The notes beneath the pieces were generated by a model. The model was not told the origin of the DNA. It saw only the letters and a list, made by a program, of their open reading frames with translations, and made no database searches. A program made the position numbers and the translations under genes. A stretch of 35,748 bases of DNA from Verrucomicrobium sp. (lineage in GTDB: Bacteria > Verrucomicrobiota > Verrucomicrobiia > Methylacidiphilales > UBA1321). Shown here piece after piece: positions 1 through 35,748 of this stretch (positions are counted from its first letter, which is position 1; the number at the start of each line of letters is the position of its first letter). The DNA lies in NCBI GenBank assembly GCA_017849585.1, contig JAFIGT010000005.1, positions 1-35,748 on the forward strand. The letters are read 5' to 3'.

Positions 1-23
1 ATCAAAAACGCAATGGGAGGATT

Positions 24-72
24 CTCAAGGAAATCATTTCCTTGAGCGGGGGTATGGGGGCAGCGCCCCCAT
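24..72. terminator. Tandem perfect inverted repeats after the DUF6600-like gene
   Basis: Two hairpins lie side by side just past the stop codon of the minus-strand gene ending at 72. One has arms 24-34 and 36-46 (11 bp, 1-nt centre; core CTCAAGG/CCTTGAG). The other has arms 54-61 and 65-72 (ATGGGGGC/GCCCCCAT, 3-nt loop). A T-run appears on the minus strand only further on, near positions 4-8, so this is either an atypical transcription stop or a REP-like palindromic repeat. The structure is seen directly; the role is inferred. Confidence 0.45.
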
Positions 73-1181
73 CATTTCGAGCGGAAGTTGGCGGGCTTGG
101 AGGCGGGTGTCGCGGGCTCCGATTTTTCTGCCGGTTTGGCGGGAGTAGAAGTGGTCGCGGTCGGCGCGGGAGCCGGCGCTTCCGGTGCCGAGTTCGTCGT
201 GGTGGGCGTGCTGCCGTCGATGATGAGCGTGCCGTGTTCGAGCACGCGGCTGACCTTCTCGCGGTTCGCTTTGCGAGCGGGCGGATTGTGCCAGACATCG
301 ATGCGGCGCTGGATGCCTTCGGCATCCTGAAAAAGCTCGGGACGATAGACGTAAAGATCGAGCGGCTTGAGAGGGTTCGGCTTCACCTCGAAATAATACG
401 AGGGAAGGCTCATGACCGTGTAGATCGGCGGTTTCTTTTCCTTGCCGTGGTCATTTGTCGCATGGATTGGTGCTGGCCCAGCCGGAGCCGCCACGATGAT
501 CGGGCTGGCATCGTCCCCGCCGGAAATATTGAGGGTCTGCGCGGGCGGCGCCATGGTCTGTTCGGCCAGGAAAGACTTGGCCACACCGTAAGCGTCGAAC
601 GGATCGGGTCCATTGCGGTCGAGTTCGCGCCAGGAGACGAAGGTGTGGTTGATCGATTCGGATTGTTCCAGGATCGGCTTGGACACGAGGCCGGTCACGA
701 CTTCGGTAGCCATGAACGTCTTGGTTAATTTCTCGCGCGGCAGGAAGATCCACTCTTCGGGCCGGGCATAGCGGGTGGCTTCCGGCTCGGTCATTTCGCC
801 GAAGCGGTTGGTCGGTGTGGGTCGCCAGCCAATCATTTGCGGCGTGCCGCGCCATTCCACCTTGGCCGGTTGCCAGTTGCCGTCGGGTTTCCAGCGCCAG
901 ATGTTGTCGGTGCCGAGAAGCCAGACGCCGTAGTGGTCGGTGGCCCAACTGAATGGTCGCTGTCCTTGCCAGTACCAGCCAAAGTCGGTGTAGAGCCAGC
1001 GGCCCTCGGTCATGGGGACATAGGGCTCAAATGGTTCGTACAACCAGACGGTTTCCTTGGTCCATTTGCCGTAGGGATTGAGCAGCTGCAGGAAGGTATC
1101 GAAATCGGTTTTCGTCCGCTCGGTGAACGGGGCGGCCGCTCCGAGAAGGAGAGTCCCAGCTAGAATCAAGGTCCGCAACAT
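72..1181 (-). CDS. Exported Trp/Tyr-rich protein, DUF6600-like
   Basis: A 369-residue protein with a short hydrophobic signal sequence (residues 1-17, ending in an AAA-like site), so probably periplasmic or outer-membrane associated. The mature N-terminal half is rich in aromatic residues in a repeated Gly-x-Trp pattern (PYGKW, EGRW, FGWYW, YGVWLL, IGWRP), which resembles DUF6600-type proteins. The middle (about 210-310) is ordinary soluble sequence, and the last 50 residues are an Ala/Pro/Thr/Lys-rich low-complexity tail. The ATG at 1181 is the start directly preceding the signal peptide; no strong Shine-Dalgarno is visible. No enzymatic motif is seen and the function is unknown. The family link is by pattern only. 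Confidence 0.8.
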   Translation of the reverse strand: MLRTLILAGTLLLGAAAPFTERTKTDFDTFLQLLNPYGKWTKETVWLYEPFEPYVPMTEGRWLYTDFGWYWQGQRPFSWATDHYGVWLLGTDNIWRWKPDGNWQPAKVEWRGTPQMIGWRPTPTNRFGEMTEPEATRYARPEEWIFLPREKLTKTFMATEVVTGLVSKPILEQSESINHTFVSWRELDRNGPDPFDAYGVAKSFLAEQTMAPPAQTLNISGGDDASPIIVAAPAGPAPIHATNDHGKEKKPPIYTVMSLPSYYFEVKPNPLKPLDLYVYRPELFQDAEGIQRRIDVWHNPPARKANREKVSRVLEHGTLIIDGSTPTTTNSAPEAPAPAPTATTSTPAKPAEKSEPATPASKPANFRSK

Positions 1182-1260
1182 AGGGAAGGCAACTGATGAT
1201 GCCGTGATCCGCCCCCCTTGCGCAAGCGGAGAGCGGGACGGTCACCCAATTGTAACGTAT

Positions 1261-2340
1261 TTATTTACCGGGATAATGCCAGATCTCTTTGATCGAGGTG
1301 AATTTCACATGCAGGTCGCGCTGGGCGGGCAGCGGATCGCCCACGTTGTCCTCGGCGAGCATTGCGAGCTGTTCGCCAAAGTGGAGCCAGCGCGGGAGTA
1401 GCCGTTTGGACAACCAGGCTGCCGCCAGCGGGTAACGCCACGGCACGGTGTAGAAGAGAAAGGTACGCCACGCGCGCGCCACGAGAAGCAAAGCCGCCCA
1501 CACGGTCGCAAGCACAACCGCCAGCAGACCGGAGATCAAGCCGTAACAGGCAAAGATCGCGGTGAGTACGGGAATTCCCATCAGTGCAGTCCAGAGCAGC
1601 GACCGCAGAAGGAATCCGATGGCTGTGCGGTCCAATCGCGCCTTCACGCCTTGCTGTTGTGCGAGGAACACAAAGAGTTCGCTCCAACTGAGTGTCTCCG
1701 CTCCGCAGACATCGTAGGTTTTCCCCACCGCGGCGGAATTGCTGAGTGCGCGGACGAAGGCCAGCGCCGTTTCCTGCAACGAGATCGGTTGCACGCGGGC
1801 CGTGCCGCCGCCGAGATTCGGGAGGGTGTAGAAATTCCAAAAATCGAGTGGAGATCGCAGGAAAGCGGCGAGGACGTTAAGCGATTTGTCGCCGGGACCG
1901 TAAATGAGCGAGGGACGCAGGATGGTCCAGTCGAGGCCACTGTGCCGGACGAGTTCCTCTGCCGCCCATTTCGTTTGGTGATAACGCGAGATGGCATCGG
2001 GACGTGTGCCGAGCGCGCTCATGTGGACAAACCGGGGCACTCCCGCCACGCAGGCCGCCGCGAGCACGTTGGCCGTGGCTTCCACATGCGCTTGTTCAAA
2101 GGAAACGGTTGGGGTCTCGTGAATGATCCCCACGAGATGCACAACGGCGTTGACCCCTTGCATCGCGGGCACGAGCGAGGTGGAATCAAGCACGTCCCCA
2201 ACGACGACTTCGCAATCGTGGCAGGAAGCCTGGGCGCGATGCGGATGCCGGGCCAGCACGCGAACCCGGTGACCCGCGGCCTGCAATTGCCGGACCAGCT
2301 CAGTTCCCACAAAACCCGTACCGCCTGTGACAAGGATCAT
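1261..2340 (-). CDS. NAD(P)-binding SDR/epimerase-like protein with C-terminal membrane segments (NDUFA9-like)
   Basis: An extended/atypical short-chain dehydrogenase of 359 residues. It opens directly with the Rossmann motif TGGTGFVG (residues about 5-12), followed by an acidic residue after strand 3 (VVGDVLD) and a YHQTKWAAEE segment in the position of the SDR Tyr-x-x-x-Lys pair. This pattern fits complex I subunit NDUFA9/YfcH-like proteins, which bind nucleotide but often have no proven catalytic role. Oddly, about residues 240-290 form two strongly hydrophobic segments (for example LLAVVLATVWAALLLVA) before a final soluble tail (AMLAEDNVGDP), implying membrane anchoring. The ATG at 2340 is chosen because the Rossmann motif follows at once; a TTG at 2358 would add six residues. 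The substrate is unknown. Confidence 0.85.
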   Translation of the reverse strand: MILVTGGTGFVGTELVRQLQAAGHRVRVLARHPHRAQASCHDCEVVVGDVLDSTSLVPAMQGVNAVVHLVGIIHETPTVSFEQAHVEATANVLAAACVAGVPRFVHMSALGTRPDAISRYHQTKWAAEELVRHSGLDWTILRPSLIYGPGDKSLNVLAAFLRSPLDFWNFYTLPNLGGGTARVQPISLQETALAFVRALSNSAAVGKTYDVCGAETLSWSELFVFLAQQQGVKARLDRTAIGFLLRSLLWTALMGIPVLTAIFACYGLISGLLAVVLATVWAALLLVARAWRTFLFYTVPWRYPLAAAWLSKRLLPRWLHFGEQLAMLAEDNVGDPLPAQRDLHVKFTSIKEIWHYPGK

Positions 2341-2432
2341 ATGGAGACTAGACTGCAATATTCCCGCTCGACTTCAACCTGATAAGAGGTTGCAATGGAA
2401 ACTCCGCGCCGTATTGTCACGATTCGATTCCC

Positions 2433-3083
2433 ATGACCGTTCACGAGATCAAACATTCCCTCTCGGAAGACTTGCGTTCCCTGTTGCCACCGGAACCGGG
2501 GAAAAGCGTGCCGCTCCAGCATATCTTCTCAATCATGGTCGGGCGTGGTTTCGCCCTGCTGATCCTGATGTTCAGCTTTCCCTTCCTCCTGCCACTGCCA
2601 TTGCCGGGACTGTCCGTGCCGTTCGGGGTGGTGATCGCGCTGTGCGGCCTGCGCCTGTGCCTGGCGCAAAAACCGTGGCTGCCGCAGTTCCTGCTCAAGA
2701 CAAAGATCCATTACGGGACGCTCGCCTTGCTGGTGGACAAAGGCGTGTGGCTGGCCGGAAAGGTGGAGAAAGTGCTCAAGCCGCGGCTGCTGTTTCTCTC
2801 CTCCGGGGAATTTCATTTCCGCGTGCATGGGCTGATGTTCATTTGCATGGGAACACTGCTGGCCCTGCCGTTGCCGCCGGGGACGAATCTGCCGCCCGCG
2901 CTTTCGATCGTGCTGTTGTGTCTGGGCATGATGGAGCGCGACGGGTACTTCATCCTTGCCTCGTATGTCGTGGGATTTCTCACGGCCATTTTCTTTGCCA
3001 CACTGTTTGCCGGAGCGTACTGGATTATTCTCGCAGGCTGGGAAAAACTTTTCGCGGCTTTGTATTTCATTCACGCGGTTTAG
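2433..3083 (+). CDS. ExoD-family membrane protein
   Basis: A 216-residue integral membrane protein matching the ExoD family (exopolysaccharide synthesis, ExoD). The N-terminus contains an amphipathic regulatory-looking segment, LSEDLRSLLP. It is followed by a conserved GRGFALLILMFSFPFLLP helix, a second hydrophobic stretch (VPFGVVIALCGLRLCLAQ) and two more helices near the C-terminus. The length is normal for the family. ExoD was named for an effect on exopolysaccharide and alkali tolerance in rhizobia; the biochemical activity is unknown. The ATG at 2433 has no strong Shine-Dalgarno. It diverges from the SDR gene, with 92 bp between the starts, so that stretch probably carries both promoters. 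Confidence 0.85.
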   Translation: MTVHEIKHSLSEDLRSLLPPEPGKSVPLQHIFSIMVGRGFALLILMFSFPFLLPLPLPGLSVPFGVVIALCGLRLCLAQKPWLPQFLLKTKIHYGTLALLVDKGVWLAGKVEKVLKPRLLFLSSGEFHFRVHGLMFICMGTLLALPLPPGTNLPPALSIVLLCLGMMERDGYFILASYVVGFLTAIFFATLFAGAYWIILAGWEKLFAALYFIHAV

Positions 3084-3135
3084 ACAACTCGCGAATGCCA
3101 TTGCTCCGGAGCAAACCTTTGCTATCGTTTTTCTC

Positions 3136-3714
3136 ATGATGAAAAAGTCCCTCCTCGCCCTCTCCAGTATCGCCCTGCTGCTGATGGCCTCCTCCGGCCT
3201 CGCCGCCACCGCGTTCGAAGCCCGACAGATCGCCGAAAAAATGCTCAGCGACCAGGCTCGCGGCAAGCTCATCAAGGCGGTCGCCCAAAAAGGGGAATCG
3301 GTCACGCCCGACTCCTGGCGCTTCATTTTCTTTGATCCGTTCGCCTCGCAAAATGGCCGCCTGATTGTGGTAACCGGCAAGGCTGTGACGGAAATCCGCG
3401 ATGGCTATGTCGAGCTGGATGAAGTCCGTCTGGCCGCCTACAAGGAAGACGAGATCATCCCGACCTCCGAGCTGAAGATCGATTCCGACAAGGCGCTCGC
3501 CATCGTGCAAAAAGCCGCACTGATGCAGACGGTCAAACTCAGCGCCGTGCAGTATGAATTGAAAAAGAGCAAGGGCAATGTGGCCCCGGTCTGGACCCTG
3601 ACCCTGTTCGCCGACGTCAAGGGCGTGTCGAAGGAAATCGGAACGGCCAAGCTCTCGGCCGAAACCGGCCAAATCTTCGACCTGAAAATCGATAACCAGA
3701 AGCTGGCCAAGTAA
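3136..3714 (+). CDS. Small exported protein, PepSY-like
   Basis: A 192-residue protein beginning MMKKSLLALSSIALLLMASS with a signal peptidase I site after GLAA, hence periplasmic. The mature part has two alpha+beta repeats: one follows the signal (AFEARQIAEKMLSDQ... VTGKAVTEIRDGYVELDEV) and one is at the C-terminus (SDKALAIVQKAAL... WTLTLFADVKGV... AKLSAETGQIFDLKID). The second resembles PepSY-type domains, in which a helix is followed by strands ending in a D/ETG turn. PepSY domains are proposed protease inhibitors or sensors. The start could equally be the second ATG at 3139. It lies 52 bp after the ExoD gene and 14 bp before the amidase gene, on the same strand, so co-transcription is plausible. 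Confidence 0.75.
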   Translation: MMKKSLLALSSIALLLMASSGLAATAFEARQIAEKMLSDQARGKLIKAVAQKGESVTPDSWRFIFFDPFASQNGRLIVVTGKAVTEIRDGYVELDEVRLAAYKEDEIIPTSELKIDSDKALAIVQKAALMQTVKLSAVQYELKKSKGNVAPVWTLTLFADVKGVSKEIGTAKLSAETGQIFDLKIDNQKLAK

Positions 3715-3728
3715 CCCCTCCTCCAGTC

Positions 3729-4991
3729 GTGCGATACCTCACACGACTTCTGGGCGTCTTGTTGATCGCCGCGACCGCTGGCACCCTTCCGGTGCAGGCG
3801 GCGCGGCTGACGCCCCTCGCCACCACGCCCGATTGGTCGCGATTGGAAGCCTACCAATATACGATCACCCGCGCGGAATTTCTGCGCCTGATCAACGAGG
3901 TCTATTCGCCCGATGGCGGTTTTTGGAAATATTGCCAGCTCGGCGATGACCGCGTTCTCCTTTTTTCCGACACGCTGAAAACCGAGCCGCTCGCGGCGCT
4001 GCACTTCGCGCCGGATGAAGCAAGCCGACGACCGCTGCCGGTGGATTTCTCGCCCATGGCCCGCGTGTCTGCCACCGCGACGAAGGAACGTCCCCTCGAA
4101 GGCGTGACGATCTGTCTGGACCCCGGTCACGTCGGTGGCGAGTGGGCCAAGCTGGAGGAGCGCTTCTTCCAGATGCCGCCCGATCCGCCCATCGAGGAAG
4201 CGGAGCTGAACTGGATCACCTGCCAGCGCATCGCGGAGAAACTCGAGGCGCTCGGTGCACGCGTGACATGGAGCAAGTCGCACAATGAACCGGTCACGAA
4301 GCTGCGGCCGGAGCAACTCCGCGATGAAGCGATCCTTTCCATCGCGGCGAGCGGAGGTAACTGGCCGTTGACATTCGACCCGGCGAAGATCTTGCAGCAG
4401 ATCGATGATCGCGCGAACTCGCTCTTCTACCGCACCGCGGAAATCCGCGCGCGGGCCGAGGCCGTGGCCAAGCTGAAGCCCGATCTGACGCTCTGCGTGC
4501 ATTACAATGCCGGCGCGTGGGGCGATGTGAAGAACCCGCAACTCGTGGAGCAAAGCAAGCTGGTGTACTTCATCAACGGCGCGTATTCGGAAGGCGAGCT
4601 TTCGTACGACGACCAGAAGTTCGAACTGTTGATCAAGCTCCTCGACCGCACGGCCCCGCTCGAACAGCGCGGCGCGGAATTTGTCGCGAAGGAGATGCTG
4701 GAGCGTTTCAAGATGACGCCGGAGACGTACGCAAACTGGAGTGCGGTGAAAAAGATCGGTTCTGTGCCGGGTGTTTTTGCCCGCAATCTGCTGGCAAACC
4801 GCTCCTTCCCCGGTCCGGTGATTTTCATTGAGGGGCCGTACATGAATGCGCGCGATGCGTACCCGTGGTTGATCGCGGGGGATTATGAGGGCACCAAGGA
4901 AATCAATGGCGTCGCGAAGCCAAGCATCTTTCGCGAAATGGCCGACGCGGTGGTGGCGGGCGTGGTGCGGTATTTCGAGCGTCCACAATAA
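3729..4991 (+). CDS. Exported N-acetylmuramoyl-L-alanine amidase-like zinc hydrolase
   Basis: A 420-residue exported protein with a GTG start and a signal peptide through residue 24 (PVQA). The Amidase_3 fold is recognised by ICLDPGHVGG (zinc His134), the EEAELN segment (candidate zinc Glu157/159), LCVHYNAGAW (zinc His258) and a late FIEGPYMNA segment (candidate catalytic Glu368). The expected role is cleavage of the muramyl-Ala amide in peptidoglycan. Two features are unusual: an N-terminal domain of about 100 residues (25-125), and long insertions between the metal ligands (about 180-245 and 265-340), much longer than in AmiC-type enzymes. Amidase_3 enzymes can be autoinhibited by an inserted helix, and these insertions could serve that purpose. 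Substrate specificity is not established. Confidence 0.8.
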   Translation: MRYLTRLLGVLLIAATAGTLPVQAARLTPLATTPDWSRLEAYQYTITRAEFLRLINEVYSPDGGFWKYCQLGDDRVLLFSDTLKTEPLAALHFAPDEASRRPLPVDFSPMARVSATATKERPLEGVTICLDPGHVGGEWAKLEERFFQMPPDPPIEEAELNWITCQRIAEKLEALGARVTWSKSHNEPVTKLRPEQLRDEAILSIAASGGNWPLTFDPAKILQQIDDRANSLFYRTAEIRARAEAVAKLKPDLTLCVHYNAGAWGDVKNPQLVEQSKLVYFINGAYSEGELSYDDQKFELLIKLLDRTAPLEQRGAEFVAKEMLERFKMTPETYANWSAVKKIGSVPGVFARNLLANRSFPGPVIFIEGPYMNARDAYPWLIAGDYEGTKEINGVAKPSIFREMADAVVAGVVRYFERPQ

Positions 4992-5010
4992 GCAGGGGGT
5001 TCTTTCCCAA

Positions 5011-5207
5011 AAAAGAGCGTCGACAACGCGCGACAAGAGTCGACCGCCTCTGTTGACTGTCGTGTCGGTGTCGACGAGAACCGCCAATTTGAAATTTGAG
5101 ATTTCATGGGGAGCCGGAACTGTGGCATGCCCTCATTAAATCACAAATCCAACCGGAGCGTTTGCGTTAGGTTGGCTACGTTGGCTAGGTGTGCGATATT
5201 TTACGCG
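5011..5207. repeat. Dispersed intergenic element, copy A
   Basis: The convergent intergenic region between the amidase and exonuclease genes is occupied by an element that recurs, diverged, at about 24282-24476. Shared landmarks, in the same order and orientation, are: an A-run leading to AGCGTCGAC (5016-5024), ACTCTGTTG-like sequence (CCTCTGTTG at 5047-5055), GAGATTTCA (5098-5106), and an identical 34-bp core at 5158-5191 ending TTGGCTACGTTGGCTAGGTG, followed by an AT-rich palindromic tail. The distance from GCGTCGAC to the core is 141 bp here and 138 bp in the other copy. Copy A also has a long inverted repeat (CGTCGACA at 5018 with TGTCGACG near 5070). The tail touches the exonuclease stop codon. 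Confidence 0.75.
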
Positions 5208-5776
5208 CCGTGGGCGATGACGCCCGATCCGCATGGCACGGGGCAGGCGTAGAAATCGGTGCTGAGTTGCGCCCACATGCGGCGCACGGCTTCGGCGAGA
5301 ATGGAGACGTCGCCGCGGGCATCGTGCCGCCGGTGGCCGTCACTGGTGAGTTGGAGCCGGGACATCACGTTATCGAGACCGTGCCCGCCGCGACCGCCCC
5401 AGAGGCGGCGCGAGAAAGCCATGGAGTCGACAAAGCGGACGGGACGGGTGGGCAATCCCTCGCGCGCGCAGGATTCGCGGATGAAGGGCATGTCGAAGCG
5501 TTGCCCGTTGTGCGCGATGAGCAGGGCGTCTCCCGCGAATTGGGAGAAAGCGTGCAGGGCTTCGCGCGCGCCGGGGGCGTTTTCGACATGGGCGTTGGTG
5601 ATACCGGTGTAGGAGGCGATGAAGGGCGAGATGCGGCCGCGCGGCTTGACGTAGGTGGAGAAGAATTCGGATTCGAGCACGGCGCCGGATTTCATGCGCA
5701 CGCCGGCGATCTGAATAATTTCATCGCGGTACGGAGAAAGCCCGGTCGTCTCCAAATCGAAAATCACCACTTCCAT
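5201..5776 (-). CDS. DnaQ-like 3'-5' exonuclease (DEDDh)
   Basis: A 191-residue single-domain exonuclease of the DnaQ/RNase T superfamily. The ExoI motif is IFDLETTGL (Asp7, Glu9). Exo II is IAHNGQRFDMPF (Asp95). The Exo III epsilon form is HDARGDV, with His151 and Asp156 spaced as in the DEDDh subgroup. It should remove nucleotides from 3' ends using two metal ions. The protein resembles the exonuclease subunit of DNA polymerase III or the PolC insert, but it has no clamp-binding or polymerase domain, so whether it proofreads or acts in repair or RNA turnover is open. The ATG at 5776 sits three residues before the first strand. It stands alone, downstream of the ribosomal-protein operon terminator. 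Confidence 0.9.
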   Translation of the reverse strand: MEVVIFDLETTGLSPYRDEIIQIAGVRMKSGAVLESEFFSTYVKPRGRISPFIASYTGITNAHVENAPGAREALHAFSQFAGDALLIAHNGQRFDMPFIRESCAREGLPTRPVRFVDSMAFSRRLWGGRGGHGLDNVMSRLQLTSDGHRRHDARGDVSILAEAVRRMWAQLSTDFYACPVPCGSGVIAHGA

Positions 5777-5922
5777 GTGGAAAGTCTATACGGGTAATGA
5801 ACTGCGATGCAACCGCGGCTTGCTTGAGCAGCCCCGGTTGATGGCGGGGATTCATGCTCTCGAGACTTACGGTCGCCAAAGGCCCCTCTATCATGAGGGG
5901 TGGGGCGCTGTCCTGCCGGGAA

Positions 5923-5962
5923 CAAAAGCAGCGCCGCCCCTGGATGACAGGGATCGGCGCTG
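5923..5962 (-). terminator. Intrinsic terminator of the ffh-rplS operon
   Basis: Read on the minus strand, 66 bp after the rplS stop, the arms CAGCGCCG (5962-5955) and CGGCGCTG (5936-5929) pair perfectly. The stem can extend inward through CCCTG/CAGGGG-type pairs, and it is followed by CTTTTGTT. This is a standard Rho-independent terminator. The strand of the stem at 5929-5934 can also pair with GCGCTG at 5905-5910, and a further hairpin (CCCCTC/GAGGGG, 5883-5900) lies beyond. Apart from these hairpins, I see no gene in 5777-6028. Confidence 0.8.
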
Positions 5963-6028
5963 ATCAGGGGTTCGGGTCCGATATCTGAATCGAACCGCGA
6001 ACTCGGATAAGCAAACAGCAGGTCGAGC

Positions 6029-6418
6029 TTAGGCTTTTGCGGGGACTTTGGCGGCCTTGGAGGCGGCTTTGGCCACGAGATCTTCCTTCACGTTCGTGGC
6101 TTCCTTGCCCTTGCGACCGCGCAGGTAGTAAAGCTTGGAACGGCGGACCTTGCCGGTGCGTTCGACTTCGATCTTTTCGATGCGGGGGGAATGGAGGGGG
6201 AACACGCGTTCGACACCTTCGCCGTAGCTGATGCGGCGGACGGTGAACTTTTCGTTCACGCCACGGCTGGCGCGGGAAATGACGACGCCGGCGAAGATCT
6301 GCACGCGATCCTTGTCGCCTTCACGGACGCGGGTGTGGACCTTGACGGTGTCGCCCACATTGAAATTGGCGCGATCGGCCTTGATCTGTTCGCCTTCGAT
6401 TTTCTGTATGATTTTCAT
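6029..6418 (-). CDS. rplS: 50S ribosomal protein L19
   Basis: A 129-residue L19 protein of the large ribosomal subunit, located at the 30S-50S interface. The family signatures [20 protein letters not shown], then [20 protein letters not shown], then a [18 protein letters not shown] segment, and [14 protein letters not shown] are all present in order. A short Lys/Ala-rich tail ([13 protein letters not shown]) extends past the usual end. The ATG at 6418 overlaps the trmD stop codon as ATGA, which indicates translational coupling. A purine-rich AAAGAGAAG lies just upstream. It is the last gene of the operon. Confidence 0.97.
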
Positions 6419-7116
6419 ATCTCTTCTCTTTGCTGTTGGTTCAGTAAATCCGGCCTGGTCCTTGCGGTTTTCAGGCGGCTTTGCTCCTGGCGCCAGGCCG
6501 CGATTTCGGCGTGGTTCCCTGATAACAAAACGGGTGGGACGGTCCAACCCCGGAACTCTTCGGGCCGGGTGTATTGGGGACCTTCAACCAAATTGCCAGC
6601 GGCGAACGATTCTTCCGCGGTGCTGGATTCGTTGCCGACAACGCCCGGCAGGAGGCGGACGACGGCGTCAATGACCACGAGCGCGGGCAGCGCGCCGTTG
6701 GTGAGGACGAAGTCGCCAATGGAAAGTTCATCGTGCGCGAGGTGCTCGCGGACGCGTTCATCGAAGCCCTCGTAGTGGCCGCAGAGGAGGATGATCCGGT
6801 CGAGCCGGGAGTACTCCATCGCGCGGGGCTGGCGAAAGACCTGGCCGCCGGGGGAAAACAGGACGACGCGGCCCGGTTTTTCGTCGAGAGCCTGGACGGC
6901 CTCGATGCAGCGGAAGATGGGTTCGCACTTGAGGAGCATGCCGGGACCGCCGCCGTAGGGTTTTTCATCGACGGTGCGGTGCTTGTCGAGGGCGTAGTCG
7001 CGGAGTTGGTGGAGGACGATGTGCACGAGACCGCGTTCCTGGGCGCGGCCCAGAATGCTGTGCTCCAAGACTCCCTGGAGTATCTCGGGGAATAGGGTGA
7101 TGACATCGATCCTCAC
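6415..7116 (-). CDS. trmD: tRNA (guanine-N1)-methyltransferase TrmD
   Basis: A 233-residue SPOUT methyltransferase that makes m1G37 in tRNAs reading CCN and related codons, preventing +1 frameshifting. Visible signatures are [11 protein letters not shown] at the N-terminus, the YGGGPGM loop, [12 protein letters not shown], and the knot segment [20 protein letters not shown] followed by RLLPGVVG. The usual reading is GHYEGVDERV and LTGGELPA, so this protein has Phe for Val and Asn-Gly-Ala for Gly-Gly-Glu in two conserved spots. The start is GTG at 7116, placed directly before the first beta strand; no clear Shine-Dalgarno is seen. It lies 21 bp after khpA and overlaps rplS by 4 bp. Confidence 0.96.
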
Positions 7117-7137
7117 AAATAGGACAGCCCGCTGCGA

Positions 7138-7383
7138 TTACGCAGCCGGGCTGGTTTCCAGAATTTCCACCACCACGCGCGTATCGGCCTTCGAGGCGGC
7201 GGCATTCAGCAGCGTCCGGATGGCGCTGATGGTGCGACCGTTCTTGCCAATCACCTTGCCAATGTCAGCCGGGTTGAGGCTGACTTTGAAGGTGATGATT
7301 TTGTCCCCGGGCACCTCACACACATCCACGTCGTCTGGGTATTCCACCAGACGTCGCAGGACGAGATCGAGAAAGTGCTTCAT
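7138..7383 (-). CDS. khpA: KH-domain RNA-binding protein KhpA
   Basis: An 81-residue protein made almost entirely of one type II KH domain. The RNA-binding GxxG loop is visible as IGKVIGKNGRTISAIRTLL. Upstream are the LVLRRLVEYPDDVDV helix and strand typical of the KhpA/YlqC/UPF0109 family. It is expected to bind RNA, often as a partner of KhpB/Jag in control of cell elongation and small-RNA function. The position between rpsP and trmD matches the Firmicutes-type order ffh-rpsP-khpA-rimM-trmD-rplS, except that rimM is missing here. The ATG at 7383 is 33 bp after the rpsP stop. Confidence 0.93.
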   Translation of the reverse strand: MKHFLDLVLRRLVEYPDDVDVCEVPGDKIITFKVSLNPADIGKVIGKNGRTISAIRTLLNAAASKADTRVVVEILETSPAA

Positions 7384-7415
7384 GGAACTTCACGCGGGGT
7401 GACCGGGATCGGTTG

Positions 7416-7670
7416 TTAGGCGGCGGGAGCGGACTTGCGCACCTTTTTCACGAGCGAAGCCACGGTGGCGGAAGCCTTGGCGCCTTTGGAGAGCCAATGT
7501 TCCACGCGTTCGAGTTTCACGGTGAAGTTGTTGCCGGTCTTTTTCGGGTCGTAGGTGCCGACCAGTTCCAGGAACTTGCCATCACGGGGGCTTTGCTTGT
7601 CGGCCACCACAATGCGGTAATAGGGGCGGTTCTTGCCGCCGTCGCGTCGTAAACGAATTGCCACTGACAT
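7416..7670 (-). CDS. rpsP: 30S ribosomal protein S16
   Basis: An 84-residue small-subunit protein needed for 30S assembly. The N-terminus has the S16 signature, with VAIRLRRDGGKNRPYYRIVV, then DGKFLELVGTYDPKK and a VKLERVEHWLSKGAKASATV segment, where Val/Ile-x-Arg-Leu-x-Arg-x-Gly is the family start. The length is typical. The ATG at 7670 is preceded at about 12 nt by AAGGAA. It follows ffh by 32 bp in the same operon. Confidence 0.97.
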   Translation of the reverse strand: MSVAIRLRRDGGKNRPYYRIVVADKQSPRDGKFLELVGTYDPKKTGNNFTVKLERVEHWLSKGAKASATVASLVKKVRKSAPAA

Positions 7671-7702
7671 AGTATAGTTTTTCCTTGTATTGCCCGCCGG
7701 GT

Positions 7703-9028
7703 TTAGCGACGGCCGCCGAGCATTTGCTTGAGCATCTTCTCGGGATTGCCGCCGCGCGCCAGGCGCTGCATCATCTTCTTCATTTCCTCAAAACGTCGCA
7801 GTAATGTGTTGAGCTCGCTGACACTCGTTCCGCTGCCATTGGCGATTCTCAGCCGACGGCGCGCGTTCAGAATCTCGGGGCGCTTGCGCTCCTCGAGAGT
7901 CATCGACAAAATCATTGCTTCGACGCGACCCAGAGATTTTTCGTCACCGGGTAAGGTTTTGACATTAGCCATGCCGGGCAGCATGCCAAGCAGATTTTCG
8001 AGGGGGCCCAGTTTCTTCATCTGCCGCATCTGGGCGAGGAAGTCATTAAAGTCGAAGGAATTCTTCTTTAATTTCTCCTCCATTTTCTCCATGGAGGCGA
8101 GATCGAACTCGGCCTGGGCTTTTTCAACCAATCCGATGATGTCGCCCATGCCGAGCATACGACTGACAAGTCGTTGCGGCACAAATTCTTCCAATGCATT
8201 CGTCGCCTCTCCGGTACCGAGAAAACGAATGGGACATTTCGTCACGGATTGGAGCGATAAAGCGGCACCACCGCGAACGTCGGCGTCGAACTTGGAAAGG
8301 ACCAGTCCGGTAAGGGGCACGCGAGCGGCAAAAGCCTGGGCCACTTTTACTGCCGTTTGACCCGTCGCGGCATCGGCGACGAGGAGACTTTCTTGCGGTT
8401 CCCAGACTTTGCTGACGGCTTCGAGCTCGTCCAAAAGGGCGTCATCGACGTCCAAGCGACCGGCAGAGTCGAAAATGACCACGTCGGCCACAAGGCGCGT
8501 GGCTTCGGCACGGGCGGCCTTGGCCACGGTGGCGACATTCTTTTCGTTGGGCCAGGTGAGGACGGGGACGTCGATCTGTTTGCCGAGCGTCTCGAGCTGG
8601 GCGATGGCCGCGGGCCGCGCCAAGTCACCGGCGACGAGAACGACATGCTGTTTCTGCTTCTTGAAAAAGAGGGCAAGCTTCGCCGCAGTGGTGGTCTTAC
8701 CGGCACCGTTCAAGCCGCACAATAAAAGTCGCAGGGGACGGTTGGGCGTGAGGGTGGTGTCGTTTGCACTGAACTTCGCGATGAGTTCGTCGTGCACGAT
8801 CTTGACGAACTGGTCGCCGGGACGGATCGAGTCGAGCACTTCCTGGCCCATGCACTTGGCTTTGACCTCGTCGCAGAACTCTTTCGCGACCTGGTAATTC
8901 ACATCCGCCGCGAGCAGGGCGAGGCGCACTTCGCGCACGGCATCGGCCACGTTGCTCTCGGACAATTTGCCAAAGCCGCGCATCTTCTTGAAGAGCGAGG
9001 TCAGTTTTTCGGTGAGTTGGCTGGTCAT
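7703..9028 (-). CDS. ffh: Signal recognition particle GTPase Ffh
   Basis: A 441-residue protein-targeting GTPase that binds 4.5S RNA and signal sequences of nascent membrane proteins. Domain order is normal: an N helical domain (1-85), a G domain (about 95-290) with P-loop CGLNGAGKTTT (residues about 104-114), G3 FDSAGRL and G4 SKFDADVRGGAALS, then a methionine-rich M domain with LGMGDI, LLGMLPGM and RRRLRIANGSGTSVSELN for RNA binding. The usual G3 is DTAGR and G4 is TKxDGDARGG; the substitutions keep the key Asp residues. The ATG at 9028 is chosen over a TTG at 9040. It is the first gene of the ribosomal operon and diverges from the gene at 9142. Confidence 0.96.
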   Translation of the reverse strand: MTSQLTEKLTSLFKKMRGFGKLSESNVADAVREVRLALLAADVNYQVAKEFCDEVKAKCMGQEVLDSIRPGDQFVKIVHDELIAKFSANDTTLTPNRPLRLLLCGLNGAGKTTTAAKLALFFKKQKQHVVLVAGDLARPAAIAQLETLGKQIDVPVLTWPNEKNVATVAKAARAEATRLVADVVIFDSAGRLDVDDALLDELEAVSKVWEPQESLLVADAATGQTAVKVAQAFAARVPLTGLVLSKFDADVRGGAALSLQSVTKCPIRFLGTGEATNALEEFVPQRLVSRMLGMGDIIGLVEKAQAEFDLASMEKMEEKLKKNSFDFNDFLAQMRQMKKLGPLENLLGMLPGMANVKTLPGDEKSLGRVEAMILSMTLEERKRPEILNARRRLRIANGSGTSVSELNTLLRRFEEMKKMMQRLARGGNPEKMLKQMLGGRR

Positions 9029-9141
9029 GGGGAGCAGCAAGTATGGCAGATGCGGGGAGCGCTGTCAGCCAGAAGTATTGATCTGGATTCGTCACCAACA
9101 AGCCAGTCGACAGAATATTCAGCAGCCTTTATAAGCAGAGG

Positions 9142-10512
9142 ATGAATCCGGGGAGTCTGGCGACGTGGCCGCAATATCTGCGAACTGGCGCGATCTTAAC
9201 TTTGCTGTGGGGCGCGCTGCTCTATTTGGGATTTCCCACTCCGCATCCCGATGATGCGGCTTTTGCGGGAACTGCGCTGAATATCGCAGCCGGAGGCGGA
9301 TTGGAAAATCCTTTGATGGAACCTCACGGACTATTTTATATCTATCCCCCCATTTACGCTTACTTCTTGGGTAGTTATCTAAAATTGGCAGGCATCAGCA
9401 GTTTATCAATTGTGCTGTTTCACGGACTGCTGTGCTGGGTGATTTCATGGAACGTGATCGGAATATTTCGAAGCTTGGGACGTGAGTGGATAGGATGGCT
9501 GTTCCTACCGCTGCTAGTCGCCTATCTGGGCAGCATGGGATTACGTCCCGATGTTTACGGCACTTTCTTTCTCTCCATTGCAATCCGCATGGGGATCTGC
9601 ACCGATATTCGTTATCGTAGTCTTTCCGTTTTTTTCACTGTTCTGGCAATCGCCACGCATCCGACACTGCTGGCCATGGGAATACCGTGGCTAGCTTACC
9701 TGCTCCTCCGTGATAAACGCTTGTTCTGGATCGGCGCGGCGAGTGGCGTGGTAGTGATGGGATTGATTTATTTCCTGATCGACGGTCATGTGCACGAGTT
9801 TTTGGCCGGCTTCCTGGGGAATGCGAAAGGTTCTGGAGCCTTTCACCGGGAATGGCTCAAGCGGTCGTGGCACGAACCTCAGAACTTCATCAAGATTGTG
9901 GCCATGCCCGGGCTCGTGATTTTGCTGCTGGGAATCAAAATACGCAAAACCAGTTTTCAGTGGGTCGACTTACTGGCGGTTTTGCCGATCCTACTGGGAT
10001 ATTATGTTCTCTGCAGCAGTGTGTCGGGACAACGCATTTTCCTGCTAAGCACGATGACGCTGACAGCTCTCTATATCTATCGAATCGCAATCCCCTCCCC
10101 GATCGCAACGGCGATTCTCGTCTTCGTTGCAGCGATTTCCTTTATTTCCATGGGACGTCCCTTGATGAATGGATTACTCACGTCCAAGCCTGTCGACGCC
10201 ACCAAGCTGGCGCAACAACCGGCCGTACGACAATCGTCACGAGTCCTTACAGACTGGTGGGCCTTGCGGTATGTTTTCGATTATAAGCTCAGGCCGGGCC
10301 TGATCGGCCTTGGCTGGGCAGGTCCGATGCCAGCTCAGGGTCTGCACAAACAAGCCAACGAATGTTGGGTGCTTTCACCCTTCACGGTCAGCTACTACGG
10401 TCTATCAGAACCAGGATTGGCTCAGCCTCGCTTCTTAAGAATGGGCGGCAAAGAATTTAAAAAGTGGATTGCTAACGGTGGAGACATCCAAATACTCCCC
10501 TCGGAGTTTTAG
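9142..10512 (+). CDS. Polytopic membrane protein, GT-C glycosyltransferase-like
   Basis: A 456-residue protein with roughly ten hydrophobic segments. After the first helix comes PTPHPDDAAFAGTALN (about residues 31-46), an acidic pair in the first periplasmic loop where GT-C enzymes (PMT/ArnT/GT39 and GT83) place their catalytic Asp. These enzymes transfer sugars from polyprenyl phosphate carriers. Further helices (for example LFLPLLVAYLGSMG, VILLLGIKI) and a soluble C-terminal tail of about 110 residues follow. The reading frame is visibly poorer in GC than its neighbours, which may point to transfer or relaxed selection. The assignment is from topology and one motif only; the sugar and acceptor are unknown. 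An AGAGG directly abuts the ATG, too close for an ideal ribosome site. Confidence 0.7.
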   Translation: MNPGSLATWPQYLRTGAILTLLWGALLYLGFPTPHPDDAAFAGTALNIAAGGGLENPLMEPHGLFYIYPPIYAYFLGSYLKLAGISSLSIVLFHGLLCWVISWNVIGIFRSLGREWIGWLFLPLLVAYLGSMGLRPDVYGTFFLSIAIRMGICTDIRYRSLSVFFTVLAIATHPTLLAMGIPWLAYLLLRDKRLFWIGAASGVVVMGLIYFLIDGHVHEFLAGFLGNAKGSGAFHREWLKRSWHEPQNFIKIVAMPGLVILLLGIKIRKTSFQWVDLLAVLPILLGYYVLCSSVSGQRIFLLSTMTLTALYIYRIAIPSPIATAILVFVAAISFISMGRPLMNGLLTSKPVDATKLAQQPAVRQSSRVLTDWWALRYVFDYKLRPGLIGLGWAGPMPAQGLHKQANECWVLSPFTVSYYGLSEPGLAQPRFLRMGGKEFKKWIANGGDIQILPSEF

Positions 10513-10606
10513 AAGTTATCCAGCAGTTACAACTTCAACTTCTGGAAAACACTCTCCGGAATGGTGTGGAGCCACGGAGCCAAAGTAATGCGCGGGAAAC
10601 TGGGTA

Positions 10607-11611
10607 TTACGCACATTCCAGGTCGCTGAGCCATGCCTGGAGCAGGGGACGCTCTTCCGCACCGACGAGGCCGAGGCCAATCAACGCCTCGTAGCAAGCG
10701 ACCAGATTTGCCGTCAAATGCTCCGGACCATGCGGGAGGTCGAGCGCGGCCAGCGTCGTGGCAATGCGCGCGTTGTTGAGATAGCCGGAGACTTCGTCGG
10801 CAAAGTCGCGCAGGAGGTTGTGGTCGTTGCGTTCCTGATACACCGTGGCGCGGTGGAAGGAGAGCTGCCAGTCGCAGGTCCACAAAAGCCGTTGGGCGAC
10901 AAAACTGCGCCAGATGTCGGTCATGCGAAAGCTGCAGTAGGTGGGCAGATAAAGGAGCGGGAACGCTTCGGGAAAGAAGGTCGTGTTCTGGCTATTGAAC
11001 GGACACCACGCGCCCGCTGGCAGGAGGAGCGGCTCGTTGGGATCGAAATCGACTGGCAGGGGAAACAGCATGCGGTAGATGGCATCGACATCAGGATTGG
11101 CATCGGCGAGCCCTTGCTGGATGGGGCAGGTCGCCGTCGCTGTGCCGGTGCAGGGCAAGCCCGCTTCACGCTCGCGAGTCAGTTCTTCCAACGGAAAGCC
11201 GCGGGGATAGATACTGGTCTCGGAGAAGAAACGGTAGGCATTGACCCATTTCACAGTGGGGGCCACCCGGCCCGTGACGGAACGATCGCGGGCACTCCAA
11301 AAATCGGCCCGGGGAATATTGTCATCGTCCGTCTCGACAATAAACGGCGCGCCGCCGCGAATGGCGAGGAGATAGCCAATGTTCTTGCGGGAATATTTAG
11401 CGGTGGGGCAGAGGCGGGCAAAGCCGAGTCCGGTCTCGATCTGAGCGTTGACCGAATAGAATTCTGTCCCATCGAGTTCAAAGCTGGCGGGACTTTTTCC
11501 ATCGCCGATCACGATAAAGCGACTGCCCGCAGCGCGCGCGCCGGAAGCGATTTCTTTGAGGGGAAAGTTGGGGGCGGAAATCGAGGTGACGACGACTGCG
11601 GCGTTTTTCAT
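10607..11611 (-). CDS. STELLO/DUF288-type glycosyltransferase
   Basis: A 334-residue cytosolic protein. The N-terminus VVVTSISAPNFPLKEIA, the segment GDGKSP, KYSRKNIGYLLAI and the acid cluster IVETDDDNIP (Asp95-97, a metal-binding DxD-like site) are hallmarks of the STELLO (DUF288) family. This family is known from plant Golgi proteins that affect cellulose synthase delivery and from bacterial polysaccharide loci. A nucleotide-sugar transferase role is inferred. A cysteine-rich and aromatic middle part (PCTGTATATCPIQQGLADANPD... WCPFNSQNTTFF) is retained. It is 5 bp after the GT2 gene on the same strand, so the two are almost certainly co-transcribed. The ATG at 11611 precedes the first strand directly. 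Confidence 0.8.
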   Translation of the reverse strand: MKNAAVVVTSISAPNFPLKEIASGARAAGSRFIVIGDGKSPASFELDGTEFYSVNAQIETGLGFARLCPTAKYSRKNIGYLLAIRGGAPFIVETDDDNIPRADFWSARDRSVTGRVAPTVKWVNAYRFFSETSIYPRGFPLEELTREREAGLPCTGTATATCPIQQGLADANPDVDAIYRMLFPLPVDFDPNEPLLLPAGAWCPFNSQNTTFFPEAFPLLYLPTYCSFRMTDIWRSFVAQRLLWTCDWQLSFHRATVYQERNDHNLLRDFADEVSGYLNNARIATTLAALDLPHGPEHLTANLVACYEALIGLGLVGAEERPLLQAWLSDLECA

Positions 11612-11616
11612 ATAAC

Positions 11617-12363
11617 TTACACGAACGGGGATTTGCCCTGCAACCGCAGGAGCGTGTAGTGAAACAGGGTGGTGAGCGAGTTGCGAATGGAGTTGCTCGA
11701 AACGCGCGGCGACGGGGCCGCGTAGTGAATGGGAATTTCGATGGAGCGGCGCTTGCGGCAGAGATGACGAATTTCCGTTTGGTAGAAATGCCCGCGGGAA
11801 ATGAGCGGATAAGCGAGCAGTTTACCGATCACATCACGATGAAATCCTTCGTAACCCGACGTCATATCGGCGAGTCGGGCACCCAGAAACCAATGGGCCA
11901 GCCAGGAACCGCCCTTGGAAAGCAGTCGGCGACGAAACGGGGAATCGCCCATGGAGCCGCCATTGATGTAGCGACTGCCGAAGGCGCATTCGTTGCCCTC
12001 GGTCAACGCACGGAGAAACGTGGGAATGGCGCGGGGATCGTGCGAGAGGCCAGCGTCCATCTCGATGATGTATTCAAAGCCCTGATCGTACGCCACGCGG
12101 AAACCGGAGAAATAAGCATCAACCACATTGCGATTTTGCGGCGCCCACACCGTGATGAATCGCGGATCCTGCACGGATAGTGTTTCGCAAAGTTCGCGGG
12201 TGTTATCCTTTGAAGCGTTGTCGACGACGAACAAGGCATGACCACCGCGGAGATGGTCAAAGATGCGTTTGATTTCGGAAACAAAGGGATGAAAATCCTG
12301 ACCTTCATTCGCCATGGGAATGACGAGCGCCCATTTCGTATCTGCCCCGAGTGAAAATTCCAT
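11617..12363 (-). CDS. Family 2 glycosyltransferase (polyprenyl-phosphate sugar type)
   Basis: A 248-residue GT-A fold enzyme resembling dolichyl-phosphate mannosyltransferases. Motifs are WALVIPMANEG (strand 1), FVVDNASKDNT (nucleotide-binding Asp48), IIEMDAGLSHDP (DxD-like site, about residues 101-110) and GSRYINGGSMGD (acceptor loop). The C-terminus ends soon after the catalytic domain and has no membrane helices. It probably loads a sugar onto a lipid carrier, which could then feed a GT-C enzyme such as the one at 9142. It is the first gene of a two-gene unit with the STELLO-type gene and diverges from the PQQ dehydrogenase gene. The common reading at the metal site is DADLQHDP; here it is DAGLSHDP. 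Confidence 0.87.
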   Translation of the reverse strand: MEFSLGADTKWALVIPMANEGQDFHPFVSEIKRIFDHLRGGHALFVVDNASKDNTRELCETLSVQDPRFITVWAPQNRNVVDAYFSGFRVAYDQGFEYIIEMDAGLSHDPRAIPTFLRALTEGNECAFGSRYINGGSMGDSPFRRRLLSKGGSWLAHWFLGARLADMTSGYEGFHRDVIGKLLAYPLISRGHFYQTEIRHLCRKRRSIEIPIHYAAPSPRVSSNSIRNSLTTLFHYTLLRLQGKSPFV

Positions 12364-12506
12364 AAAGTAACCACACCACGATACGTGAGAGAAATACGAT
12401 TACAATCATTATCCAAAAAGGAATGTATCGGAACTCACACCATCGCCTTCTGGAATCGTCTCCTGGCTCCGTTGACAAAGCGCGGAGACGAGGGAAGGTA
12501 ATTTTC

Positions 12507-13790
12507 ATGCGACGATTCCTTCTTGCCCTGATTGGACTTTCGCTCGTCAGCGCCGTCGCGGAAGAACCGTTGCAAACCGGCTCGGCGGCGATGAGTGACT
12601 GGAGCGCAGACCGACCGGGAGTGCGGCGGCTGATCACCGTGCAGGATCTGCCCGCGCCGTATGCCACGGAGTCGAGTTCCAATCCTCCGAAGAAAGTGAC
12701 GCGACCGGACAAGGCCTGGCCGCAAGTGCCGCCGGGCTTCGAGGTGACGCTCTACGCGGAGGGCTTCCAGCAGCCGCGCAAGATGGTGACGGCCCCGAAT
12801 GGCGATATTTTCGTGGTGGATAGTCAGGCGAATACAGTGCGCGTGCTCCGCGACGAAAACGGCGACGGGAAACCGGACAAGAATGAACTTTATCTCGAGG
12901 GACTCGATCAGCCATTCGGAATGGCGTTTTATCCTCCGGGCGATGATCCCCAGTTTTTCTACGTCGCGAACACGGGCAATGTGGTGCGGGTGCCGTATCG
13001 GCGGGGAGATCTGAAAGCGGCGGGGAAACCGGAGCTGATTGTGCGCGATCTTTCGGCCGGGGGACATCTCACGGGAGGCGGTCACTGGACGCGCGATCTG
13101 GCGTTTTCGCACGATGGCAAACAGCTCTTCGTCTCGATCGGCTCGAAGACCAATGTGGAAGATTCACCGGTGGAAAAGAACCGGGCGCGCATTTTCGTCT
13201 TTGACCCCGACGGCGGGAACGGGTGGACGTACGCGCACGGGATTCGCAATCCGGTGGGGCTGGCGATCGATCCGGCGACGGGCGCGTTATGGACCTCGGT
13301 GAATGAACGCGACGGACTGGGTGACAATCTGCCGTGCGATTACATCACGAAGGTTCGCGAAAACGGTTTCTATGGCTGGCCGTGGTTCTACCTGGGCAAT
13401 CATGAAGATCCGCGCCACAAGGGAAAATATCCCGAACTGGCCAACAGCGTGATCGTGCCGGATGTGTTGCTGCAGTCGCATTCGGCGTCGCTGTGCCTGA
13501 CGTTTTACGAGGGCACGACCTTTCCCGCGCGGTATCGTGGACAGATCTTCGCGGGACTGCATGGCTCGTGGAACCGGTCGCGGCGGACCGGATACAAGGT
13601 CGTGATGGTGCCGGTGAAAAACGGTTCCGCAGCGGGCGAGTACGAGGATTTCCTGACGGGATTCGTCACCGCCGACGGCAATGTGTGGGGTCGACCGGTG
13701 GGCGTGACGACGGCCAAGGATGGCGCGCTGCTCGTGTCGGACGACGGGGGGAAGGTGATCTGGCGGGTGCAGGCGAAGGCAGCGCGGTAA
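12507..13790 (+). CDS. Exported PQQ-type sugar/sorbosone dehydrogenase
   Basis: A 427-residue exported protein. The signal peptide MRRFLLALIGLSLVSAVA is followed by a linker and then a beta-propeller of the GSDH/L-sorbosone dehydrogenase family. Typical blade segments are PPGFEVTLYAEGFQQPRKMV, APNGDIFVVDS, LFVSIGSKTNV, YAHGIRNPVGLAIDP and LLVSDDGGKVIWRV. Family members oxidise aldoses using soluble PQQ and calcium. The pattern HGIRNPVGLAIDP matches the arginine-containing loop that contacts PQQ. The ATG at 12507 is supported by GGGAAGG about 9 nt upstream and by the signal peptide; an upstream in-frame start would bury it. No PQQ synthesis gene lies in the window, so the cofactor may come from elsewhere. 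Confidence 0.85.
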   Translation: MRRFLLALIGLSLVSAVAEEPLQTGSAAMSDWSADRPGVRRLITVQDLPAPYATESSSNPPKKVTRPDKAWPQVPPGFEVTLYAEGFQQPRKMVTAPNGDIFVVDSQANTVRVLRDENGDGKPDKNELYLEGLDQPFGMAFYPPGDDPQFFYVANTGNVVRVPYRRGDLKAAGKPELIVRDLSAGGHLTGGGHWTRDLAFSHDGKQLFVSIGSKTNVEDSPVEKNRARIFVFDPDGGNGWTYAHGIRNPVGLAIDPATGALWTSVNERDGLGDNLPCDYITKVRENGFYGWPWFYLGNHEDPRHKGKYPELANSVIVPDVLLQSHSASLCLTFYEGTTFPARYRGQIFAGLHGSWNRSRRTGYKVVMVPVKNGSAAGEYEDFLTGFVTADGNVWGRPVGVTTAKDGALLVSDDGGKVIWRVQAKAAR

Positions 13791-13905
13791 TAGGAAATCG
13801 ATTTCGATAGGCTCTTTTCTCACACACCCCAGCGCTCCGCGCCACCCCTGCCATTCGACTATGCTCAGGCCAGGCATTGATAGGGGATTTTCGCTGGCAA
13901 TGCCG

Positions 13906-14181
13906 TCAGTTCAGCCGGGGAATAGCTAAAAACAAAAGGAGAAAGATCCCAAGGATAGCGAATCCCCACTTGGCTCGTGTGGCGGGTTCGTCCTGCAAAA
14001 AACAGACTGAAGTCACCAGATTCATAACGCAGAAGATTGGAAACAAAAAGGAAAAGCACTCAAGGGCATTATAGCCTATTCCTATAATGCCTAAAGCCAT
14101 GCCCATAGCCGGGACCAAGATCATTCCCGCGATTCCGGCTGTATGCAGAATCGAGAGAACGTAGCGAGTACGGGGTGTCAT
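13906..14181 (-). CDS. Small membrane protein of unknown function
   Basis: A 91-residue protein starting MTPRTRYVLS with three hydrophobic helices (about 8-33, 37-58 and 68-88) and a short basic loop (DEPATRAKW) between the last two. A GGGGGA run lies one base upstream of the ATG at 14181, overlapping the stop codon of the glyoxalase gene, and the gap between the two genes is 5 bp. This suggests one transcript and translational coupling. I do not recognise a family. The clean topology, the start context and the compact spacing are the reasons for calling it a gene. Confidence 0.6.
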   Translation of the reverse strand: MTPRTRYVLSILHTAGIAGMILVPAMGMALGIIGIGYNALECFSFLFPIFCVMNLVTSVCFLQDEPATRAKWGFAILGIFLLLFLAIPRLN

Positions 14182-14186
14182 TCCCC

Positions 14187-14582
14187 CTACTTCGTCTTCG
14201 CGATGGCCTCGGTGATGGGCTTTTCGATGATTTTGCGCTGGTGCAGCATCACGCGGTTTTTGTCGGGATCGTCGATGATGATGAGACGACAGACGGGACT
14301 TTCGAAGAGGTCGTTGACGATGGTGATCTTGGAGGCTTTCACCTTGGCGACCCACTCGTCGAGGTTGTCGACTTCAAACGCAACCACGCCGCCCTTGGCA
14401 CCGGGGGTGAAGATGGGTACGCCCGCGCCGATGGCGAAGGTGGTGTCGCCCAGATCGTACTCGATGAACTGGTTGTTGAAGTTGTGGCTCAGTTTCAAGC
14501 CGAGAAATCCCTCGTAAAAGTCGCGGGCCTTGGCAACATCACTCACGGGATAGGAAAAAAAGGCGATCGAGTTGATCTTCAT
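14187..14582 (-). CDS. Glyoxalase/bleomycin resistance-fold (VOC) protein
   Basis: A 131-residue vicinal-oxygen-chelate fold protein with both beta-alpha-beta-beta-beta modules. The first is INSIAFFSYPVSDVAKARDF, then LGLKLSHNF; the second is GGVVAFEVDNLDEWVAKVKA, ending in a DPDKNRVMLHQRK strand. The pattern DPDxNxxxLHQ is the classic VOC ending; His in MLHQ is a possible metal ligand, as is a residue in the first strand. Activity could be lyase, dioxygenase or small-molecule binding and cannot be told from sequence. The ATG at 14582 precedes the first strand; an upstream frame extension to 14642 lacks similarity. It is followed closely by the small membrane protein. Confidence 0.85.
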   Translation of the reverse strand: MKINSIAFFSYPVSDVAKARDFYEGFLGLKLSHNFNNQFIEYDLGDTTFAIGAGVPIFTPGAKGGVVAFEVDNLDEWVAKVKASKITIVNDLFESPVCRLIIIDDPDKNRVMLHQRKIIEKPITEAIAKTK

Positions 14583-14720
14583 GGGGAAAGAGCATGGCGA
14601 AACGATCGAGGCGTGGCAAGCCGCGGCGCGTATCACACCCATTCCAAATTCCTAATATCGGATAACACTTGGGAGAGGTTTCGCATCGACAAGGAGCCAG
14701 AAACGGGCGAGATTGAGCCC

Positions 14721-15041
14721 ATGGGCGAGGAAGTCATTCGCTGGGCACTGGCTCTGTGGGAGCAGCATCCGATTTTGGGTCTGGTGCTGATCGCGCTCGT
14801 GGTCTTTGTCCTGCTGCAAGCGTTCCTGATGGCGTTTGATCGCTGCCGGATTATTGCCTACTTGGAAAAGCAGGGTGATCGCGTGGAGTGGATTCGCTGG
14901 GCTCCGTTTGGCCCGGGCTGGATGGGCTCGCCCGGCACACGCATTTACAAGGTGGGTTATCTGGACGGACTCGGCATTCTCCATGTGGAATATTGCCGCA
15001 CGGGTCCCTACGCGGGTGTCTATTTTACGGATTTGCAATGA
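14721..15041 (+). CDS. Small single-helix membrane protein of unknown function
   Basis: A 106-residue protein with one transmembrane helix (about residues 17-38, HPILGLVLIALVVFVLLQ) after a short N-terminal acidic helix, then a soluble domain of 65 residues rich in aromatic residues and Gly (WIRWAPFGPGWMGSPGTRIY, then VGYLDGLGILHVEY). I do not recognise a family. The ATG at 14721 is the first good start; there is no strong Shine-Dalgarno. It precedes lnt by 72 bp on the same strand and may be the first gene of that operon. Confidence 0.6.
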   Translation: MGEEVIRWALALWEQHPILGLVLIALVVFVLLQAFLMAFDRCRIIAYLEKQGDRVEWIRWAPFGPGWMGSPGTRIYKVGYLDGLGILHVEYCRTGPYAGVYFTDLQ

Positions 15042-15113
15042 CGATCCGTGGCCCGCGTTGAAATTCGGAAATTGGCAATTGGAAATATTTCCGCGCTTTG
15101 CCAAGCTGGCGGG

Positions 15114-16697
15114 ATGTTTCAAAACCTCAACAAAACCAATTTATGGCAGGGCATCGGCTTCGTGCTGATCTCGGGCGTGGCCTTGGTTTTGGCCTATCCG
15201 CCGTTTAATCAGGGATGGGTGAGCTGGGTGGCGCTGATTCCGGTGCTGTGCGCGCTTCGGGTATCTCCGGAACTGGGCCGCCGTCCCTTTGCCTGCGGGT
15301 ATCTGGTGGGCCTCCTTTATTTCGGTGGAACGTTCTGGTGGATCGGGCATGTGACGGCCCTCGGGACAGCTACCCTGGTGCTATATATTTCGCTCTACCC
15401 GGCGATCTGGTTGTGGGCGATGGAGCGGTGGTTTGCGCCGCGCTGTGGAGACGGCATTCTGGGCAATGTGTTTTTCGCGTTCATCGGGGCGTGCCTGTGG
15501 GTGGCGCTGGAGTGGATGCGCGGGTGGTTCCTGACCGGGTTCGGCTGGAACAATCTCGGCGTGGCGTTGCATGCGAATATTCCCTTCGTGCAACTGGCGA
15601 GTCTCGGCGGCGTGTACATGCTGTCGTGGCTGATCGTCTTTGTGAACCTGTGCGCGTTTCGCACGTTCCAGCGGGTCTATGGCGAAATCTCCGCCGGCCG
15701 ACCGCGCGGACCGCTCTATGAACTTTCCCTCGCGCTGGTGTTGGCCGCGCTGGGTTTCGCGTGGGGCTGGCGTCAGACCTTGATCAAGCCGGAAGGCTCG
15801 CTGCGGTCATTGCGCTACGCCGCAGTGCAGGCGAATATTCCGCAGAGCGGCTCCTCGAGCGGTTACGAAAACGGCGTCTCCATTGAGGAGAATCTGCGCC
15901 GTCACGAGGAGCTGAGCTTGAAAGCGCTGGAGTCGAAACCCGACTTGCTCCTCTGGCCGGAAGCGACGACGGGGCTGGAGATTTTTCTGGATGACCGGCT
16001 GGGCTCGCTGGTCACGCGCCTGAGCCGCAAGAGCGAGGGCTATTTCCTGCTCGGGGCGGAGGATTCCGCGCCGGGGAAGATGTTCAATGCGGCCTTCCTG
16101 TTCTCTCCCGGCTACACGGGCTTCAGCGTTTATCATAAGAACAAGCTGGTGATCTTCGGCGAATACGTGCCGCTGGCGAAGTGGTTGCCGATCCTGCGCA
16201 AACTCGTGCCGTTCGGGGTCGATTTCAGCGCCGGGGAAAAGCCGGAGTTGCTCAAGATGCCCAACCTCAGCGTCAGCCTCGCGCCGCTCATCTGCTTCGA
16301 AGATACGCAACCCGGATTCGTCCGTTCCGCGGCGGCGCTGAAGCCAGACATCCTCGTGAACATCACCAACGATAGCTGGTTCAAGGATTCCCCCGGCGCG
16401 GAGCAACACCTCGCGAACGCGATTTTCCGCGCCGTGGAGAACGACCGCCCGCTCCTGCGCGCGGCGAACACGGGCATCACCTGCGAGGTGAATCAATACG
16501 GCGTGGTGAAGGCCCGGCTGACCGATACGGCGCTGCCGAATGGCCGCAGTCTCGGAGCGTCCGGGGTACTGAGCCGAGAATTACGCTGGCATTCCCCCCG
16601 GCAGACGCTCTATCAAAGATGGGGTGACTGGCTGCCGCTGGTATCGGCGCTGATTTGCCTGGGCGTATCCCTGCCCCGTAAGAAGACCAAAGAGTGA
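15114..16697 (+). CDS. lnt: Apolipoprotein N-acyltransferase
   Basis: A 527-residue inner-membrane enzyme that adds the third acyl chain to lipoproteins. An N-terminal bundle of about six to seven membrane helices (residues 10-215) is followed by a periplasmic nitrilase-like domain and a last helix near the C-terminus (LPLVSALICLGVSL). The catalytic triad is visible as LLWPEATTG (Glu283), VYHKNKLVIFGEYVP (Lys342) and APLICFEDT (Cys394), equivalent to E. coli Glu267, Lys335 and Cys387. LVNITNDSWF and GAEQH are also conserved. The presence of lnt implies triacylated lipoproteins and an outer membrane. The ATG at 15114 is chosen; an upstream frame to 15048 adds unlikely residues. It is followed at 2 bp by a GT2 gene. 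Confidence 0.95.
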   Translation: MFQNLNKTNLWQGIGFVLISGVALVLAYPPFNQGWVSWVALIPVLCALRVSPELGRRPFACGYLVGLLYFGGTFWWIGHVTALGTATLVLYISLYPAIWLWAMERWFAPRCGDGILGNVFFAFIGACLWVALEWMRGWFLTGFGWNNLGVALHANIPFVQLASLGGVYMLSWLIVFVNLCAFRTFQRVYGEISAGRPRGPLYELSLALVLAALGFAWGWRQTLIKPEGSLRSLRYAAVQANIPQSGSSSGYENGVSIEENLRRHEELSLKALESKPDLLLWPEATTGLEIFLDDRLGSLVTRLSRKSEGYFLLGAEDSAPGKMFNAAFLFSPGYTGFSVYHKNKLVIFGEYVPLAKWLPILRKLVPFGVDFSAGEKPELLKMPNLSVSLAPLICFEDTQPGFVRSAAALKPDILVNITNDSWFKDSPGAEQHLANAIFRAVENDRPLLRAANTGITCEVNQYGVVKARLTDTALPNGRSLGASGVLSRELRWHSPRQTLYQRWGDWLPLVSALICLGVSLPRKKTKE

Positions 16698-16699
16698 GC

Positions 16700-17425
16700 A
16701 TGAGCACAGAGATCCTTTTTTCCGTGGTGATCCCTTTCTATAATGAAAGCGAGAATCTGCCGAACCTGATTCGCGAACTCGACGCGATGCTGGGCAATCT
16801 GCCTGACACGAGCGCCGAGAATGCCGAGATCATTCTCGTGAACGACGGCAGCACCGATTCCTTCGAGCGGCCTTCCATCAGCCCGAGCTTTCCGATTCGC
16901 TGGCTGGATCTGACGTGCAACAGCGGGCAGAGCGCGGCAATGTACTACGGCATGCAGGCCGCGCGGGGCGAATTCGTCATCCTGCTGGATGCGGACTTGC
17001 AGAACGACCCGGCCGATGTGCCGAAGCTTTTCGAGAAGTTGCAAAACGAGAAACTCGATCTCGTGACCGGGGTGCGCAGCAAGCGGCAGGATAACTGGTG
17101 GCGCAATTTCAGCTCCCGCCTCGCCAACAAGGTGCGCTCGACGCTGCTCAATGACCGCACCTCGGACACCGGCTGTACGCTCAAGGTGTTGCGCCGCGAT
17201 CTGGCGAAACAGCTTTCCCCGTGGAATGGCATGCATCGGTTCATCCCCGCGCTGGCGTGCGCGGCGGGGTATCAAATCGGCGAAATGCCGGTGAACCACC
17301 GGGCGCGCCACGCCGGAGTGAGCAAGGTGAACAGCGCGAAGCGCGCCATCCGGGCCACGACTGACCTGATCGGCATGTTGTGGCTGGCCAGTCGTCAGTT
17401 CAAGGGGCGGGTCAAAAAAAGCTAA
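16700..17425 (+). CDS. Family 2 glycosyltransferase, polyprenyl-phosphate type
   Basis: A 241-residue GT-A fold enzyme. Motifs are FSVVIPFYNESENLP, IILVNDGSTDS (nucleotide-binding Asp), CNSGQSAAMYYGM and VILLDADLQNDPAD (metal site), with a DTGCTLKVLRRD acceptor segment. This pattern fits the ArnC/dolichol-phosphate mannosyltransferase branch, but there are no C-terminal membrane helices. It probably transfers a sugar to a polyprenyl phosphate in the cytoplasm. The ATG at 16700 lies 2 bp after the lnt stop; a GTG at 16694 overlaps that stop (GTGA) and is an alternative. Its place between lnt and lpxI suggests an envelope glycolipid role. Confidence 0.9.
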   Translation: MSTEILFSVVIPFYNESENLPNLIRELDAMLGNLPDTSAENAEIILVNDGSTDSFERPSISPSFPIRWLDLTCNSGQSAAMYYGMQAARGEFVILLDADLQNDPADVPKLFEKLQNEKLDLVTGVRSKRQDNWWRNFSSRLANKVRSTLLNDRTSDTGCTLKVLRRDLAKQLSPWNGMHRFIPALACAAGYQIGEMPVNHRARHAGVSKVNSAKRAIRATTDLIGMLWLASRQFKGRVKKS

Positions 17426-17446
17426 CTCGACACTTTCCCTTCACCC

Positions 17447-18271
17447 ATGACATCCCCCACCCCCACTGCCGACCTCGGTCTCATCGCCGGGAACGGACGC
17501 TATCCCTTTCTTCTGGCGGAAGCGGCGCGCGCAGCGGGGGTCAAACGCATCGTCGCGGTCGGCTTCACCGACGAGACCAACCCGGATCTCGCCAAGCTGG
17601 TGGACGAAATAACGTGGCTGCGGGTCGGGCAATTGGGCAAGCTGTGCGATTTCTTCGCGAAGCAAAAGGTGCACGGCGCCATCATGGCGGGGCAGATCGC
17701 CCCTTCGAATCTCTTTAACCTGCGCCCGGACCTGAAGGCGTTGTTGCTCCTCGCCAAGCTGAAGGAGCGCAATGCGGAATCGATCTTTGGCGCGATCGCG
17801 GACGAACTGGTCAAGGTGGATGTAACCCTGCTGCCAGCCACCACTTACCTCGAGGACTCCCTGCCCGAGGCGGGTCATGTCGCCGGGCCAAAGCTTGGCC
17901 GCCACGCCAGTCTGGATGTGGAGTTCGGTTTTAAGATCGCCAAGGAGACCAGCCGCCTCGATATTGGGCAATCGGTCGTAGTGAAGAAGGGGACGGTGCT
18001 CGCGGTGGAGGCCTTTGAGGGGACGGACGTAACGATGCGTCGCGGGGGGCAATTGGGCCGGGGTGGCGCCGTGCTTGTCAAAGTGAGCAAACCGAACCAA
18101 GATTTCCGTTTCGATGTGCCGGTGATCGGCCTTCGAACCCTCGATACCGCCGCCGAGGCCGGTATCGCCGTGATCGCCTGCGAAGCAAAGAAGACTTTGC
18201 TCCTGGACAAGGAACAGGTAATGGAGAGTGCCCGGCAGAAGAAGATCACCCTCGTGGCGGTCTCGGAGTAA
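17447..18271 (+). CDS. lpxI: UDP-2,3-diacylglucosamine pyrophosphatase LpxI
   Basis: A 274-residue cytosolic enzyme of lipid A synthesis that hydrolyses UDP-2,3-diacylglucosamine to lipid X, the substrate of LpxB. The family (DUF1009) signatures are LGLIAGNGRYPFLLAEAAR at the N-terminus, the middle stretch HGAIMAGQIAPSNLF, SIFGAIADEL and the C-terminal half with GQSVVVKKGTVLAVEAFEGTD. The last segment carries the conserved Glu/Asp residues of the active site. LpxI replaces LpxH in several phyla. It sits 21 bp after the GT2 gene and 10 bp before the dehydrogenase gene, in an order leading to lpxB. The ATG at 17447 leaves a short Thr/Pro-rich extension before the first strand. Confidence 0.94.
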   Translation: MTSPTPTADLGLIAGNGRYPFLLAEAARAAGVKRIVAVGFTDETNPDLAKLVDEITWLRVGQLGKLCDFFAKQKVHGAIMAGQIAPSNLFNLRPDLKALLLLAKLKERNAESIFGAIADELVKVDVTLLPATTYLEDSLPEAGHVAGPKLGRHASLDVEFGFKIAKETSRLDIGQSVVVKKGTVLAVEAFEGTDVTMRRGGQLGRGGAVLVKVSKPNQDFRFDVPVIGLRTLDTAAEAGIAVIACEAKKTLLLDKEQVMESARQKKITLVAVSE

Positions 18272-18281
18272 GATAGATTTT

Positions 18282-19211
18282 ATGAGCAAATTGAAAGTTG
18301 GAGTGGTGGGTGTGGGCCATATCGGCCGTGAGCATGCCCGCATTTATTCGCAGGTGCCGAACGCGGAATTCGTCGGTGTCTTCGATCAGGACCCGGAACA
18401 GTGCCGCCGCATCGCGACGCAGTACAATATCAAGCCCTTCACCTCAATCGATGAAGTGGCCAACGAATGCGAAGCCGTGACCATCGCCACGCCGACGAAC
18501 ACGCATCACACTCTCGGCCTGCATCTGCTGGACAAGGGCCGTCATCTCCTGATCGAAAAGCCGATCGCGGACGACACCGCCAAGGCGCGCGATCTCGTGC
18601 AAAAGGCGAAGGACAAGGGACTCATCCTGCAGGTCGGCCACATCGAGCGTTTCAATCCCGCCCTGCGCGCCCTCGAAGGCATGCTGACGCGGCCCAAGTT
18701 CATTGAGGCGCACCGCCTCTCGCCCTACCCGGGCCGCAGCACCGACATCGGTGTTGTGCTCGACCTGATGATCCACGATCTGGAAATCGTTTTGCACCTC
18801 GTCAAATCGCCCATCGTGAGCGTCGATTCCGTCGGCGTCGCGGTCCTGAGCAAGGGCGAGGACATCGCCAATGCCCGCTTGCGTTTCGAGAACGGTTGCG
18901 TGGCCAATCTGACCACGAGCCGCATCAGCCCGGAAAAGCTGCGCAAGATCCGCGTCTTTCAGGATGACACCTATCTCTCCCTGGATTATCAGGGCCAGAG
19001 CGGCGAAATTTATCGCAAGGTGCAAACCCAGATCACACGCGAAAAGATCAAGGTGGAGAAGGATGAACCGCTCAAGCTGGAAGTAGCTTCCTTCGTGGAT
19101 TGCATCCTGACCAAGAACTCGCCCGTCGTGAGCGGGGCACAAGCCGCCGCCGCGCTCGAGGTGGCCATGAAGATCACCGACCAGATCTGGGCCAATAACG
19201 CGGCGAAATAA
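18282..19211 (+). CDS. Gfo/Idh/MocA family dehydrogenase, GnnA candidate
   Basis: A 309-residue NAD(P)-dependent sugar dehydrogenase. The Rossmann site is VGVVGVGHIGREHARIY (residues 5-21), the catalytic lysine motif is LLIEKPIADD, and the C-terminal domain has DLMIHDLEIVL, in which the His-Asp pair is the usual substrate-binding element. The gene lies between lpxI and lpxB. In Acidithiobacillus and Leptospira, GnnA, a member of this family, oxidises the 3-hydroxyl of UDP-GlcNAc so that GnnB can aminate it, and gnnA/gnnB lie between lpx genes. A GnnA-like role is therefore a sensible inference. No GnnB-type transaminase is in this window. The last codon abuts lpxB, so the two are tightly coupled. 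Confidence 0.9.
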   Translation: MSKLKVGVVGVGHIGREHARIYSQVPNAEFVGVFDQDPEQCRRIATQYNIKPFTSIDEVANECEAVTIATPTNTHHTLGLHLLDKGRHLLIEKPIADDTAKARDLVQKAKDKGLILQVGHIERFNPALRALEGMLTRPKFIEAHRLSPYPGRSTDIGVVLDLMIHDLEIVLHLVKSPIVSVDSVGVAVLSKGEDIANARLRFENGCVANLTTSRISPEKLRKIRVFQDDTYLSLDYQGQSGEIYRKVQTQITREKIKVEKDEPLKLEVASFVDCILTKNSPVVSGAQAAAALEVAMKITDQIWANNAAK

Positions 19212-20411
19212 ATGGCAAACATGACCCTCAATCCCGATGCGCTGACCGTCATGCTGGTGGCCGGCGAAGCGAGCGGTGACGCGCATGGCGCGGAGCTGAT
19301 CAATGCCTTGCGCCGTCGCAAGGCGGATCTGCGCTTCATCGGTTGCGGGGGGCCGCGCATGGCCGCCGCGGGGCAGGAACAATTGTTCGACCTGACGCGG
19401 CATGCCGTGGTGGGATTGACGGAGGCGATCAGCCATTACTTCACGTTCCGCCAGTTGTTTTTCAAGCTGGTCACCCTTGCGCAAATGCAGAAGCCGGATG
19501 CGGTGATCTTCATCGATAACTCCGGTTTCAATCTGCGCCTCGCGCAGGCGTTGCGCCCGAAGTTGCCGGATAGCCGCCTGATCTATTACATCAGCCCGCA
19601 GGTGTGGGCCTCGCGCGCTGGCCGGGTGAAGGTGATGAAGCGGACGATTGATCTGGTGCTTTCGATCTTTCCGTTTGAAACCGAGTGGTACGAAAAGAAT
19701 GCACCCGGCCTGCCGGTCCATTACGTCGGTCACCCGAAACTCGATTTACTTCTACCCGACGCGCTCGGCCAGACGGAGGAGGGCCGCATCGCCCTGATGC
19801 CCGGCAGCCGCACGGTCGAGATCAAGCGCCACCTGCCCGTCCTCTGGGAAGCGGCACGCATCATGGCGGAGCGCAAACCGAACCTGAAGTTCATGCTCAT
19901 CTCGCCCAACGCGGAGCGGGAGCGTGAAGCCGTGGAGTGGATCGAGCGTTATGGCCGCACGGGGTTCCATTACGAGACGTGCCACAATTACCAGCTGACC
20001 CACCTGAACCGCTGTCAGCTCGCCTTGGTGAAGTCCGGCACCGGTTCGCTCGATTGCGCCTTTGCCCGCGTGCCGCAGATCGTGCTCTATAAAGTAAATC
20101 CCCTCACCTTTGCCGTGGCGCGCCGTCTGGTGAAGGTGAAGTACCTGAGCATGGTGAATGTGCTCTCGAAGAATCCGCCGATCGTGCCGGAATTCATCCA
20201 GCAGGATTGCACGGGACCGAAGATCGCCGCCTTTGCGCTGGAACTGCTGGATCATCCGAAGATGCGCAAGCATATGATCGACCAGATGACCGAGGTGATC
20301 GCGTCCCTCGGCGGTGAAGGGGCGAGCGACCGCGCTGCGCGCGAGGTGTGCCTGGAGCTGACGAAGGTGGCTCGGGGCCAGTCGCATTCGGCGCATCTGA
20401 AGCCCGCGTAA
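19212..20411 (+). CDS. lpxB: Lipid-A-disaccharide synthase LpxB
   Basis: A 399-residue GT-B enzyme (family GT19) that joins lipid X to UDP-2,3-diacylglucosamine to make the lipid A disaccharide. Signatures include VAGEASGDAHGAELI (residues 16-30), FIGCGGPRMAAAG, VFIDNSGFNLRLA, YYISPQVWASRAGRV, VHYVGHPKLDLL, IALMPGSRTVEI, LVKSGTGSLDCAF and the late MVNVLSKNPPIVPEFIQ. Length and order are normal. The ATG follows the previous stop codon with no gap (TAAATG). It completes the lnt-GT2-lpxI-dehydrogenase-lpxB unit; rnhB follows after 73 bp. Confidence 0.96.
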   Translation: MANMTLNPDALTVMLVAGEASGDAHGAELINALRRRKADLRFIGCGGPRMAAAGQEQLFDLTRHAVVGLTEAISHYFTFRQLFFKLVTLAQMQKPDAVIFIDNSGFNLRLAQALRPKLPDSRLIYYISPQVWASRAGRVKVMKRTIDLVLSIFPFETEWYEKNAPGLPVHYVGHPKLDLLLPDALGQTEEGRIALMPGSRTVEIKRHLPVLWEAARIMAERKPNLKFMLISPNAEREREAVEWIERYGRTGFHYETCHNYQLTHLNRCQLALVKSGTGSLDCAFARVPQIVLYKVNPLTFAVARRLVKVKYLSMVNVLSKNPPIVPEFIQQDCTGPKIAAFALELLDHPKMRKHMIDQMTEVIASLGGEGASDRAAREVCLELTKVARGQSHSAHLKPA

Positions 20412-20484
20412 TGCTGGACGGACGTCAGTTCCGCACTGCATTTTTGGATCGCATTTTCGGCTTCCGCTCGTTTAATGATCCCTC

Positions 20485-21132
20485 ATGCCCAGATGCGCCC
20501 CCGCTCCCGAACCCACTCTGTTTCCGGACGAGGTGTCGGCACCGAGCGACCAGTTCGAACAGGAAGCGCGGGCCAAAGGGTACCAGTTTATCGCGGGCCT
20601 GGATGAAGTGGGGCGCGGTCCGCTGGCGGGACCCGTCATCGCCGCCGCCGTGATTCTGCCCGAAGGATACGCCCATCCCGATCTCAATGATTCCAAAAAG
20701 CTCACGACCGCAAAACGGCGCGCGGTGCGGGATCATCTCCTCGCCACCCCCGGCGTGCTGTGGGCCGTGGGCGAGGCGAGCGTGGAGGAAATCGATACGA
20801 TCAATATCCTGCAAGCCAGCCTGCTGGCCATGCGCCGCGCGTACGAAAAGCTTTCCCGCTTGCCGGATTTTCTCCTCATCGACGGCAATCGCGGCCTGCG
20901 CGGAGCCCTGCCCGAGCGGACGCTGGTGAAAGGAGATGCGCGGTGTCGATCCATTGCCGCCGCATCGGTCATCGCGAAGGAACACCGGGATGATTTGATG
21001 GATGCACTGGCCAAAGTGTACCCCCATTACGGTTTGGAGAAACACAAAGGCTACGGCACGGCGGTTCATCGCGCCGCGATTAAAACTCATGGGCTTACTC
21101 CGATTCATCGCCGCTCGTTTTGCTGCGATTGA
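20485..21132 (+). CDS. rnhB: Ribonuclease HII
   Basis: A 215-residue endonuclease that cuts the RNA strand of RNA-DNA hybrids and removes misincorporated ribonucleotides. The catalytic acids appear in FIAGLDEVGRGPLAGPV (Asp and Glu of the DEVGRG motif), LLIDGNRGL and the late segment HRDDLMDAL; LNDSKKLT and RCRSIAAASVIAKEHRD are also conserved. An N-terminal extension of about 30 residues (PEPTLFPDEVSAPSDQFEQE) precedes the fold. The gene ends 44 bp after the start of yraN in another frame, so the two are probably translated together. Confidence 0.96.
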   Translation: MPRCAPAPEPTLFPDEVSAPSDQFEQEARAKGYQFIAGLDEVGRGPLAGPVIAAAVILPEGYAHPDLNDSKKLTTAKRRAVRDHLLATPGVLWAVGEASVEEIDTINILQASLLAMRRAYEKLSRLPDFLLIDGNRGLRGALPERTLVKGDARCRSIAAASVIAKEHRDDLMDALAKVYPHYGLEKHKGYGTAVHRAAIKTHGLTPIHRRSFCCD

Positions 21133-21514
21133 TCGTCGCCCCGCGCCGGTCATTGACTCCCACAACGAGCTGGGTCACTACGGCGAACGGGTCGCCCTCG
21201 CCTCCTTGCGCCGGCGCGGATACAGGCTGCTCGACCGCAATTACCGCACCAAGGCGGGTGAGATCGACCTGATCTGTCGCGATGGCCAGACGCTCTGTTT
21301 CGTCGAAGTGAAGACGCGCCATAGCGGACCGCACATGCACCCGGCCGATGCGGTGCACCGGAACAAGCAACAGCGCACGGTCCGCGCCGCGCAGCATTAC
21401 CTGCAGGTCCATGGCTCGCCGCGAATCGTGGCGCGATTCGATGTGGTGGAAGTCTTCATCACAACCGGACAGATTCCCGAGTGTCGTGTGATTGCCGACG
21501 CTTACTCCTCTTGA
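21089..21514 (+). CDS. yraN: YraN/UPF0102 nuclease-fold protein
   Basis: A 141-residue member of the UPF0102 family, which has a restriction-endonuclease-like fold. The core is GERVALASLRRRGYRLLDRNYRTKAGEIDLI with CFVEVKTR, giving the Glu...Asp...Glu-x-Lys arrangement of this fold. The first 30 residues are an N-terminal extension. The ATG at 21089 lies inside rnhB, overlapping it by 44 bp; the rnhB-yraN pair is common in bacteria. The cellular role is not known, although a DNA or RNA processing function is often assumed. Confidence 0.92.
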   Translation: MGLLRFIAARFAAIDRRPAPVIDSHNELGHYGERVALASLRRRGYRLLDRNYRTKAGEIDLICRDGQTLCFVEVKTRHSGPHMHPADAVHRNKQQRTVRAAQHYLQVHGSPRIVARFDVVEVFITTGQIPECRVIADAYSS

Positions 21515-21661
21515 CCAGCGTGACGCATTCTGGAGCCGATGACTCACTCACGATTCCAATTGGTAGATACATCTGATCTTTTTCATTGAGGGAGCCAAAG
21601 CGTTTGGTTTCCTTAGGCACATATCGGTTGAAATTCTGCCGGGCTAGCCGATACTTTAACT

Positions 21662-21871
21662 ATGAACTTCAAGGGACTGCTCGGCACGATCCTGATTGTT
21701 TTTGGTGGCTTCCTGTTGTTCGGCGATCCAAGCAAAGTGGAGTGGCCCGCGCGGATCGGTCCGCCCGCCGTGAAGTTCATGAAGTTCTGCGTCGATTATC
21801 TCCCGTACTCTGGCGTGGTCTCGATCGTCCTGGGTCTTGCGATGTGGATGATGGTGAAGAAGGATTCCTGA
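21662..21871 (+). CDS. Small two-helix membrane protein of unknown function
   Basis: A 69-residue protein with two hydrophobic helices (about residues 4-21 and 47-64), a polar loop with SKVEWPARIGPP between them and a charged end (MMVKKDS). The family is unknown to me. The start ATG at 21662 is preceded by no strong ribosome site. It converges with the metal ATPase gene, leaving only 10 bp between the stop codons. The clean topology supports a real gene. Confidence 0.55.
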   Translation: MNFKGLLGTILIVFGGFLLFGDPSKVEWPARIGPPAVKFMKFCVDYLPYSGVVSIVLGLAMWMMVKKDS

Positions 21872-21881
21872 TTCAGAGCCG

Positions 21882-24194
21882 TCAGGTCGCAGACTTGTCC
21901 TTGAAGAGAAGCCGCAGGCTGTTGAGCACGACGATGACGGTGCTGCCTTCGTGACCGAGCACGCCGAGGGTGAGTGGGATTTTCGCGCCGAGCGCACTGA
22001 TGACGAGAATCACGACCACGCCGAGCGCAATGACGAGATTCTGATAAATGATGGCGCGAGCGCGGTGGCTGAGGCGGTAGGCGTAGTAGAAATTCTCCAA
22101 CCGGTCCTGCATCAAAACAACGTCGGCTTGTTCGAGCGCGGCGTCGGAACCGCGAATGCCCATGCCGACGCCGACGTAAGCGGCGGCGAGGCTGGGGGCG
22201 TCGTTGACGCCGTCGCCGATCATGGCGACCTTCTCTCCGTTCTTGGTCCACTCCTCAATGGCGGCGACTTTCTGCTCGGGCTTGAGTCCAGCGCGGAATT
22301 CCTTGAGGCCAACTTGATCCGCGACCGATTGCGCGGCTTCGACGCGGTCGCCGGTGAGCATGGTGACGTGGACGTGATCCTGCGCGAGTTTTTGCAGGAG
22401 CGGGGCGCTGGTGGTGCGAATGCTGTCGCGCAGGAGAATGCGGCCGCGAACGGGACCAGCCTCGAGAATGGTTTCGGTGACGCCGATTTCCGGCTCGGGC
22501 ACGGCGCTGAGCCAATTGCCAAAGGCGGAGCGGCGGGCGAGTTTGATTTCCGTTCCGGCGTCGCAGCCGTTGAAGGTATCCTTCAATTTCGCGGCCACGC
22601 CCTGCCCGGTGATGGAATGGAATCCGTCAATCGCGAGTCCCTCGAGATTGCGGCCCTTCGCCGCGCCGGTGACGGCCCGGGAGACGGGGTGGCTGGAATT
22701 CTGGGAGAGGGACAACGCGAGGCGCAGCACATCCTCTTCTCGACCGGGCGGGAAGGATTCGATTTTTTCGAGAGCGAGTTCGCCCGTGGTCAAAGTTCCG
22801 GTTTTGTCGAGCGCAACGCGGGTGATCTCGGCGAGTTTTTCAATCGCCGCGCCACCGCGGAAGAGCACGCCACGACGGGCCCCCGCCGCGATCCCGGCGA
22901 GAATGGCCGAGGGAATCGAGAGGACGAGCGCGCAGGGGGAGCCGACCACGAGAAGCGTCATGGTATTGTAAAAAGCGGAGTGGACGCCCTCGGGAGCGTC
23001 GAACGCGGGCAGGCCAAAGCCGAGCCACCAGACGAAAAACATGAAGGTGCTGAGGCCGAGAATGCCGTAGGTGTACTTGGTGCCGAACTTGTCGGTGAAG
23101 CGTTGCGCGGGGGCTTTCGCGGCCTGCGCTTCCTTAATGAGGGTGATGATCTTGTTGAGCGCGCTTTCCGATGCGGGACGAGTGACGCGGCAATCGATGC
23201 GGCCCCATGTGTTGAGCGTACCGCTGAGGACGGCGTCGCCGGGTTTCTTGTCGACCGGAACGGCTTCACCCGTGAGGTTGGATTCGTCCGCCGCCGTGGT
23301 GCCGTTGGTGATGACCGCATCGACGGGAAATTGTTCGCCGGGGCGGATACGGAGAATCATGCCGGGCGTGATGCGATCGACCGCGACCGATTCTTCCTCG
23401 TTGTTGCGACGCACGACGGTCGCTTCTTTCGGCGCTTCGTGGAACAGGCTGGAGATTTCGCGCTTGGTGCGGTTCATGGCGTAGCCTTCGAGGGCGCCGC
23501 TAAACGAAAAGAGGAAGAGCAGGATTGCGCCTTCGCCCCAGTGGCCAATCACCGCCGCGCCGACAGCGACAGCGAGCATGAGGAAGTGAACGTCAAGCAC
23601 GCGCTGGCTGAGCAGTTCCCAGACCTCCTCCGCGGGATGCCATGCGCCGCTGAGGTAGGCGACGATAAAGGAGGCGATGGCCCAACCGGGAAGTCCCTGC
23701 CCTTGTAGAATAAAACCGGCAATGGTGGCAACAAGACAAACGCCCGACAAGGCCAGGGCCAGACGCCAGTCTTCATGGCCTTCCTCGTCCATCTCAACGG
23801 TGCGGACCTGGAACTTCACCCACGGAATCTGCGCCCATTTCCAAAAGCGCGGCGCGGTGGCACAGGTCTCCTTCTGCAGCAAAATCGCGCCGGGCATGGG
23901 CAGGAGCCGGATGCCGGGGGGGAGCTTGAGGGTGTGGGTGCGCTCGCAGACGTTGCATTGGGGATGGCCCTGATTCTCCACGCAGCCGGGAACTTTTTCG
24001 GAGGAGTATTCGTTCATGAGGCGCTGCAACTCGTGCAGGGTCTCGTCCTCATCGGCGGTCTTGTAGACGCGGCCGCCAACCTGAATGGCATAGGAGACGC
24101 GCTTGCGTTCGGAGTCGAGCGTGACCGCCTTGAGGTCGGGATTTCCGACCATGACGCGGACGACTTCTTCAATGAGGCATTCGTTATGTTTCAT
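21882..24194 (-). CDS. P1B-4-like heavy-metal-transporting P-type ATPase
   Basis: A 770-residue membrane ATPase that should export a transition metal. All core motifs are present: actuator TGEAVP (residues 308-313), SPC in the ion-path helix (419-421), phosphorylation DKTGT (463-467), nucleotide-site HP (502-503) and GDGVNDAP (660-667). SPC together with HEGST (748-752) in the last helix fits the P1B-4 subgroup (CoaT/CtpD-like Co, Fe, Ni or Zn efflux) and not the CPC copper pumps. The N-terminus has a weak ferredoxin-like segment, then C71, H77, C80 and C83, and a 60-residue extension before the first membrane helix at about 145. The ATG at 24194 follows a 130-bp leader carrying an inverted repeat (24256-24278). 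Metal specificity is inferred, not shown. Confidence 0.9.
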   Translation of the reverse strand: MKHNECLIEEVVRVMVGNPDLKAVTLDSERKRVSYAIQVGGRVYKTADEDETLHELQRLMNEYSSEKVPGCVENQGHPQCNVCERTHTLKLPPGIRLLPMPGAILLQKETCATAPRFWKWAQIPWVKFQVRTVEMDEEGHEDWRLALALSGVCLVATIAGFILQGQGLPGWAIASFIVAYLSGAWHPAEEVWELLSQRVLDVHFLMLAVAVGAAVIGHWGEGAILLFLFSFSGALEGYAMNRTKREISSLFHEAPKEATVVRRNNEEESVAVDRITPGMILRIRPGEQFPVDAVITNGTTAADESNLTGEAVPVDKKPGDAVLSGTLNTWGRIDCRVTRPASESALNKIITLIKEAQAAKAPAQRFTDKFGTKYTYGILGLSTFMFFVWWLGFGLPAFDAPEGVHSAFYNTMTLLVVGSPCALVLSIPSAILAGIAAGARRGVLFRGGAAIEKLAEITRVALDKTGTLTTGELALEKIESFPPGREEDVLRLALSLSQNSSHPVSRAVTGAAKGRNLEGLAIDGFHSITGQGVAAKLKDTFNGCDAGTEIKLARRSAFGNWLSAVPEPEIGVTETILEAGPVRGRILLRDSIRTTSAPLLQKLAQDHVHVTMLTGDRVEAAQSVADQVGLKEFRAGLKPEQKVAAIEEWTKNGEKVAMIGDGVNDAPSLAAAYVGVGMGIRGSDAALEQADVVLMQDRLENFYYAYRLSHRARAIIYQNLVIALGVVVILVISALGAKIPLTLGVLGHEGSTVIVVLNSLRLLFKDKSAT

Positions 24195-24255
24195 GCAAGC
24201 TCTAGGGTGAAAGCCTTAAAATAGCCGCAGACTCAAAAACTGGCGAGGGATATTG

Positions 24256-24278
24256 CTGCGACTGAAACTCAGTCGCAG
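24256..24278. promoter_or_regulatory. Perfect 10-bp inverted repeat upstream of the metal ATPase
   Basis: CTGCGACTGA (24256-24265) and TCAGTCGCAG (24269-24278) form perfect arms around AAC, 62 bp upstream of the ATPase start. On the plus strand it is followed by an A-run, not a T-run, so it is not a plus-strand terminator. On the minus strand the T-run precedes it. It could be an operator for a metal-responsive regulator, or simply belong to the adjoining repeat copy B. Confidence 0.4.
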
Positions 24279-24281
24279 AAA

Positions 24282-24476
24282 AAAACAGCGTCGACGTAAC
24301 GCTACAAGCGGCAACCGACTCTGTTGGTGGAGGGGCAGTGTCGATTCGATTTCACATCTCCGATTGGAGATTTCAGAGGGACAGAGTCCGGGCATGACTC
24401 CCGTTCTAGCAGAAAAATGGGGCGGGCGTTTGCGTTAGGTTGGCTACGTTGGCTAGGTGCGCAATATTTTTGCGTT
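24282..24476. repeat. Dispersed intergenic element, copy B
   Basis: The 326-bp gap 24195-24520 between the divergent ATPase and NlpC/P60 genes holds the second copy of the element seen at 5011-5207. In order it carries an A-run and CAGCGTCGAC (24286-24295), GACTCTGTTGG, GGAGATTTCA, then the identical 34-bp core at 24426-24459, and a CGCAA-TATTT-TTGCG hairpin tail (24460-24474). GCGTCGAC lies 138 bp from the core, against 141 bp in copy A. The parts between landmarks have diverged strongly. No reading frame of note lies within it. Confidence 0.75.
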
Positions 24477-24520
24477 GAGGAGGGAAATCGGGTTAAGTAG
24501 GACTTCCCTTTTCAACGGCC

Positions 24521-25084
24521 ATGATCATTCGCTGGATATTCCTTTGGCTGCTCGGTCTGGGCAGTTTTGTACCGGTTCGCGCGGACGATCCGCTGCCCAT
24601 CGTGGCGGAGTTGGCGAACACCGCCATGCCCTATATCTACGGTTCGGGCGATGTGGCGCGGGGCGGGCTGGATTGTTCGGGATTTGTACAGGTGGTTTTT
24701 CGCCGGGCGTACGGTCTGGAACTCCCCGACGAGGCGGGCAAGCAATACCTCTATCTACGCGAACATGGCCGGGTGTGGGACGCGACGACGGGGTGGAAGC
24801 TGGAGGATCTGCAGCCGGGCGATCTGATTTTCTGGTCGGGGACGCATCCGACGAATCGCCCTTCGCCGATCACGCATGTGATGATTTATACAGGGAAAAA
24901 TACCATGGCCGGTTCGCAGAATGCGGGGAAGCGCTTGAATGCGCCGGGCAACGGGGTGGGATTTTTCCGGTGTCACCCCACGCCTCCGACGGGCAATCCG
25001 CTGGTGGATCAGGAACCGTTCCGGCAGAAGCTGCACCTCTACGCGTATGGGCGCGTGACGCCGCCGGCGATCACCCGGCCGTGA
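24521..25084 (+). CDS. Exported NlpC/P60-family peptidoglycan hydrolase
   Basis: A 187-residue exported cysteine peptidase. A signal peptide ends near VRA (residue 21). The catalytic cysteine is in GGLDCSGFVQVVFRRA (about residue 52), the expected GDLIFWSG strand is present, and the catalytic His is in PITHVMIYTGK (about 119). Such enzymes cut D-Glu-diaminopimelate or related peptide bonds in cell wall peptides. The usual third polar residue is not evident, but FRCHPTPP near 150 could supply one. The start ATG at 24521 precedes a clear membrane-like signal. It lies 45 bp after repeat copy B. Confidence 0.88.
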   Translation: MIIRWIFLWLLGLGSFVPVRADDPLPIVAELANTAMPYIYGSGDVARGGLDCSGFVQVVFRRAYGLELPDEAGKQYLYLREHGRVWDATTGWKLEDLQPGDLIFWSGTHPTNRPSPITHVMIYTGKNTMAGSQNAGKRLNAPGNGVGFFRCHPTPPTGNPLVDQEPFRQKLHLYAYGRVTPPAITRP

Positions 25085-25199
25085 GGCAAGGCGTTGGCAA
25101 AATGAATCCGCATTCAGGATGAGCTTGTCAGACGACGCAATCTGCCACTAAACAGGAGTGTCCGTCTTTTTGGGGATACGAACAATTTGGGAGTTCACC

Positions 25200-25781
25200 A
25201 TGGAAATGATTACCACTCGCGGGGCCACGCTGCTGCTGTTGCCATTCACGCTGATCACCCTTTCACTGTCAGGATGCTGCAAAGCCCCTGCGCCCGTACC
25301 GGTCCGGCCCACGGTGGAATCGGTTGATCCCGCGGTGAAGCGGCAACTGAGCCTTCTCTCCGCTGATCTGGCCGTGGAGAAAGTCGCCATTCTGAGCGCC
25401 TCCCTGGAACTCAGCCCCGAGCAATCCGACCTGTTCTGGCCGATCTATCGGGAGTTCGAGCAAAAGCTGGCGGGACTCAATGAAGGACTGGCCAAGAACG
25501 TGGCAGCCTACGCGACCAATCCCCAGGATGATGTGAAGGCGGATGCCGCCGCGCGCAAGGCGCTCGAGTGGGAACTGCAACGCGCGAAGTCCAAGCAGGA
25601 GGCGTATGATAAAATCGCCAAGGCGCTCAGCCCCCGCGTGGCCGCGCGTTTCCTGGTCATCGAAAATCAGATCGAGGCGGCCAACCAGCTTCAATTTCTG
25701 AAGACTCTGCCGTTCCTGCTGCAGCGGGTGCCGGTTACGCCCCCCGCCCCGGCGACACCGTCCCAACCGGCCAACCCTTAA
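25200..25781 (+). CDS. Lipoprotein with a Spy/LTXXQ-like helical domain
   Basis: A 193-residue protein with a lipobox, LSLSGCC, at about residues 19-25; the Cys of LSGC should be acylated, so the mature form is a lipoprotein. The body is helical, with SLELSPEQSDLFWPIYREFEQKL (about 70-92) resembling the LTPEQ-type helix of Spy/CpxP-family proteins, which act as periplasmic chaperones or stress sensors. The C-terminus is Pro/Ala-rich (PPAPATPSQPANP). GGGAG lies 7 bp before the ATG at 25200. A downstream glycine-zipper gene begins 19 bp after its stop and is probably co-transcribed. Confidence 0.75.
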   Translation: MEMITTRGATLLLLPFTLITLSLSGCCKAPAPVPVRPTVESVDPAVKRQLSLLSADLAVEKVAILSASLELSPEQSDLFWPIYREFEQKLAGLNEGLAKNVAAYATNPQDDVKADAAARKALEWELQRAKSKQEAYDKIAKALSPRVAARFLVIENQIEAANQLQFLKTLPFLLQRVPVTPPAPATPSQPANP

Positions 25782-25800
25782 CCCCACGGGAAATCACGCC

Positions 25801-26580
25801 ATGCTCAAATCCACAGTTACCTCCTTTCTTCTCGTCGCGGGCCTGTTCCTCCCCAGCGCTCAGGCCGATGTTCTGGAATTGAAAAACGGGCAGATTCTGG
25901 ACGGCACTTTCCTCGCCGGCAGCGCCGGGGTCATTCGCTTTCAGACGGCCGGCGGCATGCAGGTGTATGCGCAGTCCGACGTGCTGAGCGTCACCTTCAC
26001 CACACCAGTCAACACGGTGGCCACCACCGCCCCGACGGTTCCGCCTTCCACACCCGCTCCGGCACCAACGCCCGCGACGGCACCCGTCGAGCCTGCCAGT
26101 GTCAAAGTGACATTGAACGTGGGGACGCCGATCATGGTGCAGTTGTTTCAACCGATCTCGTCGAATGATCCCGCCGGTACGCGTTTTAGTGGCGTGCTGG
26201 TGGGCGATCTGACCTCCGGTCAAACGGTGGTGGCCAAGTCTGGCTCCAGCGTTTACGGCGTGGTGGACAGCGCGAAGGAAGGCAGTTACCTCCGGGGAGG
26301 TCCGGCCATCCGCCTGCGCCTGACGAGTGTTCTCATCAATGGGAAAATGGTTCCTCTGGTTTCCTACGATTACGCCATGGCGGGCTCCAAGAGCAGCCCC
26401 GGAAAGGGCGCGGCCAAAGGAGCGGCCATCGGTGCGATGGCGGGAGATGCCGGGGAAGGCGCGGGAATCGGCGCCGCAGCGGGCGGTTTCCGTCGCCGTC
26501 ATGAAAGCGTTGGCCTGTCCTCGGGCGCGTTGCTGCAATTCACGCTTTCGGAACCGAGCACCTTCACGGTTTCGAATTAG
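25801..26580 (+). CDS. Exported glycine-zipper protein of unknown function
   Basis: A 259-residue protein with a signal peptide ending at QADVLEL, followed by a small strand-rich domain (about 24-70: ELKNGQILDGTFL, AGVIRFQTAGGMQVYAQSDV), a Thr/Pro-rich linker (75-105), a beta-rich domain (about 106-190), and a glycine-zipper region GKGAAKGAAIGAMAGDAG... GIGAAAGG (about 200-230) that could insert in the outer membrane. The ending LQFTLSEPSTFTV resembles peptide-binding or outer-membrane lipoprotein partners. No family is recognised with certainty. Co-transcription with the preceding lipoprotein is likely. Confidence 0.7.
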   Translation: MLKSTVTSFLLVAGLFLPSAQADVLELKNGQILDGTFLAGSAGVIRFQTAGGMQVYAQSDVLSVTFTTPVNTVATTAPTVPPSTPAPAPTPATAPVEPASVKVTLNVGTPIMVQLFQPISSNDPAGTRFSGVLVGDLTSGQTVVAKSGSSVYGVVDSAKEGSYLRGGPAIRLRLTSVLINGKMVPLVSYDYAMAGSKSSPGKGAAKGAAIGAMAGDAGEGAGIGAAAGGFRRRHESVGLSSGALLQFTLSEPSTFTVSN

Positions 26581-26591
26581 CGCGGGAAATG

Positions 26592-26616
26592 AGAGGGCTG
26601 CATTGTAGGCAGCTCT
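26592..26616. terminator. Hairpin between convergent genes
   Basis: AGAG-GG-CTGC (26592-26601) can pair with GCAGCTCT (26609-26616), leaving a two-base bulge. The hairpin touches the stop codon of the minus-strand cNMP-binding gene and follows the plus-strand gene end by 11 bp. A short TACAATTT follows on the plus strand. It is a weak candidate for a bidirectional terminator. Confidence 0.3.
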
Positions 26617-27242
26617 TACAATTTGATCTCGGTGGAGATCTTGACCTTCTGCTCCCCGGCGAGGCTCTTCTTGATCATCTCGAAGAAGCTGGTCTGCGAG
26701 GCACTGGGGGCGGTGATGACGGCCTCCATGCGGGGCGGGACGAAGGCGGGGGTGATGTTGTTCTCGCTGATGCGGTGGTTGGCCTCGTGCAGGCGGGTGC
26801 TGAGGATCTGGGCCATGCCCATGAGGAAAACACCGCCGCCGCCGGGGTGATCGGAAATGTAACTGCGTAGCGAATCGCCATCCATGGACCAGAGCACGGA
26901 GTCGGCAATGGTGCGCACGGTGGCGCTGGCGGGGCCGGGGACCAACACGGCGAGTTCGCCAATGCATTCGCCGGGCTCGACCTTGGCGAGGCTCATTTCC
27001 TGTCCGCTGACGGAGGCGAAGATTTGCAGTTCGCCCTCGACGAGAATGTAGAGGCGGTCCTGTTCGCGGCCTTCTTCAATCACCTCGGTGCCATCCTTGT
27101 AGCTGGCGTAGACACCATACGAGGCGAGATTGGCGAGGGACTCGGTGCTGAGTCCAGCCAGGATGCCCACAGCAGGCAGGCTGGGAGGCAATTGTTCCCA
27201 ACCGGAATCAGAGGAGGGGTCGCCGGGGATGAGATTGCTCAT
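26616..27242 (-). CDS. Cyclic-nucleotide-binding domain protein 2
   Basis: A 208-residue protein with a central cNMP-binding (Crp-like) beta-roll (about residues 28-150). Visible elements are GTEVIEEGREQDRLYILVEGEL, the phosphate-binding cassette analogue GECIGELAVLVPGPASATVRT and a C-helix (LMGMAQILSTRLHEAN). There is no helix-turn-helix, kinase or channel, so it is probably a ligand-sensing regulator of a partner protein. The C-terminus (155-208) is a 50-residue tail with PPRMEAVITAPS. The arginine of the canonical cassette (PxARxAT) is replaced by PASATV, so binding of cAMP or cGMP is doubtful. The ATG overlaps the stop codon of the upstream paralogue as ATGA. Confidence 0.85.
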   Translation of the reverse strand: MSNLIPGDPSSDSGWEQLPPSLPAVGILAGLSTESLANLASYGVYASYKDGTEVIEEGREQDRLYILVEGELQIFASVSGQEMSLAKVEPGECIGELAVLVPGPASATVRTIADSVLWSMDGDSLRSYISDHPGGGGVFLMGMAQILSTRLHEANHRISENNITPAFVPPRMEAVITAPSASQTSFFEMIKKSLAGEQKVKISTEIKL

Positions 27243-27736
27243 GGGGTGGGGGCCGCGGCCACGCGACGGGAGCGGACGCTGAGGAAGCCGGGTACGATTT
27301 GGCTGGTTTTGATGAGTTTGTTGGCCTGCTGCAAGCGCTGGCTGAGAATGGTGTTGATGCCGAGGATGAGACCGCAGCCGGCGTGAGGGTATTCCTGGAG
27401 GAAGGTCTGAAGGTGGTCAACGTCGATATACCAGAGCTGACTGTCCTCCATGGCGCGGACGGTGGCGCTGGCGGTGCCGGGTTCGAAAATGGCGACTTCG
27501 CCAAAGCAGTCGCCTTTGCCGAGGGTGGCGAGGCGGACTTCGCGTTGGTTGACGTGGGTGATGACTTCGAGCGCGCCGGAAAGGGTGATGTAGAGGTTGA
27601 TCTGGCGCTCGTCCTCACGAATGATGATGGTGCCCTTGGTGAAAAGGTGGCAGACGCCGTACCCGCTCAGCACGGAGAGCGCTTCTTCGTCAAGATAAAC
27701 GAGAGGCCCCATTCGGGGCAGGGCTATTTCGGCCAT
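27239..27736 (-). CDS. Cyclic-nucleotide-binding domain protein 1
   Basis: A 165-residue paralogue of the next gene. Elements include GTIIIREDERQINLYITLSG, the cassette GDCFGEVAIFEPGTASATVRA and a C-helix (LGINTILSQRLQQANKL). It also lacks an output domain and has Ser-Ala in the cassette where Crp has an Arg. The length is shorter than a DNA-binding Crp (about 210 residues) because the HTH is absent. The ATG at 27736 precedes the domain, and the stop overlaps the start of the second cNMP gene. The pair probably arose by duplication and may act as a heterodimer or as two sensors for one target. Confidence 0.85.
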   Translation of the reverse strand: MAEIALPRMGPLVYLDEEALSVLSGYGVCHLFTKGTIIIREDERQINLYITLSGALEVITHVNQREVRLATLGKGDCFGEVAIFEPGTASATVRAMEDSQLWYIDVDHLQTFLQEYPHAGCGLILGINTILSQRLQQANKLIKTSQIVPGFLSVRSRRVAAAPTP

Positions 27737-27881
27737 AAGGTGTAGAACCGGGCACTACCATAATTTAATGAGGCCACGGGGCAAGTCCTATCTCCGCTCC
27801 ACGCGATGCCGGGGTAAAGGTGCCCCCGCGAGACACAGCCCTGCCTTGCGGGTGGGGCCGGGCGCTGGTAGCGTGTGGGGC

Positions 27882-28841
27882 GTGAACCTCTCCCGGCGCA
27901 TTTCGTTTTATGAACAACTGGCGACGATGACGAGCGCGGGCATCCCGCTGCGGCAGGCGTTGGAGCGGGCCGGGCAACGCTGGGCCGATCCGCAAATCGC
28001 AGCGGTGATCCGCACGCTGAACCAGGGACAGGGCGCGGCGGAGGCCTTTCTGGCAGGAAAGTTCACTTCGTTTGAGACTAAGCTGGTGGCGGCGGGGGAA
28101 CGGAGCGGACGATTGGACGACAGCTTCAAGCAACTCGCCACTTATTGGAAAACCGAGAATGAACTCGTCGGCGCGATGTGGAAACACCTCGCCTATCCGA
28201 TCCTGTTGCTGCACCTCGTGGCGATCATCGGTCCCCTGCCCAGGCTGGCGACATGCAGCGTGCCGTTCTATGTTTTTTCCGTGGTCACGCAGCTGGCGTT
28301 TCTCTACGGCGTGGCCTTCGTGATTTATTGGGGGGCGCGCGAGTCGTGGCGCAGCGAGGCAGGTCAGGCCTTCTGGTTGCGGGTGCCGCTGGTGGGTCGT
28401 TTTTTGCGCGCAACCTACGCGTATCGCTGGGTGGTGGCGTTGCGGATGGAGTTGAACTCGGGCATTTCCTTCGCGCAGGCGGCCGCCGATGCGTGGGAGG
28501 CGACCGGCTACAGTTCGCGCGAGAAGCGGGCGGCGGAGGCACGGGAGGGGTTGCTGAGCGGCGAACCGCTTTCCACCCTGGTGGCGGGCTGGCGGGAACT
28601 GCCGGTGGATTGGGTGGATTATTTCACGACGGCGGAAGTATCGGGCAAGATTTATGAAACACTCGGGCACGTGGAAGCGAATGCGTTGACGGAGTGGAAG
28701 CGGGCACAGGAGCGGCTGGCGGATTGGCTGCCGAAGCTATTGTACCTGGTGCTGATCCTGTATGCGGCGTTCCAGATTTTCAGCATGGCGCTGGGCGTTT
28801 TCGGCAAAGTGAACGAGGTGCTCGACAGTGTGGGTCAGTGA
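27882..28841 (+). CDS. Orphan GspF/PilC-type inner membrane platform protein
   Basis: A 319-residue protein with two T2SSF repeats. The first begins ISFYEQLATMTSAGIPLRQAL and continues through FETKLVAAGERSGRLDDSF, then two membrane helices (about 110-130 and 138-160). The second repeat contains WVVALRMELNSGISFAQAA and ends with a final helix near 295-315. GspF/PilC proteins couple the ATPase to pseudopilus or pilus assembly. The gene is shorter than most, lacking the N-terminal cytoplasmic portion, and no gspE, gspD or pilin gene is adjacent. The GTG at 27882 is preceded by GTGGGGC; an upstream frame reads unlikely residues. Confidence 0.8.
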   Translation: MNLSRRISFYEQLATMTSAGIPLRQALERAGQRWADPQIAAVIRTLNQGQGAAEAFLAGKFTSFETKLVAAGERSGRLDDSFKQLATYWKTENELVGAMWKHLAYPILLLHLVAIIGPLPRLATCSVPFYVFSVVTQLAFLYGVAFVIYWGARESWRSEAGQAFWLRVPLVGRFLRATYAYRWVVALRMELNSGISFAQAAADAWEATGYSSREKRAAEAREGLLSGEPLSTLVAGWRELPVDWVDYFTTAEVSGKIYETLGHVEANALTEWKRAQERLADWLPKLLYLVLILYAAFQIFSMALGVFGKVNEVLDSVGQ

Positions 28842-28907
28842 CGACAATCCCGCCTGGTAAGTTTATGCGTGAGCTTTTCGTAAATCACCGCTAAAGAACT
28901 CAGCACC

Positions 28908-29594
28908 ATGGCAGACTACTGGATCAAAGGCGAAGACGGCGATGAATATGGCCCGGTTCCGATTGAGGAGCTTGCGGAGTGGGTGGAGGAGAACCGCGCG
29001 GGCATCGATACGCCAGTGCGCACCGCACCGGATGGCCCGTGGACGCTGTGGCAGTCGCACCCGGAGTTGATGTCGCTTCTGGCGAGCGCCCGCGCGGGCG
29101 TGCTCTTTCCGGGACAGCCGCACCTCGTGCTCGGTTCGTTGCTGGCACGGATCGCGGCGTACATTTTCGATATCATGAGCGTGGGCTTGATCATGATGGT
29201 GCTGGTCCTTCTCTTTGTGCCCGTGTCGATGCAAAAGGAATCGGAGCTGGTGTGGAAGCAGATGTTGGAGGGACATCATCCCAGCGCGAATCAGGCCTGG
29301 CTCATGCTGATGGCATTGGTGGTGTACGTGGCCTATTTCACCTACTTTCACGGCAGCACCGGGCAGACACCGGGCAAACGGATCTTCCGCCTGCGGGTGG
29401 TGGATGCGCACGGGTTGACGATCAGTTATTGGCAGTCGTTCCTGCGGACCATCGGCGCGTTTCTGTCGCAGCAATTTTTGTGCATCGGCCATTTCTTCGC
29501 GTTCCTCACGCTGCACCGGCAGGCGTTCCATGATCTGACAGCCCGCACGTACGTGGTGCGCGCGCCGGGACCGGATATGCGGAAGACGGAGTAG
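28908..29594 (+). CDS. GYF_2 - RDD family membrane protein
   Basis: A 228-residue protein joining an N-terminal GYF_2-like domain (residues 1-60: YWIKGEDGDEYGPVPIEEL, then DTPVRTAPDGPW) to a C-terminal RDD domain (about 75-215). The RDD part shows LGSLLARIAAYIFDIMSVGLI, then GKRIFRLRVVDAHG and FHDLTARTYVV, with three membrane helices. GYF_2 domains are thought to bind peptides, and RDD proteins may be transporters or channels. The linked architecture is common in Verrucomicrobia and Planctomycetes. The ATG at 28908 is preceded by CAGCACC with no strong Shine-Dalgarno. It converges with the STAS-fusion gene, with 19 bp between the stops and a short inverted repeat GTAGTG/CACTAC spanning both. 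Confidence 0.88.
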   Translation: MADYWIKGEDGDEYGPVPIEELAEWVEENRAGIDTPVRTAPDGPWTLWQSHPELMSLLASARAGVLFPGQPHLVLGSLLARIAAYIFDIMSVGLIMMVLVLLFVPVSMQKESELVWKQMLEGHHPSANQAWLMLMALVVYVAYFTYFHGSTGQTPGKRIFRLRVVDAHGLTISYWQSFLRTIGAFLSQQFLCIGHFFAFLTLHRQAFHDLTARTYVVRAPGPDMRKTE

Positions 29595-29613
29595 TGGCTG
29601 CGGTTGAGCTGCA

Positions 29614-31062
29614 CTACGAACGCGGCAGCGCCCGGTAGACGGGGCGCTGGGGCAGGGTGTTTTGCAGGAGCGGATTCTGCAACTGGGCGAGGTCGATTAC
29701 CTCCACCACGGGCCGCGATGGGTTGATGAGGCTGAGGAAAACAAACTGTTCCTTGGCCCATTTCGTAAGGCGTAGCAGCAAGCCGACGCCCAAGCTGTCG
29801 ATAAAAGTGACCTGGCTGAGATCGAGTTGGAAGCGCATGTCGCGCGGGGCGGAGCTGAGCTTTTTCACATCGTCCATCACTTGCAACGTGTCGCGCCAGA
29901 ATTTTTCCCAGTTCACGGAATGGACGCGGCCCCGCCAATAGATCCGCGCGCCGTTCGGCTCGGGCCCACGCTCGAAGCGGATGTGTCCGTTGCGGGCCAT
30001 GAGGTCGCCCTTGATGCGGGCCGCTTCCGCGTCGCTGGCGGTGTCAAACATCTGGTCGAGCTGGACGAGACGGAGGGCGTCGGTGACCACTTTGGTGGGT
30101 CGGATGAGGACAAGTTGCCGGTCGAAATGCTCGGCGGTTTTCAGGAGAGTGATGAGCAGCCCGAGCGCGGAGCTGTCGATAAATTGCACGCGGGAGAGAT
30201 CGAGCAGCAGGGAGGCGCCGTTGGTCATGAGTGCGACGAGCGGCTTGCCCAGAGTCTCTACCTGCGCGGCATCGAAGCGACTTTCGACGGCCATCTCGGT
30301 CCAGCGGGAATTCAGGTTGTCGCGCACTGGCGCGACAGCCACACGCGGTTCGAGCCGGGGATGCACGGCCAGCCGCTGGGTCTGGTCGCTGATGCGCTTG
30401 AGCAACTGGCTTTTGGAGTGGCGGAGCCGCTCCTGGGTGCGACCGGGAATGATCGCCGCCGGGGCCATCTCCACACTGGGTCCAAGGCCGAGGATGAGCG
30501 GGACCGCCAGATAGCGGTGGTAGCTGCTGATCCATTTTTCCTGAAGCGGGGTGGGCAGGAAAAGCGCCAGCATATCAGGCCGTGTGGCGATGATGGCTTC
30601 GAGAAATGCGGGGCCTTGATTGCCGACCCAAATGTTGGTCGGAACAGCGAGGATATCCGGAGCCCGTGCCCGGGGAAATTGCTGCGACCACCATTCGGCC
30701 ATGCGCTCAATGGAATCATTCTGCGGGATGAGCAGGGTGGAGCGAAAACCGGGGGGACCTTCCGCAACCGCTGCCGCCAGCAGCACCGGTGCCGAGTAGA
30801 GGGTGAGCGGCGAATGAAAGAGTTGGCGACAGGCGGAGACGAGTAGCCAGCTTTCGGGAATGAGTACATCCGCGGCAATGAGGGCGTGGCGTAGTTCGCG
30901 ATCATTCTCGATGGCTTGCAGGTGCTCCTGGCTCACGAGATTGAGCCAAAGTCCGGTGCGTTCCGCGAAGGCGCTGCGCGCCAGTTGACGCAGTTTGTCC
31001 TCACTAATCTCGTGGAAGGGCAACCCAAGCAGGGTCATGGGAGAGCCGATTGGAACGGGCAT
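29614..31062 (-). CDS. WecG/TagA-like glycosyltransferase domain fused to two STAS domains
   Basis: A 482-residue fusion. Residues 1-205 match the WecG/TagA/CpsF fold: LVSQEHLQAIENDRELRHAL (about 42-61), an ADVLIPES stretch, and PTPLQEKWISSYHRYLAVPL with LGLGPSVEM, which mirrors the family GxPKQEKWI and GVG motifs. The usual PDG motif, which holds the catalytic Asp, reads PES here (about 69-71). Residues about 250-360 form a STAS domain with LLLDLSRVQFIDSSALG (candidate phosphoserine at 297/298), and 370-482 form a second with FQLDLSQVTFIDSLGVG (Ser423). The likely role is regulatory: a degenerate transferase domain under control of phosphorylation switches. The ATG at 31062 is chosen; a second in-frame ATG lies at 31038. 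I know of no common precedent. Confidence 0.8.
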   Translation of the reverse strand: MPVPIGSPMTLLGLPFHEISEDKLRQLARSAFAERTGLWLNLVSQEHLQAIENDRELRHALIAADVLIPESWLLVSACRQLFHSPLTLYSAPVLLAAAVAEGPPGFRSTLLIPQNDSIERMAEWWSQQFPRARAPDILAVPTNIWVGNQGPAFLEAIIATRPDMLALFLPTPLQEKWISSYHRYLAVPLILGLGPSVEMAPAAIIPGRTQERLRHSKSQLLKRISDQTQRLAVHPRLEPRVAVAPVRDNLNSRWTEMAVESRFDAAQVETLGKPLVALMTNGASLLLDLSRVQFIDSSALGLLITLLKTAEHFDRQLVLIRPTKVVTDALRLVQLDQMFDTASDAEAARIKGDLMARNGHIRFERGPEPNGARIYWRGRVHSVNWEKFWRDTLQVMDDVKKLSSAPRDMRFQLDLSQVTFIDSLGVGLLLRLTKWAKEQFVFLSLINPSRPVVEVIDLAQLQNPLLQNTLPQRPVYRALPRS

Positions 31063-31224
31063 ATGATGACGCGGTTGGTGGGAACCGGCTGACACCGGCG
31101 GCGGTGAACCGAATTCGTCCTGCGCCCTCTATCGGCTAGGATGAAAAAATCTTTAGATTCTTTTTGTAGAAACAGGAAAGGTGGGAGGCAGTTTTTGCCC
31201 AGCGCTCTCCCCCCAAAATGACTT

Positions 31225-31252
31225 GAGCTCACCGGCCCCCGCCGGTGAGCTC
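31225..31252 (-). terminator. Strong hairpin downstream of the chemotaxis receptor gene
   Basis: GAGCTCACCGGC (31225-31236) and GCCGGTGAGCTC (31241-31252) form a perfect 12-bp stem with a 4-nt loop, 46 bp past the stop codon of the minus-strand mcp gene. On the minus strand AAGTCATTTT follows, so the U-tract is weak and delayed. Placement and stem strength favour a terminator that separates mcp from the STAS-fusion gene. Confidence 0.65.
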
Positions 31253-31298
31253 GTCATGGCATCCGTGGCTTTCCCCCAAAGCCTCGGAAAGTGTTTTC

Positions 31299-33356
31299 TT
31301 ACATGTCCTTGAAGTCGTCTTCCATCGGGATGGCCGATTTGCCGCGCACAGCTATCGATTCATCGGGAATCGGTTCGCTGTGGCGTGAGCCTCCTGTCGA
31401 AGCGGCGGCATTCCGGGGAGCCGTCACGACCTTCTCGCGCTTGGCGGCATGAGCGGGTGCGGTCGCCGTGGGCATGGAGGTTTTGGCGCTGGTCACTTTG
31501 GTTTGAATCAATTTGCGCACAGGCATCAGTTGGCTGGCCAGGCTCGATTCCCCGCTGCCTCCGACCATGAGCTGGAGTTCCTTGACGGCGCTACGCAGTT
31601 CTTCCGACTGGGCGTTCAATTCCTCCGCGGCAGCGGCGGTTTCTTCCGCACTGGCGGCGTTGGTCTGGGTGACCTTGTCCATCTGCGAGACGGCGACATT
31701 GACCTGGGTGATGCCGGTGCTCTGCTCTTTCGATGCGGTGGCAATCTCAGCAACTAGTTCGTCCACCTTGTGGGCCTTTTCGACGACTTCCTTGAGTTTC
31801 TCGGAAACCAACGCGCTGATTTCCACTCCCTGTCCACTCTTGGCAATGGCGTCCTGAATCTTGTCAGCCGTCTCCTTCGCCGCGATGGCGCTGCGATGAG
31901 CCAGATTGCGCACTTCGTCGGCGACGACGGCGAAGCCCATGCCAGCTTCCCCGGCACGTGCGGCCTCGACGGCGGCATTGAGCGCGAGGATGTTTGTCTG
32001 GAAGGCGATCTCGTCGATGGTCTTGATGATTTTGGAAATATCGTCGCTGGATTTCTTGATGGCCTCCATGGCGGTGTTCATCTTGACCATTTCTCCAGTG
32101 CCCGAGTCGGCCGCAGTGCGAGCCTCCGAGGCGAGCGTCTTGGCATTGCTGGCATTCTCGGCGTTATGCTCAGTCATGCTGGCCATTTCCTCGAGTGAGG
32201 AGCTAGTCTCTTCGAGCGAGGCCGCCTGTTCGCTGGCGCCTTCGGCGAGCGATTGGCTGGCTGCGGACACTTGTCCTGCCGCCGACGAAGTTTGCTCCGA
32301 TCCGGCGGAGAGTCGCTCAATGAGGCGGTGCACCGGCACGGTAATGCTGCGGGTGATCACCACGGCCAGCGTAACGCCCACGCCGATCGCAATGAGCAGG
32401 CCGACAATCATAATGCCCTTGGCAATTGCCAGCGATGTGGCCGAAAGGTTGGCGGTGCCAACGGTCGCCTGGAGCGCGGCATCATAGATTTTGTCCGTGC
32501 CTTCGTGCATCGCCTTGGCAAAGATGTTACGTTCCGCCAGCACCTTGTCGTTATTTTCCATGAGCTCACTCAGTCTCACCATGGCCAATTTATAGTTGGC
32601 GACACTTTCCTTCACCTTGTTGAGCTGTTCGATATTCGCCGACTGATGCACCATGGGGGTGATCTCCGCCAACATTTTATCGATCTCATCAAAGCGGGGC
32701 AGTGCCTTGGTAATCAGGGCCGAGTCACGATCGATCAAACCACGAGCAGCCGCCAGTCGCGCCTGGTTGCCTTCATTGCGAATCTTGGCAGACAAGGCTA
32801 CTTTGAGGGAGCGTTCCCGCAGGGCTTCCAGGGTGGCCTTGTTGGCCATTTCTTCCTGCAACTTGGTGAATTGGCTGTCGAAAAAGCCATTGATCTGCGT
32901 CGCAAATTGAGTGCCGTTGGCGTAGACCTGCAGGATGTTGGACTTGATTTCGCGCTGGATTTTAACGGTCTCTTCAAACTTCGAGCTGTATTTTTCGAGA
33001 GCCTCGGCGTAGGGGCCCACTTCCGCTTTCAGCTTGGGCAGATGGGGTGACACATCCGCCAGTTTCTTGGCCGCTTCCACATTGCTTTTGGCGGAGTGAA
33101 GATTCTTGGTCGCGATGTCATACTGATCCTCATCGCCAGTCAATCCGTAGGTGCGTACGGCGAGTTGAGCCGTGGCCACTTTTGTCTGAAGGTCGCTGAC
33201 GATTTCGAGCTCCGCAGCGTATTCCTTGGCCAGGATTTGGGCCGAACTCGATGACGTCTGCATCACGACCACGGCGATGCCTCCCAGAATCAGCGAGATG
33301 AGAATCAGCGCCCCAAATCCGTAGGCGATTTTTTTTCCAAGTGTGAGGTTTTTCAT
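31299..33356 (-). CDS. Methyl-accepting chemotaxis protein
   Basis: A 685-residue receptor. A first membrane helix (about 10-32, FGALILISLILGGIAVVVM) is followed by a periplasmic helical sensor domain of about 270 residues (35-305), a second helix (about 312-335, GIMIVGLLIAIGVGVTLAVV), and a short HAMP-like stretch RSITVPVHRLIERLSAG. The signalling domain then starts with QVSAASQSLAEGASEQAASLEETSSS and its hairpin tip is IDEIAFQTNILALNAAVEAARAGEAG, matching MCP tips that bind CheA and CheW. Methylation-site helices flank the tip. The tail (610-685) is Ala/Thr/Lys-rich and lacks a CheR-binding pentapeptide. The ATG is served by GGAG 5 nt upstream. No che genes lie in the window. Confidence 0.93.
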   Translation of the reverse strand: MKNLTLGKKIAYGFGALILISLILGGIAVVVMQTSSSSAQILAKEYAAELEIVSDLQTKVATAQLAVRTYGLTGDEDQYDIATKNLHSAKSNVEAAKKLADVSPHLPKLKAEVGPYAEALEKYSSKFEETVKIQREIKSNILQVYANGTQFATQINGFFDSQFTKLQEEMANKATLEALRERSLKVALSAKIRNEGNQARLAAARGLIDRDSALITKALPRFDEIDKMLAEITPMVHQSANIEQLNKVKESVANYKLAMVRLSELMENNDKVLAERNIFAKAMHEGTDKIYDAALQATVGTANLSATSLAIAKGIMIVGLLIAIGVGVTLAVVITRSITVPVHRLIERLSAGSEQTSSAAGQVSAASQSLAEGASEQAASLEETSSSLEEMASMTEHNAENASNAKTLASEARTAADSGTGEMVKMNTAMEAIKKSSDDISKIIKTIDEIAFQTNILALNAAVEAARAGEAGMGFAVVADEVRNLAHRSAIAAKETADKIQDAIAKSGQGVEISALVSEKLKEVVEKAHKVDELVAEIATASKEQSTGITQVNVAVSQMDKVTQTNAASAEETAAAAEELNAQSEELRSAVKELQLMVGGSGESSLASQLMPVRKLIQTKVTSAKTSMPTATAPAHAAKREKVVTAPRNAAASTGGSRHSEPIPDESIAVRGKSAIPMEDDFKDM

Positions 33357-33360
33357 AGTT

Positions 33361-33394
33361 TCTCCAGTCTGGAGAATTGCTTGAATGCAATTCT
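33361..33394 (-). promoter_or_regulatory. Competing hairpins over the mcp ribosome binding site
   Basis: In the mcp leader (minus strand), arms AGAATTGC (73-80) and GCAATTCT (87-94; add 33300) form an 8-bp hairpin with a 6-nt loop. Immediately next to the start lies TCTCCAG-A-CTGGAGA (33375-33361), which contains the GGAG ribosome site. The two share the bases at 33373-33375, so they cannot both be complete. The rest of 33395-33603 is AT-rich and holds no gene; it probably contains the mcp promoter. A regulatory switch is only inferred. Confidence 0.35.
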
Positions 33395-33603
33395 TTATGT
33401 CATGAATTTCTCTATCTTACGGTTATTGCGGCTTCCTTTATTTGGGAGTCATCGGCGACATGCTGTAAAATCTTGAAGGATTTGCCTCATTAATACCTCT
33501 ATTCGAAACCCAAAATTACTTATCGGGAAACGATAGTGCCTATGGCAGAACACGTTTGGGGAACATTTTTAAAAGCGAAAAAAACTTTTTCGCGACATAA
33601 AAG

Positions 33604-33636
33604 AACGCGCCGATCCGGGGGGAGGATCGGCGCGTT
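33604..33636 (-). terminator. Intrinsic terminator after the small basic protein gene
   Basis: AACGCGCCGATCC (33604-33616) and GGATCGGCGCGTT (33624-33636) form a 13-bp perfect stem with a 7-nt loop. On the minus strand it is 60 bp after the stop of the gene ending at 33696 and is followed by CTTTTAT. This is a convincing Rho-independent terminator. Confidence 0.8.
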
Positions 33637-33695
33637 AACGACAGCAGATAGGAGAGTCCGCTGCCGCTCTGGGGGCAGAGGGATGTAGCGGTAAA

Positions 33696-34064
33696 CTAAG
33701 TGGCGTTGATCTTGACGACTTCGGCCATGAGCCGTTTGTCGGCGAGATCACAACAGACTTTGACAGGCTGGCCGACACGCAGAACATTGGATTTGGCCGA
33801 TTTTCCGCCGCGAACAAAACGGGTTTTCGGGGTCCAAGTGAGGCGGACGAATTTGTTATTCTGGCGGTCGCGCACGGTAAAGTGCTCTAGAATGCGCACC
33901 ATGCTGGTGATCACTCCTTCTACTTTGAGCAGGGAGTCGTGTTCGTCCTCTTCTTCAACGGCTTTTTTGCGGGGGGCCGGGGCGCTGGCGGTAGCGCGGG
34001 TGGAACTGGGGCGGGTGCTGCGGATCGATTTACGGGGAGCGGTTTTGCGTAAGGTGATGTGCAC
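33696..34064 (-). CDS. Small basic protein of unknown function
   Basis: A 122-residue protein. Its first 35 residues are Arg/Lys/Ser/Thr-rich and probably disordered (RKTAPRKSIRSTRPSSTRAT). A short acidic block (EEEDEHDS) follows, and then a beta-rich domain (about 47-122: LLKVEGVITSMVRILEHFTV, RLTWTPKTRFVRGGKSA, GQPVKVCCDLADKRLMA, EVVKINAT) that reads like a small OB-fold or DUF5666-type barrel. The start is GTG at 34064, supported by GAGGAAA about 9 nt upstream. It could bind nucleic acid, but no functional motif is certain. It ends at a clear terminator. Confidence 0.7.
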   Translation of the reverse strand: MHITLRKTAPRKSIRSTRPSSTRATASAPAPRKKAVEEEDEHDSLLKVEGVITSMVRILEHFTVRDRQNNKFVRLTWTPKTRFVRGGKSAKSNVLRVGQPVKVCCDLADKRLMAEVVKINAT

Positions 34065-34158
34065 GGTTTGGTTTCCTCAGGTTTGCGGAGAGCGGCTCTA
34101 TTACCGTTCTCACAAGCCTACCTTCGCACCCCCAGCTTACGCGAAGCTTACGCAGACA

Positions 34159-35217
34159 TTACATTTTTGTAATGCAGGGGGAGGCGGTAGCGGCGAGGTC
34201 GCAGCGCACGCGCTGAAGCAGGCGGGTGGCGACATTGTCCCATGAGTTGTATTGGGAAAGGGCGAGATTTTGCCGGGCCAGGTCAACGTAATAGTCGTTG
34301 TCGACGAGGACGCGGGCCAGCTCAAAGGCCCAGGCCGTGCCCCAGTTTTCGCCAAGGGGAATGAGGGGATTGCGCCAGGCGGTTTCGGGAAGAGCGCCGA
34401 GAGTCGTGCTCACGACCACGGCGCCAGCTGCCATCGCCTCCATGGCGGCAATGCAGCTGGTTTCGGGAAAGACACAGGGATAGGCAAGGGCCCGGCTGGA
34501 GAGCGCCACTTCGCGCAAGTCGCGCTGGGCAATGGAGCCGCGGTAGATGAGGCCGGGAAGGGCTTGGGCTTGCTCGTAGAGGGCGGTCATCTTGGGGTCT
34601 TCCTCCTGAATGCCGTAAACCTTCAATGAGCTGGCCACCACCAGTTCTGCCTCGGGGACGGCCCCCTTGACCAAGGGCCAGAGATCAACCAGTTGCTGGA
34701 GGCCGCGCCAGGGGACGGAGGCGTAGTAGGCGCGGGGTGGGCGCTTGGCAAGTTGGGAGACATCAAGGCGGTAGCGGTCCAGCGTCACGGCGTTGTGGCA
34801 GCGGAAGACCTTGTCGACAGGAAGATGCAGCACTGTGTGCCAGCGCTGCCATTGGTACGTGGAGAGCATGACGACGGCGGTACAGCGAGCGTAGAGTTGG
34901 CGGGCGAGCTCGGGATTGGCGAGATCCTTGACGATGGTTTGGTCGACATCATCCTGACACCAGAGGTAGTTCAGCTTGCCCGGGAGGGGATCGTTGGCCA
35001 GCGCCCGCCAGTCGCGGCAGGAGATGAAGACATCGGCATGGTGGGCAGAAAGGCGGCCGAGGTCGGTGAGGATCTCGATACCGTGACCGAGTTTTTGCAA
35101 CGCAGCGGCCAACCGTAATACGGCGGTCTCGCTCCCGCCCAGGGGATGGGTCTCGCACCATTCGAGATCTTTCAGGGCATCTCCATGCGGAGAATTTACA
35201 TAAAACAGAAAGTGCAT
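34159..35217 (-). CDS. GT4-like glycosyltransferase (GT-B fold)
   Basis: A 352-residue glycosyltransferase. Early motifs are FLFYVNSPHG and HPLGGSETAVLRLAAALQKLGH, where GGSE is the donor-side glycine loop of GT4 enzymes. Late motifs include AYPCVFPETSCIAAMEAMAAGAVVV, with the family E-x7-E arrangement (Glu of PETS and Glu of AMEAMA) that binds the nucleotide sugar. The middle segment ALPGLIYRGSIAQRDLREVALS fits the second Rossmann domain. The ATG at 35217 starts right at the first strand, with GGAAGAG about 10 nt before it. It diverges from the GT2 gene at 35358. The sugar and acceptor are not identifiable; similar proteins act in surface polysaccharide or protein glycosylation. Confidence 0.88.
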   Translation of the reverse strand: MHFLFYVNSPHGDALKDLEWCETHPLGGSETAVLRLAAALQKLGHGIEILTDLGRLSAHHADVFISCRDWRALANDPLPGKLNYLWCQDDVDQTIVKDLANPELARQLYARCTAVVMLSTYQWQRWHTVLHLPVDKVFRCHNAVTLDRYRLDVSQLAKRPPRAYYASVPWRGLQQLVDLWPLVKGAVPEAELVVASSLKVYGIQEEDPKMTALYEQAQALPGLIYRGSIAQRDLREVALSSRALAYPCVFPETSCIAAMEAMAAGAVVVSTTLGALPETAWRNPLIPLGENWGTAWAFELARVLVDNDYYVDLARQNLALSQYNSWDNVATRLLQRVRCDLAATASPCITKM

Positions 35218-35357
35218 GGGGTGGGGCTCTTCCCAAGGAATCGGATCGGGGTGGGCCACTCTTGAAGAAAAAGCGAATTTTTTTCCGCTTTGAGGCCGAT
35301 GCATTGGGAGGCATCCGGATGCAATAGCCAACCGTCACAACGATTTATCCCTATATC

Positions 35358-35748
35358 ATGTCCCTAAGCGCTGTCCTCATAGTTAAAAACGAGGAGGAGA
35401 ACCTGCCACGTTGCCTGCGCAGTCTGGAGGGCGTTTGCCAGGAAATCGTCGTGGTGGATACCGGTTCGAGCGATCGAACCGTTTCGATCGCCCGGGATGC
35501 GGGAGCCCGGGTGGAGTTCTTTCCGTGGAATGGTAATGAATCGGATGCGCGCAATTACTCGGTCCAACAGGCGACGGGAGACTGGCTGCTGGTGATCGAT
35601 GCGGACGAGGAGTTGAGCCTGGAGCTCCATACCGAGTTGCGCGAGTTGATGCCCGAACTGGCGCAGCGGCCGGAGGTGCGCTCGGGCAGCCTGATTTGGG
35701 AAAACCACTTTGATGGCGGCGAAGGCAACCGGACGCGCATCCTGCGGC
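35358..35748 (+). CDS. Family 2 glycosyltransferase (truncated by window end)
   Basis: The N-terminal 130 residues of a GT2 enzyme of the WaaE/KdtX or SunS-like branch. Motifs are LSAVLIVKNEEENLPRCL, then EIVVVDTGSSDRTV (nucleotide-binding Asp), SDARNYSVQQATGDW and LLVIDADEELS (metal-binding DxD/DADE). These enzymes often glycosylate lipopolysaccharide core or act in tandem with tetratricopeptide repeats; the C-terminus is outside the window, so this cannot be judged. The ATG at 35358 has no strong ribosome site. The intergenic 35218-35357 is AT-rich and probably has promoters for both divergent glycosyltransferase genes. Confidence 0.9.
   Translation, partial: MSLSAVLIVKNEEENLPRCLRSLEGVCQEIVVVDTGSSDRTVSIARDAGARVEFFPWNGNESDARNYSVQQATGDWLLVIDADEELSLELHTELRELMPELAQRPEVRSGSLIWENHFDGGEGNRTRILR

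Follow-up and report, generated by a model that had tools for sequence, protein, structure and literature searches.

A putative pseudo-glycosyltransferase of family 26 joined to two conserved STAS domains in a genus of Verrucomicrobiota

What might a protein do that joins a WecG/TagA-like glycosyltransferase half, altered at its catalytic motif, to two STAS (anti-anti-sigma) domains with their phosphorylation serines in place? The question is raised by a gene in the window, by which we mean the whole analyzed stretch of 35,748 nucleotides from Verrucomicrobium sp. (contig JAFIGT010000005.1). Translation of the open reading frame places the gene at 29614..31062 on the minus strand, exactly the span of the original prediction, with the start ATG at 31062, the stop codon at 29614-29616 and a product of 482 amino acids. 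All of the motifs on which that prediction was built are present in the product (PES at residues 69-71, PTPLQE at 170, GLGPSVE at 192, DSSALG at 296 and DSLGVG at 422), and a search of the genome (G000) returned this protein as its only GT26 match. From the reading frame, its translation, Pfam and dN/dS, we annotate it as a putative pseudo-GT26-STAS-STAS gene.

The proposed anatomy of a GT26 domain followed by two STAS domains was recovered by Pfam, by an AlphaFold2 model and by structural matching. Pfam detects Glyco_tran_WecG at residues 64-198 (E 1.1e-9, above its cut-off) and STAS in two stretches (E 1.1e-19). In the model, which was built with 26 family members as input and has a mean pLDDT of 80, residues 6-203 (30454..31047, minus strand) adopt the GT26 (TagA/WecG, GT-E) fold according to VIA-align, Foldseek and Pfam. 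Against the TagA/TarA structures 5wfg, 7mpk, 5wb4 and 7n41, VIA-align gives Z of 20.9-21.7 with rmsd of 2.5-2.7 over 191-194 residues, and Foldseek gives E 8e-8. By its modeled fold, therefore, the protein belongs to glycosyltransferase family 26. The family alignment shows a degenerate C-terminal appendage at residues 204-235 (30358..30453, minus strand), after which STAS domain 1 occupies residues 239-357 (29992..30348, minus strand; Pfam and structural matches) and STAS domain 2 residues 359-472 (29647..29988, minus strand; second Pfam stretch and structural match). The best structural matches of the first (residues ~239-359) are anti-sigma-factor antagonists, with Z up to 16.7, and that of the second is MlaB chain 7ch8_L, with Z of 13.4. 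In SpoIIAA/RsbV proteins, HATPase_c_2 kinases phosphorylate the serine after the conserved aspartate, and SpoIIE-type phosphatases remove the phosphate again. When the protein is aligned with its family and with SpoIIAA-type STAS domains, Ser297 (D-S297-S-A-L-G; 30172..30174, minus strand) falls at this phospho-acceptor position in STAS1, and alignment likewise puts Ser423 (D-S423-L-G-V-G; 29794..29796, minus strand) there in STAS2. Both domains thus keep the serine after the conserved aspartate (D296-S297, D422-S423), as had been predicted.

In order to read the catalytic half against a characterized enzyme, TagA numbering was taken from a profile alignment to T. italicus TagA, and the window protein was placed by the family alignment. 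In TagA, Asp65 is the general base and Thr37 orients the sugar, Asn39, Arg83, Gln167 and Glu168 are conserved pocket residues, Arg221 in the C-terminal appendage stabilizes the leaving group, and the enzyme is reported to be switched on by membrane contact via that appendage (PMC6493773). The family and TagA alignments show that PES (residues 69-71; 30850..30858, minus strand) replaces P-D-G in our protein, the motif of active family members being P/C/A-D-G, so that Glu70 stands at the position of Asp65, where all 32 homologues have Asp; the suspected change of the catalytic motif was correct. The replacements extend to Thr37 (Leu42), Asn39 (Ser44), Gly66 (Ser71) and Lys166 (Leu173), Arg83 is deleted and the loop glycines are lost, and the equivalents of Asp65, Thr37 and Asn39 are kept in all 32 homologues outside the genus. 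No other column of the alignment supplied an intact catalytic Asp: the Asp column at residue 46 and the TagA Asp191 column both read Glu here (the latter, Asp191 to Glu198, being a conservative change). What is kept comprises the GxG motif, Gln174 and Glu175 (TagA Gln167 and Glu168), and Arg223 and Arg230 (TagA Arg214 and Arg221 by our own numbering of the appendage). Around these two arginines the appendage has changed from RAP to RTQ and from EW to QL and has lost its RY motif; the segment is poorly modeled, and the model is partly disordered in this region, with pLDDT under 50 at residues 200-213.

The extent of this erosion can be given as a count. Among 57 GT26 columns that are at least 90% conserved across the 32 homologues, 34 are changed in the window protein and in its sister-species orthologue, versus 0-7 of the same columns in any other family member, while all 7 conserved STAS columns are intact in the window protein. 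Therefore, the exception is confined to the GT26 part in one genus. A sequencing or frame artefact at PES was ruled out, because the orthologue from the sister species (Verrucomicrobia bacterium Tous-C9LFEB, NEUU01000002.1), which is 94% identical, has the same residues; neither chance nor error explains the change. Loss of the active site in the window protein is well supported by these alignments, and since many of the pocket residues are gone, catalytic activity has likely been lost with them. Weak activity or ligand binding may persist, given the conservative Asp-to-Glu change and the retention of Gln174/Glu175 and Arg223/Arg230.

By comparing the gene with the sister orthologue, we found a dN/dS of 0.074 over 482 codons, similar to the neighboring genes (0.048-0.154). 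By domain, the GT26 part has 0.075, STAS1 0.037 and STAS2 0.065. The value for the GT26 part indicates that the eroded domain is maintained. A decaying relic without function would fit the disappearance of the catalytic site and of the former-cluster genes that we tested (see below), but the dN/dS over the full 482 codons, together with an open frame and a conserved upstream block in two species, makes such decay highly implausible, and it was rejected on dN/dS. The genus evidence rests on two genomes (G000 and G002); no orthologue was found in the third congeneric genome (G001), whose assembly is 79% complete. Purifying selection on the GT26 part would also suit a strongly diverged but still active enzyme, in which Glu70 acts as the base on a new donor or acceptor under STAS regulation. 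An acidic residue at the base position and the retained Gln174/Glu175 and Arg223/Arg230 are in keeping with this idea; yet Thr37 and Asn39 are replaced, Arg83 is deleted, Lys166 has become Leu, the loop glycines are lost and the appendage is degenerate, whereas the homologues keep all of these features, and we consider a surviving enzyme unlikely.

The conserved upstream block, seen on alignment of both upstream regions, lies at 31141..31200 (minus strand) and is a candidate promoter or 5' region; a promoter scan of the upstream region found no sigma-70 consensus. Farther upstream, a terminator-like hairpin (31225..31252, minus strand; 12-pair stem, 9 G-C, T-rich tail) follows a methyl-accepting chemotaxis protein (MCP) gene. 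The hairpin scan expects 1.8 sites by chance, which makes the hairpin weak evidence, and on this footing the window gene is probably transcribed alone. The MCP gene itself (31299-33356, minus strand) is one of many in the genus, with 12 strong matches in G002, and as a neighbor it could possibly hint at a role in motility or surface behavior. Elsewhere in the window, two genes with a 4-base overlap (26616-27736, minus strand) encode proteins of 165 and 208 amino acids, each with one cyclic-nucleotide-binding domain and no further Pfam domain, and both are under purifying selection.

A five-row profile run against 388 genomes of the phylum, after which the best proteins were read and three more were added from close relatives, placed the protein in a family. 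Of the 32 homologues outside the genus, 21 carry two STAS domains and 8 carry one; 1 is ended by its contig inside STAS1, and 2 are without STAS in the aligned stretch. Because the reading covered the best-scoring loci only, these counts are lower bounds, so that at least 21 full-length GT26-STAS-STAS proteins occur outside the genus across the phylum. Catalytic motifs are kept in every homologue examined, the sole exceptions being the window protein and its sister orthologue. The search ruled out a unique layout. The supposed novelty of the arrangement accordingly stands only in part: neither the GT26-STAS-STAS form nor its pseudoenzyme variant was found described in the open-access literature, while the architecture is recurrent at phylum level and normally catalytically intact. 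Among plasmid records, 291 GT26 matches were obtained, none of which spanned 80% of any fusion protein. Several stand-alone GT26 proteins of 334-366 amino acids from other families (L162, L163, L164 and L170) carry short C-terminal extensions, of which that of L164 resembles a shortened STAS (VILDCRSIYFCSNALRVQ...) without Pfam detection; loss or reduction of STAS domains may have happened repeatedly among the GT26 proteins of the phylum.

For the placement of the window protein within this family we relied on a tree of the STAS part, because in the full-length tree the protein joins the fusions through a branch of length 6.4, which is very long. The STAS-only tree groups it and the sister orthologue with the intact fusions G016, G008, G194 and G297 (100/99), of the same order and class. 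When the GT26 part is taken alone, its BLAST scores to fused and to stand-alone GT26 proteins overlap, and therefore the ancestry argument rests on the STAS part and the domain order. Ancestry from a GT26-STAS-STAS fusion is well supported on these grounds, and we infer that this ancestral fusion was active.

In the relatives, the intact fused genes belong to exopolysaccharide clusters that hold glycosyltransferase, flippase, Wzy-like ligase and sugar transferase genes, and several of these clusters contain single-STAS and HATPase_c_2/SpoIIE genes too. In G006 and G008, members of the same family, the fused gene is near family 4 glycosyltransferases, a flippase and a Wzy-type ligase; a second contig of G006 begins with an apparent remainder of the fused protein, followed by single-STAS, sugar transferase and HATPase_c_2-SpoIIE genes, and we read the two contigs as probably one locus broken at an assembly gap. 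G297 and G016 hold a comparable gene set on one contig, and in G194 single-STAS and HATPase-GAF-SpoIIE genes follow directly after the fused gene. G362 has a second form, a response regulator-SpoIIE-HATPase protein, in the vicinity of its fused gene, and similar proteins occur in G275 and G329. G008 also carries a second, divergent stand-alone GT26 gene (L029:12816-13589, minus strand; E 7.9e-22) about 10 kb from its intact fused gene. SpoIIE genes in polysaccharide clusters were likewise noted at L126:14688-16454, L131:13234-14892 and L135:13158-14903 (all minus strand), and the encoded proteins have an N-terminal receiver and a HATPase_c_2-like end (Pfam domain calls for L126 only); they recall SypE, but the domain order differs.

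A SpoIIE gene lies within 10 kb of the fused gene in 5 of 20 genomes, representing five families, against 0.38 expected from genome-wide density (Poisson P 5e-5). Compared with other GT26 loci the excess is not significant (6/23 versus 3/20). Four of the 20 control loci carry C-terminal extensions that are maybe short STAS remnants, with no Pfam call. As SpoIIE also occurs in 3 of the 20 control loci, we do not claim an association specific to the fusion; the safe statement is that a partner-switch module is frequent in clusters of this kind within the phylum.

In the window genome little of such a cluster was recovered. Neither the cluster flippase nor the hexapeptide-repeat protein is matched by any protein of G000 or G002. 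The short sugar transferase that stands beside HATPase-SpoIIE in G006, G008 and G016 is absent from both, one longer paralogue being the only match, and the cluster single-STAS gene is absent from both as well, its best G000 match being STAS1 of the window protein. Four tested polysaccharide-cluster genes are thus missing, and the fused gene and an unlinked HATPase-GAF-SpoIIE gene are kept. The predicted link between polysaccharide precursors and partner switching is a better match to the relatives than to the window genome, which lacks the four tested components on its polysaccharide side. The absence of any tested partner cluster gene speaks against a surviving enzyme as well. It bears also on the proposal of a sugar-binding sensor, according to which the GT26 domain would bind but not turn over a UDP-sugar or a lipid-linked sugar and relay this state to the STAS domains: no tested cluster gene is left to make or use a dedicated precursor, and the pocket described in TagA is largely changed, with Thr37, Asn39, Arg83 and the loop glycines among the lost residues. 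The fold is kept, and the donor-side Gln174/Glu175, the two appendage arginines including Arg230 and the conservative Asp191-to-Glu198 change could still serve binding; this part of the original prediction is weakly supported, and we regard a sensor as quite unlikely.

The RsbW-like kinases and PP2C phosphatases that a partner switch would use are present in G000, which holds 8 HATPase_c_2 and 7 SpoIIE matches. Among them is an intact HATPase-GAF-SpoIIE protein, encoded on contig 36 next to tolQ/exbD-like genes (named from sequence only) and 41% identical to that of G008; it keeps the N-box, the G-box and the SpoIIE metal motifs and has a dN/dS of 0.047. Kinase/phosphatase and STAS genes are not adjacent in the window genome, and lie within 10 kb of each other in several relatives. 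Full-length HATPase-GAF-SpoIIE proteins occur in 7 of 61 genomes sampled from the order, namely, in 5 of 5 with the fusion and 2 of 56 without it (Fisher 3.5e-6, an optimistic value because the genomes are related). Two full-length orthologues (L157 in G003 and L158 in G023) come from genomes with no detected GT26-STAS-STAS gene, and their surroundings show no obvious polysaccharide cluster. From this profile we infer a pairing of the window protein with the HATPase-GAF-SpoIIE kinase. Against it stand the location of the candidate on a separate contig and the other HATPase_c_2 and STAS genes of G000. A binding platform could instead answer to another RsbW-like kinase, for example, in the contig 20 set, where a STAS protein adjoins two HATPase_c_2 proteins. 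MlaB-like STAS domains work without phosphorylation, and the structural likeness of STAS2 to MlaB would allow such a mode here. The phylogenetic profile and the cluster linkage in relatives favor HATPase-GAF-SpoIIE, and a different cognate, or none, seems improbable.

According to these analyses, the explanation we favor, with somewhat better than even confidence, is that the window protein is a pseudo-glycosyltransferase that descends from an exopolysaccharide enzyme under partner-switch control and now acts as a phosphorylation-controlled binding platform. The ancestor would have been an enzyme of GT26-STAS-STAS layout that belonged to an exopolysaccharide cluster and whose sugar transfer was probably controlled through phosphorylation of its STAS domains by the co-encoded HATPase_c_2/SpoIIE protein. 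In the window genus the tested cluster genes would then have gone and the GT26 site eroded, leaving the STAS pair and the kinase-phosphatase intact and under selection. The contig 36 HATPase-GAF-SpoIIE protein would phosphorylate and dephosphorylate Ser297 and/or Ser423, the phosphorylation state would switch the binding partner, and the GT26 fold would be a docking surface, not an enzyme; since catalysis is probably gone, phosphorylation would alter binding partners only. In the intact family, STAS phosphorylation may gate either the reaction of the GT26 domain or the docking of that domain at the membrane, and the appendage, adjoining the STAS linker, would be a natural control point given the membrane activation of TagA (PMC6493773). 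It is conceivable, and we put it forward tentatively, that GT26-STAS-STAS proteins are direct effectors of a Syp-like switch that gates sugar transfer without transcription, the dead member in the window genus being a case where the switch outlived its pathway. The data suggest that members of the phylum wire a phosphorylation switch directly onto a polysaccharide enzyme and that the window lineage kept only the switch. If so, the recurrent fusion, often with a SypE-like kinase/phosphatase, would mean that in one bacterial group the target of a STAS domain can be the glycosyltransferase itself, and a pseudoenzyme still selected after loss of the cluster genes would mean that a signaling role of the fold is separable from catalysis.

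Compared with TagA, TarA and WecG, the window protein shares over residues 6-203 the same GT-E fold of GT26, the GxG motif, the Gln-Glu pair and the two appendage arginines, but differs in the replaced catalytic Asp, Thr37 and Asn39, the deleted Arg83, the degenerate appendage and the two added STAS domains. The GT26-STAS(-STAS) fusions of the phylum, its nearest relatives in the STAS-only tree, have the same domain order and STAS motifs; unlike the window protein, they keep the catalytic motifs, and the closest ones lie within polysaccharide clusters. With SpoIIAA/RsbV, the anti-anti-sigma factors that work with SpoIIAB/RsbW and SpoIIE/RsbU, it shares the STAS fold and the D-S phospho-acceptor, and HATPase_c_2 and SpoIIE recur in the candidate partner; however, that partner fuses kinase and phosphatase with a GAF domain, and no sigma factor was identified as the output. 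Both STAS proteins in polysaccharide loci and one STAS-glycosyltransferase fusion are already known. The latter, all4160 of Anabaena, is a glycosyltransferase mentioned in a review as having an N-terminal STAS domain (PMC8256260), at the end opposite to that in our protein. The former are represented by SypA and SypE of Vibrio fischeri, a STAS output protein and a dual serine kinase/phosphatase in a polysaccharide locus, where SypE sets the phosphorylation state of SypA Ser56 and SypA, which acts after SypE and whose target is unknown, controls polysaccharide-dependent biofilm below transcription (PMC4517449, PMC10120452). The relatives of the window protein likewise have a STAS protein and a kinase/phosphatase in a polysaccharide locus, whereas SypA is a free single STAS domain, the STAS domains of the window family are fused to a glycosyltransferase, and the window genome has kept its fusion without the tested cluster genes.
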